A stretch of DNA of 64,000 bases, from the NCBI RefSeq assembly GCF_000003815.2, contig NC_049984.1:23176879-23240878 (forward strand), written 5' to 3'. The notes below the pieces were generated by a model. That model worked only from the letters and a program-made list of their open reading frames with translations. It did not search any database and was not told the DNA's origin. Source of the DNA: Branchiostoma floridae (Eukaryota > Chordata > Leptocardii > Amphioxiformes > Branchiostomatidae). The position numbers were made by a program, and so were the translations under genes. Each line of letters begins with the position of its first letter. Within the stretch, counting starts at the first letter, position 1. Shown here one piece after another: positions 1-64,000 of this stretch.

Positions 1-1632
1 ATCTTCGCAATCGCGCGTATCGTTCCGGACACACAGCGCCAAAAGTGCCCCAAAAACACCAAAAATGCCACCTGCAATGTCAAGTTCAAACGCCAGGAGG
101 CCCAAAATCAAACCTGAGTGTTAGGCTACCACCCCCAACCCACGTACCAAAAATCGTCGTGCTCGCACCATCCGTTCACGAGATACAGCGCCCTACATCC
201 CCGGCTACCGAAAAGTTCCCACCAGCATCAAAACCATACCTGCATACATGCAGGTAATTATATAATGGTAAATACCATACAGTATACCGTATGTGGCTTA
301 CAATCCCCACTGCTTTTGGAATGCTGTAACACTGGTATTATTGAATTCATTTCCAATGTGGCTTCCTTACCTTCCCATTTTAGATATCCATTATACAAAT
401 TCCTTTGTTCAACATTACAGTCATAAAGTGATTTATGTACAACAATGAAAAGCAGCAGACGCAGTCTTTACAAGCAGCACATAAAAAATGAACAAAACCC
501 AGACAAGGAAGGATTTAAATTAGTGTGGCCTTATCCAAATTGTCTTATTATAAATTTACACCAATACACCCCCATATGGCACAATAATATGATTCTGTAA
601 TACAATGTATAATTATATAATAAAGAAATCAACTCTTATAATAAATTAGTATAATAGAAAAGACACTCTAACAGGGTTCTATAAGACTCAGTATGTGACT
701 TGTATGTGTCTTTTGAGCAGGCTACTAAATAAATGAAGTAATGTCTTTCTTATAACAGGATTGTCAAGTCCTTCTAAGTGTTCACAGAAGCGTTTCTATA
801 CAATAAAAATAATTGCAATCATTGGCATTTCTAAAAGCACTTTGTCGCATCTTTAGTACACACGTCATGTTAAAGCTGTGCAACACACTTTTTACTATGG
901 GATAAAGAACAATCATGAATAGTTTCATTAGGTTGGTGAACGACTGCATAACAAAGGTCTTTCTTCACAACCACAATCATGTTTATCAAGAGCCGATATT
1001 GAATGTTGATCATATGTAATCTTCAGGGCAAAAATTCCAGTGCTTTACTGGCATTGCATTGTTAGCAATGACACCTAGCTGCAGGTCAAAGTGAACCGGT
1101 CATAACTGCCCTGAAGAAGATAGCAGATGGTCATCGAAATGTCTCTTGAAAACGTGATTGTGAATAAAAAACTTTGTTATCTGAGATAAAATTATACTAA
1201 ATAACCTAGTTTGTAGTGTTCCTACAAGCCCTAATGTAAACATGACTGCTGATATGCAGTGAAGATGATGCTGCTGAAAATATTGAGTATCCACCTTTAA
1301 AACAACATTCAATAGCATGCAGACAAGCTGTGATTTTACACTTTCCAAATAACCACCCTTAACAATGATACTTCCAACAAAACTTATTGATTACAAACAC
1401 TTCAACAGCCCCCTAATTAGAATAAAACATTAATGGCAAGCATGACATGTCAGCAATGCTTGCACTAATAAAAATAAAATATACAGCCCATACTATATGC
1501 ACTTTCCACACTGTACAGTTTAACAACCTCTAAGTGACCAAATCCAAACAAGGCCACATGGCCAATGCATTGCAATGTGACCACTTTTGTTGGTCCTTTA
1601 CATTTTGATATTCAGTTTTAAGAATCCTGTCA
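1..1632. other. Intergenic: no gene seen
   Basis: Positions about 41-255 resemble dispersed repeat sequence with a Cys-poor open frame that is not gene-like. Positions 915-1200 carry a repeat also found near 9345-9478 and 14635-14720 (blocks such as aggttggtgaa and aaagtgaacc). The rest is AT-rich with no supported feature. Confidence 0.5.
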
Positions 1633-1640
1633 TGCCCATC

Positions 1641-1954
1641 CAGGGTTGTAGCCAGCCTGAAATCTTTTTCCGTCCCCTTGATTTTGAATCCTATAGGCGC
1701 AACGTCCCCCCGGACTTTGAAACCTAGACCCTCTGAAACACTATTTCCTGCATTTTGAGGTGTACGATTTGCTGGTAGACTAAGTTGTTCAACGGCTTCT
1801 GTTGTGGTGAATAATTACACAAGGGAGACCGTTTTATTATATCTTTACATATCGATTTTGTCCATCACAGAGGACGAAATGGGCAAAATTTTTTCCGTCC
1901 CCAGGTCCAAAATTCTGTCAAAGGATGGAAGGACGGGTGCTGGCTACAACCCTG
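1641..1954. mobile_element. hAT-type non-autonomous element in the 3' UTR of the EF-hand gene
   Basis: The two ends are perfect 16-bp inverted repeats (cagggttgtagccagc at 1641-1656 and its reverse complement at 1939-1954). A perfect 8-bp target duplication, tgcccatc, flanks them (1633-1640 and 1955-1962). An 8-bp duplication and CAGGG-type ends are typical of the hAT superfamily. There is no transposase frame. Relatives lie at 16161-17002 and 56544-56873. Confidence 0.9.
1833..1838 (-). terminator. Candidate poly(A) signal AATAAA for the EF-hand gene
   Basis: This is the first canonical AATAAA on the minus strand below the stop codon (about 180 nt downstream). It lies inside the hAT-type element at 1641-1954, so the gene's 3' end may be supplied by the transposon. 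Confidence 0.45.
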
Positions 1955-2016
1955 TGCCCATCTGTCTACTGTGACCATTTTCCTTTGAGCGGTCACTACA
2001 ACAGTGACCGCTGTGA

Positions 2017-2162
2017 TCATAGACTTCTCCTGGACAGAGCCTTCTGGACCGCCTGGCGGGCGTTCTCCACGTCGGTGATGCTGATTGGTCGCTTGACGAT
2101 GTGCTGATGGATGTGGAGGAAGAAGGGGATGAAGGAGAGGTACTCCACAAAGTCTATAGAGC
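2017..2162 (-). CDS. EF-hand gene, terminal coding exon
   Basis: Acceptor gtttttcag; 146 nt, beginning with GC that completes Gly, then SIDFVEYLSFIPFFLHIHQ and a charged C-terminal helix ending SRRSL and TGA at 2017-2019. It completes the loop DKDGNGSIDFVE. A transposon sits about 55 nt downstream in the 3' UTR. Confidence 0.92.
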
Positions 2163-5100
2163 CTGAAAAACAAACATTCATTATTTCACTTATTATCTAA
2201 TATATAAATCAATGATCATATGTCAAATTCCTTTGTAACAATGTAGCTGAACATATACAAACTGTATGCTACTTGGTGTTATTTGAGACCCAAGACTCGA
2301 TTGTATATGCGAGATTGCAATGATGTAACAGTGACAGTGGTCAAATGTGCATGTGAGTGTGTGTGTGTCAGCGTGTACACGCTTGACCAATTGCTAACGT
2401 CACGTATCCCTAAGATCACTTGTTAACAAGATCACGTGTCTGTAACTCTCACGAGATTATGTTCTGAACTGATTGGTCGTTAGTATTGACAAAGAAGGCG
2501 ACAGTGGTCGTTGAAAATTTGATCCTTGTATACAAATAACAGTAATAAAATCAGCACCATGGACAGTCTAGTTGGCAAGGCATGGACAACAACACAGTAG
2601 TATGAATATGAGTTTTGAAAGTGAGGCAATGCCTCTAAATTTCACACCTGTTAGTCTTCTTTTGTAAGGTGTCAAAACAAAAATGCAGATATGTTCATAT
2701 ACAGGGCTTGAAATACCACCTGCATATGCAGGTTTGTGCCTTTGAGCTGTGCAGGTATTTCTGTTGTCTAGTACCTGCACCTTACCTGTGCTGCATGGTC
2801 CATGTACTGGGTATCATACATAAATGTCTTATGATGTACATGTGTAGGTGTATGTGGATTGTTATCAGCTGCATTGACTGTTAACAACTATAAAGTATAA
2901 AAGAAATAGCAATGGTTCCTGAACAATTTTAGTATGATACATAGCTCCTTAAGTCATAGTGGTGCAGGTAAAATTTGTCTGGTGCAGGTAATTATCAATG
3001 TTACCTGCACCAGCGCAGGTATGCAGAAAAAGTTATTTTGGGCCCTGGACTGGCAACAAATTCTGAAATCATGAATCAAATAAAACCTACCATTTCCATC
3101 CTTGTCCAGCACCTTGATGATGGCCCTGACCAGGTCCTTGTCTGTCCCCACCTGCGTGCCCACACCTGCTGACAGCAGCAGCATGATCTCCTCCATAGTC
3201 AGGCGCCCGTCTCCGTCTGTGTCAACCACCTGCAGGGGAGGGCCAGGTGATGCAGGTGTTACAAACAGTTACTGTTTAGATTTCCTGCAATTGTAAACAG
3301 TTACGCACATGTGCTGACTGGGCTCTTGGGGGTCATTCTGAAGTTACTAGTAGCAGAATCAGTGAATACACGTTGTACAAAAAATGGTACATGTACATGT
3401 CGTAGGAGCGCTCCAGGGACTTAAGGCGCCGCAGAATACACTGTGTCATTCCCATCAGAAAAAGGAAAATTGTAATGCAAGAGCAAAAGAAGTTGTCTTC
3501 AACTAAAATTTCCAACAACATTAATTACAACATCCTGTAATTGAATAATAGACAATGGTGCATTTGGTGCATGCAAAGTGCATTAAAATGACTGAATTTT
3601 CCATTGGATACAAGACTTATGTAGGATGGTCCAGAACAGCAGTATCAAACATTATGCCAGCTCAGGTATATGACACAATGATCACACGGGCCGCTGATTA
3701 TAAACAGTTATCCAGTGACGTACCTGAAACATCTCCTTGTAGGCCTGTATGTGGAATGCCAGTTTGTCAAGATTCAGCTCCAGTGGATCATTGGGGCTTA
3801 GTGTACTGCAAGAGTAACAAAAATTATCAATGATCCGTTCAAGAAACAGTAGTAAGTTACCATACATTTAAAATGGTTAAATTTGTAACAGTCTCAGGTA
3901 CTGTACACAAATCAGCACACCACAACACAGCAATCAGCTGCTAGCATATTTTGATTGACTCCTCAACAGCCACACCACCTTCAATACTTCTTCGATGAGG
4001 GTTAGACATCCAGGTAATAAAGACTTTCTGGATGGTACTCAGGCTAATGTGTGGCATTTTCGACACTCAATACTGTTAGTTTCACACCACGTCACATCAC
4101 ACCCTGGTACCTTGTGTCCTCCCTGTCAGCAAATACATCAAGTAAGTTCATTTCACCCCTAGTGAGAGACAGCAGGTGCAGAGGGTTAAAGAAGACACCA
4201 CTATCACCCTTAAGCGGGTATATCTCAATGAGCCAGGTCTGTTGGTGACTGTTATGCCAAATCCAGGTTGCAAACAGGTGCCAAATTGGTGACCAGTGCC
4301 AATGGAATTCATGGCCTCAAACTGCAATTTTTGGTTTAAATTGAAAAAAAAATTGCAATTAGCAAAATGAAACAAATAGGCGCAAACTACAAAATGTAGA
4401 TGCCAACAGGACTGGTGCAATCATGGCACATCTCTTTTTAATGCATCTTATCTTTTGATTTATCATTGTACATTTTGGTTTTTAATGCAGCAGTCACTGT
4501 CGCCACAATGCAATTTCCAATAAAGTTGTCCTGTATCTAATTAGCAACTGCAACTGAGGATGTGACATTTTGGGTACCGCCATTTTGATTGTAGAGGTCA
4601 CGCATTTTACCTGAACCTTACATGTCAATGTGACTGCCAGCCAAAATGGACGAAAATGTTTGCAACATTGCGGCGATAATTTGTCGCAAACAGGCTTAGT
4701 CCAGTGAGATACCCGCTTTACTACCAGTCCTTGCAAACACCACTCAGTTATAACATCATAAGTGTCAAACTACCCAATGACAGAGACATAGGAGCAAAAT
4801 ATGTACAGGACAGATGAACAAAAAGTAAAGAGATACATTTCCCAACTACAAACAGCAGAAGATACAGCATCATACAAATGGTGTTCTGTATGCTGTGACC
4901 ACAAGGACAGACTTCCTACTATAACTGAAAATTGGGACAGTATAAAGAAATGGATATGGTTTCTCCATAAGGCAGGGATACAAAAAAATACTTCTGATAG
5001 ATACAATGCATCTAGGAAAGGGTGCTAAGAATGTGGACCAACAGAAGAGAGAGTCTAAGAATGAAAGGGTGTGCTTACGTTATTCCCCTCAGCTTGTCGT

Positions 5101-8100
5101 TGAGAGCAGCAACCGTCACAAACTCACGCTTGTCTATCGTTTTGTCGCTGTTTAAGTCGAACACCTAGAGTGTAGTGGAAAAACATGGATCTCATCTATA
5201 TTGGTTCTTTACGCAGTCTCTCAGTTCTAAAGTTGAAAAAGCATGACAAGTATTTTTCAACACTCAGTAACTAACATATCTTTCATCAGGAAGAAAAACT
5301 CATCATAGCTGTACTGTTTCAAACAATTTCTATGGAGTCCATTCTGGGGGAGTTATTAGGAGATTATTAGTAACCGAAATCATAACTCAAATAGTTGATA
5401 CAATGGACCAATCCCACAGCCCCATCCATCCACATACATATAAAAATACAATCAATATTTGACGAACATATAGCCGCTCACTCATTGGTCAAACATGCTA
5501 ACTGCCATGCTATCATTGGTTGAACTGCTAATTGTGATGGACAGTCAGAATTGGTCTATTACCAACTTTATCGGTTAATACCAGCAGTTGAAGGCGCATG
5601 AATCCAAATTACCTTCATAAGAAGATCCAGGTCTCTCTCTTTCAAGTTCCCAAACATCCTGCTCTTCAGTGTTTCCATGGTGATGACCCCTTGACCTTCG
5701 AGGTCAATCTCATCAAACTTTCTTTCAAAGATCTGCTGTTGTCTTGATGACATGAAGGTGTACATGAACTTCTGCAGACGAAAAATATGTACATCCAAAA
5801 TTAGATTGATCCAAGTGTAAACAAGACATTGAAGATCTCATACCTACTTGAAATCACTTTAATTTGTGAATATTCTGTGAATATTCCAATCACTTTAATT
5901 TGTGAATATTCTGTGAATACTGTATTCCTTTCATTTGTGAATATTACTAAACTAAGGCAATCTGTTATAATTTGTGATTCTGTCGATACATTTTACTGCC
6001 TTAATGTGGGACTTTGAACCCAAGTCAAGCCCTTGGCAACAACTTTGGACCCAGGCCAAACCAGCCTTCTCATCCTACAAGTCTCCTGTTACACCATTTT
6101 CACCCACTGAGGTCAACCTTGAACTATATATACAGAACAAGAATTGCGCACAAACAAGGACAAACAAACAAATAGATAAACAAAAACAATATATCTGTAG
6201 CACCAATACATAAACTTGTATGCCTACAAGATTGTGGTATGAAAAGAACTTCTATGCATTATTTGAAGTACTCATGATCAGTGTATTGTACCTTTAGGAA
6301 TGGATACTTCCTTGTTGCATCATCCTCATTGCTCCCTGCTCCATCTCCTGTGTCCTCCTCATCCTGCTCCTCCTCATCACCCTGCCCTTCATGCAGCTGT
6401 CTGTAGTACTCTTCTGTAGCAGCTGCTAAGTCTGCATCACCCCTCCCACCTTAAACATTGAGCAGTCAATTTTTTCAGTGTGGGATTTACTTATAGTATA
6501 CAAGAAATAGGCTGAGTCAACCATCAATCTGCTAAGGTAGCCTTTCATCACCAAATTTGTATTAGCTATGGGCATATGCAGCAGAAAGAAGCACAAGATA
6601 AACCTTTACTATTTTCTATGTCACCATCATCAACAGAGACATGAGATAGTTTGAGCAGAGGGTCAAAGAGGTCACATCAGATTCCGCTCCCCTTCCATAC
6701 AATTCAAACCAGGATGAAGGCTGCCAAAGTCTGCCCCCCCCCCACCTACAACACTCTTGTATCACGTGACCTTGTGACCCTTCCCAGGTCAGATGACTAC
6801 CTATTTAAAGCTGAAGAAAGATGGCAAATCCTTTCTGACAGCTTCTCAAAGTCTAAAAGTAATGCTCTGTGTTCAACAAAACATGGTCCGTTGTTGAAGG
6901 TGTTGTTGAAACATGTTGAAGGTGTGACTTTCCTTGAAAATGTTATAGTATAGGTATTACGCAATGAGAGGGATTTCCATTTGATCTTTGTATCATCACC
7001 CACCCAAGAATAAATAATACACATCATATGTTCTAACCTATAGATCCTTCTGGTTCCAGATAGCCACCCTCTGGTTTTCCTTTTCTCCTGAGCCCTCCTA
7101 TCATCGTCCTGTTGTTGTCCTGTTTTCTCCTCCCCGCCCTCCCCTCTCCTCTGTCCCCTGACTCAGGCTGGAGGGAGTCTCCATTTTTCTCCACAGTTCT
7201 GACCGTGACATTGAACTCTCCATAGCTCCTTGTGAACGATTCTCCCTCGACAACATTGTTTCCGCCATGTCCATCATCATCATCATTTTCGTCATCGTCC
7301 TCGCCATCCTGAGGAATCCATTCTCCGTCTTGTCCCTCTCCCTCCTCAAATTGTGCAGTTGATTGAATTTGTTGTTGTGCCTCACCCTCATCCTCCTCTG
7401 GATTCTCAAAGTTGGTGTTGAAAACACTGAATAGGAAACAAAGAGAATTACTGTAACTGCATTTCATTTTGTAGGTATTAAATTTAGTGGTAGTGAGAAA
7501 ATAAAGTCTTTGCAGTGGTTTTCAAGTTTGGTTAAAACAAAGGTAGAAGACAAAATAAGTAGTTTTGCTGCGGTATTAAGTTTGTGATGAACATAAAACC
7601 ACTGTAAAAAATTCTGCATTTATAGTACTCAATCAGAAAGATGTATATGAAGAAAACTGTTACAACATAAGCTGTTGGAAGTACACAAAGGGTATATGAA
7701 CAAAAAATGGCATCTTGCTTTTCTATCATGGGGAGTATGACAGTATAAAGTACTCGAAGGCTGCTGTATGGAATAAGTGAGCATAAATAACTTGGAAGTT
7801 AGAAAGTTCAAACTAGCTGCTAGACTGGGCTGTCTCCAGCTTTAATTCTTTTCTGTCCCACACATTGTTTGGGAGCCCATGTTGTAAATTTTTCTTCTAA
7901 AATTTGTCATTCAGAACTTATAAAGGCTCAGAATTTTAGATGGACAGGGTGGAATTTTTTCTGTTCTTGTTGGAACAGTGAGTTTCAGGATGGACAAAGG
8001 GAAAGATCCTTGAGACAGCACTGGCGCTAAACCAGATGACAGCATTTTTCTTTTACTTTTCTCACTTTTATTAGAATGGAATAGTCTGAATCAACAGTAT

Positions 8101-11100
8101 AGCATGCAACAACGTGGCTGATACCATTCTATAAACTGGGGTGTTATGGTGAAAAAAATTAAAAGAAATGACATACTCATCCCTGCTGCGCGGACCTCTG
8201 TCACCTTGGACGATTTTTATGACTGCGACACCTGATTGTGGTGTGGAGTGGCGAGAGACGGTCAATTGGGGGCCGCCTGAGTCCAGCTGGGACTGGTTCT
8301 GACCAGTTTCAGCCTCTCCTGCACCATGGACAGCCTGTGGGAACAACAACACAAAAATCAGCACCAAGGACAGGTTGGTGTGTAGTTTTGGTGACTGGTC
8401 AACAAGGATTGTGAGGTGTGTGCAGAAATGTTATTGCAATTTTCTTCCGTTCATTAATTCTTTATTTCACATATTTTTCCTTTTAAGACATTCTTCCTCT
8501 CAACTTTTTTGTACGGTCTCTTCTTTTTAAAGGTTGCAGAGCACTTTTTTGCATATATGTCAATGACAATCTTTTTCAGTCAAAGTTCAAAGAGGGTCTG
8601 CATGCCCCTTTTCCATAAGACATAGGCAGCCTATTTTGATTTCCCATAATTGGTAGGGGTGGGCATTTTATTCATGTAATTTGTAGTCAGGTGACCAATT
8701 TTCATGCATTTGCCTTCCTCGATTTTAGCGTAAAAAAAGGTAGTGGGTTCTTCTGATTCTGAATCTTTGTAACGTATTGTCAGGACCACCGATCAGAGTC
8801 TTTCCTTTGAAACTGCCATGCACTGACATTACTGTAACATAGACAAACAGAGACAGTGCAATGGTGCAATCATCGTAAACTAGTTGGATACATCAGAAAT
8901 AGGTGCATGTGCACTCTTAACATGGTTGGGCACAAAAGTAGTCCCACGGCGGTTTTGGGGCAGTGAATTGTTATCCATGGTCTCTAGGACATGCTTTTTC
9001 AAAGTGTACCAAGTTGGTGCAACACATGCCAACAAGTGATTGGTGCTAAAAACAAGAGTTGCCTTTTCTGTCACTGTCTTCTTCCTGCCAATCATCCTGA
9101 TCTAGGTATGGCTCCTGAACATCATTGCAGTAGGAATAGAATTTAGTTTTCTTATCAGAATAAAAGTTGCATGTTGTGTTGCCTTCATGCACAAATGCAG
9201 AGCAAGTTTATCAACAATGCCACCTTGCGATCTCATTCAAAACTGTAGGACCTGCAGAACTTACCATGTGTAGATGTTCAACCTAACCTAGCAGCTTGCA
9301 GGGGTACGTGAAACAAGCATCAATTAGCTGCACATCATATGATGATAATTATGTCCATGAACAATTTTATCAGGTTGGTGAATGGCTACATGACAACCAA
9401 CGATTTACATAAGCTCATGTTTCTAGGAATGTCACCTTCTTCAGGGCAAAAATGACTGGTCCACTTTGCACTGCAGCTACAGCGGCGCTCCCGAAATATA
9501 CGTCAGTTTGCGCGAAACGTGTTGCGAAATTTCGCAGAACTCACTCCGAAATTTCGCAGAACGCAGTCCGTAATTTTGCGTAACGCACTGCGAAATTTCG
9601 CAGAACGCACTGCGAAAGTTTGCGTAACGCACTGCGAAATATCCCCCTGCGTAATCGAAACACCCATGCGAAAGCCTTCTACGTAAGAAATCTTACGCAA
9701 ATTTTGGTCGTTAATGAGCAGTGATTACACAATGCAATCAACATGACAATTGATCGTCCTTATTATCACGTATTCATTGATAAATTGTAGATAATATGGG
9801 GGCTGGAAAAGCGTGGCGGGAGCGCAACTCAGAGAACGTCTGACCGCGTGGCGGTGCGGTCCCAAATCATGAACAACATCAAATAAGTAGCCGAATAAAT
9901 TACAAACAGAAGGGTTAAGAAAAGTCGACGTAAAACTGTTACACGTTCTTTGATTGAGGACCGAAATGACATCGAACAACGCAAGACATTAAGGGTCAAT
10001 GACCCGTAGATAGCGTACTTGCGTAAACCCAGGATAAACCGACACGAAATCGGCTCTACTCTAACGTTACATCGTCATTTCTATGTAGACGGACTAGAAA
10101 ACTACGGCAGATTTCACAAGCAAACAATCTAGTCTTGTATCTGATTATCTTAAGTTCTTGAAATGTATGTTAGCAGGACCAATTTTAGTATTCCGCGACA
10201 AAAAACAATCATTGTTGTTGTTGATGTGAAAATCGTGTTTCGCGTAATTTCTTCAAGATGGCCGTCGCAGCAGCAGCAGGAAAACAAGGTCACAAGGGGT
10301 CAGTGGACGACTCCACTTTTAAAGTAATATGGTAAAATATGGAAACGTGTATTCTGATGTATAGTATATCATATAGTGATTGTGATATAGGAACGATTAA
10401 TTTTAATTAAATGGATTTCTGTCAATTAGACACTACACAAAGTTGTTCTTTGGTCAAAGAAATGAGCCTTGAAGAGAAAAGTTTTCTTTCCACGGGACCA
10501 CTTCGGCATAATGGTACATGCAGACAAGCCAAGCCTTGCAAACAAAGGATTTTGCAAGGCTCCTTGTTTTATTGTTGTGACGATTTGATTCTTAGAAATG
10601 ACTATGAACTTGTAATCAGCAGTAATTGAAGGTCTAATCTTTGTCGGCAGCTAGAGGCATTCAGACAGCGAAGTTGCTGGTAACTCGCGTTTACCAGAAA
10701 AAAAAAGGGAAAGGAATGGCGTTAAAGTTAGCTAGTGTTGAATAATCGTTAATGTGACATTTTTTCCTCTTGAAAGTGGAAATATAAGACATGCAGGATT
10801 TGCGTGAATTGGTTATATATTGTATACATGTGTAAAACTACGAAATGCTAGAGACGCAATGATGTTGCTGAAGAAAGTTTAGGTCAGCCGGCGTTCCGAG
10901 ACCTACAAGTCGACGGTTCCAACCCAACTGTTGCATGTTGTAATAATTCTTGCAATAGTTTTGAACTCATTCTAAGCTCATTCGCTGTTGTGAGTTATGG
11001 AACGTTAAGCATTATGAATGTTCCAACGCAATGTACTAGTAATTATTCTTGTCTTTGTCGGCAGCTAGAGGCATTCAGACAGCGAAGTGCTGGGTAACTC

Positions 11101-14100
11101 GCGTTTACCAGAAAAAAAAAGGGAAAGGAATGGCGTTAAAGTTAGCTAGTGTTGAATAATCGTTAATGTGACATTTTTTCCTCTTGAAAGTGGAAATATA
11201 AGACATGCAGGATTTGCGTGAATTGGTTATATATTGTATACATGTGTAAAACTATATAATGCCCGTCCATAATTCCTAGATAAAGCTATACTCCTTCGTA
11301 GTAGGCATTGATATCTACTTTTCTAGAGGATTAGGATTCAGGTTTTCATCCGCCGACTTGATTTGGGATGACGTTGCTGGTCGTCCAGGGTGCAGGGGCC
11401 AACAAAACCTACCGGTTGCTGACGAGCTCCTGTGTCGGAACATCGATGTCAGCCTCTCCTGGTCGTCGGACAATGGACACATGGCGCAACCTTGCTGCAG
11501 GGAATCCATTCAACCTTGCAGCGATCCTAGATTTAGACACCTTTTTCTTCGCAAGTCTGAATATATTCAATATAACGTTACATTATGTATAATGTAAAAC
11601 GATATCAAAGTTATATCTGCTCGGTCATAACCTGTATTTCTAGCTAGAATGATGCTCAATGTAACGTTATTGGTATTGATATCATATTCATAGCTACTTT
11701 TCTAGACGATATCTAGGATTCAGGTTTTCATCGTCTGGCTTCACTTGAAATGACGCTGCTGGTCGGCGGGGATGCAGAGCCAGAGGGGTCCAACAAGACC
11801 TACCTGTTCCTAACGGAACTCTTTGGAGGAACATCGCTGACGGCCGCTCCTGGTCGCCGGACAGTCGAACGAAGGAAACAATACAGGGCATTCATTCAAC
11901 ATTATATTATGTGTTTTAATTTGTTAACTGTATTTTGTCTGCGTATCTGTTCAAATGTGTTAGTGTCATATAGTTTAACTAATATTACATGTACTTCTAT
12001 GTAGTAAAGCATCGATAGATAATGATTTTGTAAGCCAGCGTAATGGGATTCGGGTTTCTTGCTTGGCGCACTGCTGATCATCGGGGTGCAACTTAGCCAA
12101 GGAGACCTACCTGTTCCTTTCGGAGTTCTGTTTCTTACGGCATCGCAGACGGCAGCCCCTGGTCATCGGACAGTCGAACGAAAGAAACAATACAGGGCAT
12201 ACATTAAACATTATGTGTTTAGGGTATACATTCACCTTATGTGTTTTCAATGTATTTATTAACCGTGTTTTGTCTGCGTATCTGTTCAAAGTTCTGTTAG
12301 CGTAACTAACGTTACGTGTACATTTGTACTTCTACTATGTATTGGTAGTTGTTTTTATAAGATGGGATTTGGGTTTCCATCCGTTGGTTTCCTTGGTATA
12401 TTGCTGATCATCGGGGGTGCAGCTTGGCCAAGAAGACCTACCTGTTACGGAGCTCTTGGGTCGGAACATCACTGTCGGCCGCTCCTGGTCGGACAACCGA
12501 CGCAACCTTACTGCAAGGAACACATTCAACCTTGCAACGATCCTAGCTTCTGACGTCTTGGTTTGACAACTTATACAGATATAAGGCAATAACTATCATA
12601 AGCTCTTGGTTTTAAAATGTTGAAATAATAATAAAGAGTTCGTCCATATATTTGAGAAATTGTGTATTTCCAATTCATGCTGCAAGACTGTTGAGCGGGG
12701 ATTGTATGAATGAGTACAAAAGCAAAAAAATATACCGCTTGAAAAATAAGGACGCTGTTAGCAGCGGTGACGATCTAGCCCTAATTTAAACGAGTCGTTT
12801 ATCAATTAGACACTATCGGACTAGGTGCGTCTCAGAATTATTGGTGGTGAGATTTAAAACCAGACCAGTCTAATGCAATGCTGATAATATAAACATCAAC
12901 AAATGTATACTACATCATATCCCAACATATAGCGTTTAAAACCCGATCGACCATCATCTTTTCAAAATGTTGGAAATACGGTAGGTACATCACTAATATG
13001 TGCAGGTGTATGAAGAAACTCCACCTTTTGTCATCTTGGTGCCGTCATGTACTTAGTATCAGTTTAAACTGCAACTGACAAAATGTAAATACGAACAACC
13101 GAACCAAAAATCTGTATGTCAAATGTTACCGCCTTTTTTTTGTCGCCGCTGTTGGCTGTGATTGGTGACAAGTTGATTGGATCTTGAGTGTAATCGGGCA
13201 CGCCCTGTCCAAGACGTACATCTGAAGACTGCCGCCATAGCTGCTGCCATGGTAACGGCACAAATAGCGGCATTTCCCATGCGGATCGGGTTACGTGCGT
13301 CCTCTACAAATTGTAGTTCTCAATTCGAAAACTTGCTACTATACAGGTTTTAGTCGTGGGGTAAAGGGTCGTTCTCACTGCAAAATTTCAGGCAGCGAAG
13401 TGGGAATAAAAAAATCACGGTGCACCAAGCAGAATGTGATTGTGAGACAGTGTTTTTCGCACGCTAATTTTGACGTCTTTACACGGAAGTGCCCCCGTCG
13501 TCTTTCCTCCTTGTAAATGTAAGCACACCGAAAATTGTCAACGAAGATCGTTTTATCTCGTGAGAACTCCAAGCACACCATTTGCTGACGACGATTCCTT
13601 TTTCAACCTCCTTGCCGAGATGAAGCGAATCACCCCCCGCCGAATGTGAAACGAGGATAGCCGAATATAGAAGTCTCCCCGGCTGTTTCTCAGAGCGTTC
13701 CAAATTATGGAAGAAAAAAAAAAAGAAAAAAAAAACTTTCCCGTAACTTTTATGTGGTAAAATATGAGGAAAATACTGACACATGTTGGTACGCAGATAT
13801 TGACAAGATAGGAAAGTTCTAAGGCACAAAATTTGTCACCATGACGGCGTGGCTAATCATGAATAGGGTGGCATTGCAAACCAAAAGTACATTTTTACGT
13901 TGTATTTTCGTAACTTTACCAAGGACACAGGCCTGTGGTTATTTTATAGCAGTATTACTAATAGCATTTTTGTTCATTTTGTGTGACTTTCATTGAATTT
14001 GGTACATGACAACAAAAGGTAGAGGCTAGTAGATTTGTGAGAAGCGACTACCCCGTCCGGTATGTACATGTACTCGTATATGTACTTTGCCTTTGGCGCG

Positions 14101-17100
14101 CCGGCTTCAAAGGAAAGGTAAACAAACCGTGATATTTCTCCGCCCACCTCGCGGGCGGTCTGCATATGAATGCGGCGTGTTTCTACGGAAGTTTCGCAGA
14201 ATTACGCAGTAGGAATTTGCGTTAGGCTCCTGCTTTTCGCGAAACTCGCTGCGTAACTTCGCAGAATGCCTTGCGAAATTTCGCAGAACGCACTGCGAAA
14301 GACTGCGCAACGTCTTGCGAAATTTCGCGGAACGCGCTGCGAAAGAATGCGTAACGCACTGCAAAATTTCGGAGGACGTTTCGCGCAAGTTGACGCGTAT
14401 TTCGGGAGCGCCGCTGTAGGTGTCAGCCCAAAACATAAAGCATTGTCACATACACAGATAGTGTCAAGCAACAATAAAGGGGCACACCCCATCAGTGAAT
14501 GAGAACTGTAAACTGAAACTTTTTTGCCACGCACTACCATGGACCCCGGTTGCAGATCTAGAAGAACTGAGGTCTGCACTGTTAAACAGATAGTATGGTT
14601 CCAAACGTTAAGTAAATACTGCTCAGCAGTGAAACCTATAGCTGTAGTGCAAAGTGAACCAGTCATTCATACAATGAAGAAGATGACAATGTAAATCCTT
14701 GGTTGTAAACAAAGAGCTTTGTCAATCATTACAAGTCTTAAAGCTAGTTCACCTTTATCCATGGGGTAAAAACAACTGATAAGGTTACCCCACGGATAAA
14801 GGTGAATTAGCGGTACATGTAATATGATTTAACTGTATGTAAATCCTTGGTTGAGAACAAAGAGCTTTGTCATTTATTACAATTACAATTTAGCACAATG
14901 ATCAAACAATGAAAGATGACAAGAATCTTTTCTGAAACGTTAATCATTAATTGGTTGAGGCTTACCTCTTCCTGCTCGACCTCTGACCCCTCCCCATCCC
15001 CCGCCCTGTGCCAGGCTGACACCTCTTCTGTAGGAACACCTGATGTTTCTTCTTCTTCCTCACCTGGCAGGGCTACAGACTCTGCAGCACCTGCAAATAA
15101 TACACTTATCTTGACTGTCCATCACAATTAGCAATTCAACCAATGATAGCACAGCAATTTGTAGTTCAACCAATGAGAGAGCAGCTACATTGGCATTTGC
15201 ATTTTTCTGCTTTTATTTATAGGTGAGTTATGGGATTGGTCTATTGTATGAATGCATGGTTGTTTCCACTGGTACTAGCCCCCACTTGTACTGCTTGGAC
15301 AACTGTGTGGCCTAAGAGTTGTAGAAATGGAGATGGTCATCACTGTATACACCAAAAAGACTTTGATTCAACTAACTGATGGCTGTTCTAGCTGTTATTG
15401 GGAGCTGACAGTAATTGACACCTGTCAAAATCAGGTGCTTACTTAGCCAGTAGAACAAGCAAACTTTTTAGCAGAAAGCATAAATTCTAAACCTAAAGTT
15501 TGTATGTAAATTGTAAGCAAGTTTAAATTGACTGAGACAAGCCAGCAAGTGGATAGTTATGCTTGTTCGACTGACAGGAAACGCAAATACCATCTAATGA
15601 GAGAGGGTCTGCATGGGGGGTTCCAACAACGATTTACGCTGAATTCAGAAGGACCCCCTACGTATTATACTAAAGCATGGAAGGCAATTACGCTAAATTT
15701 GGTCGCCTTGCTATTAATGACGTACTAGATAAAATGGTTTTCCCTATGAATTACGGGAAATAAAAATAGGCTGCCTACGCCTTACGTAAAAGAGCATGCA
15801 GACCCTCATGAGAATCTGCTATCTGAGTACTACATATAACTCCATGTTTACTGTGCTGAGAATAGTGCAAAATGAAGACATCTTAAAACCCCTTAAGAGA
15901 AGAGAAATGTACTCACTGCCAATGTCATCCTGTTGCCCCCTTTCCCCGCCCCCCGCTGCAGAGGGGTTCTTCTCCGTCCCCCCGGGGGAGCTGTTGACCT
16001 CGACGTTGAGACTGGCGGGCCCGTCCTGCACGGACCCGTCCTTCAGACTGAGTCTCTCCACCTGGATGTGGATACTGTGCATCTGCTGGTGCTCTGCTGT
16101 GGGAGAGGCTACAGGAAAAACAAGTCATATTTAGTTGTACAGTTTAAACTTTGTTCCAACCAGTGTTCTAGCCAGCCTGAATTTTTTTTCCGTCTCCAGG
16201 ACGGATACACCCAATCGGATACACTGGAGAGAATACAGAAGCGAGCGTGCCGCATCATCTTAGGCAACGCCTACACAGGCTACCTTCCCGCACTGCAAAC
16301 CCTCGGACTTGTAACCCTAGCAGAGAGAAGAGAGCAGCTCTGTCTCAAATTTGCAAGGACATTGCTGAACTCGGAATTCAGAGAATGGCTGCCTGCGACT
16401 AGGTTCCAGATCTCGGGACGAGCCACTAGAAACAGCCACAAACTTAACAGTCATAGGTCCCGAACAAACCAATATAGCATTTCACAAATTCCGTATTATG
16501 AGCAACCTGCTCAATGCATCCGGTCCATAATTACAGCATTAGTCATTATCATATCCACCTCACTATAATAATACTCCTCTGTTATCAGACAATCGTCCAA
16601 ATGAAATTTTAACCTATGTATGTATGTATATAGTACTTAGTCCTAGTAATGTGTAATATTTGGCTCTTGTTATTGTGTGTTTCAAATGTAAATTGAATGC
16701 AATTCAGTGGTCCCACTGCGAATTTTCAATAAAGTCATCATCATCATCATCAGGATTTTGAATTTGGAAATCCTTCGAGTGCAGAAAGCGTGACAATCCT
16801 TGGGGGGGGGGGGGCGTTAGCATGTTTCCCCTGGAAAATTTTTTAATAAGGACCCTTTTTCCCACATTTTGAGGGGCAAATTTTGCTTGTAGACTCTGCT
16901 AAAATTGTTCAATGGCAACATTTTGATTTTTGTCCACCATATAGGACAGAGTGGGCAAAATTCCGTCAAAGGACGGAAGGACGGATGCTGGCTAGAACCC
17001 TGTTCCAACACAAGTAAATTTTCGGTCAATTTTCATCAACCTTCGTCAGATGTCTGATGTTGACGTTCCGGAAGTTAGAAGTAGAATGATGACATCAGGA

Positions 17101-20100
17101 GTGAATCGTAGATGGCAGGAAGACGAAACCTGCCACCGACACGGTTCAGTGTGGGTACATTGACCAAAAAGGTATGGTGAGTTCCTTTTCTTGTGTTGAA
17201 ACAAAGCTTAAACTGGGCAGCCAACCCCCTTGTGAACTTTCTAATTAGTACAGTCCTTTATCCACACCTCAGTTAACTTAGCACATTCCATTGTAAAACA
17301 GGGGACGGTCAGCTTACCTCTACTGCTCACAGGACTGGGATGTTTCTTGGTGCTGTTTAACTGCTCACTACTCCCTTCTGCTTCGTGCCTGATGATAGGG
17401 ATAGTGGCCGCACCAGGCAGGTTGTCGGGGGGAGCTTGGTAGTCTTGTGGTGCCATTTCCGGGGACCACTGCTTATATTTTCCCATTCCACTGCTGTTAA
17501 GAAAATAAATCAACAAATCAGAAAATATTGCAAGAAATTTGCAAATTCTAAAACTCCTCTTTTCCTAAGCAATTCTGATGATAATATGTTATAATATCTT
17601 TGCAGGAAATGAAAATCAACTGTATCAGAAAGCTAAGTACACCACGATATAAAAGCTTTAAAAAAGAGGGCAATATTCTTTTTTCGTTTTTCTCACCTTG
17701 GCTGACTTTTCTCATGATGACAACCTAGCCTCCAATTGTCTCTCTACACTGTCAGCAAATCTTTTGATTCTTTCATTTGTTCTTTCAAATTCTGCCAGAA
17801 TTCATTACCCTTAGAAATCTTACCATCAAGAGGTACTGACAGTTGCCTTTCAGTAACATTTCAGTAAATCAGCTTTACTGTCAGTCCTGTGATATTACTG
17901 ACAAGTTCTATGAGTACTTATTACTGATCTCTTACTGTCATTAACTGTCAAGTTGACAGTTCTAAAATTCTAAAATGCTACTAGTACTAGCAATTACTGA
18001 TTTGATACTACAAAAGTAGACAAAATTTTCATCTCTTCTATATTTCTATTAGTGCTGACTGTGCAATCCAACAAGCCTTCAGGTGGAAATTACACATACT
18101 TATACATGTAGTGTAAATTTAAAGTTGCTAGCTTGTAAGTAACACAGCACGAAAACAACTTTTTAAGCAAAGTTTCAGAGATACGTATAAAGCCCTTAAA
18201 GGCGGAGAAATATTTCAGCAGATTTTAAGATCTATCAAAGGCATCGGAAACATACATTTGGCATTTACGGAAGATTTCAGCGTTTGTAAATCTAACTTAA
18301 TCTGTTGTGTTTCTTTGCGTGAATTTTACATGTATTTTAGTATGCCGAAAAGACAACTTAAATGTCTCAAAAATATTTTCTGTCAAAACGGACAAATACC
18401 GTTTCTCTAGATCTGTTACAAAATACATGTTAACCGGCTAAGTCAAATGTAATAATCCTTTGTCTGGTGTTAGATAAAACATTGCGTCATCTGTTTTATA
18501 ACAGTGGCAAGATTTACAGTCAAAACTGAAAATTATTGCGCTTTCTGGTACAAAATGTTATGTTTATACCTCAGCAAATACAAATACAATACAATACAAA
18601 GTCAAATACAATAATCTTCTGTGTTTTTTAGCTATTCCGAAAGCGTTTGACGTATTCAAACTTTCTGTGCACAAGGTTTAATTCGAACAGGGGAGAACCT
18701 CTCACGGTTAGCTTATATGCGCTATTTTACGTTATATGAAATGTTGCGGATACCATGGTCAATATTGACCGAAGGATGTTATATATATAATTTATTTCGA
18801 ACCGTCATTTACGCAAAGAAGGGAAGACCTCCCCCGTTAATATATTTGCCAAGACGTATATGAAATGTTGCGTATTTCATTTGAACATACGACATGTTTA
18901 TTCTTTGAATCCGCGCAGTTTAAGCGAACTAGGGGAGACCTCCCCCGTTTAGCTTATATGTTGCCAAAACGTATATGAAATGTTGCGTATTTCTTTTGAA
19001 CATACGACATGTTTAATCTTTGAATCCGCGCAGTTTAAGCGAACTAGGGGAGACCTCCCTTGTTTAGCTTATATGCTGCCAAAACGTATATGAAATGTTG
19101 CGTATTTCTGTAAAACATACAACAAGTTTAATCTTTGAATCCTCGGGAGACCACCCCCGTTTAGCTTATATGTTGTCAAGACGTATATGAAATGTTGCGT
19201 ATTTCTGTAAAACATACAACATGTTTAATCTTTGAATCCGCGCAGTTTAAGCGAACTAGGGGAGACCTCCCCCGTTTAGCTTATATGCTGCCAAAACGTA
19301 TATGAAATGTTGCGTATTTCTGTTGAACATACGACATGTTTAATCTTTGAATCCGCGCAGTTTAAGCGAACTAGGGGAGACCTCCCCCGTTTAGCTTATA
19401 TGTTGCCAAAACTTGACGTATATGAAATGTTGCGTATTTCTGTAAAACATACGACATGTTTAATCTTTGAATCCGCGCAGTTTAAGCAAACTAGGGGAGA
19501 TCTCCCTTGTTTAGCTTATATGTTGCCAAGACGTATATGAAATGTTGCCTATTTCTGTTGAACATACGACATGTTTAATCTTTAAATCCGCGCAGTTTAA
19601 GCGAACTAGGGGAGACTTCCCCCGTTTAGCTTTTATGTTGTCAAGACGTATATGAAATGTTGCGTATTTCTGTAAAACATACAACATGCCACAAAGAAAA
19701 CAGGCGGCCTCTTTGAATCCGCGCAGTTTAAGCGAACTAGGGGAGACCTCCCCCGTTTAGCTTATATGTTGCCAAAACGTATATGAAATGTTGCGTATTT
19801 CTGTTGAACATACGACATGGTTAATCTTTGAATCCGCGCAGTTTAAGCGAACTAGGGGAGACCTCCCCCGTTTAGCTTATATGTTGCCAAGACGTATATG
19901 AAATGTTGCGTATTTCTGTTGAACATACGACATGTTTAATCTTTGAATCCGCGTATCTTAAGCAAACTTGGGGGCACTACCCCCGTTTTATCTATTGGCT
20001 AATACCGTCTCAAAGGTTTTATGAAACGTTGCCTTTTTCTGCTGAACATACGGCATGTTTGAAGCGCAGTTTCTGCGAACAGGAGGAGACCCTTTCCTTT

Positions 20101-23100
20101 TTATTTTATACCGCATATATGTTCTGAAATTCCAGGGTCTAAATCAGGGTGAGGCCGCCTGTTTTCTTTGTGGCAAGTTGACACTCGAGCTAAGAGACGG
20201 TAGAAATCCCGACTACTGCTATGAATATCTCCGCGACTCAACCTCTGCTTGAAGAATAAGGATGCAGTAGGTATAGCGTTTTGTGCAGTGAGTTGTGTTT
20301 TCTCTATAAAACGGCAAGCAGTTCTTACTACAGGTAGATGTACGAAATATGTTTATTTCTTTATCTACAAGCAAGCGTCGAGAAAGAACAGTTTGTGCAC
20401 ACAGGCGGTGTCTTCTCGTGTTGCTCGTGTTTGTTTGGGTTAATTATGGTGATATGCGTGGGCAGGCAAGATGTAAATTTATTCAGCGTTATTTCGTACT
20501 CGCCATGGGGCGCACGCCTCCGTCCGTCCAAGGAGGTTGAACTTCCTTGGTCCGTCTGTGGCACAGCTGTGTCATGTGATAGGATGTATCCAATGGCAGA
20601 AAAGAGTGGGGGGTTCAAATTTACGGGCCATACGTACGACAAGGAGCGGTTATTTTCCAGGCGTTCATTTTTTAAGAGAAGTATTGAAGAAAGTTTGGGC
20701 CTGTTCTAGCCCGCAAGTTGTGGCCGCGACACCGCTTTTACCGCCTAGGACCCCCGGTGACGGAATTTGACTCAAAGATACGAGGTGGCTATCATTCTGT
20801 AAAAGCTGTTGTTGTTGGAAATCGACACAGAATGGAAATCACGGCCCTTGTACCATCCGGATTAATAGAAGCCGACACTGCAAGCTGAACATGTTTCGCG
20901 TTCACAGAATCCAGGACCATCCAACAGCACGAGTCATATCGGCCACTACTCTAGATCTTACCGGATTCTTATTCCTGTGGTGACCAGATGGAACTGTACA
21001 TGTGTGTTCTTTTTAACTTACGCCGAGACGCTTCACCCGACACTGGAAATGGGACTGTGGACTGCTGCACGGAATTGCGCAACCGTTGTGATTGTTTCAA
21101 CTGCCGACTACATCAGAATGAAAGGCCACAAATACCTAGTAGGCTGTAGGTTTTTTTTTTACTTTTCCATGTAATATTTTCTCGTAATTCAATAAAATTT
21201 CAAAGTTTCATCCATTATATTTTCTTGCTTTGAAATGTGCTAATGATTATTCTCCTAAAATGGCACTTATCCACACGTTATAATCAACTTAATGCACACG
21301 TATATGAGACGTACAGAGGGAACTTTAAACATGCCTTAAGGGTGCTTTAGTACGTATTTATGACAACTTTAAGCTGCTAAAAAGAAAAATATAGACACAT
21401 TAAATCCTCTTAATTCACACGTATATGAGACGTACATAGGCTTTAGATCAAATAAACGTGAAGTTTAAACAAGTCTTAAGGGCGTTATAATAGGTATTTA
21501 TGGCAAATTTAAGCTGCTGAAAAGGCACCTAAACACACGTTATAATCCACTTAATGCACACGTATATGAGACGTAAACAGTCTTTAGATCAAATAAACGT
21601 GAAGTTTAAACAAGTCTTAAGGGCGTTATAATAGGTATTTATGGCAAATTTAAGCTGCTGAAAAGGCACCTAAACACACGTTATAATCCACTTAATGCAC
21701 ACGTATATGAGACGTAAATAGGCTTTAGATCAAATATACGTGAAGTTTAAACATGTCTTAAGGGCGTTTTAATAGATATTTATGGCAACTTTAAACTGCT
21801 GAAAAGGCACCTAAACACACGTTATAATCCTCTTAATGCACACGTATATGAGACGTAAACAGGCTTTAGATCAAATAAACGTGAAGTTTAAACATGTCTT
21901 AAGGGCGTTTTAATAAGTATTTATGGCAACTTTAAGCTGCTGAAAAGGCACTAAAACACACGTTATAATCCACTTAATGCAATTGTATATGAGACGTAAA
22001 GAGGCTTTAGATCAAATAAACGTGAACTTTAAACAAGTTTTAAGGGGGTTTTAAAAATCATTTACGACATCTTTAAGCTGCTGAAAGACAACGGGAAAAC
22101 CGGAAAATAAGGACTAACACGGACCTACAGAAAGACCACTTAAAGGCAATATTTACGTACTCGTATAAGTGGTGTATAGATCCGTAAAGGAGGAAAATAC
22201 GTCAACATTACGCATGGTTTCAGCATCCTTAAATACCGTTTTTCGTGCCGTGTAAGAAAAGCCAGGATAAAGAGAGTGTACAACTGCATTTTTATCTTTC
22301 CTGAAACAGCTGTACGTACAAAATGTAGTTATTAGGTGTCATCACATAATACTATCAGTGGAGAGTGTTATAAAAACAACACAAAGTAAATCCCTTCTGA
22401 CTACAACGGAATAGTGCTAACAGAAACCAAACCAACTATGTTTACCAAATTGAGTGTCTATGCACACAAACATATTAACAGTTAACATTGTTGCAGGCCT
22501 AACAGAATACTTAGAAAAGGGGGGAAGCAGTTGTTTCACACAAAAAAGAAAATTGAATAAAAATCTCAGGAATTGTGTCTTTTGAAAAAGGCAATTTGAA
22601 AGGTCTTTGAAATGTAAACGAGGGGACAACATTTAAGTCAAAATATTACAATGACCGCAAACAGGCTATCATTCCCCCTTTGGCCTCTCTTGGTACATGT
22701 AGATTCCAGTATCTGATGAGAAAAACCTCCCCTTTCCCACAATGGTTAGGTCCATGCCTGGGTACGCTCCAAGCTTGAGTCTACATTGAGGGAAATACTT
22801 AGCTTGTTTCTCTGTCTGCCCTAGCGCCTGAACATGTGACCTGGAACCCAAGAATGTCTTTCTTTGTTGCCAATCAGCACTTTTAGCATGCTTTCTGCCT
22901 GGCTGTGCTGAAGTCTCTTTTAATTTTCTGCTGAAGGGTTCGAATTCTGGCTCTTGACCTCCCTCGCTGTCTATCTTTCCACTCGACTCCGCACTCAACC
23001 AGTCTATTTGTACAAGTATGTCTATTCTTGAGCATCCTGCCTGGACTTGTCTTGCTGGCCTGTCTGCCTGTGCCTTTATCTCTGTATGTGCCTGTATCCC

Positions 23101-26100
23101 TGGCCTGTATGCCTGTTCTTTGGCCTGTACGTATACTAACTCCTGCATTTCTGTCTGTGCTTGCAGCTTTGCGGCGTGCAGTGCTATCTCCTCGCATGAG
23201 CCTATGCGAGGTAGAAGCGGGTCTATGGTCCAAGCCTGGGTGCCTACAAACCTGTACTTGCTAACACACAAAATAAAAACTTATTTTTTGATAATTCCTT
23301 TCGCTTAAAAGCCCCATGAATTGGGTTTACATATTTCCTAAACACCTAAAGGAAAATCAAAGCTGATTTTGAAAATAAACCCCTTTTGGTTCTGGGACAC
23401 TTTTAATCAAGTCTAATTTAACTTTTAAAAGGTACTGGACTACTCAACTGGGGACTTTTATATTACCCTCTGTTCCAATAAGGCCATGTTGTTTCAATTA
23501 TATCAATGACATCTGCACATCAATTTTTATTGTTTCCAGATAAAAAAAGATTTTGACCACACTGTCATACAAAGCAGCTGCAAAATGAGTATTACTAATT
23601 AAGAGTTATGCTGTAAGTTGCAAGGAATATCAATGTCGTATCAGGTACTATTAATATAAATGACTTGTACTAATCCAATGCCGAAGGATGCTTAAGTTAA
23701 CTTCACAGTCAAAGAATAAGAATTTGATGTGAAAGAACAAAAATAAACATCAACATATTATTGGGTATACCGTACTCTGTGCATTTATATTTTGTTCAAT
23801 CTTGTTTAGTCATTTGTTCTATCTTCCTGACCACTTACTAACAGATTTCACAATGAAGGCAATTTTTCTTTGCCAAACTTTTTTTTCACTTACTTACAAT
23901 TCAGTTTTGGGGTTCCCAGAGGATTTCATCCATGATTACCGAATGAACATGGCCTGACCAGTAATAATAATACTAGAAGCTGTCTAAAATCCATTCAATA
24001 TTCAAAGGAGCTGCGATTTAAGTAAATAGGAACACATAAAGTACAAGCCATATTAGAAAGAAGAATCCTAACAAACAGCTGGTGTGTTATGCTGAAGCTG
24101 TTGTGTTACGCCAAAGGGCAGTTATACTGGCTATATAACGCTAGTTCACCTTTATACGTCGGGTAACCTTTATCCGTTGTGTTTAAGAGCAGGGTACTAC
24201 GCGGGGATACCAAGTCAACTAACAGTTCATTGTTTGAAATTGAAATATATTCCCAACTTTGCAGATTGAAAAACCTCTTTCCGTCGACTTAGTATCCCTA
24301 AAATCCATGTGTTTAAAAACAACGGATATAGGTAACCCTGCGGATAAAGGTGAACTAGTGCTAGATAGTGACAGATACAGAAATAATCTTTCCATAAAGA
24401 TGGTAGTAGCTTCTTCCCACGCAGTCCTGTTTCTGTTTCAGCACAAAGGACAGGGCCAAAATAAGATGAAATGAAATAGAATGGAACCACTAGATAAAAA
24501 AATAGGGACTTTGGATAGAATATTTGGGCTATTGGTGCAAATGCATGGCAAGGTGTTTTTTTACCAAGCACCAACCCTGCTCTTTTAGATAAGTGTGATG
24601 GGTTCTTTTACGTGCAGACGTTTTGAGGTTATTGAAACTTTGGAACTTTGCAACCTAGTATATCAACACCAAAGCTGGCATACCTGAGTCCCCTGCCGTA
24701 GTGCGAGGTACTGGACCGTGCCTGGGACAGTTATCAGACCCTATATCAACACCAAAGCTAGCGTACCTGAGTCCCCTGCCGTAGTGCGAGGTACTGGACC
24801 GTGCCTGGGACAGTTATCAAACCCTATATCAACACCAAAGCTAGCGTACCTGAGTCCCCTGCCGTAGTGCGAGGTACTGGACCGTGCCTGGGACAGTTAT
24901 CAAACCCTATATCAACATCAAAGCTGGCGTACCTGAGTCCCCTGCCGTAGTGCGAGGTACTGGACCGTGCCTGGGACAGTTATCAAACCCTATATCAACA
25001 CCAAAGCTGGCGTACCTGAGTCCCCTGCCGTAGTGCGAGGTACTGGACCGTGCCTGCGACAGTTCCCGCAGGCGGTTCAGCTCGTCATCGTCCACCTGGT
25101 ACCGGTACAGCAGCGGGACGTTGGACCCCATCATGTAGTACATCCGGTCCACTCGGTGGGACACGATCTGGACAGGAGGACACAGAGTTAGTCCTTAAAC
25201 CATTCAATCTTTGAGTTTTGTGTCTGCCAAACTTGCCCAAGAAGACCAAGGACCAATAAAATTTGGTTTATGTAGACACCGGTGGTCAAAATACACAGGA
25301 TTCTTGTTGCTTGGATTCTGGACACATTATGGCCAAGCATAACATATCTACATCAACTTTCTGAAGATACTGGCTGCATGGCTGAAGATCACCCCAAGGC
25401 TATGGAGGATAGGGAAGGATGGAGGAAGAGAGTCATGGCCATCCGTGCAACCAGCACGCCCGGATGATGACGGTCCTTATGTTAAGAGGTTTGACTCTAA
25501 CGTGTTGTCTCAGTCCAAAGACTTTTTTGTTTATAGATTCAACTAAGGCATTTTGATAAATGTTATTGCAATACAATGTAACTGTCAATGTTGTTGGGTA
25601 GCTATCCATATACAATTGTTGGATTTGATATACCGTATATTCTCGAATAAAGTACGCACTTTTTTAACTTTTCAAAATTGAAAAGGTGCTACAAATTGTT
25701 GCCAAAGTTGTGGTGCGTACTTTATTTGAGGTTACTGCACAGAGAAATGGTAAAAAAAAGCCTAAAATAAAGCAAGGTAAAGCAAAATAACACTTCTTCT
25801 ACTCTACACTTCTAGTAATGTTTCAAAACATACACATTGTTGTTGTCTTGTTGTTGTCTAAACATGAAACAAAGAAATTGTCTTAACATGATTTACATAA
25901 GATTGGCATTTGCATACAATCCTTTTGAGTTAGTGACTTTGACTTGTACAACTGGTTTTCTACCAGTTCACAGTGATTTTTATAATTTGCAGTAGGCAAT
26001 TCACAAGTTTATAGAGACAATGACAGTGTAAATGCAGGTTATTTCATGCAAAATAACCTGGGGAAAACATCATAAATTTGAATTTATCCAGTTCAAGGTC

Positions 26101-29100
26101 TTTTCAAAATTGGTGGAGAAGGGGTGCGTACTTTATTTGAGTTTTTCCATTTTACCTTTCAGTCCCAAAGATTTGTCTAAGACTTGTCCAAAATCAGGGG
26201 TGCGTACTTTATTCGAGAATATACGGTAATACATCACACAGAATCAGACTTTTTTTGCAAGGGGAATAACAGATGCCATCTACATTTGGGCTCTAAACCA
26301 TCTCTCAACTGAGATAGGGGGTGCCATAGACTTTCTGCAACTTATGATCCACTGCTTACAGAAGCAGGGTCAATTGCTCATTCCATGACAAAGACCGGGG
26401 TTGGACGTGTTTTGGAAATCACGTTCAATTTTGATCCATGAGATATATGTATAAGCTCAGTTGGACTATCAAGCTGTACCTCTGCTGTTCTCTTCATGAC
26501 CTTGGTCCTCATCCTGGCCTTCTCCTCGTCCTGTAGTCTCCGCTGCTGTTCACTCATGTTCCTGATGGGGGAGCGAGTGTCCCGCAGGTACAGACGCGAG
26601 GTCGTGGCCTGGGGCGCGGGACTTGGCGTCTGATAGGGACAAAAAACAGAAGCCATCGTCAACACTTAACAAATATGGGTTCTCTGAATAGGTGGGCTGG
26701 GCTAGTGGGGTGGGCTACCTCAGTGGGCTACCAAACCCTGATAGCCTGGGTCCCAGGAACAGTAGCCCAATGAGTCGGCCTATGCCACTAGCCTAGGCCA
26801 CCTTTTCCAGAAACCCTACAATGATGATCCTTGAATTACTGTACCCCTCATACGTTAAAAAGATTAATAATCTTAAAGATTAATAACTGCTAATAAAGAC
26901 TACTGTAAATGTTTACATTTTTATGGTAGTTCAACAACGTTGTTTTCAAGGTACATGTACCTCTTCACTGCAAACTCAAAACCAGCCAGAAAATAAATCC
27001 ATCTTCTGCCAACCTACCCCCTAATTTCAACTGCAATAAAAAAGCACCATATTTTTCCCCTCTCACAGAATTAAATCCCCCAAACTGAAAGGCATTTCTC
27101 ACCTCCCTGTCCTTATAAACGGGTACGGTGCGTACGCCCCTCGCAGACGGCGTTCTGGATCGTGGTTGGTCCTTCTCCTGTTTGTACAGCTGCGGTAGCG
27201 GGACCTGTTTGATCTTGAGTCCCGCGCTGAAGCTCTGAGCGGCGATTGCACGTTGTCTGTTCATCTCGTCATGTAGTAACGGGTACTGTATCGGAAACAC
27301 TTCTTCTACGATTTCCGGCTCAGGGGTGTCGGCTCTTGAGGTTGGCGTGGGAGCCATTCCACTACGGGTCGGCCCGGGAAACGACTTTTCCCGTTGTAGC
27401 AACGTGGACGATGACGTTACCATGGGAACGAGTTGCGTCGCCATGGGCGTTGTCATGGAGAGCGCGGGGGAGGACGGAGATCGTAAACCTCGTCTGTTTT
27501 TTCTGGGAAAGCTCATACTGCGCAGCCGGATGCCATGTCGGCTCTTGTGTTGGTCGACACTGAGAGCGTTGGTTCTGGGGCCGATGATCCTGTTGTACAT
27601 CTGCTCGGTTCCGTGCAGATCTGCGGACAAATGGAGAATAAGTCGACAGGTATTAGTATAGATCTATATCTAGCATGTATAAGTATACACTGACAGTAGA
27701 TCTAGCATCTGTATTCGTATCGTTGTACGTGTGGCCAAAAGCACATTTTAAGGTTTTAGTTGGATTAGCAACAATCCAAATAAACTCATCTCATCTCAAC
27801 TCAAAATCAGCAGATGTATCTGAGACCGAACTGCCATTCCGCATTGAAGCTACGGAAAAACATCACCCTTACATATATATATTACATGTATGTACATGTA
27901 CTTGTTAAAATGGATACATGTACAAACATAGCTAGCATTTACAAGAAAGAAGTACTAGTGGAAAACAATCAATTTCTGGTCAAACTTTACCACGACACAT
28001 TCACTGAACGATGTATGAATCCATAAAAACTGGCACTACAAACAAGACCTTTAGACGTTGAACACACATTGCCAGAAAGCTGCCTTTCAAATGTTCACTC
28101 ACATCCAAAAGGGCAACCAGTAACATAAAATATGGCAGCTGAATGTTCACTAGCACGTTGGGGGTGCTAATAGCTTTCAAGAAAAGTGATAAATGTTCTA
28201 AAAAAGCGAGCAGCACATACATAAGGTGCTACATTAGACTCTTTTATCATAGCTGCCATGAATGAGAGGGTGGCATGTGGTACTGGTAGTATTTTTGCTA
28301 CCTGTCAGTGTATTGAAAACGTAAGTGCTACTACCTTGACTCTGAAGGTATTTCATGATATACCCACACAAATTTTATCTGTTGGTTCTCGGATGTAAAA
28401 AAGAAAATGATACTGAACTACAATTTTTAATTTTGAAGGAAAAAGTGAATTCCAAAGTGATTTGGAACGAGCTAGACTGACACCAAAGGGCTACTCTTAT
28501 ACACTGGTTGTGACAGAGAAGTCAGATACCATGTACAGTATTAAGGTTCATTGTACTATTTGTAGGGGGGGAATTCTAATTAGCTCTTTTCAACACGCAC
28601 AATGTGCAGTAGACCATGGCTTAACTTTGCGACTGTGATCCTTTCTGGTAACGTTTCAAACTTGATCACAGCTTCTAGTTCCAGAGGCAGGTCCGCTTAA
28701 CACGCTGTACACTTATAACTAGAATATCAAAATTATTTCTATAGTAAATACATAGTCTGACTGAAATGTCTCTACCTTGGTACAGTACACACAGATTCAA
28801 GGTTGGGATCATAAAATGTAGATACAAATTTTCCTCCCTTCGCTGTGTTTTCATCCTGATAATTTGCTTACTACATTTAATTTTTACCTATAAAATATCT
28901 GACAAGCAAGAAAATAAATTACTTTTAGTATGACCTAAGTCCTCCACAAAATAGAAATCATTTCCACAGAGTTAGTAACATCCACACTTACACTTAATGG
29001 AGCACCTGCACTGCTAAATGTTTACTCTGCTAAACTTAAGTGTTGTATTTGTTCTTTGCCATAAGTACAAGACAACAGAGCGCTTACTGACGATCTAAAA

Positions 29101-32100
29101 GTAATTAATTCTCTCTACGAGCCTAAGCTGTTTCAAAACAACAACAGATAGAGCTGGCAAGATTTTTAATCTTCTAGATTACCGTAGTATGACGCCCTGA
29201 TATCCTCAAACACTGGTACCCTTGCCATGACGCTGAATCCCCGACCACCACTGCTCTCCCAGAGTTGAACAAATTTGCCGTAACCCTAGCGTCCGTAGAC
29301 TCCCACTGATAGTACACTATGTACTATTTGTCTTAAGCGGGCGGAGCGAATGTTTGTCTTGTGGACGTAGCGGAGTTTGAACCGCGTTCCGGTGATGATT
29401 TTGGCCCTCTTACAAAGAGCAATGTTTAGACTAAAGGTTAAATCTAAACACAGTCATGGCATATTGCTGTTCAGTAGCACTCTCTTCAAGGCCTTTTCTT
29501 CAATGTCAAATGTCAAAAAGTTGCGTGACTGAGGTTTAAGACCTTAAAGATCTTTCTTGTGTATGATACAAGACATCGCTTCAATGGGAGTCAAGTTTAA
29601 AGATTGTGCACTTACAACTGCTACATAGATCTTTGAATAGTCACTGAAACTACATTCAGAAAATAGGCCTGGTGTTCAATTTTGTATGCAACTCAGTGGA
29701 GTAAAATGCTTTGTATGCTCTATATACAAAACACAAGGGATTTAAAAAGATACAGTAACTGTTCTAATCATTATGTCTTCGCCTCAAATTCCTTCAGGGC
29801 TTGGCAGTTGCATTTACCTTTCAGTCTAACCATGCATGCACAGGTAGCACAAAGGCACTCCTTCAACCTTGCAATCTAAACATGCTTCAAGAATGCAATT
29901 ACTCTGTTTGGCTGCCCGTGGGAAAACTTTGACTCAATATCGAAGAAACAGCGAACACAACACAGGGTACTGTTTTGCAAACTTGAAAAAACACTCCGCA
30001 ATCAATTACTTTGAAAATTTTGTTTGTACAAGTTCAGACAATTTGCCATAGGTAATTTGTCTACTGTACAATGCAGAAGCCACGGTCAGTCTACAGTGAA
30101 GAGTCATTATATAGTTTGTGTTTTGAATCATACAAAAACCCTACAAATGTACCAGAATGCTGTCAACATTTAGCCAACACGCGACAAAAATGCCCTGCCA
30201 TGACAGTGAGATGACTTTTTTAGATACCATAAGAAAGAGCAGAACAATATTTGAAAGCAACAGTTAACTACATGTAGTGGGAAAGCCTTTGAAGAGGATA
30301 TACATACTATTAGGTGTTCCGACCACATTTTTATGCTAATTTCAGAAGAATGAAAATCAAGGAAATAAACTACACAAAATTTTAACTGTATGTAGAAAAT
30401 TCTATTCAAATTTTGTAAATACATTAAGTTGAATTCAAATATATGATATATTTTTCCCGCATAGAAGGATGTCAAATTTCAGGACAGTGAAAAGTTTGTC
30501 CAGGCCAGTAGATTTTTTTATGTACTGGTATTTGCCTTATGGGTTACTAGTAAAGTGAATATTTCAAAACTTTCCCAACCCTGTTAGCAAATTGTAAAAA
30601 TACACAATCTTATAACCAGCTCTTACCCTTATCAGCAACAAACTCCTACCACTTACAGCCATATCTGAGCACTAAACAGAACTGGATAAACATCTTTAAA
30701 TGATAATTAATCCCCTCTTGTGTGTTTATCAAATGGAGCAGAAAATCACCATGACAACTGATTACAACTGATTACCAGCAGAAAATTATCTGCACATGGG
30801 GATCTGGAAACAAAAGATGATGGAAAGGAAAGTGGCTGAAAAACACTTAATGTGATAAGTGATATGGAAATATGAGAACGTTGGGCAGTGAAGGAGGCAC
30901 ACCCCATGGTCAGTTTATTCCAGGTTCCAACTGGAAGCAGCATCTCTTGTAGGGAATTATTCTGAAGCATTTAAGTAACTGTTAGGGGTGGGAGGATATT
31001 CCTTCAGCAACAAGACCAAATGAGTTTTGTTTCGTCAACCTCATTTGCGTACATTCAGGGGAAAAAATGTTGCGTTTCCTGTTTCAGTCCTGAAAAAATT
31101 AGGGTTGGTAGGTTGGGATTTTTTTCTTCTAATTTTTTTAAGGCTGGCCAAATCTCTAGTGATACATATTTACAAATATACAGTTGAACATAGTAAACTG
31201 AAATGTACGAGGACACTTGTCTTTCAGTGTCAATTTTGTGCATAATAGATACATTAAATTTTATACTTTGTTAGATAGGACAAGCAGTGTTTTACTTCAA
31301 TAGGAAACAGACTGAATAAAAATTCTAACTGGAAACTATCAAAAAAAAATAAAAAAAAAACTATCCACTGCTCACCCCAAAAAAGTCTAGGGTTGGCAGG
31401 TTTTTCTAGGGTAGGTAGGGAAACAGGAAACATGGTTTTTTTTTCCAAGGCCTTATTTCTTTGTCAAAAGTAATGCGCAAACTTGGGCATATCCAAACTG
31501 TGACGAATTTGTAATTAAACTTTAAAAAAATGAGCAACCTCCTGTGGCTTCATTGAAAAGAAACAATTAGAACTAATGGAAAGGGGTGTTACCTCAATTA
31601 TTACACAGTCACAGGAACCTAGATTGGCAAGTGTTGCAGATAGCACATTTTCTTGCCATATTGTCCTTTTGCTAACTTACTTTCATAGCATTGGACTTGT
31701 TTGTCATTTTGTATTGAAAGAGTCATTCATGTCTTAAACCAAATTGGGAAAAAGCAGAACAAACCACAAAACAAGAATAAATTTGCATCATCTTATGTTA
31801 CTCTCAGCAATGGTTCAGATAATTGAAAATCACAAGGGGGTCATCCACTGATTGTATTCATTTGAATGAGAATGATTGTGACATCTGTCACTGATAAGGT
31901 TGCTTTATGATAAGCTGCCAAGCCATATTGCAGTATTTGGAAAATGCACTACATGTATGTTACAAAACTTGTTGCCTTCTAGCCAAATGTAATGTTGCTG
32001 GAAAAACACTTGTTGGAAATTGGTTAAATAGACAAATAACCTGCCAGAGGAGTTAGTTGGCCAAGAAGAACAGTTACCGCTACCAGGCTCCATATGTAGC

Positions 32101-33265
32101 TGCAAAAGTAGTAGAAATTGTCAACAACTTAATACATGTAGAATGACAGGCTATTACTGTAAATGCAGAATCTTTCGTGGTGGTTTAATGTTCGCGTTTT
32201 TTGCCGTGACCGCTTCACCGCGAATTGAAAACTACCGCGAACATTTTTCTATGGCACTTAGAGACTACAGTACATGGTACTACCGCGAACTTAAAACTAC
32301 TGTAAAAGTCCTTTTTCCCGCTACCGCGAAATTCAATCCCTGCAAAATTAAATGCATTTACAGTAGTACAAGTATGATAACTGTAAATGGGTGTTTGATT
32401 TTGTGGTTGCCAGAAAATATAGTGTCCATTATGATTTTAACTTTACCGTAAGTGCCATAGTCTGACAAATGGTTATGGAAAAATGATCGTGGTGGTTTTG
32501 AGTTGGCGGTGGTGAAGTGGCCACCGCGAAAATGAAGAACATAAAGCCACCAAGAACATTTCTTCATTTAGAGTTAACTCCTCTGACATGTTATTTTTCG
32601 GACCAATTTCCACATATTTTTCAACATCACGCACAGCCTGGTAGAGGCTAGTTCCTTTGGGGACCACCCGCATTACTCTTTGGGGCCATTTAACAGTTTT
32701 CAACAGCGATCTGATTGGATGATCGGGGCACAGTATACCAAACAGTTTCAACAAAAACATTGTAACGACCACAAGTGAAGGTGGAAAGTCATCACTTTTG
32801 TTAAGGGTCCTCTAGTTCTCTTCAGTGTTTACCCAGTCCCTATACTTGTAGCAGGTGAAAATACATTAGTAAGTGGGTTCTTGAAAAGTCAAGTAGTGTG
32901 TCCGCTTTAGCTCAGTCTGCTCAAACTGAACTGAAAACCCGTTTCCTGTTTAATGAACAAAAAATAACACTAGTCCTACAATTTCACGGAGTAACAATTT
33001 TCTATCACGTCTGTGTCGTTTAACCGTTGGTGGTAACCACGTAAGCTTGGACTGTGTCCTTTTTTTAAAAGTCAGACGTAAACACGATGTTCAACGGCCA
33101 ATGTTTTCACTCAGATCATATTTGCCCCTCCCGCTGAGTTGAGTCAAAACATGGCCTGACTTCTCTATTATGTTCCATTCAAAACACGTTTCTAGAGTCG
33201 AAATAGAAACTCCAAACAAAATCTCAACATCCAGTGACATGAAATGTTTCCCTACCTGTTGCCAT
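2017..33265 (-). CDS. EF-hand protein with long disordered N-terminal region (uncharacterised), whole gene
   Basis: I joined 15 coding exons by splice sites and phase: 33256-33265, 27103-27620, 26480-26629, 25016-25167, 17318-17493, 15917-16108, 14966-15090, 8177-8334, 7038-7426, 6292-6449, 5613-5771, 5079-5164, 3724-3805, 3091-3229, 2017-2162. They total 2640 nt (879 aa plus stop), and every junction is GT-AG with matching phase. Residues 1-~620 are Ser/Pro/Arg-rich then acidic and look disordered. The C-terminal third has one degenerate EF loop (about 699-710, Thr at position 12) and three canonical ones (732-743 DLNSDKTIDKRE, 788-799 DTDGDGRLTMEE, 827-838 DKDGNGSIDFVE). A conserved-looking FVEYLSFIPFF helix follows the last loop. 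Calcium binding is expected from the family; the cellular role is unknown. The head-to-head SPA17-like gene suggests a sperm or ciliary setting (inference). I cannot name an orthologue. Confidence 0.85.
3091..3229 (-). CDS. EF-hand gene, exon 14 (EF-hand 3 and start of EF-hand 4)
   Basis: Acceptor cccctgcag, donor AAATG|gtaggt; 139 nt, phase 0 to 1. It contains the canonical loop DTDGDGRLTMEE and then LDKDGN, the first half of the last loop, which is interrupted by the intron. Confidence 0.93.
3724..3805 (-). CDS. EF-hand gene, exon 13
   Basis: Acceptor actcttgcag, donor TTTCAG|gtacgt; 82 nt, phase 2 to 0. It encodes the linker helix LDKLAFHIQAYKEMFQ that leads into EF-hand 3. Confidence 0.9.
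5079..5164 (-). CDS. EF-hand gene, exon 12 (EF-hand 2)
   Basis: Acceptor acactctag, donor ATAAC|gtaagc; 86 nt ending in phase 2. Loop DLNSDKTIDKRE has Asp/Asn/Asp at positions 1, 3 and 5 and Glu at 12, the canonical calcium-binding pattern. Confidence 0.92.
5405..5570. repeat. Dispersed repeat, intronic (family of three)
   Basis: A roughly 160-bp sequence containing caatgatagca/ttggttgaactgctaatt blocks. It recurs in opposite orientation at 15103-15250 and 43935-44090. I see no clear terminal inverted repeats. Confidence 0.6.
5613..5771 (-). CDS. EF-hand gene, exon 11 (degenerate EF-hand 1)
   Basis: Acceptor cgtctgcag, donor ATGAAG|gtaatt; 159 nt in phase 0, residues 677-729. It has a helix-loop-helix with loop DLEGQGVITMET, which lacks the acidic residue at position 12 and so probably does not bind calcium well. 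Confidence 0.9.
6292..6449 (-). CDS. EF-hand gene, exon 10
   Basis: Acceptor tgtttaag, donor CTAAAG|gtacaa; 158 nt, phase 1 to 0. It encodes LAAATEEYYRQLHEG, then an acidic linker that ends TRKYPFLK just before the EF-hand region. Confidence 0.87.
7038..7426 (-). CDS. EF-hand gene, exon 9 (acidic low-complexity)
   Basis: Acceptor cctattcag, donor ATAG|gttaga; 389 nt, phase 2 to 1, residues about 494-623. A Glu/Gln/Asp-rich first half (DDDENDDDDGHGG) is followed by a basic segment (GLRRKGKPEGGY). The long frame on the same strand in another phase is a shadow. Confidence 0.87.
8177..8334 (-). CDS. EF-hand gene, exon 8
   Basis: Acceptor ttcccacag, donor GATGA|gtatgt; 158 nt, phase 0 to 2. It contains QLTVSRHSTPQSGVAVIKIV, a short hydrophobic island in a Gln/Ser/Gly-rich segment. 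Confidence 0.86.
9478..9700. repeat. GCGAAATTTCGC palindrome-rich element, left copy
   Basis: Begins cagcggcgctcccgaaata and contains repeated gcgaaatttcgcagaacgca segments spaced about 30 bp apart, then diverges. The right copy at 14160-14418 is in the opposite orientation. Confidence 0.75.
10258..10331 (+). CDS. Candidate first exon of a nested plus-strand gene
   Basis: An ATG in a strong context (caagATGg) opens MAVAAAAGKQGHKG then SVDDSTFKVI, 24 codons plus two bases, followed by a good donor (ATG|gtaaaa). The upstream 500 bp is CpG-containing. No continuation exon could be proven. The decayed repeat units at 11.27-12.6 kb, on the same strand, are possible remnants of one. I do not recognise the product. 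Confidence 0.3.
10638..10840. repeat. 203-bp direct duplication, copy A
   Basis: Begins tctttgtcggcagctagagg. It is nearly identical to 11052-11254 apart from a shift of one base around agttgctgg/agtgctggg. The 210 bp between the copies is unrelated, so this is not a simple tandem repeat. It may be a pair of short terminal repeats or a recent transposition. Confidence 0.85.
11052..11254. repeat. 203-bp direct duplication, copy B
   Basis: Near-identical second copy of 10638-10840, ending gtgtaaaacta. Repeat unit 1 of the 11.27-12.6 kb array starts immediately after it. Confidence 0.85.
11270..12580. repeat. Four decayed copies of a roughly 320-380 bp unit of unknown origin
   Basis: Core sequences begin near 11366, 11747, 12065 and 12398. 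Each copy has ggattc.ggtttc, then a ctgctg(g/a)tc block, acctacctgttcc, ggaacatc, and gctcctggtc..cggaca. Plus-frame translation keeps NKTYLFLTELFGGTSLTAAP-like strings in copies 1, 2 and 4. The minus frame keeps SDDQERPTSMF-like strings. All copies carry indels and stops. I do not recognise the source. Confidence 0.6.
13130..13250 (-). CDS. Candidate nested first exon with mitochondrial-targeting-like N-terminus
   Basis: An ATG in a good context (accATGg) opens MAAAMAAVFRCTSWTGRARL and a further 20 codons rich in Arg, Ser and Gln with no acidic residue, then a donor (GGCG|gtaaca). The start overlaps an X-box-like palindrome. No downstream exon was found, so this may be chance. Composition alone suggests a mitochondrial presequence. 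Confidence 0.25.
13242..13255. promoter_or_regulatory. X-box-like palindrome (possible RFX site)
   Basis: gctgccatggtaac has two half-sites with an AT spacer, close to the RFX consensus GTTGCC-AT-GGCAAC. RFX factors drive ciliary genes in animals. The site overlaps the start codon of the candidate exon at 13130-13250 and lies inside an EF-hand gene intron. Confidence 0.35.
14160..14418. repeat. GCGAAATTTCGC palindrome-rich element, right copy (inverted)
   Basis: Reverse-oriented relative of 9478-9700. It ends tatttcgggagcgccgctg and has the same gcgaaatttcgc palindromes with different spacing. Confidence 0.75.
14741..14813. mobile_element. Short MITE, family GCTAGTTCACCTTTATCC
   Basis: Inverted ends agctagttcacctttatcc / ggataaaggtgaattagcg around a short centre. 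It is the shortest of four copies in the window (24136, 41354 and 42564 are the others). A 40-bp flanking sequence (gtaaatccttggttg...) is present on both sides. Confidence 0.75.
14966..15090 (-). CDS. EF-hand gene, exon 7 (acidic)
   Basis: Acceptor attatttgcag, donor GAAGAG|gtaagc; 125 nt, phase 1 to 0. It reads AAESVALPGEEEEETSGVPT and is acidic throughout. Confidence 0.87.
15103..15250. repeat. Dispersed repeat, second copy
   Basis: It shares caaccaatgatagca and gggattggtctattg with the copies at 5405-5570 (reversed) and 43935-44090. It lies immediately upstream (minus-strand sense) of exon 7 of the EF-hand gene. Confidence 0.6.
15603..15807. mobile_element. 205-bp MITE with 6-bp target duplication
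   Basis: Inverted ends gagggtctgcatg (15603-15615) and catgcagaccctc (15795-15807), flanked by atgaga at 15597-15602 and 15808-15813. A related fragment lies near 8615-8660 (gggtctgcatg). Confidence 0.85.
15917..16108 (-). CDS. EF-hand gene, exon 6
   Basis: Acceptor tttcctgtag, donor GGCA|gtgagt; 192 nt, phase 1 to 1. It begins ASPTAEHQQMHSIHIQVERL and continues into a Gly/Ser-rich, very GC-rich low-complexity stretch. Other long frames over this DNA are shadows. Confidence 0.85.
16161..17002. mobile_element. hAT-type element copy, split by a non-LTR retrotransposon fragment
   Basis: The ends match the family (cagtgttctagccagc and gctggctagaaccctg) and share a 7-bp flanking duplication, ttccaac (8 bp if the terminal G is counted with the target). 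Internal sequence resembles the 1641-1954 copy (ccgtc...gattttgaa) but is interrupted at 16200-16753. It sits in the intron between exons 5 and 6 of the EF-hand gene. Confidence 0.8.
16200..16753 (+). mobile_element. 5'-truncated non-LTR retrotransposon, C-terminal reverse transcriptase remnant
   Basis: The plus frame reads SDTLERIQKRACRIILGN, ALQTLGLVTLAERREQLCLK and FARTLLN, the usual C-terminal end of CR1/Jockey-like reverse transcriptase proteins. It ends with an AATAAA and a (TCA)n tail at about 16725-16753, a common 3' end for this class. It inserted into an older hAT-type element. The 5' part is missing and no active element is possible. Confidence 0.8.
17318..17493 (-). CDS. EF-hand gene, exon 5
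   Basis: Acceptor ttcttaacag, donor GTAGAG|gtaagc; 176 nt, phase 2 to 1, residues about 277-335. The product is Pro-rich (SPEMAPQDYQAPPDNLPG) and has no recognised domain. Confidence 0.85.
18660..20075. repeat. 115-bp tandem minisatellite, about 12 copies
   Basis: The marker gaatccgcgcagtttaagcg starts at 18907, 19022, 19137, 19234, 19349, 19469, 19584, 19715, 19830 and 19945. The period is 115 except where a copy has lost 18 bp or gained 5 or 16 bp. Flanking copies are more diverged, as usual for array edges. Confidence 0.95.
20338..20709 (+). CDS. 123-codon open frame in the core between two minisatellites (doubtful)
   Basis: ATG at 20338 lies about 30 bp downstream of a TATA box (ctataaaa at about 20303-20310). 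The frame ends at 20709, and an AATAAA follows near 21190. The product (SYSPWGARLRPSKEVELPW in the middle) is not recognised and has no domain or membrane segment that I can call. The region is richer in GC than the flanking arrays. It could equally be a non-coding transcript or chance. Confidence 0.25.
   Translation: MYEICLFLYLQASVEKEQFVHTGGVFSCCSCLFGLIMVICVGRQDVNLFSVISYSPWGARLRPSKEVELPWSVCGTAVSCDRMYPMAEKSGGFKFTGHTYDKERLFSRRSFFKRSIEESLGLF
21240..22085. repeat. 141-bp tandem minisatellite, about 5-6 copies
   Basis: The marker cacgtatatgagacgta starts at 21297, 21418, 21559, 21700, 21841 and (mutated) about 21981. The period is 141 bp except for one shorter first copy of 121 bp. Confidence 0.95.
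22697..23251 (-). CDS. Possible cassette exon of the EF-hand gene (optional 185 or 175 codons)
   Basis: A 200-codon open frame follows an acceptor (gcaagtacag) at 23251. Its first base completes the AG left by exon 4 to AGG, then FVGTQAWTIDPLLPRIG. Two possible donors keep phase with the next exon: ACAT|gtacca (exon end 22697) and GGGAG|gttttt (exon end 22727). Exon 4 also joins the 17493 exon directly in phase, so this exon would be optional. The frame otherwise runs to a stop at 22669, so an alternative terminal exon is also possible. The middle is CAGGC/ACAGG-rich and low in complexity, which weakens the coding case. Confidence 0.45.
23252..24135. other. Intron sequence, nothing supported
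   Basis: AT-rich intron between EF-hand exon 4 and the possible cassette exon. I see no splice-bounded frame, repeat family member or RNA gene here. Confidence 0.5.
24136..24363. mobile_element. MITE, family GCTAGTTCACCTTTATCC
   Basis: Left end taacgctagttcacctttat; right end reads ggataaaggtgaactagtg. The sub-terminal blocks ggtaacctttatccgttg and aacggatataggtaacc are also inverted. There is no coding capacity. Confidence 0.85.
24658..25065. repeat. 83-bp tandem array made from an exon-intron junction
   Basis: The marker ctatatcaaca starts at about 24658, 24741, 24824, 24907 and 24990, a period of exactly 83 bp. The copy nearest exon 4 overlaps its last roughly 50 nt. Each further copy therefore carries exon 4 tail sequence plus an intact 5' splice site (CTCAG|gtacgc; gtatgc in the outermost). 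Confidence 0.95.
25016..25167 (-). CDS. EF-hand gene, exon 4
   Basis: Acceptor ctgtccag, donor CTCAG|gtacgc; 152 nt, residues 227-276, ending in phase 2. It reads SHRVDRMYYMMGSNVPLLYR and on through a charged helix. Its last roughly 50 nt together with the donor site are repeated in the adjacent intron as an 83-bp tandem array. Confidence 0.88.
25633..26226. mobile_element. 594-bp inverted-repeat element with TA duplication
   Basis: Ends ccgtatattctcgaataaag and, reversed at the right, the same sequence; about 27 bp inverted. Flanked by TA on both sides, with further internal copies of gtgcgtactttatttgag. There is no coding frame. A TA target fits Tc1/mariner-like or similar MITEs. Confidence 0.88.
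26480..26629 (-). CDS. EF-hand gene, exon 3
   Basis: Acceptor ccctatcag, donor GAG|gtacag; 150 nt in phase 0, residues 177-226. The second half (NMSEQQRRLQDEEKARMR) is strongly charged and probably helical. Confidence 0.88.
27103..27620 (-). CDS. EF-hand gene, exon 2 (disordered Ser/Pro/Arg-rich region)
   Basis: Acceptor gtccgcag, donor GAG|gtgaga; 518 nt, phase 1 to 0, residues about 4-176. The product is rich in Ser, Pro, Thr and Arg with no recognised domain. It carries a run of Met/Thr/Ser and a TPEPEIVEEVFPIQYPLLHDE stretch that looks like a short linear motif region. It contains, by coincidence or not, a near-palindromic X-box-like GTTCCCATGGTAAC. Confidence 0.88.
28230..29150. other. 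Intron sequence, nothing supported
   Basis: AT-rich first-intron sequence of the EF-hand gene with no recognised repeat ends or coding exon. Confidence 0.45.
29183..29228 (-). CDS. Alternative first coding exon of the EF-hand gene
   Basis: ATG at 29228 opens a frame reading MARVPVFEDIRASYY plus one base, then a donor gtaatc. It ends in phase 1, exactly what exon 2 needs, giving MARVPVFEDIRASYYDLHG. The same frame stays open upstream to 29285 (GYGKFVQLWESSGGRGFSV) before an in-frame TAG. The only acceptor there is weak, with no pyrimidine tract. An internal promoter with a second N-terminus is the simplest reading; an internal exon is possible. Confidence 0.5.
29290..32154. other. First-intron sequence with minor repeats
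   Basis: No exon is supported. Short related blocks (agggttggcaggtttttctag) occur at about 31080-31450 and again at 55620-55690, a low-copy dispersed repeat. A gagttagttggccaag block at 32045-32090 resembles parts of the element at 47765-48544. Confidence 0.45.
32155..32365. mobile_element. MITE, family TACTGTAAATGCAG (Cys-rich CCGCGAA body)
   Basis: Left end tactgtaaatgcag; right end tgcatttacagta. The body has repeated accgcgaact-type blocks in both orientations. Members also lie at 44173, 47126, 57434 and (partial) 62920. Confidence 0.85.
33256..33265 (-). CDS. EF-hand gene, coding exon 1 (10 nt)
   Basis: ATG GCA ACA G followed by the donor gtaggg. The start is in a good context (gccATGg), and its phase-1 end joins exon 2 to give MATDLHGTEQ. 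The longer open frame in the same leader (reading FKNLDVFDDFSDYLKEYEAF) has no ATG and does not match the exon 2 phase. A 14-codon upstream ORF lies at 33319-33363. Confidence 0.65.
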
Positions 33266-33806
33266 GGCTGTTGCGATCTTCAAAAGCTTCGTATTCCTTT
33301 AAATAGTCGCTGAAATCGTCAAAAACATCCAAGTTCTTGAAACCAATGCTGGCTCGCCGCCATTTTGAATTTGTTTGGGTGACGTCACGTTGCTAAGTGC
33401 CCTTCCGTACCATTGGGTATCACGAAAAGGTCATAATGATCCAATTATAATTTTTAATATAATGCCTATTTCCCTGACGCAAGGAATTTAACCTTTTAAC
33501 CATACTGATAGCAACAAATTAAATGTTATTATTTTCTTATTTTGAGCAACAAATCAATCCATTGTCTCTTTTGTGAATGATAAATATCTTTAAAAAGTAA
33601 ACATCCCTGTCCGAGTGGTAGCGTCCATTTTTTGCCCGAGGTCTCATGGGAATGCGGAAGTGACACCTGCGTGACCAAACAACCACCTGTTTGCGCTAGC
33701 AACAGGTGCATAGTGTCCTCCTATACAAATATTTCTCAAAAAGGGGGGTAAATAAGCAAACACAAACCGGTGCTTGGCGATCAAGACTAGAACGATAACG
33801 TTAAAC
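33266..33806. promoter_or_regulatory. Divergent promoter between the EF-hand gene and the SPA17-like gene
   Basis: The start codons are about 540 bp apart and point away from each other. The region has a perfect CRE palindrome TGACGTCA at 33380-33387 and an AAAATGGCGGC (YY1-like) motif at about 33356-33366. Near the plus-strand gene there is an AGCAAC half-site resembling RFX sites. Co-regulation in male germ cells or ciliated cells is inference. Confidence 0.6.
33319..33363 (-). other. 14-codon upstream ORF in the EF-hand gene leader
   Basis: ATG at 33363 in a strong context opens MAASQHWFQELGCF and stops 54 nt before the chosen start at 33265. If the leader starts upstream of 33363, this ORF would be met first and could lower translation. 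Confidence 0.45.
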
Positions 33807-33950
33807 ATGTCTGTGAGCTACGGCCCCGTACGGTTAGCGGTCCCGCCCGGTTTCAAGTCGCTCCTCGAGGACTTGAGCCGGGAGGTCCTACGAGAGCAGC
33901 CGGACAACATCCCCGAGTTTGCCGCCAAATATTTCGAAGGGCTCCTGAAG
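33807..33950 (+). CDS. SPA17: SPA17-like gene, exon 1 (RIIa domain)
   Basis: ATG at 33807 (aaacATGt), the first in frame; 48 codons ending GGG CTC CTG AAG at donor gtacga. It encodes almost the whole RIIa helix-turn-helix. Confidence 0.92.
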
Positions 33951-35944
33951 GTACGATCGAACTGTAACATTATACTAATCCTTAAAATCTCCATGCAATG
34001 CCGTGTATGTTTTTCCTTCTTAATTTGTGCGTCAATCTTGACAATGGCATTGGCGTTTCCAAGGTCAAAATCAAGTTTGTTCATTTCGTTGTGATTTTTT
34101 TTTGCAGGCCAGAGAAACTGGTGACTACCACTCGGTAGAAGAGCTCAGACAGCGGGACCTAAGAGACAGAGGGGAGCCCAGGGCTGTAACAGTAGACCTA
34201 GGTAAATTTGAATTACAACAAATTGTACATGTAATTATATATCAATAGTAATAATAGTATTTTTCTGTTTAAAAAGCTATGTTTTGGCTACAAATCTAGT
34301 AGCGCATTAATCCAGTGGTTAGTGACTCTGCCTTTCACTTCAGAACCAAGAGGTTGGAGTTCGAATCCTGACTGCTATTGCTGACCCAACATACATGCTA
34401 CTTAAAAGGGTTGCAGTCCTTAGGACAGGACGTTAAGCAGTGGTTCAATGTTAATTGTACATGTACTTGTAAAAAAAGGGCTATCGGAGAATTTCCCCGC
34501 CAGAACAAACCTATAACTACCGTACATAGCATCTGTCTTCTCTATCACAGCCAATGGAAAAATACACAAAACGTAAGAATATTAATTCTTTATCTCGTTT
34601 TTCGAAATTCGTTCTTAAAATTGAGTATCTTTCAAACCCAGCAGTGCTGCCGCAAGTGCAGTGAGATACCATCTTAAGAACTTTGACATTGACTTGCTAA
34701 ATTTGGATTAAGGACTGTATTACCACACCTTGTGTGTTTAGCATTGATAGAAATTGTGCCTGACATTGGTGTCTGGTAACCTGACATTTCTATATTGGCT
34801 CCTCTCCTGCCAGAACCATCAGAGCCCAGTGTAAGTGAACCCCCCACAGAAGCTCCATCCCAGCCGGCTGCACCCCCAGGGGGAGGGGCAGTGGAGGAGG
34901 AGGAGGAGGAGGAGGAGATGCCTGACCTGGACGACCCTGAGGTGGCCGATGCTGCACTGAAGATACAGGCTGGCTTCAGGGGCTTCAAGGTAAATTCACC
35001 TTGTAGTACAACCAGTATGTATCTGAGTAATAAGGCCCTTGTAGTGTGCTCAAGGTAGCTCCTGGAACAGCAGCCTAATTTTACATCCCTTCTGCAAGGC
35101 GAATGCAGCTACAACCAACTAGGATACCCTAAACCAGGCCTTTGCTGGTTTTTTTTTTCATTTATTCATTTGCATATATGTACAACATATAAAAACAAAT
35201 CATCATACAGTAGAAGTAATGAGAGCACATATGCTAAGAACAGGATCAGCCTTTTGATATTTGAACTGTTGGTCATGTTCTGAATAACAGGTATCAACTT
35301 TAGATTTGACCTTCCCCTCTAACAACTATATCAAATGGATGTTGCCAACAGTGTATCACTCGATAGAAGTAGAGATAGGACTTTCTCTTTCCATAGTTAT
35401 GAGCACCAAGGCTCCATGTACAGTTTAGCTCCAAGTACAAGAGAGTGTAAGGTCCTCCTTTCTAAACCTGGTGGCAGCGGTGGGATCTAATCTTTCTTTT
35501 TCTCTCCCAAAGGCAAGAAAAAGTCTTCACACCACAGAGTCACAGCCTGAGGCAGCAGCTCCAGCAGAAGAGGCAAAGCCAGCAGAGACAACAGAAGATG
35601 CAGCAGGGGAGGCCCCAGCAGAGGAGGCTCCAGCAGAAGCAGCTCCAGCAGAAGCAGCTCCAGAGGAGGCTCCTGCAGAAGCAGCTTCAGAAGAGGCTCC
35701 TGCAGAGGAGGCCCCAGCAGCAGAGGAGGCACCAGCAGAGGAGGCCCCAGCGGCAGAGGAAGCTCCAGCAGAAGCTCCTGCTGAAGAGGCTCCAGCAGCA
35801 GAAGAGACTCCAGCAGAAGAGACTCCAGCAGAAGCCCCAGCAGAGGAAGCTCCAGCAGAAGCCCCAGCAGAGGAAGCCCCAGCAGAAGAGACTCCAGCAG
35901 AAGAGACTCCAGCAGAGGCAACCCCGGCAGAAGCGGAGGCATGA
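33807..35944 (+). CDS. SPA17: SPA17-like protein (RIIa docking domain plus IQ motif), whole gene
   Basis: Exons 33807-33950, 34108-34201, 34814-34989 and 35513-35944 total 846 nt, 281 aa plus stop, with consistent phases. Residues 12-48 match the RIIa dimerisation/docking domain of sperm protein 17 closely (VPPGFKSLLEDLSREVLREQ, then PDNIPEFAAKYFEGLL). An IQ motif (IQAGFRGFKAR, residues about 130-140) follows an acidic linker, the order seen in vertebrate SPA17. RIIa domains bind A-kinase anchoring proteins and IQ motifs bind calmodulin; SPA17 is a sperm-tail and cilium protein. The tail (about 150-281) is nearly pure Pro-Ala-Glu repeats and makes the protein about twice the length of human SPA17. 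The divergent neighbour is a calcium-binding protein. Confidence 0.9.
34108..34201 (+). CDS. SPA17: SPA17-like gene, exon 2
   Basis: Acceptor tttttgcag, donor CTAG|gtaaat; 94 nt, phase 0 to 1. It encodes a charged linker (ARETGDYHSVEELRQRDLRD). Confidence 0.88.
34301..34456 (+). mobile_element. tRNA-derived SINE in an SPA17 intron
   Basis: A tRNA-like head with an A-box-like cagtggttagtgact and a B box gttcgaatcc about 40 bp later. It is followed by a SINE-like body containing gcagtccttaggacaggacg. It is not a functional tRNA: the acceptor stem does not close. Confidence 0.6.
34814..34989 (+). CDS. SPA17: SPA17-like gene, exon 3 (acidic linker and start of IQ motif)
   Basis: Acceptor cctgccag, donor TTCAAG|gtaaat; 176 nt, phase 1 to 0. 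It includes a Glu run coded by a pure GAG stretch, then DPEVADAALKIQAGFRGFK. The intron splits the IQ motif after FK. Confidence 0.9.
35513..35944 (+). CDS. SPA17: SPA17-like gene, exon 4 (IQ motif end and PAE-repeat tail)
   Basis: Acceptor tctcccaaag; starts ARKSLHTTES, completing the IQ motif, then EEAPAE/EETPAE units in a coding minisatellite (12-15 bp multiples, all in frame) to TGA at 35942-35944. The antisense Leu-rich frame is a shadow. Confidence 0.9.
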   Translation, partial: ARKSLHTTESQPEAAAPAEEAKPAETTEDAAGEAPAEEAPAEAAPAEAAPEEAPAEAASEEAPAEEAPAAEEAPAEEAPAAEEAPAEAPAEEAPAAEETPAEETPAEAPAEEAPAEAPAEEAPAEETPAEETPAEATPAEAEA

Positions 35945-36607
35945 GTATCTATCTCACAGTCACCAATGGCTCAGTCAGTCGGACGATATCTAACTCCTCT
36001 GCGATCAAATCTAGGGATCAGAATCAGGTCACTATCATCACTGATAACTACGTACTGTCTGACAGTCACTCTGTGCTTCCATTAACCACAGTTCACAAAC
36101 ACATCAGACAACGTTCTTAAAAAGAACTGCCGTGCCATAGAATTCTCCCTTGAAAGATAAGTGCCATGCAGTCACACATCCTTGAACATTCATCCGTCCA
36201 TTAGCTTAATTGAGTGTAAGACTTTCTCGTCACAAAGAGCCATCAACTCATGAGTGTGACACCGTTCTTTAAAAAAAGGACTACTGGACCTTAAAAAATG
36301 CCATGGTTTAAAAAGTGCCACACAGTGAATGTTTTTCTGTACAGTGAAAAGTTTGGTCCATTAACAGTTGAGTGTGAAGTGTTAAATGTTTGTTTTACAA
36401 AAAGCCATATATATATTTAGACGTGTTGCTGCTAGAGCTTTTAGCCATAGTTCATCATGAACACTAGCAAAAATGTGTCCGTTTTTATGTCTGTATGTAC
36501 ACAAATGCATATTTTGTACCAGAGAGTGCCATATTGAGATTTGTTGTTTTGCAATGTTGCTTTTTAGTTTGTAGAGAAATTTCTCATGCAGAAAGCTCAG
36601 TGCCAGT

Positions 36608-36879
36608 ATTAAAGTATTAATCATTTAATTTGTCAACTTGTTTGCTGTTGCTCGATATATTCAAAGAAGGATTCAGGCTTATAAATGATGAACTTTATGA
36701 ATGATACACTTGTCTGTTTGTTCATAATAATATCTATTTTACAGATGTTTGAAGCCATTTTATGTTGTGTTGTAGATGTTTTGTTTTGTTTGTTGCAGGA
36801 CACAACTAAAGCCATTCATGAGATTATGGATTGGGTCTTCCACCATCCATATATAGATTCTACGACTTTTGCAAATAAA
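36608..36879 (+). terminator. SPA17: Poly(A) signals of the SPA17-like gene
   Basis: ATTAAA at 36608-36613 and AATAAA at 36874-36879 are candidate signals, giving a 3' UTR of roughly 0.7-0.95 kb. No coding exon is supported between 35945 and 36880. Confidence 0.4.
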
Positions 36880-37200
36880 CATGGTGACATGATATGTTGT
36901 TGTTTGTTGTCATGTATAAGTCTTGATATTGCTGTTACTGTTAGCTGCACAATACAACATTACACAATCATGTAGTTGTGGTAGGATCTATTAAGTCCAT
37001 ACAAGTAGAGTATGTTTGGGGACATCAGTAGTAGAAGAACCTCACTGTCAACTGGTTAAAAAATGCCTCATTTAACGAAATATGCACCAAATATTGTAGC
37101 ATTACTGTAACAGTAATGTCACTTATGCTGAAAACATCTACAATAGGCAAACGGTTCGCCAGTATGGTAGCCAGCAGTGAAATCTTGGGCATCACTAATG

Positions 37201-37824
37201 AGACCCCGTTCACACTTAAAAAAAACGATCCGGATAAACCATGACCTAAATAAAATGACCCGACCCAGATAAGTTTCTGCAGTGTGAATGCTCCCAACTC
37301 ACTTGGATTTCGTATCTTTCACGATCAACCCCGGGAGGTGGATAGAGTTAATGGATATAACTGCACTGCAGGGAGTCCAATTCATCTGATTTGGGCAGTG
37401 TGAAAGTGCCAGTGGATAGGATTCACTTTAAGTGGATAGGATGCAACTTATCACACAAGTAATCAAAGGTGAGTTTGCTCATCGAAAGAAAAGGAAATTT
37501 TCATCATTCGTCAAGTTGATGCTGGAACTGACGAAGCTGCTCATTTCCATCTGGGGGCTGGAGGAGACGCAGAAAATGCTTGGTAAGGTCCATAAGTACA
37601 GGGACATTTATGAAGATACGTGTATCTTCAAAGGAATGGCGGAGCACAAAATTGAGAAATCCCTTGACCAGTGCAGGAATAAAGTTTTTTATTCGGATAA
37701 GACTGAGGGCGCACTTATCGGATTGTCGAAGAGCAGTGTGAATGCAATTTTTTATTGGGTAGAAAATTTTTTATACGGATAAATGTCTTATCCGAATCGA
37801 TTCTTTAAAAGTGTGAACAGGGTC
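37201..37824 (+). mobile_element. Inverted-repeat element with a Myb/SANT-like reading frame
   Basis: Ends agaccccgttcacactt and, reversed, agaccctgttcacactttt. A plus frame (37432-37782) reads LLISIWGLEETQKMLG, then YRDIYEDTCIFKGMAEH and SLDQCRNKV. This matches the Myb/SANT-like trihelix pattern (LI..WG..E...L......IY..I...M.E......EQCR.K) found in PIF/Harbinger-linked proteins and many DNA-binding proteins. The downstream part is degenerate. TAAT occurs on both sides but not flush with the repeats. Confidence 0.65.
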
Positions 37825-37829
37825 TTAAT

Positions 37830-39030
37830 ATTTCATACTGGTAATATCCATGTTCAAGACAATGAAGGACATTTTGTTGATTCAGCTATACATGCATATC
37901 CAAAGTCATTGACCACTGGCTGCCAAATTTTTCACCATGGTTTCAAAATTTGAAAGTTTGATGTTGTACACTTAAAATAACATTTTTTTCTCCAATTTTT
38001 GTCCCAAGAAACATTCTAAGATATCATTGTGTTTTCATTGTTTCGAGAAGAAGAAATGGAGCAAAAACAATATGTTTCCCTACAGTGAAGTTGGACATAA
38101 AAGCCTTTGAAATTCTTTACTTTAGAAACAACCGTGTGAAAATCTTAACAATCATGCAGCTAATTGTGTTTGCTTAGTGATCGCTTAGTTTTTTTCTCAG
38201 TTCTTAAAAACAACATGAATAATAAAAGTTAACTATACAAAAATAAAAAAAATAAGTGTCATCCAAAAAATCAAATTACGTCATCCAAAAAATCAAATCA
38301 ACATGGCCTAAACCAAAAATCAAATTCATGTGGCCTTTTAATTTTTTAATATTTTGTATACATATACAATATATTTCGTCTATGCTATAATCAATAATCT
38401 TAGTCACATGAAATTACACTGTCCATTGCCAACAATTCTAAAATTGTCAAAAAGCATCAATACATAATGTAAGACGCCAATTAACAATCTCTATGTCTGT
38501 CATAAAACAAACTAAAACAACACCGTCAGCAAATTATTTATGAGAAAAATTGTTCAAGGGCAACACCAGGAGTGGTCCACTGTTTTAGCCGCTTGACAAC
38601 TGCTACCATCCCTCTTAGTACATGTACCAATTCACAATACAATGATTCAGAACTATAGACACTAAAAAAACACACAAATATAAAGTCTGTTACAAAGCTA
38701 CAACACAAACATGTATATATATATCGGGTTTGGATTATTATCTTTTTTAGAAAATAAATCATGTGGCCAAAATATCAGGTCATTTGATTAAACTCTGACC
38801 AGTTAAGAGTTGTGCAAGACATATTCATTCATTCATTCATATTGGATAGGTCTGACATTGTAAAAAAAACAAACAATGAAAATACAAGTCCTTCAGTTCA
38901 AACTGATTCCAAAACACAGCTGACATGGTACCAAAAAAAAGTTACATTACAACAAACCAAGTGTACAGTATATAGCGGGCCAGAATATAGCTCAGGGGTA
39001 CGTTTCATCCCTTACACCTCAATGATTGAA
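37830..39030. other. Intergenic, nothing supported
   Basis: AT-rich DNA between the SPA17-like and FBXO31 3' ends, with low-complexity runs (attcattcattc at about 38823; aaaaatcaaat repeats at about 38260-38330). No exon or element ends were recognised. Confidence 0.5.
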
Positions 39031-39038
39031 CAAACCTA

Positions 39039-39044
39039 TTTATT
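39039..39044 (-). terminator. FBXO31: Candidate poly(A) signal AATAAA of FBXO31
   Basis: AATAAA on the minus strand about 540 nt below the stop. A nearer ATTAAA (39251-39256) lies inside a foldback element that occupies the 3' UTR. Confidence 0.35.
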
Positions 39045-39084
39045 CCCAATCTAAAAAGTTTCTAGAATCCTGAAAAAAAATTGA

Positions 39085-39470
39085 GTTTCCAACACCAAAA
39101 AATGGACTTAATTTTCGACAGATCAGCTCCAGTCTGTCAAGGAATGAATAATCCATTGCTAATGTGACATCATGTTATGTAGATAGCACATGTGACTCAG
39201 TGAGCAGTGAATCATAAGTCGCAGGTAGTCTATAGCACCCACCGTCTATGTTTAATAGGGATGGTTGTAAAGCTCTGATGTAGTTGGCCTCTTTGATCTT
39301 TTGTGGGCGCCATAGACTTCCTGCAACTTATGATCCACTGCTCACCGAGTCACATGTTCTATCTGCACAACGTGATGTCACAGAAGCAGTGGATTGTTCA
39401 TTCATTGACAAAGACTGGAGCTGATCATTTGAAAATTAGGGTAAGTCCATTTTTTTGTGTCGGAAATTAC
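39085..39470. mobile_element. FBXO31: Foldback element in the FBXO31 3' region
   Basis: Two arms of about 170 bp are reverse complements (left aaaaaatggacttaa...gatcagctccagtct; right agactggagctgatc...taagtccattttttt). Half copies lie at 44938-45120 and 26318-26395 (catagacttcctgcaactta block). Confidence 0.8.
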
Positions 39471-39582
39471 AGTTCAACTTTGATTCAGAGTGACTTTTTC
39501 AACACGGAGTAAGCTTTCAAGTTATGGTTCTAGAATCGATTCTACTTTGTACAGATTGTCTCAAATGAATATAACTTTGAAT

Positions 39583-39739
39583 TCAGTCCATTTTCTCTGT
39601 GACTCGACTGTAGACAGACAGAGATCTCAGCTCCAGCCAGAGGAAGCCGAAGTTGTCGTCGTCAAAGACAACAAAATGGCCGGGTGTTCTGCTCGGGCTG
39701 GTGTAACCGTGGCCAGCTATCAGCCCCGTTCCACAAAAC
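39583..39739 (-). CDS. FBXO31: FBXO31 terminal exon
   Basis: Acceptor tcatgtttcag; [20 protein letters not shown] then [17 protein letters not shown], after which TEKMD and TGA at 39583-39585. The vertebrate tail is missing unless a weak donor inside CGAGTCACAG is used. Confidence 0.92.
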
Positions 39740-42700
39740 CTGAAACATGACACAAACATTGGTTAATGGTCATCTAGTGAAGTCATCATGTGATGACAGC
39801 CATTCCTCTGTTCTATGGGTCGAATTCTAGGGTGTCTTTTTCTGATGGAGAAGCTGAACCCTATGACCTTCACTATGCTTTAAAATTTACAGAACTCTCT
39901 CTATATATAGCATTTGTGAACTTGTGTATAAATCTTTGACACTTGAGCCGTTAGTTTTGTGAACTTTTCTTTACACCGGCAGAAAGTTGCAACATTGCGC
40001 ATGACCTCGCATGACCTCCGTGGTACGAAAATGGAACGTACTGGCTGAGTTCCATCCTTCAAACCAAGAGAAAACTCAGGAGTTTCAATCTGATTACCTT
40101 CAAATTTGACAATTTTTAAAAGATCGGTACCCCATACTAAAACCTCTGCCTGCCAGTACTTGACTGTTATCATGTGACAGCTGCTTTCCTGAAGTGACTT
40201 TTGTTATACCACGCAAAATGTATCAAAATGTTTCCAAAGCATTGCAGCTGTGATTAAGCAGAAATTTCATCACCGCAAAGTGGGTACTGTCCAAGTTAAT
40301 TTTGGGGCATACCAGCTTCTGATAAAATTGTTCAGGGAACTTTGGTATGAAGTGAAAGGTGAGGAAATGGATCACACCATTGAGTCAGCTAATTGGATAA
40401 AAAAAAACAGATAGAGCTACCAACCTCATTTTGCAGGTTTTTGGGTAGTTGATCCCCCTCTCCCTGAAGCCTTCTGGGATTGCAAATGGCTGACTTTGAG
40501 GAAGGTGCTGCTGGGATACATCATGGCCTGACCCACAAGCTTCCCCCTCCTGTGATTGGTTGTTGCTGGCACTGTTTCCATTCATCTCTTCTTCTGAAAA
40601 AAACATGAGACACATCAGCATACTATTCTATCTCATCTGACACTATGAAATGTCACCCTCACACTCAAGGTTGACAATCGCAGCAAAGCCTGACGATATC
40701 ACCCCTGACAACTCAGCCACAGAATTCGGTTATAAGGGGCACTTTGCTTATGAATATTAATGAGCTTGCCTGATTTGTCGCAGGCCAATCAGCGACCAGA
40801 ATGCATGTTTCGAACAAACAGCGTACGCATGGTACGGTGCAGCGTGAACAAAGATCTGTTTATCTTTGCATGACGGTAATTTTTTTTTTTTTTTTTCACA
40901 TGCCAGGTCGGTATACGTTGATGCCGTGGTTACCTATACCCACAGAACCGACAACTGTTAAATTTGGTACCTAAATAAAGACGTCTGGACGCTGAAAGTA
41001 CTGTGAAACGTTATGCCGGTACTGTTATCTTGCTCTTGAATATTAACGAGTTGCCTTATATGGCGCCTTTCCGAGCTTTCGACAACAAAAAGCCATCTCT
41101 CTCTCTGACAGTTGGTTAGAAGCAAGGCGCCCCTAATAACCGAATTCTGTGGATGAGTTGTCAGGGGTGATATCGTAAGGCTTTGCCTCGATTGTCAACC
41201 CTGAGTGTGAGGGTGTGTAATGTGTGCCACCTTACCACATGCTGTTAATGCAGAAATGTTCACACTTCGTTGTGATGGCTTCAAAGAAACTATCACATAA
41301 TGCTAATAGTACATGAAAGATAAAGTGAAAATGTAACATGCACATGTACGTAGTAACGCTAGTTCACCTTTATCTGCGGGGTAACCTATATTCGTTCTGT
41401 TTACCAACACGGTATTAAGGGATATCAACCAATATATCCAAAATATTGTAGTTTGAAACTACCATCTGTCGCATTGATTTCCCTAAATACCCATTTCTGA
41501 AAGCAATGGATATAGGTTACCCCACGGACAAAGGTAAACTAGTGTGACATACAAAGGTACATGTAAGTAGCCCCTGACCAACCTTCCTTGTCGGCCTGCT
41601 CAGTAACGCGTGCCAGCTCAGTAGGGTCCACCTATCAATAACAATAAGATGTAACAATAAAGATAAGCGTATAGATAACCCAATATGTACATGTAGCTGC
41701 CGACAATGTTAAAGCCTACATTGAACACATTACATACACTGTAAAATACACCTTGACCTGGAAATGTGTGATAATCAAAACATATGAAATCCACTTCACA
41801 TTCTAACCATCGTAAACTAGCATAAAAGGCCGAAAGTTAGGCATAAAAACTGTTGAAAAAGATAATGCATCATAAGAATGATAGTATATTACTGTAATTG
41901 AATAATGAATGTACAATATGGAAGGACACATACCTGTTGTTCTTCATCTAGCATTAGAGGCTTTTTTGTATCGACCAGAACACTGAGCTCAGAGGCTGGA
42001 ACATTGGGGTCGCCCTGCAAGAGGTACACATCATCTATAATGTCTTTTTTTATGATCAGGTGATTCACAAGTCTGATCTACATGTATGCATCATTCTTGG
42101 TACAATAAACAATCTTGCTGGACGTCTGTACCAACCGGTACCTATTCCCAAGGTCAAAGTCACGTCTTCCCCAACCTGCGCACAATTAGATGGGTCCTCT
42201 GGGAATTCAAGAATCCGATCGCTACAATGTCCACCCTGCATTTAGGCTTCAACTTATGGTAAATTGGATCAAACAAACTTAATTCAAGCATAACATCTAT
42301 TCTCTGAGGCATTATACTGCCCGCTTCTGGAGTGGAATGCCCCTTTAAACATTTCCTGTTTACAGCTACTGTAGCTTGCTATGTCTCATGGCAAAAAGGC
42401 CCAGTTTACAGGAGGCAAAAAAAAATAACTTGTCCTAAAAATGTCCTACAGCGTTCAACGTGCGGCATGTGTCCTAGGACACATTTTTTGCCAGTGTAAA
42501 AACGAAAATGCTTGCTGTGGTGCGCCGCAGTGTGGCAGACCCTGTTATGAATATCAGCACATGTAACGCTAGTTCACCTTTACCCACAGGGTAACCTATA
42601 TCCGTAGTCTTTAAAAATAATATATCTAGAGATATCAAGGCATCAGATGGTGGTTTCAAACTGTAATGTTTTGAAAATATTGCTAACTTTGAAACCACCG

Positions 42701-45700
42701 TCCGTTTACTTGATAACCCTATTGAAAAATACACCATTTTTAAAGAACAATGGATATAGGTTACCCACGGATAAACAAGGTGAACTAGCGTTAACACACA
42801 CACTTGTGACTTACAGTAATTTTCTTGCAGTGGATGTAGTGCCTATCATAAGTCAGTAACACGATCTCCAGTCCGTGGCTTCCGTACGTGCCCTTAAACA
42901 GCCCAGGTGCGATCAGCTGCTCAGGTAGGTGGGGAGGCATGGTCAGCCTTTTATACACATAGCAGAACCTGCGGGGCAAAAAGTGGTAAAAACATAGCTA
43001 TCAGTACATTTCATACCGTTAAAATTAGGTACAAACTGAGGATAAATAATAAAGTGTTACACTTTCCAGAGTTGGACAAGTCCACTAGGCCTATTGTCTT
43101 GGGCAAGTGAAAATGTGGAATGGGCAAATGCATGTCCACCCCACTTGCCTGATAGCGCAATTTAGATTTTTTCCACTGAGTGAGATTTCGTTATACTTGC
43201 TACTTTTCGCTTTCATGGCGTCAAGCATTGGTCAACACAGAAAAATAGAGCCAACTCCCATCGATGGAAGTGAAAATACATATTAGAAAAATGTCATTTA
43301 AATTTCAGGCAACTTGGTAAATCTTTTATGTACTTGCCCCATAGCTCAAGTGAATTTTAGAAAACTTGTCCAACTCTGACTTTCTCGTTCACAAGTAACT
43401 ACTTGCAGTGTGGCTTTGCTACAGCTCGTGTGTTCAGCCAATATTATTAGGTCACCCGTACATTTCTCGATAGATGTGTTGGGTTCTTTTATATGCAGGG
43501 GTTTCACGCTGCTGCCCTTACGTACCTTTCTGAGGAAAACTGTTTTTATAAGTGGAAAACTTGAAATACTAGCAAAATTTCCTTCCTATGAAGTTACAGT
43601 TGTAATATCATGAGCAGAAGTTACATAGCTGGTCAAGAAACAAATTATATGTCCAAATACAAGCTAAATGGTGACAGAGATGTACTACTACAACCGACTA
43701 AACTGTGATTTGTCATCACTGCCCTCAGGTTAAGCTGTGGTGTAATGGGGGCCCCCTTGCAGATTGAAAAAGAACTGCAGCAGTCTGTACTAGAAATGGG
43801 CATACTTACTGGTACTGGTTGATGATCATGAACTTCATGAAGAGCAGCTCCTGCATGTGCTGAAACATGATATCTTCTTCAGACACGCCCATCTCCTCTT
43901 GACACCATTTTAAAAACTCCTGCAATTGGGGTGACAATTGTTAACATGTAATGTTAGACCATCATGTCAATCATTGTTAGCAGTTTATCCAATGATAGCA
44001 TGGCAATTAGCTGTTTGACCAATGAAAAAGCGTCTTACAATTTCGTTTTGCATGTGGGGGTGGGCAGGACTATGGGATTGGTTTCTGCAAGAGGGGAAAA
44101 TCGCATATGTGAAAACAGTATGATTTGCTAACCTCCTAAGCAGGCCAACGAACTGGGCTTTGTTGGGGCTAATACTGTAAATGCAGAAATGTTCACGGTG
44201 GTTTTATGTTAGCAGTTTTTGTGGTGACCGCTTCACTGTGAACTTAAAACTTAAAACCACCACAAACATTTTTCCATTATAGTATGAGACTGCAGTCTAT
44301 GACACTACTGCGAAATTAATACCACTGCGAACACTCCATTTTCCCGCTACTGCGAAAGTAAATCCCTGCAAACTTAAATGCATTATATTATCATATACAC
44401 ATGTACTGCTCTTTTCTATAGCCTACCAGTCTGATGAAGATAAGGAGCATTTTCATATGGCATCAAAGGGAAAGAAACATGGAGGCAAACACAGCATGTA
44501 TTTAGTACATTTTCAGTTGCATTGTATAGCTGGTCCAGGACATTTAGAGATCTTCTGACTTTATTCGGATTGTGACAAAAACAATACATTCTGACCCTAT
44601 GAAATAACCTCTATAGTATCAAGTCTGTTTTGCTCTCAGAATAGAATACTAGAAGATTACATACAAACTTCTTTAAAAAGATACGGGAACATTTAATTTA
44701 CAGTCCATAGACTGAAATGCAAATCAAAGACATCATAGGTAGACAGTACCTGCCTACTTCACTGAAAGGAATGTGAGTGAAAACAATCTTTTTAAGGCTC
44801 ACAGCAGACTGAGAGGACCAACCTGTTCTCTTCCCTGTGGATGTCTGTGCAAGTCTGGACAGCAGCATTTGGACATGAACCGGGCTGTGCTGGCATTCTG
44901 AAAACAGACAAAAGCACACAAGTATCAACAAATGTTTGGTTAGGATCACAGTTGAACTGTGAATTGTCAAGACGAAAAAAAATGGACCCAAATTTTTGAC
45001 TGACTAACTCCAGTTGAGGAATGACCAATCTATGACTTGTGTGATATCACATTATGCAGATAGAACAGGTGATTTGCGATGAGCAGTGGATCATAAGTGG
45101 TAGGAAGTCTATGGCGCCCCCCGTCTCTGTTGAATCAACATGGCCTTATATCCACATTACCTACTGGCATTTTATGCTCCGCACCTAAGACATCTTTCTG
45201 TTCATCTATGAAGCACATTACAAAATATACAAAAGTTGACAACCCTTCAACAAGTCTTACCAATAAGGGTATCTGCCCCTTATGGGGACCCTGCGGACCC
45301 TGTAGACAGTTTATAATGGTATTTCCCTCATCATCCAGCATCACTTGGAACAGTTCCTTCACCATCATGGGCCAGTCCACGTGTGGATCGTGGGGGGCAC
45401 CGTACTGCAGTCCTAGCAATTTATTATTTTGGAACTGTAACACAGGAAAAGTTTAAAAAGCACATCAGTATTTGAAAAAAAATACAATCACAGATTGTCC
45501 AGAACCTGAGATAACAAAACCAAAAAGCCCGCTGCAGTATCAAATAAACACGCTATTAAAGCGGCCCAAAATCTAATCATTTTGAGGTTTCATGTACTCT
45601 CCAAGCAAAGGTTAGGCTTGCCTTCAGCTGTTTTTGACAACTTTTGGGCATTTCAATCGGGCTTCCTTTTCTGTACTGTTTTCTTGTTGTCTCGCGGCCA

Positions 45701-48700
45701 ATAGTTGGAGCCTGACCTCTGCTTGGAGAGTAGTTTCATAAACACATAACAGCTTTGAGCCTTTGGGCATAGTGGTTTGTGTTGCTGGGTTTGTGGTCTG
45801 GCGGCCCAAATTTTGCGTGGGTTCGAATCCCGGGAGTCAGAATATTGTTTCTTTGTGTTTCTGCTACTTTCTTACACACATACAGTATACATGACTGTAA
45901 TGCTTTTGAATGTCGAAGATGAAAAACATGGCCTTACCTTAACATGGACCAGACCTCCATACGGCTTGATTTCTATTTGCCACGTTCCAAGTAGAAATCC
46001 ATACTTGTGTAGCACTGAAAGAAACAATTATTGATATAAAAGTGCCATAATCATTCTAAGTGGTAAATGAATGGACAATCAATATTGTGACCACTGTAAG
46101 TTATTCAAAAGGTGTACATAACCAAGCACAGATTCTGTAAATGTGGAAGTCTTTTACATAATCAGACTATTTCATGGAGATACGAGGTCTCTGAACTCTT
46201 GCTGACTATTGTTTTAAGTCACACAATAGATTACACTTTATTCAGATCCATCGTACACGGACCTTGAAAATTCCAACTCTTCTCAACAACACTAGGAACT
46301 ACGGAACAAAGTTTAATGCAAGAACTGCAACCATTTCCAGTAGCAACAATTGCTGGGAACTGAACTGCTCTCTACCCCTACTGACCCTTAGCCTACATTG
46401 TAGGTACACCATCAGGGTAGTAGTTTGCTCCTATCATATGTTTTGCTTCTGCTACCCGTCTGTGGTATTGTCAGTTATGAGAGAATTAAGGAATGGGTTC
46501 TAGAGGGCTCGTTTGAAGACAACAGGCCCTCCCCCAAGCAGACGGGGGCCATTCAGGTATTGGAACGCCTGTTCAAATGAGCCCATTGAATCCATTCCTT
46601 AATTTGCTCATGTATAGGGACCAATCAGTGCCCTTGTCCCAAATTTGGATGATTCCATACGCTAATGTGGTCAAGGTTCCTAGATGGAACAGCAGAGAAG
46701 CAACTGTATATAGTGTATGATAAATGTTAGAGAAAGAAGCGACTGTATGTATATAATGTATAAAACTATAATAAATGCTGAGGAGCGAACTACTTTCCAG
46801 ATGGTACCCAGGCTAACTAGCCCTAGGATCAGACGCACAGTTGCTCACTCCTAGACCACACAGATATACTTTAGGAGATTCAGCCCCCTCTAAATCACCA
46901 GGTGACTTTTTGTACAAAGTATGAAATATCTTTCTATCTATTTGGTATTGCCTCTCTCACTTACGCTTTGTGTAGATCTCCCTTGGAGACAAACTGGAAG
47001 CAGCGCAGGAGACACCAAATTCTGAAACGTGAAGTTAAATGCAGTGGTTACGATAATCATATCATTGTATGTGTAAATCTGATCCCGGTGTGGGTGAATC
47101 AAACTGGGATCAAGACATAGACTTTTACTGTACATGTGGCGGCGGCACATTTATGTTTGCAGAAATTTAATTTTGCGGTAGCGGGAAAAGCTAAGGGACT
47201 CTTCGCCGTGGTTTTAAGTTTGCAGTAGCGCCATGAACTGTAGTCTCTTACTGTCATGGAAAAATGTTGGTGGTTTTAAGTTCGCGATGAAATGGCCACT
47301 GCAAAAAACGCAAACATTAAACCACCGTGAAAGTTTCTGCATGTACAGTAACCATAGATTCCCTTCAATCGATCCGAACTGATATGAAAAGGTATGATTA
47401 TGCATGAAAGTTTAGTGACCCGAGCAATTGTCGGATGTTTATGTCGTTTTGTCCTGAGTGGTGCAGTCAGGCCTTTCACGGCTCAAGAGGACCTCTAGCA
47501 GATAGTGACTTGCTGCATCTTGAAATATGATAAAAGTTGTTATGTCGGTTTGATTTGGGTGACAATTTTTTTTTACTTCCTAATGAACGAGCGTGCTTAC
47601 AATTAAAAGCAAAACGTTATTTTCAATTGGATTTGTGCGCATAGAAGTTGTGGGTTTTAACATTGATTTAAATGGAATGGTCTAATTGTGGTATGAGACC
47701 TTATTTGCTTAGATGGAAGTACATTTGTATGTGCCAATCCCGGTGTGGGTAAATCAAACTTAGACTCTACCAGGCTTCGTGGATCGGTGGTCTAATTGTA
47801 GAAATTGGACAAATAGAATCTATAGTATGCTAGGGGAGTTAGCCGGCCAGAAGAGTCGTTTCCTCACCACGAAGACTGTGTGGAGTCGCTATGTTCTTTG
47901 AAGTCCACTAATCGCTATCTAATAGGTGTGAAGTGGTTTATTGCTTTCCGACTCGCCCGTGACGGGTCTTGATTGCAGCGGCCGGGACTTCTCACGGGGA
48001 CCGGCAAAACAATTTGTTTTCAAGCCATCCCGTCCTGCATCAAACGTTTGTTATCGTCATAAGCCCTCGGGTCGGCCATTGCATCCCAAAATGAGTCCTT
48101 TTTGCCTCCAAACTTCACCAAAAAGGTACAGCTTGGCCACACTCAACAGGGAAAAAATGCCATCTCTTTTTGCGACCGATTGCTGCAGATTGACCGCACA
48201 GGAATTTACCTATAGCGTAAACTGTTATCATGTTACATTTCATCGCAAAATTAACCTCACGCTAGCCTACATTGTTTCAAAAGCATTTATATTCTAGCAA
48301 AAAAACGCCGTCCAAAACATCATTTTTGCCGCGTTTTGTTGTTGATCCCAGTTTGACCTTGTCCCAAACCGAGCTGTTTCCCACTGGGCGCTGGCCGATT
48401 TATGACTTAAATTATCTCCAGCGCTGAGCTACTTCCTTTGTACAAATAACGGGGGGATTAATTTTATGTTGTTTGTTCATAGCGACCCCGCACAGGCTTC
48501 GTGGTGAGGATAATGATTCTACCGATCCACCGAGCCTGGTAGAGGCTAAATCAAACTGGTATCAGGATGATTGGCCCTTTAGCTACTTACCCTGGGAAAC
48601 CATCTCAAAGAAGCTGCGCAAAGAAGAGTTACTGATCCACGCCTGCCTCACGCATGCCCGCAACTATACACCCGCCCCACTACCAACTGGCCCCACTTGT

Positions 48701-51234
48701 GCCGGCCCCCAACTATTGCTTGCTTCTCTGTGGAGGCAAGCGATAGATGAGGCCAGCTGGATCGTCGGGCGTGCAGGTGTTGGGCGTGCAGGTGTTCCAG
48801 GGCGCGTGTGGCGGGGATCTGTAAACCTTGCGCGCGGCTCTAGGAGTCTGCGTTTTCCCAAGGTATTAGTTACTAGGCCTAATGCCATACTGTTTTCAGG
48901 GTCTACACAGACCAACTCCTCTGTTCTAGGGCCAACATGCTCCCAACAAAATTCTACAACACAAAAACTGAACCTTCATTTAATGTTCTATCTGAAGGAT
49001 GTCCTCAACCACTGCTTATATTTGGGTGCTAATTTCCTAGCCTAGGTTCCATCTGATTACTACCAGGAGGGCCCGGTAGTGATTACTACTTACTTACTTA
49101 CTTACTTACTACTGGCCTGGTAGTAATCTGATGGCACCTGGGCTACTAATTTTTGCCTGAGTAAAGTGAAGAAATTTGTGTTACGTGCCTTTCCCAACAG
49201 AACAACTTCAATGGGACAACATGTCAGATAATTAGGGATGTGCACCGGTACAGTGTACCGATACAGTACCCGTACAATCAATTAGGTACAGATAAAACAA
49301 GAGTCTGAAAACTCAAACCTGCTTGAAATATTTTGTTTTGTGATGGTGCGTATGGTGTGTTGTGGGGGGTGATATGGTTTGACGTTTGGCAAAATTATTC
49401 CATCATTGTTCTTAAGTTATATATCTACCTATGGTAAACAGTCAGATCCAAAACTACACCTTTCTGGTGTCCTCACCATTTCATTTTTATTTCTTATTGT
49501 TACACCTGCACCTGGCACATACATTGTATCTCAATGTGTATATAATGGTTCACACCATACAGAGGTGACAGCGATGGTCACAGTTGCTCTTTTTTGCTCC
49601 TTGGAAGATTTTGACCAGAATGCCCAAGCAGTTCTAGAGCAAGCTGCTAGAGGGCCCAAACATACAACACTTCTTCCTTATACCACAAGCTATGTGCCAC
49701 CAAAAAATCAAGACCATAGCTTGTCCATGTCAAAAGATACAAAAATCCAAGTTCTGTTGCAGTACCAAGGTCACACACCAGGGGATCCAAAATTGACTTT
49801 GACCTTCGTCTTCCAAACACCTACCCAAATACCAAATATCATTACAATCCATCAACAGGTTCTAAAGTTATGCTGACCACAAATATGTGGAAACACAAAC
49901 AGACACACACACAGACACACCAAAAACTATACCTCCATTTTTCATGGAGGTAAATATTATCACAGTCACACGTTCTGTTCTGGAGATATAGCACTGGAAA
50001 CGACCCTTCCACACACTCCCATGCTACTGAAAACTCAAAACACATGTTACAGCTGCTAGCTGTCCCCAAGGAGGTTGAGACAGAGGGAATGAGGCCAGAT
50101 CACTCCATATCAGGAAAAGGGGTGTAAATATCTTTTTTTTTTAAACGAACCACAAAACAACAGCAAACTTCTAATCTACTTGATAGCACAATAGGTCACA
50201 CACTCTATCCCCATAGCAAAGGAAATCGCAATCCATCCAGAGGTTCTAAAGATATCGGTCCGGAATCACAAAGATCCCTACCAGAAACAGTACATGCTTT
50301 TTTCAAGCATGTAAAAATACCGAACCCTGGTGTACCGGTACTGGACCTGTATCTAATTAGTGCAAGCCAGGCATGATAACAGGTCAGGGGATGGCCACTT
50401 TGACAGATAAAATTACAGCAAAAATTATAGCAGTCTCTGAGCCCCAGTGAGGGAAAAGCAACAAGGGTCAAATTTTTGTTGCATCATGTGTCTACCATAA
50501 TAAACACCTTTTTATTGGTTCAAACATGCTTCTACCCTTTCTATACATTGTTTTGCCATTATAACATAATATAACATAATATTATGATATAATATTCAAT
50601 GCCATGCATTTAGGTCCGGACTCATTAGGTCCGGACCTGTACCTAAACCTCTGGATTCGAATCCGGACCTGTACCTAAACGTGGGTTTAGGTACGCATCC
50701 CTACAGATAATGCAAACCCAGGAACTGTCCAAATCCCCGTCATGTTTATCTAAGGTCCTCAGGAACAATTGGCTAAAAGTCTGGTTCCCAGGGTATGTAT
50801 TGTACAGGGTATCACTGTAAATAGAACTTGCAAGTTACACAATTCACAACAAGTTGCATAAGACAAAATATGCAATATACAACTTAGGTGTGCAAAAGAC
50901 TGGGGACCACAAAAGATAGCTTTTGATCTTATGCACCATCTTGTGCATCAGCTAAAAGTACGCTGCTATTACATTTTAGTCACAAACGCAGTCAAACATA
51001 AGTTAATTCACGTTACATAAAGTCCTTGCATAAATTTCAAAGAAGTACACATTTTGACGTGCAACATACACCGTGTTTCTCACCTCTATTCATACATCGT
51101 TGCCAGACAAAATCCACCTTCGACGCTTCATGGAAGGCCTTGCAGACCTTAGCAGCTGTTGCCAACTCTTTTCCGGAAAGGAAGGACAGAATATGAGCCA
51201 GTAATTCTGGAGGGAAAGCTGTCAAACTCTCCAT
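39583..51234 (-). CDS. FBXO31: F-box only protein 31 (FBXO31), whole gene
   Basis: Eleven exons were joined by GT-AG sites and phase: 51084-51234, 46965-47021, 45938-46014, 45261-45434, 44823-44897, 43810-43919, 42815-42968, 41934-42014, 41583-41631, 40425-40593, 39583-39739. Total 1254 nt, 417 aa plus stop. Residues about 4-45 are an F-box ([20 protein letters not shown]). The rest matches the FBXO31 substrate-binding beta-barrel: [96 protein letters not shown]31 joins SKP1-CUL1 as a substrate receptor; the human protein is linked to cyclin D1 turnover and to recognition of C-terminally amidated proteins. The human sequence continues about 25 residues past YSRV, but here translation stops five residues after it. 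Confidence 0.95.
40425..40593 (-). CDS. FBXO31: FBXO31 exon 10
   Basis: Acceptor tttttttcag, donor AATGAG|gttggt; a low-complexity Ser/Gln/Asn linker, then [20 protein letters not shown], matching human QPFVLPVG...YPRTCRM. Vertebrates have a longer linker here. Confidence 0.94.
40654..41215. mobile_element. 562-bp element with ~88-bp inverted repeats and 8-bp duplication
   Basis: The arms begin caccctcacactcaaggttg and, reversed, caccctcacactcagggttg, and continue for about 88 bp at roughly 90 percent identity. They are flanked by tgaaatgt (40646-40653) and tgtaatgt (41216-41223), seven of eight matching. It lies in the intron between FBXO31 exons 9 and 10. Confidence 0.88.
41354..41546. mobile_element. 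MITE, family GCTAGTTCACCTTTATCC
   Basis: Left end taacgctagttcaccttta; right end caaaggtaaactagtgt. It has the same inverted ggtaacctata/tataggttacc block. It lies in an FBXO31 intron next to exon 9. Confidence 0.85.
41583..41631 (-). CDS. FBXO31: FBXO31 exon 9 (49 nt)
   Basis: Acceptor tattgatag, donor GGAAG|gttggt; [16 protein letters not shown]. It is short and less conserved, but needed to keep phase between exons 8 and 10. Confidence 0.85.
41934..42014 (-). CDS. FBXO31: FBXO31 exon 8 (81 nt)
   Basis: Acceptor ctcttgcag, donor CAACAG|gtatgt; [20 protein letters not shown] then MLDEEQQ, matching human GDPNIPAGQQTVEID. Confidence 0.93.
42564..42793. mobile_element. MITE, family GCTAGTTCACCTTTATCC
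   Basis: Left end taacgctagttcaccttt; right end ggtgaactagcgtta, a perfect outer inverted repeat of 15 bp. It ends only about 20 bp from the 5' splice site after FBXO31 exon 7. Confidence 0.88.
42815..42968 (-). CDS. FBXO31: FBXO31 exon 7
   Basis: Acceptor gccccgcag, donor ATTACT|gtaagt; contains [20 protein letters not shown], the most conserved stretch of the family. Confidence 0.96.
43810..43919 (-). CDS. FBXO31: FBXO31 exon 6
   Basis: Acceptor aattgcag, donor TACCA|gtaagt; [19 protein letters not shown], then [11 protein letters not shown] as in the human HMQELILMKF. Confidence 0.94.
43935..44090. repeat. Dispersed repeat, third copy
   Basis: Same orientation as the 15103 copy: aatgatagcatggcaattag, gaccaatga and tatgggattggttt. 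It lies in an FBXO31 intron. Confidence 0.6.
44173..44387. mobile_element. MITE, family TACTGTAAATGCAG, FBXO31 intron
   Basis: Left end tactgtaaatgcagaaatg; body with accactgcgaac-type blocks; right end decayed after cttaaatgcatta. Confidence 0.75.
44823..44897 (-). CDS. FBXO31: FBXO31 exon 5 (75 nt)
   Basis: Acceptor ttttcag, donor GAACAG|gttggt; [20 protein letters not shown] then QGREQ. It aligns with the human FSTKC...HR..GGRQ segment, including the conserved KC and HR. Confidence 0.9.
44938..45120. mobile_element. Half copy of the foldback element
   Basis: It matches one arm of 39085-39470 (aaaaaatggaccca, gatatcacattatgcagatag, gagcagtggatcataag, agtctatggcgcccc), lying next to FBXO31 exon 5. 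Confidence 0.7.
45261..45434 (-). CDS. FBXO31: FBXO31 exon 4
   Basis: Acceptor tgttacag, donor TTATTG|gtaaga; 58 codons in phase 0 with [17 protein letters not shown] and [14 protein letters not shown], both conserved FBXO31 blocks. Confidence 0.94.
45765..45845 (+). mobile_element. tRNA-like SINE head, FBXO31 intron
   Basis: It has an A-box-like gcatagtggtttgtg and a perfect B box gggttcgaatccc about 45 bp later. The stems do not form a full tRNA, so a SINE head or tRNA pseudogene is likely. Confidence 0.5.
45938..46014 (-). CDS. FBXO31: FBXO31 exon 3 (77 nt)
   Basis: Acceptor ctttcag, donor GTTAAG|gtaagg; [20 protein letters not shown] then GLVHVK, colinear with the human LLHRY..LGLWQPDIGPYGGLL segment. 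Confidence 0.93.
46390..46815. mobile_element. Inverted-repeat element, family GGTACCATCCGG
   Basis: Left end tagcctac..taggtacaccatcagggtagtag; right end actactttccagatggtacc then caggcta. The internal block attaaggaatggg...cattccttaattt forms a second inverted pair. It shares structure and sequence with 58112-58588. Confidence 0.75.
46965..47021 (-). CDS. FBXO31: FBXO31 exon 2 (57 nt)
   Basis: Acceptor acgtttcag, donor AAAGC|gtaagt; completes R-E, then [18 protein letters not shown], matching the YGV...DVYAKLLH region of human FBXO31. It is too short for standard ORF calling. Confidence 0.9.
47126..47350. mobile_element. MITE, family TACTGTAAATGCAG (reversed), FBXO31 intron 1
   Basis: Left end tactgtacatgtggcggcgg; right end ctgcatgtacagta. 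The body has tcgcgatgaaatggcc and accaccgtgaaag blocks of the family. Confidence 0.75.
47765..48544. mobile_element. 780-bp element with outer and inner inverted repeats, FBXO31 intron 1
   Basis: The outer ends ctctaccaggcttcgtggat and, reversed, ctctaccaggctcggtggat enclose a second inverted pair: cctcaccacgaagactgtgt at about 47872 and its reversed partner at about 48477-48508. There is no coding frame I accept. The ctaccaggct block also occurs at 32075 and 32640. Confidence 0.75.
49038..49146. mobile_element. Small palindromic MITE with (ACTT)n centre
   Basis: Arms tagcctaggttccatctgat and, reversed, tagcccaggtgccatcagat continue through tactaccagg. The centre is (actt)n. It lies in FBXO31 intron 1, downstream of a 190-codon frame that I do not accept as a gene. 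Confidence 0.75.
49233..50703. mobile_element. 1.47 kb hAT-type element, FBXO31 intron 1
   Basis: A perfect 8-bp duplication cagataat (49225-49232 and 50704-50711) flanks ends tagggatgtgcacc and, reversed, tagggatgcgtacc. These features fit hAT. The interior has several ggtaccggta/gtaccgatac repeats and a 165-codon frame (49382-49876) without recognisable transposase motifs, so it is probably non-autonomous. Confidence 0.9.
50712..51083. other. FBXO31 intron 1, nothing supported
   Basis: AT-rich sequence between the hAT-type element and exon 1; no exon, repeat end or RNA seen. Confidence 0.45.
51084..51234 (-). CDS. FBXO31: FBXO31 exon 1 (F-box)
   Basis: ATG at 51234 (gaagATGg), the only ATG in frame before the F-box; donor AATAGAG|gtgaga. 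It encodes [20 protein letters not shown] and on to the [10 protein letters not shown] end of the F-box, phase 1. Confidence 0.93.
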
Positions 51235-52600
51235 CTTCAAAATACATTACTAACCCGGAAGTGGAAAAATTCAATGACTGACAACCACGGCGAACGCTCG
51301 TAAGCGCGAAAATTCAGTTTAGCTACAATTATATACCAATGATAATAGTTTGACAAACACAACTATTAAAATTGACCTTATGTAATTTTACATACTATTT
51401 TATCATTATACAATTGGTGTATTTCAATTCATGCATTTTGTCTTTTATGTTTTTGCAATAGTTATGATACGCACTACTTTACGTACTGATGCTATCGAGT
51501 ACACGCCTGACCTCTTGACCTTCCGCTGACAACAACTTTGATCACGTGTCTATAAGAAATTAAATGCCTTGCGGACGCCACGTGCAAAATATCGTACGTA
51601 ATACAAAGTCTGCTATGGCACGGGTAAGGAATTCCTTATTAATTTTCGGTAGCAAATCTGGCTTGATATCTGAGCTAGCAAAATTTTAATGCGTGCACCA
51701 AATATGTGATGATTTTTCATTTTTCAATAATATCCATTTTTCATTTTTTTGAAAGTCGATCACGAACTATAGACTACCAAGATTCGCACCAGTTACAAAC
51801 ACAAACCCGCAACTAACATTACCTGAAGTGTGCCACTTGCTAGCTGTCAGGAAAAAATATAGTGTAATCTAAATATGAAATTTGCTGATAATGGCAACTT
51901 TAATAAATTCAATGTTGTTGACATCGTCACATTGTCTATTTACTTTACCGGCAATCTTATTATATAATTCGATAAAAGTTGGTACCGTTATATCATAGCT
52001 ATACGCATACCAAGTATCATCGGGTAACGTTACAACTAGCGAGGCGAAAACTCCAGTAAAAGTAAAACAAATAGGGGAATCCCCTTTGGTCCGAGCGGAC
52101 GAGAGGGGCGTGGTCGCCACCCCGCCATAAACAACCCATGCCTAACGTACGTGGGACGCACATGTCACCCGTGGACAGCGCTTTACGTTCAAGTTTTACA
52201 CAGTCGCCTTGTTTTCATTTTCTTCGTGGGGGCTTCAGCGCGTACTGCTAAGCTCATCCGTAGCTATTTCAGACCGTTATTATCAGATAATATGTTTTAC
52301 GATCATCGCAGAGCTGGAGTTATCAAATTACTCGGAAAATCGAAAATCTTGGCAAATCTCGTCTTTGAATCATTGTCAGATCATGAAAAAAGCGTTTAAT
52401 CAAATGATACTTCATCAAGACCAATGAATATCGTGGTGATTCAGAATTGTGTCGTTGTGTGATGTTTGTTTGTGTTTGGCAAATCTTTCCCAGGTAATCT
52501 ACCGTAACGTTATCTACCGTCAGCTGTCATCTTTTACTTTTACCGGACAAAAGTACTTTCACTTTCTTCGTGCGTCTCTTAGCGCAACGCCGCAAGATAC
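51235..52600. other. Upstream region of FBXO31
   Basis: Promoter-proximal DNA with no TATA box just upstream of 51234. Several short open frames (e.g. 51869-52120) look random. No second gene is supported before the CpG-rich region at 52.6 kb. Confidence 0.4.
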
Positions 52601-52609
52601 AGAGAAAGT

Positions 52610-53290
52610 TTCTCTAGCTTCCGGCGACTCGCCCAAAATATAACGGGGGTCTGGGCGGTTGAGCTCGGGAAAGCCCGCTAGGTGGTCCGGGATGGTAGTT
52701 CGGAAACTCGCGATGGCCGTTAGAGAAACCTGGCGGCAACGACTCGCATCTCAGATGTCTTTTATACTCCGAAATGTCAAAATACTCCTCTTCGAAACTG
52801 GCGCGCCCCGTTTGGTGAACGAAGCTCGGCTTGACATCGAGAATGCGGTGACGACACACGCCGTTCGGTCACGGTTTGCCGAGGTTTCCCGACTACTAAT
52901 GAGCTGTGCTCGGGAAACGAACGAATCGCGAGTCCGTACGGCCGTCATACGATTCTGGACGTTTTCACGGTACCGTGCATCGTCTGGCGACTCGCCGCGA
53001 CTGCCACGTCGATTCCCGACCATTCTACCACCGGTACGTACCCACCAGCTTATTTCCTTCCTTCTAGAGTAATCTTGACGATTTCGGAATGTCTTGGACA
53101 AAGTTTTGGTCCGAATTTCGTGGGGGAATGAATGAAGCCTCAAGTTGTTTTCGCGTCGCAAAGATGGCGGAAAGCCGTGAAGGGGCGAGGCGGCGCCTCT
53201 ACCGTTTTGTCAGCTTTTCCCGTTCAGCTGTTTCAAGCGTCGTGAATTTGCCACACAGCTTACACAAGACTAGTGGCGTTTGGTAGTTGT
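52610..53290. promoter_or_regulatory. CpG-rich promoter-like region with minus-strand TATA box
   Basis: CG dinucleotides are dense on both strands, unlike the AT-rich surroundings. TATAAAAG on the minus strand (52759-52766) and an AAGATGGCGG (YY1-like) motif at 53162 on the plus strand suggest divergent transcription. A minus-strand transcript could be a distal FBXO31 leader (inference). Confidence 0.45.
53164..53282 (+). CDS. Candidate first exon, plus strand
   Basis: An ATG in a strong context opens MAESREGARRRLYRFVSFSR and 19 more codons, then a donor (GTTTG|gtagtt), phase 2. The only downstream piece that fits is 57182-57335 (acceptor gaaatgcag), which would give an 88-aa product. That link is one of several possible and unproven. 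Confidence 0.25.
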
Positions 53291-53299
53291 CCATCTACT

Positions 53300-56200
53300 A
53301 TTGGTCAGCTGAAGCTGTTTTGAACTAGGCCAGTAAAGAAAATAGCCCAAAAGCTAGGACAAGTCTGCAAATAAAGTTGACGGGTGATACCAAGATGTTA
53401 ATGGGAGAAGGGGTGTTCAGGTTGCTGTCATAAAAGAGTTGAAGCCTTTATATCAATGTTGCACCGACCCCATCACTAAGATGTCAGCAGGGTTTGAGAA
53501 TTTTTTTTAACGGATTGCAGCGTATGATTTTTACACGCAGCTACAATTTTGTTTGACCCCGAAACTTGAGTTGTTTTTCCTATCAGTAGCCTCGGTGCCT
53601 CCCCACCCAGCGGATGCCATGGGCCGTTAAATGAAACGACATCATTGGCTATGCATAACAGCCTGGCCGGATGCCCAGGTCTGATCTGCTGATCTTTTCT
53701 CCTTTGCTAAATTCTTAGCGCTTATTTTGGCCTGGCAGCTGACGTCATCCAAAGTTTCCAAAGAACGAGGAAGAAAACGAAATCCGAGGAATTAGACTTG
53801 GCTACGATGCTTTCTTTCTAGCGTGTCGTTCCCACACTCAGAGATTGCTGGGTTTCTCACACCTCAGTAATAACGTATGCAGAGCTTGCCCCGGGAGATC
53901 GTTTGGCCTTCTGGCACTGGCCTCATTTTGGCCATCTTACAGGGGAAACAACACTGTGGTCCGTTGAATCTGTCCAGATCGTCTGTCTAGTGAGACGTGC
54001 TATAGTTATAAGACTGTGACTGCATCAATATGTCAAAATGAGCGGCACACATTCTGTGCCTCTAGCTTGCCTACAGTCACATTGGTGACAACACCGACTC
54101 ACACGCGCATCGCTAGGCGAACTTGATAATTGACAAATACCAGGGCCGATGCGTTGTGCGGTGTTGTGGAATTATACTTCTGTCAACAACAAGGAAAGGA
54201 TCAGGAGAGAACGTGTACTGGAGCTGCTTTTTCGTGCCATGCATTCAGCGAGTATTGCATAACGGGCTAATATCAACAATAAGATTTCATAATCACATAC
54301 CATGCGATGACTAATGAAACAGGGATCCATTCTAAATTTTTTAAAAACTTGTCAAAATTTTCTATTAAAATAAACTGTACTCAGAAGTTGCTAGTTTGTG
54401 TAGAATATTTCGATGTTCCCTACTAAAAATAGAAATCAGGAATTAGTAATTTCAATCGCCAGGGCTATCTCGGGGATCGTCCCTTTGTCCTGAGCAAATA
54501 TGCTTGAGTGGTTTGACAAAAATTTTCCCGTGTCCGTCCAAAAAATCTAAACTTCGCGACATGCTTTTTTTGTACGACAGATTTTACAATGAAAATTAAC
54601 GACGTTGGCAGCCAAACATTGAGTCACAGCGACAGAAAAAAATTAACACAGCTCTGCTTTCTAGAAAACTCTAGTAGTAATTTCTACCAACTTGAAGTTT
54701 GTTTAGAGGAGTGCTGAGAAAGTTGTGGTCTCTACTATTCGAAGTACAGTATTCTGAAACCCCCTCCTTCCACTCCACTGTTGACTGGAGGGCACCTCAT
54801 AAAATATGATCATTATTCATACACATGTAGTTTCCATTTGAGTGTCAAAAATTGCACCAACGATTCACAAGTAGCTGCATAGAGGAAGTTGCTGTGCTAA
54901 CAGTAACAAGGTGTTTTTTTAGCAACAAGTCATATGCAGTCATTAGCACCTTTTGTTTTGTTTGCCATTTTCTGACCTCCAATAGTTGTATAAATGTTGT
55001 ATTGTCTTGTAATGACAATGTCTTCCGAGAGGAAGATCCCAAGATATTTGTTGACATATTAGCGGCTTTATTTGTATTTCAGTAACTGTTACTAGTACAT
55101 TTTACCATTGTGTATTTGCTGACAATGTACGGCGATTATTAAGTAGGCTACAGTAAGAAAAGCTAAATTGATTGTATCAACATTTATTCAAGTGAAGAAT
55201 CTAGGGAAATTTTTCTTGTCTTTTTAAAGTTTTTTGTTGTATTGCTGCTCAATAGTTTGAAAATTGTATGTTGTGGATGTAATAGCCATTGCATTGTCAA
55301 TACAGACCCCAAGTCAAATGCGCGGAGAAAAACATTTAACAAGATGGACAAGCAAAAAAATACAGTCTCTTAGCCATTTTTTCTCTCAAAATATAGACCA
55401 CACACAAAATGAATTTAACAAGAATTTAAAGAACAATGAAAATTGAATTTGAAGCGCGAAGACATGCTGTCATAGCCACCAAGTGACACAAGTGTGGTAG
55501 CCCAGTATGAGTATCATTATAATAAGGCGTAAGAAAAAAAATTACAATACTGTTGAAAAAGTAAAGTAATTTAGCAGGCTGAATAAATTCTGACTGAAAT
55601 CTATGAAACTCCACTAGCCCACCCAAAAAGAAGTCTAGGGTGGTCAGGTTTTTCTAGTGTAGGTAGGGACAACAGAAAACAAAACATTTTGCAGTCAAGG
55701 CTATCACACTTATGTCACATTTATACACTCACACAAGTACCACACTACTAGCGTCACTTCTACTAGGCAACTAGCACTCAAGCCAAGGCTACCACATTAC
55801 TTGTTTTCTTTCACATTGACCATCGCAGAAGGTGAACAAAAGTTGTTTATTTTTATAAATTATGCAAATTTGTAGATGTCATCCATAAAATGTACTTGCT
55901 GTGGCCCAAAGCATAAAACTAATCCTCTTTTAGCCAGCCTCAAATCCTTTCAAACAATATCTTTATTATCTTTTTAATGGCTGTATATTATCATAATTAT
56001 AACAGGCATTTCGTATTGCATTATCTTTGTAATGGCTGTATATTATCATATTAATTATAACAGGCATTTCATATGCAAACAATTATTGACAAAATATTGA
56101 GTGACTAGTTTCTTTCATATGACTTTAACGTTGCTTTTTGAATCTTCTTTTTAATCACTTACTTGTGTATCATGTTGGAAATTACTCACTTTAATAAACT

Positions 56201-56540
56201 TGCTAAAGGCTTAAAAATTCTAAGCGTATGCGCTATTGTACAACAATGCACATGTGTGAAAAATACATATAGAATGTGTATTATACTAGTTGTATGAATG
56301 TGAATATGACAAAGCTGACCGAATACTGTATATGATGATAGCTAATTTTGCTGTATAGTGAATTGTTCCCAGCATGATCGGAGTACCCTACTACGCGAGC
56401 ATGACGAATCAACACCTTTGTCATGTTCACCTTATTCAATGTTATTGTGGCCTCTACTGTTCTGTGCAACAATAAAAGGCGCAAGCAAAGGCTGGACTAT
56501 AGTGTGTCAGACCAGTGAATAGAGTATACAGCCACTTGTG
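53300..56540. other. No gene supported
   Basis: AT-rich DNA with short random frames. A fragment related to the 31.1-31.45 kb repeat (agtctagggtggtcaggttt) lies at 55620-55690, and a short local duplication (aatggctgtatattatcata) at 55975-56075. Confidence 0.45.
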
Positions 56541-56543
56541 GGC

Positions 56544-56873
56544 CAGGGTTCTAGCCAGCATCCATCCTTCCATCCTTTGACGGAATTTTGTAGCTGGGGA
56601 CAGACAAAAATTTTGCCCATTCTGTCCTCTGTGATGGACAAAAATTGGCATGTAAAGATATTGATAAAAAAAAATGAAATTTTGCGAAGATCCTCATCAG
56701 AAAATCAGCCATTGAACCAAGCGGAGTATATTATAATGCAGGAAATAGCATTTCAGTGGGTTGTAGATTCAAAATTTTCCCGGACCCCCTACAACTATCG
56801 CATGGAAGCCTTTAGCGCTTGACAGAATTTCCTTTTAAAACCCAGGGGATGGAAAAAAATTTCTGGCTGGCTA
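56544..56873. mobile_element. Degenerate hAT-type element copy (opposite orientation)
   Basis: The left end cagggttctagccagc matches the family. The body carries the same ttgccc, gatggac and tttgacgg blocks in reverse orientation to the 1641 copy. The right end retains only ctggctggcta, and no target duplication is visible. Confidence 0.65.
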
Positions 56874-57181
56874 CTTAGAAGGTCAACATTACTTGTGGCC
56901 ATTTCTGTAGTCTACTGTAGACAATAACAACTTAGAATCAGGAAAATATTGACTTATGTTGGATCAACTTGTTGCTCTTTGTCATCAAGTATCCTGTTAT
57001 TGATTTCCATATGACATGCAGTTTATGTAGTGTAATATGACGCGGTCATACGAATTGCATGTGCTGCAATAAATATTTCCAGAGGGCGATTTGATCCAGT
57101 TCTAGCAAAATTGTTTTCCTTTTGAAGTTCCTCTAACAATGTTTCTGTTGTGTCTGTGCCATTGTTACTCTGGAAATGCAG

Positions 57182-57335
57182 GATGTCCGGTGCGCTTTCA
57201 GCACTTTTGAAAGAGTTATGCCAGGATGTTATGCCCAGGGCACTAGCCAGCGCCTGTCATTTGATGGAGTATTTGCTGTGTTTGAGCATTGGTTTGAGTC
57301 AAACTTTGACGAAAAATTATAAGACCATTTCATGA
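57182..57335 (+). CDS. Weak candidate terminal exon, plus strand
   Basis: After an acceptor-like gaaatgcag, two frames are open. One reads MSGALSALLKELCQDVMPRA to a stop at 57335 and fits the phase of 53164-53282. The other reads RLSFDGVFAVFEHWFESNFD to a stop at 57320 and looks more protein-like. I cannot choose between them, and neither is recognised. Confidence 0.15.
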
Positions 57336-57433
57336 ACCTTAGACTTCGCCTTTTACAGACAAAAATTGGGTAAAGTTATAGAAATATTCAATTTTGAATA
57401 AATCTAGTCCAAACATCGTCTTGGAAATTGAAC

Positions 57434-57647
57434 ACTGTAAATGCAGAAATTTTCGTTACATGGTCTTATGTTCGCGGTTTTCGCATTGCAAATTTACCGC
57501 AAACTTAAAACCACCGCAAACAATTTTCCATGGCAGTAACTAAGACTACAGTGCATGGTGCTATCAAGAACTTAAAACCACCGTGAACAGTCCCTTTTCC
57601 CGCTACCGCGAAATTAAATCCCTGCGTACTTAAATGCATTTACAGTA
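57434..57647. mobile_element. MITE, family TACTGTAAATGCAG
   Basis: Left end actgtaaatgcagaaatttt; right end ttaaatgcatttacagtact; body with aaaccaccgcaaac and accgcgaaattaaatccctg. Close to the 32155 copy. Confidence 0.85.
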
Positions 57648-57993
57648 CTTGATGGCAACTTGTACAGGCAGATGGAAAGAAAACAATTTTTAATGGGTTT
57701 TCTTCGTGGGAATTGGGATGACAAAAAACATTCAAGTTGGCAAGAGGCCCAAAGTTTGTGTACTGTAGTATTGTTTGTTAATGTTATACTGTATAGACAT
57801 AATAAAGACATCTACTGAACAATATTGTTCATCATACTTGAAGCATGTGAATGGTGTGACCAAGAATCATCATGAGAAATTTTACGTAAAACTGTTCTAT
57901 ATATACCAGTAATACTCCATACCCTGGTCTATCGAACATAGTACAACGTAAAAGAGCGCGCCGCTTCCGGGTTTGCCTAGTTGTGCCCGGTTA

Positions 57994-58109
57994 ATCTCCA
58001 GGCAGATCTACTGGTGCCATAAAGAGTTTAGCTGGCCAATGAAGTGAAGGCTCAGAACAATCCTTGGCCAGCTAAGCTCCTTATACCACAGGTAGATCTG
58101 CCTGGAGAT
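57994..58109. repeat. 116-bp hairpin-forming inverted repeat
   Basis: Two arms of about 45 bp (atctccaggcagatctactg... and, reversed, the same with few mismatches) surround a roughly 25-bp loop. It abuts the element at 58112. Probably a MITE; a transcribed hairpin is possible. Confidence 0.75.
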
Positions 58110-58111
58110 AA

Positions 58112-58588
58112 AGCCCAGGTACCATCCGGGTAGTAGTTCACTCAAATCGTGTTCGCTTCTTCTACCTGACTCGGGAACTGTATATTCAGGTTTTTTTGTG
58201 GTAACGTCAGTTCAGGTAGCCTGCCTGGGTGCCATCTAATTTCTATCTATAGCTACCAGGGCTCCTTACAGTAAAAAAAAGGTAGCGACTGTAAGGAACC
58301 CTAATCGTATGGTACCCCAGGCTAAGTTGATGAGGAGCAAATTAAGGAATGGGAGAGTGCTCGTTCGATAACAACAGGCCCTCCCACAAGTGGATAGAGG
58401 GCGTTTCTGGTGTTGGAACGCCTGTTGGAACACATTCCTTAATTTGTTCATGTGTGGGGACCAATGAGCGCCCTCATCCAAAATTTGAATGATTACAGAA
58501 GTTCCCAGATGGAATAGAAGAGAAGTGACTGTACATATAGTGTATAATAAATGTTGGAGCGAACTACTTTCCGGATGGTACCCAGGCT
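58112..58588. mobile_element. Inverted-repeat element, family GGTACCATCCGG
   Basis: Left end agcccaggtaccatccgggt; right end tccggatggtacccaggct; about 30 bp inverted with an inner attaaggaatggg inverted pair. Second copy of the 46390 family. Confidence 0.8.
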
Positions 58589-58849
58589 ATTAGGGAGGAG
58601 GCTAGGAATCAGGATGGCAGAGCATAATTAATTGCTGACCTACATACAGTCCTGAACCTACGCTGATCAGCATTCTTGTTTTTCCACATCACAATGGCTA
58701 GCTACATGTACATGTAGGATATAATTTACTATTTCTGATCTACTAGTAATTGAATGCCTGTGTTCGTCTCCATATCACTCCCATGATTACCTCACAATCT
58801 CACTGAAGTTGTAAATTGGTTTTGTAGCTGGATCATCACAATGGTTCAA

Positions 58850-58945
58850 GCCCTATGTTCCGAAATCCCTATGTTCCGAAATCTCTATGTTCCGAAATCC
58901 CTATGTTCCGAAATCTCTATGTTCCGAAATCCCTATGTTCCAAAA
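58850..58945. repeat. 16-bp tandem repeat beside the assembly gap
   Basis: Six copies of cctatgttccgaaatc (alternating ccc/tct variants) run up to the N gap, which suggests that the gap hides more of the array. The frame reading through it is not a gene. Confidence 0.9.
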
Positions 58946-58962
58946 TTTTGACAAACAGCTAT

Positions 58963-59062
58963 NNNNNNNNNNNNNNNNNNNNNNNNNNNNNNNNNNNNNN
59001 NNNNNNNNNNNNNNNNNNNNNNNNNNNNNNNNNNNNNNNNNNNNNNNNNNNNNNNNNNNNNN
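58963..59062. other. Assembly gap (100 N)
   Basis: Exactly 100 unknown bases, the usual placeholder for a gap of unknown size. Confidence 0.99.
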
Positions 59063-62000
59063 TTAAAAGCCGAAATTGAAGCAGTTTTGTGGGTACACAT
59101 TACTGTTGATTTCTTCAAAATGGGTTAGTGAACAGTTGTTGTGCAACTCTAGTTTTACTGAACTTTCTCTAGCCTTGCTAGTATTTATTATTAAGTCAAC
59201 GCTGCCTGCTTCTATATAGCTAGGCGCTACCTATTCTACCAGTCTTTTCCCATTGCACTTGACTTTGTATGTGGAAATGAAATAAATTAGGTGTTCTTGA
59301 TTAAGCAATCCTATTTTTTGCTGTTCTATGATCGTACATGTACATGTAGGTCTTGTGCAGTGCACAACACAGGCACTGTGCCTTTTTCCTGTGATTGGAT
59401 CCAGATGGCGTTACTTGAGCTACAGCACATGGCTGCCGCACGGGCCTCCAGCCGTTTCAGTATACTGTATCCTGTATCCGTTGTTCAGGCACTCTGTGTA
59501 TTTTCATAATTTTGCTGTCTTAATTGCTTCTTTCTAAAAGATTCTCCCGAGTAGCAAGTAAATTTAACACAATTCGCAGAGAATACACCGAGATCGCGAC
59601 ATTTGACTATTTATGGCAGCGACGTCAATTTAGGTGCAATGCAGCGACGTCCTCTGTGAATTCAATTATTCAAATCCCACCGTAGGTGACTCCGACGCCG
59701 GATCGTTGTGAATATTTTAGCAAAAATTGCTAGCTGGTGCGTGTAAAGCTAGGTGTATCGTTTGCGCTTTTCCTTCATATTTTGACCTAGTACTTGTCAA
59801 ATATACTGACACTTCGTAATGAAAAAAAATGAGCGCGTCCTGAGCTTTCTTTTTTTCTTTAGAAACGGGTGGATAAAATTCATGTTGCCTGTTTACCTCC
59901 TATTTTAGGAATTAAGCGGTTACATTGAAATGTTACTACTAACTACAATGTCCTTAATGTATACCACTATGATTACCAGTGTAGTCATGTACCATATAAC
60001 GACGCAAAAGGCCCTGGATTCATGGATTCGCGGTTTCAGTTTCTTCTGATTTGAGAAATGGTTTTGTAATTCAAATTCACAATTCTTTTAGCGTTTGAGT
60101 CTGGCACAAATACAATATGATATCGGCAATAACAGTTAAACTTGAAGAAAGCCTTTTTTTATGTTTACCACAATTGTCCTAAATGTTGAAAATAAATCGC
60201 TTAGTTTCTTGTTGTTGTTTTTTTATATCGCCTGCCATCTTCATTGATTCCACCCCCTCTAAAAAAATCCGAGAACCAAGAAATAAAATTGGCATGGCCT
60301 AGGTAATACTAAATACTAATAGTAATAGCCTCACAGTCGTTGACTCCTTGAAATGTCAAGAATTCTTACATGTAGGTATGTGCTGTCACTCATGTCACTA
60401 ATGCACTGTAAATGTAATACTGGTGGTTGTATATACGATGGAAAGGTCAATTTTTGCTCCACAATTTATAGATTCCTTTATCGAAGCAAAGCTTGTACAG
60501 CCTGATTGCCTTTTGGGTCAACATCCAAGGTTGACAAAGGTAGATGATTTTAACCTTTACTAATAGTACTATTCCATAGTTTGGCGCTTAGGCCAAGCAA
60601 AAGAAAAGGTTACATACGTGTACATGTTTCCGATCCTGAAAATCTTGGGGTTGGGATGGATTTTTCTTTTTTAATCTCTCAGACGACGTGGTCCTACACG
60701 GTATTTTCCACCTAGAATTGTAATTATACAGATATGTACAATGTCATGCACAATAATAAACTGAACAGAGAAGTACAATGTTTACTACAGTGTGTATTAC
60801 TAGTTATAAATTTTGAATTTTGTAACCTTAAAATATCAGATAAAAGAATCTTTACCCTTTGCCTGTGGCCAACCAAGAAAAAAGGCTGGTGTCCGTGTGC
60901 TATTCCTAAGGTCGGCCAGTTAACAGAAAGTGAGAACGCAACATTTTTTTCCCTAGGCTTTACCAAGAAACATTTCCTCGATAATGTACCACGTATTCCC
61001 CAATCCAACATGTTTTTGTACACACCACGTACCAATAAGGCGTGTATTTTAAATGTGTTTGACCCCTCAAGCGTATTTTGGCACGTATCAAGCAAACATG
61101 TCGCTTCCTAAAATGCAAGTTGCATATAGATCTCAGAGTCAGAAAGCCGTCCTCGGTATTGAGAATGGTCACGCCTTCTGGAAAATAGTAAATACAGCCC
61201 AATAAAGGTGCTGTAATTTCACGTTGGGCATTCTTTTTGTGGATCAGTGAGGAATGTTTCATTAGATTATTGAATTCACGTCAGATAAAAACGTTTGTTC
61301 GACACAGGCTCGATAATCGCATGTAAGATCTTTTGCTTCACGACCTGCTGCAATGTTGGTACGGCATTTATGCAAATGAAAGCCGAGGGAAAACGCATCG
61401 CTAAATTATTCATGAATGATAACGTTGCCATATCGAGATACTTCGTTTGGGTGGAAAATTTGTGCTATACAAAGACATACGTAGATGGCAGATCCTTGCA
61501 TTCTTGCCGTCAATGACAGCTTGATTTATCACAATGTAACGTACGTTCACAGTTGAGCAATAATGGAGACGCACACGATCAAATAACGAATGCGCACAGT
61601 TTCTGGGTCGGGAATTACGTCAGCCGGGGTGTGGGGGAGACAGCCGCCATTATTACTGAATACCGGACCTGTCAGTCAAACGGCACGGATCGTGGCGCTT
61701 CTCAATACATAAAACAGTGCAGATTTTTTTTCTAGGTCACATCCTTGAATTATTTTCGTAGATTGCTGAAAGGCAGTCTGCTGAAGACAAATATTAGAAA
61801 GGGTTGAATGTTCTAGTGTGATACCGTAGTAGGGTATTACCCTGATTTCAGCACAAGAGTCAAATTGTCGTCATGCGTGCAGCCATAACAGCTGCGCATG
61901 CGACCCCCATCCGTGGGAAATTTCCGCTGCGAAACATTATCAGTAGCAGGAGCGCCAACTCTGGGTTATTGTGCATGTAGTTTTCTCACAGCCTTGATTC

Positions 62001-62919
62001 GAAAGCAGTGTTGATACAGTATGTCTAAGAGGTATCATTCTCAGTTTAAATGTTGTGTCGTTGCCCTGGCTATTTCCAATCGTGGTGTAGTACTAATCAA
62101 GGTCCCCTAGGCACGGTTGGTTACGCATACGTATGCCCGGATCGCCGTACATGGGTGTGGCCCAGTTCCGCGAATATAGCCTGATTAAATCTCGGCCCTA
62201 GCAACCGTTCCGCTCTAGGTACCCGAGTGCAAGGAACCATCCATAAAGGTGACATTCCAACATTGGTGGATAACATTTGCATAAATACATATGATTAACC
62301 TTATTAGGATGACAACGAACCATTTAGGCTTAGGCCACGGTAGCACAATTTCTTGTTTCTTTGCTTTGCTGCTTCAATTACTTTCTGATTTGAAAAATAA
62401 ATCACACAAACCATTATATACGAATCCACTAAAAAATGCCCATAATTTGGTACCTCCTGTTGTCTTGAACTGTTGAACGTTACAGTTTTCAAATTTCAAA
62501 ATTCATTGTTTGAACTAGTACTGTCAAACAGCCTGGTATGTTGGATCCCATTGTAGCACAGGGTCAATCATGGAATGCCTGTTTTTATTATTTCATTTTC
62601 CTTATTTCATAAAGCCAATCCATTCTTCTCCAGCAAAAGTCCAAGAAACAAACAAATAACTTGATATAGCCTTTTACTTTTTAGGTCTTTGTTACCAACT
62701 TACTATACTGCTACCTAGAGTGGCTAGGCTGGAAGTTTGGTTTTCTTTTATTTCATCCTTCTCTTCCTGCAAAATATAACTTGATATGGCCTTATCGAAT
62801 TCTCCTGTACCAGTTTAGTAGGCAGATTGTTTATAATGTATGCAGACTTTAAAAAAAAAAGTAAAACTAAAAGCATTGATAGTCCGTTGTAATTCTAGTT
62901 TTAAAGCATAATACTTCTT
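59063..62919. other. No gene supported
   Basis: Short frames near 59330-59540 and 60734-61111 (both strands) lack recognisable motifs and splice context. The 61.9-62.2 kb part is somewhat GC-richer. No RNA gene was seen. Confidence 0.45.
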
Positions 62920-63123
62920 GTGTTCAAATTTTCTTGGTGGTTTAATATTTGAGGTTTTCACGTCCGCTTCATATAACCATTGCAAAACAAAATGCTTATT
63001 GTGTCTTCTGCCCACCTACCCTGTTTTTTCAGCCGCGAACTTAAAACTACCGCGAACACTCCATTTAGTCCGTACCATGAAATTAAATCCCTGTGAACTT
63101 AAAGGCATGTACACTATTACAGT
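62920..63123. mobile_element. Partial MITE, family TACTGTAAATGCAG
   Basis: It contains cttggtggtttaatatttg, gcgaacttaaaactaccgcg and attaaatccctgtgaact, but both terminal repeats are decayed. Confidence 0.65.
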
Positions 63124-63364
63124 ACCTGGCAGTGATAAGATATAAAGTTACTTGATGTCACAAGATTTCCTGTAAGAAAACAGTTGTTCAATTCCAAGAT
63201 ACATGTAGTGCCATGGCATGCCTGAATTGCAAAAATGGCAAAAACATGGCAAAAAACAGCCAGAGCGGAACCTTTCTTTTTGTGGAGATGGAGTAACATT
63301 AGTTTATTTCGTTTTGTTAATAAGCCACAAATAACCTCAAGAGTGATGAGAATAATCGGTACTA

Positions 63365-63833
63365 CAGTCAAACCTGCCTGAGCGACCACCTCTTCTCAGC
63401 GACCACCTGGCCATTTCGACCACTTTTTCTCGGTCCCGATTTATTTTTCCATTGATGTAAGCATTAAGCGACCTTTTCTCAACAACCACCTGGCCAACGC
63501 GACCGGCCCAAATTGGGACCCATAACGACCGCATTATTTTCAAAATTGAGATTTTTGATGATAACTAGCACGATTTTGTGCCGAAATCGGCCAGTTTTCG
63601 TTGGATTTTGGGGTTAAATTTAAAGTTTACAGTGTGCCTGTTGTATTTGAGATTAAAGACCTCGCTTCTTTGCGTGCGTGCAGTGTGCTTGCTTTATGCC
63701 ATTAAGCACAATGGAAACCATTTATACTTTCCATCGGGCATGTTTTGAGTCGATACTCTTCTCAGCGACCACCTGTCCAAATCGACCGCTTTTTTCCGGT
63801 CCCCCGAGTGGTCGTCTTGGGCAGGTTTGACTG
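63365..63833. mobile_element. 469-bp inverted-repeat element with TACTA duplication
   Basis: Ends cagtcaaacctgcctgagcg and, reversed, cagtcaaacctgcccaagac. They are flanked by tacta at 63360-63364 and 63834-63838. The body repeats tctcagcgaccacctg(g/t)cca near both ends. There is no coding capacity. Confidence 0.85.
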
Positions 63834-64000
63834 TACTACTAGTACTTGTGGATGTATGCATCGAAAATGAGCAACGAGAATGAATGAATGAGAAGAGTGC
63901 AAATGTATGCCACAGCCTATGTTTCTTTGCTACTTCCCCGCATGTACATGTACATGTACACTGTAAAGACTTGACCGACACTAAAACCACCGTAAAAATG

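Follow-up and report, generated by a model that had tools for sequence, protein, structure and literature searches.

A donor-side boundary minisatellite of 83-bp units in Branchiostoma floridae, probably a neutral 'mirage'

Known repeats across splice boundaries

Minisatellites that lie across an exon-intron boundary have been described in amphioxus under the name 'mirage', namely in Adh3 and the globin genes BflGb6 and BflGb9 (PMC3087553) and further in TnC and PGBD5 (PMC3902484). Like the array of the present study, they are short tandem repeats over the boundary that often duplicate AG/GT splice signals (in many cases, not in all). Both acceptor-side and donor-side cases are known, BflGb9 duplicating the 3' boundary of exon 2, and our 83-bp unit falls inside the span of the published ones (10-72, 60, 108 and 150-160 bp). 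The excerpts of the first report on which we draw describe mirage clusters as length-unstable, list two haplotypes of one mirage with 6 versus 3 units, and suggest from the Adh3 and globin data that regular splicing is not interfered with (PMC3087553). For TnC, the accessible part of the second report states on the authority of others that there is no aberrant mRNA; for PGBD5 it gives a gene model that takes repeat copies as exon without transcript support, and repeat numbers that are unequal in two lancelet sequence versions (PMC3902484). Ebner et al. found one mirage to be aberrantly assembled in the draft genome and, in the same excerpts, propose tandem duplication as a route of intron gain for mirages (PMC3087553).

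A comparable human repeat is the VNTR in intron 18 of ABCA7, whose 25-bp unit includes the donor of exon 18. According to the portions of the report available, an isoform retaining exactly one unit is out of frame and unaffected by VNTR size, skipping of exon 19 rises with VNTR length, and transcripts introducing a PTC are raised by cycloheximide (PMC5954066). As far as these portions describe it, the VNTR resembles our array in that a repeat flanks an exon, the unit includes a splice donor and retention of one unit shifts the frame; it differs in being intronic beside exon 18 with no 49-nt exon tail copied, and in being human, disease-associated and linked to a length-dependent skipping of the next exon. 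Tandem duplication as such is a published route of intron gain (PMC4974935, in the sections concerned with it). A potato case of intron gain is likewise a tandem duplication that copied splice signals, with a unit crossing an intron-exon boundary; there, however, a new intron is spliced, whereas in our case the copies sit in an existing intron beside its donor.

The array analysed here lies in a window of 64,000 nt, the whole stretch of B. floridae contig NC_049984.1 under study. Amphioxus repeats of this kind have already been described, and the array is a new and clean donor-side example rather than a new phenomenon. It belongs to another gene than the published mirages and, unlike them, combines an intact donor in all five copies with a mean difference of 2.4% between copies and a common filler.

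Anatomy and origin of the array

The preliminary description of the locus had reported 83-bp copies running from the intron into exon 4, each with about 50 nt of exon sequence and an intact GT. TRF and an alignment of the copies agree on this arrangement (Table 1). Read on the minus strand, the array has a period of 83, 4.9 copies, 97% matches and a score of 770; the exon part measures 49 nt per copy and is followed by 34 nt of intron part (25 nt in copy 5), and CAG|GT is present in five of five copies. Copy 1 starts within exon 4, 49 nt ahead of the exon's end, and stops in intron 4. Five series-connected donors were thus correctly recognised, with the correction that 25016, given as a donor position, is the last exon base and 25015 the first base of the intron. 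The exon part of the unit has a GC content of 63%, as against 62% for exon 4, and the intron part one of 44%, as against 38% for the remaining intron 4.

Table 1. Features of the array and of the adjoining exons, in window positions; on the minus strand a copy starts at the higher coordinate.
Feature	Position	Strand	Remarks
Exon 3, 150 nt	26480..26629	-	Upstream coding exon in phase; open frame
Exon 4, 152 nt	25016..25167	-	Ends in copy 1; phase 0 in, phase 2 out; in frame with exons 3, 5 and 6; acceptor tract 75% pyrimidine
83-bp tandem array	24659..25064	-	Crosses the exon 4 / intron 4 boundary; TRF and copy alignment
Copy 1	24982..25064	-	49 nt of coding exon tail and authentic donor; first intron base 25015, CAG|GTACGC
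Filler GGGTTTGAT	24982..24990	-	Junction of copies 1 and 2; recurs at the three remaining internal junctions
Copy 2	24899..24981	-	Donor 24932; if used, transcript 83 nt longer and out of frame, with a stop in exon 5
Copy 3	24816..24898	-	Donor 24849; if used, stop 24909-24907 included
Copy 4	24733..24815	-	Donor 24766; C>T in common with copy 3; if used, stop 24909-24907 included
Copy 5, partial, 74 bp	24659..24732	-	Donor 24683, CAG|GTATGC; continues into unique intron
Exon 5, 176 nt	17318..17493	-	Next coding exon; open frame; acceptor tract 70% pyrimidine
Exon 6	from 16108	-	Open frame with exons 3-5

Five 83-bp copies of such similarity are far beyond chance. Relative to the majority unit, copies 1 to 4 carry 1, 1, 1 and 2 mismatches, and copy 5 carries one over its 74 bases, its last 9 positions being unique intron. 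These are one private change in each of copies 1, 2, 4 and 5 and one change common to copies 3 and 4. Pairs of copies differ at 0-2 of the 74 shared sites, where copies 3 and 4 are identical, and this low divergence points to an array that is young or homogenised. Within the exon part, copy 1 is set apart from the other copies solely by TCG versus TCC, a synonymous (Ser) change in frame. The whole array, in the one haplotype analysed, has at least one match in the genome assembly, at 100% identity; the longest matches of the unit to the window outside the array comprise 11 bases, and an exact 42-nt pattern from the exon part had, as expected, no matches in a prokaryote genome collection. A search for the GFP family, which lancelets possess, found no member in the assembly, but none in 14 control genomes either, which leaves this result without weight.

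All four internal junctions contain a 9-bp filler, three times as GGGTTTGAT and once, with one change, as GGGTCTGAT. Neither flank of the array contains it, be it on the exon side (CTGCGGG|AACTG) or on the intron side (GATATACTAGG), and a search of the window for a template, using a 14-nt pattern of the filler and five further bases with up to two mismatches, returned the four junctions only. To judge from these junctions, the common filler suggests one founding duplication with amplification afterwards as the simplest history, and the C>T common to copies 3 and 4 agrees with one of them having given rise to the other. We assume that the duplication linked intron 4, at roughly its 25th nucleotide, to exon 4 at 49 nt from the exon's end, the 9-bp filler lying at the joint, and that the resulting 83-bp unit was then amplified to about five copies by slippage or unequal exchange. 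The whole exon would have been kept in copy 1, so that the protein would be unchanged as long as the donor of copy 1 is used, and the outer copies would be intronic decoys. From the structure of the locus we infer this order of events, as well as donor 1 carrying nearly all splicing, allelic variation in copy number and the lack of a function.

The array is not isolated in its surroundings. Tandem repeats detected by TRF cover 5.4% of the window and 6.4% of twenty 10-kb samples from the same contig (200 kb in total, of which 8.8 kb are N), a comparison that applies within this contig. Loci with a period of at least 40 and at least 2.5 copies number 6 in the window and 11 in the samples, where they are unevenly distributed and occur in 7 of the 20. 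Given a similar density across the contig, an array that happens to touch one exon edge is presumably not very surprising. When exons 3-6, each extended by 60 nt on either side, were searched against the window (E <= 0.01; 15900 was assumed as the far end of exon 6), duplications of other boundaries were not found, and exon 4 alone matched, to its own array only. Intron 4 also holds minisatellites at 18820-19988 and 21320-22086 with units of about 115 and 141 bp, and at 17500-17538 two 20-bp copies lie within the pyrimidine tract directly before the exon 5 acceptor, with a TRF score at threshold.

Donors, reading frame and gene context

Joined through the innermost donor and the acceptor at 17493, exons 3-6 form a single open frame with join phases 0, 2 and 1, in agreement with the exon 4 model proposed earlier, while the two other frames contain many stops. 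By frame, 25015 is therefore the authentic donor. The unit length of 83 nt (2 modulo 3) is not a multiple of three, as had been pointed out, and with donor 2 the joined exons 4-6 go out of frame and reach a stop at codon 124. The frame had also been described as open past the second donor and closed near 24907; this holds, with the stop placed at 24909-24907. It is taken in by donors 3, 4 and 5 alike (codon 87 of joined exons 4-6), and donor 4 would regain the phase only beyond it. Among the five donors only donor 1 gives an open frame (assessed on exons 3-6 for donor 1 and on exons 4-6 for donors 2-5).

The donor sequence is CAG|GTACGC in four identical copies and CAG|GTATGC, with one base changed, in the outermost. 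Pairing with U1 amounts to -7.1 kcal/mol for each of the identical donors and -7.2 for the remaining one, compared with -5.7 for the donor of exon 3 and -9.6 for that of exon 5. From 25167 to 17493 there are 478 GTs, ten of which reach -7.1 or a stronger value; the array donors make up five of these ten. By sequence, the outer donors are no weaker than donor 1; their equal pairing means that sole use of the innermost donor is not guaranteed. U1 pairing alone does not predict donor use, however, as a non-array GT inside exon 4, at 25095, pairs more strongly at -7.6. When equal donors are duplicated in vitro, the intron-proximal one is often favoured. In DOK7, the relevant passages of the report describe two donors 11 nt apart of which the intron-proximal, also the stronger, is preferred, the choice between neighbouring donors depending on donor strength and SRSF1 (PMC5585400).

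A masking of the outer donors by RNA structure was considered and rejected: none of the five copies folds notably better than shuffled sequences (z between -0.13 and 1.58), nor does the 121-nt stretch around the authentic donor (z -0.77) give a fold signal. Constraint on the exon-like parts did not reach significance either, with 1 of 49 exon sites variable against 4 of 34 intron sites (Fisher P = 0.15; binomial on events P = 0.08).

The 223-aa protein of joined exons 3-6 matched no Pfam family, and a search of the joined-exon protein (203 aa) against the PDB gave no credible match (best E 0.21). A Pfam EF-hand match is found in an ORF at 2957-3268 on the same strand, about 22 kb downstream of exon 4; the preliminary description had placed exon 4 in an EF-hand gene, a putative assignment. 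Rfam gave no matches over the whole window. An ORF of 203 aa from stop to stop at 22669-23251 on the minus strand joins exon 4 in phase via an AG ending at 23252. Its length was reached in none of 500 dinucleotide shuffles (largest 131); it has a weak acceptor tract (50% pyrimidine), an ACAGGC-repetitive look and no Pfam match, and may be an alternative terminal exon or else a frame of repeat origin. Elsewhere in the window, a degenerate repeat of the AEEAPAE type stands in an open frame (35600-35940, plus strand). Upstream of it are an ORF with an RIIa domain (33756-34091) and an IQ motif below threshold (34780-35055); the region 33756-35940 is presumably SPA17-like. An F-box domain ORF is found at 51040-51246 on the minus strand (Pfam F-box-like, E 1.2e-11), and a 16-bp repeat, CCCTATGTTCCGAAAT, at 58851-58946 adjoins a stretch of N.

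Alternative readings and implications

The array is probably a neutral mirage, a minisatellite of one exon-intron boundary that is likely to vary in length and perhaps leaks to some extent into NMD transcripts. We prefer this neutral reading because the published mirages have the same anatomy and, in Adh3, TnC and the globins, are reported to leave regular splicing intact. A stronger leakage, in which donor 1 dominates, donor 2 or one further out is used in a measurable fraction of transcripts, and premature stops lead to NMD and to a lowered, unselected output, is rather unlikely. The near-equal donor sequences would allow it, as would the example of ABCA7, where the available portions describe a frameshifting retention of one 25-bp unit and PTC transcripts raised by cycloheximide (PMC5954066), but for the mirages of Adh3, TnC and the globins undisturbed splicing is reported. 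Very improbable is a donor ladder, in which each extra unit would add an equal competing donor ending in NMD, so that allele length would tune the amount of functional mRNA and selection would act on length. The preliminary description had left neutral slippage and a splicing switch side by side; of the two, neutral amplification is better supported. We place very little confidence in the switch, an isoform ratio set by copy number and under selection: five near-equal donors would suit it, and in the accessible account of ABCA7 the skipping of exon 19 goes up with VNTR length (PMC5954066), yet all four outer donors yield a truncated frame, and neither a fold signal nor significant constraint on the exon-like parts was detected.

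The duplicated signals could also delimit introns in the making, of 45 nt each, bounded by one donor and the CAG in the following copy (candidate ends at 24971, 24888, 24805 and 24722), leaving mini-exons of 38 nt. Three such mini-exons, from copies 2-4, are in frame and open, but one, two or four lead to stops (4 of 15 combinations were tried, one per number), and the acceptor tract holds 50% pyrimidine versus 75% and 70% before exons 4 and 5. A length of 45 nt is, moreover, very short for an animal intron, which counts against this reading. Tandem duplication as an intron-gain route, published in general (PMC4974935, in the sections concerned) and proposed for mirages in the excerpts from Ebner et al., speaks for it; we nevertheless consider it the least probable of all. 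An assembly artefact, made from a polymorphic or smaller duplication, is highly improbable as well. The aberrantly assembled mirage of Ebner et al., the unequal PGBD5 counts in the accessible part of that report (PMC3902484) and 100 N within the window would be compatible with it, but the N stretch is about 34 kb from the array, and the private changes in four copies and the change common to copies 3 and 4 argue against it.

The array at exon 4 offers a clean example from nature in which a single exon is followed by several near-identical donors, spaced 83 nt apart, and as such bears on how the spliceosome ranks equal donors. For the mirage model of how duplication may seed introns, it provides a precise donor-side example with a presumed order of events, a founding duplication with filler and then amplification.
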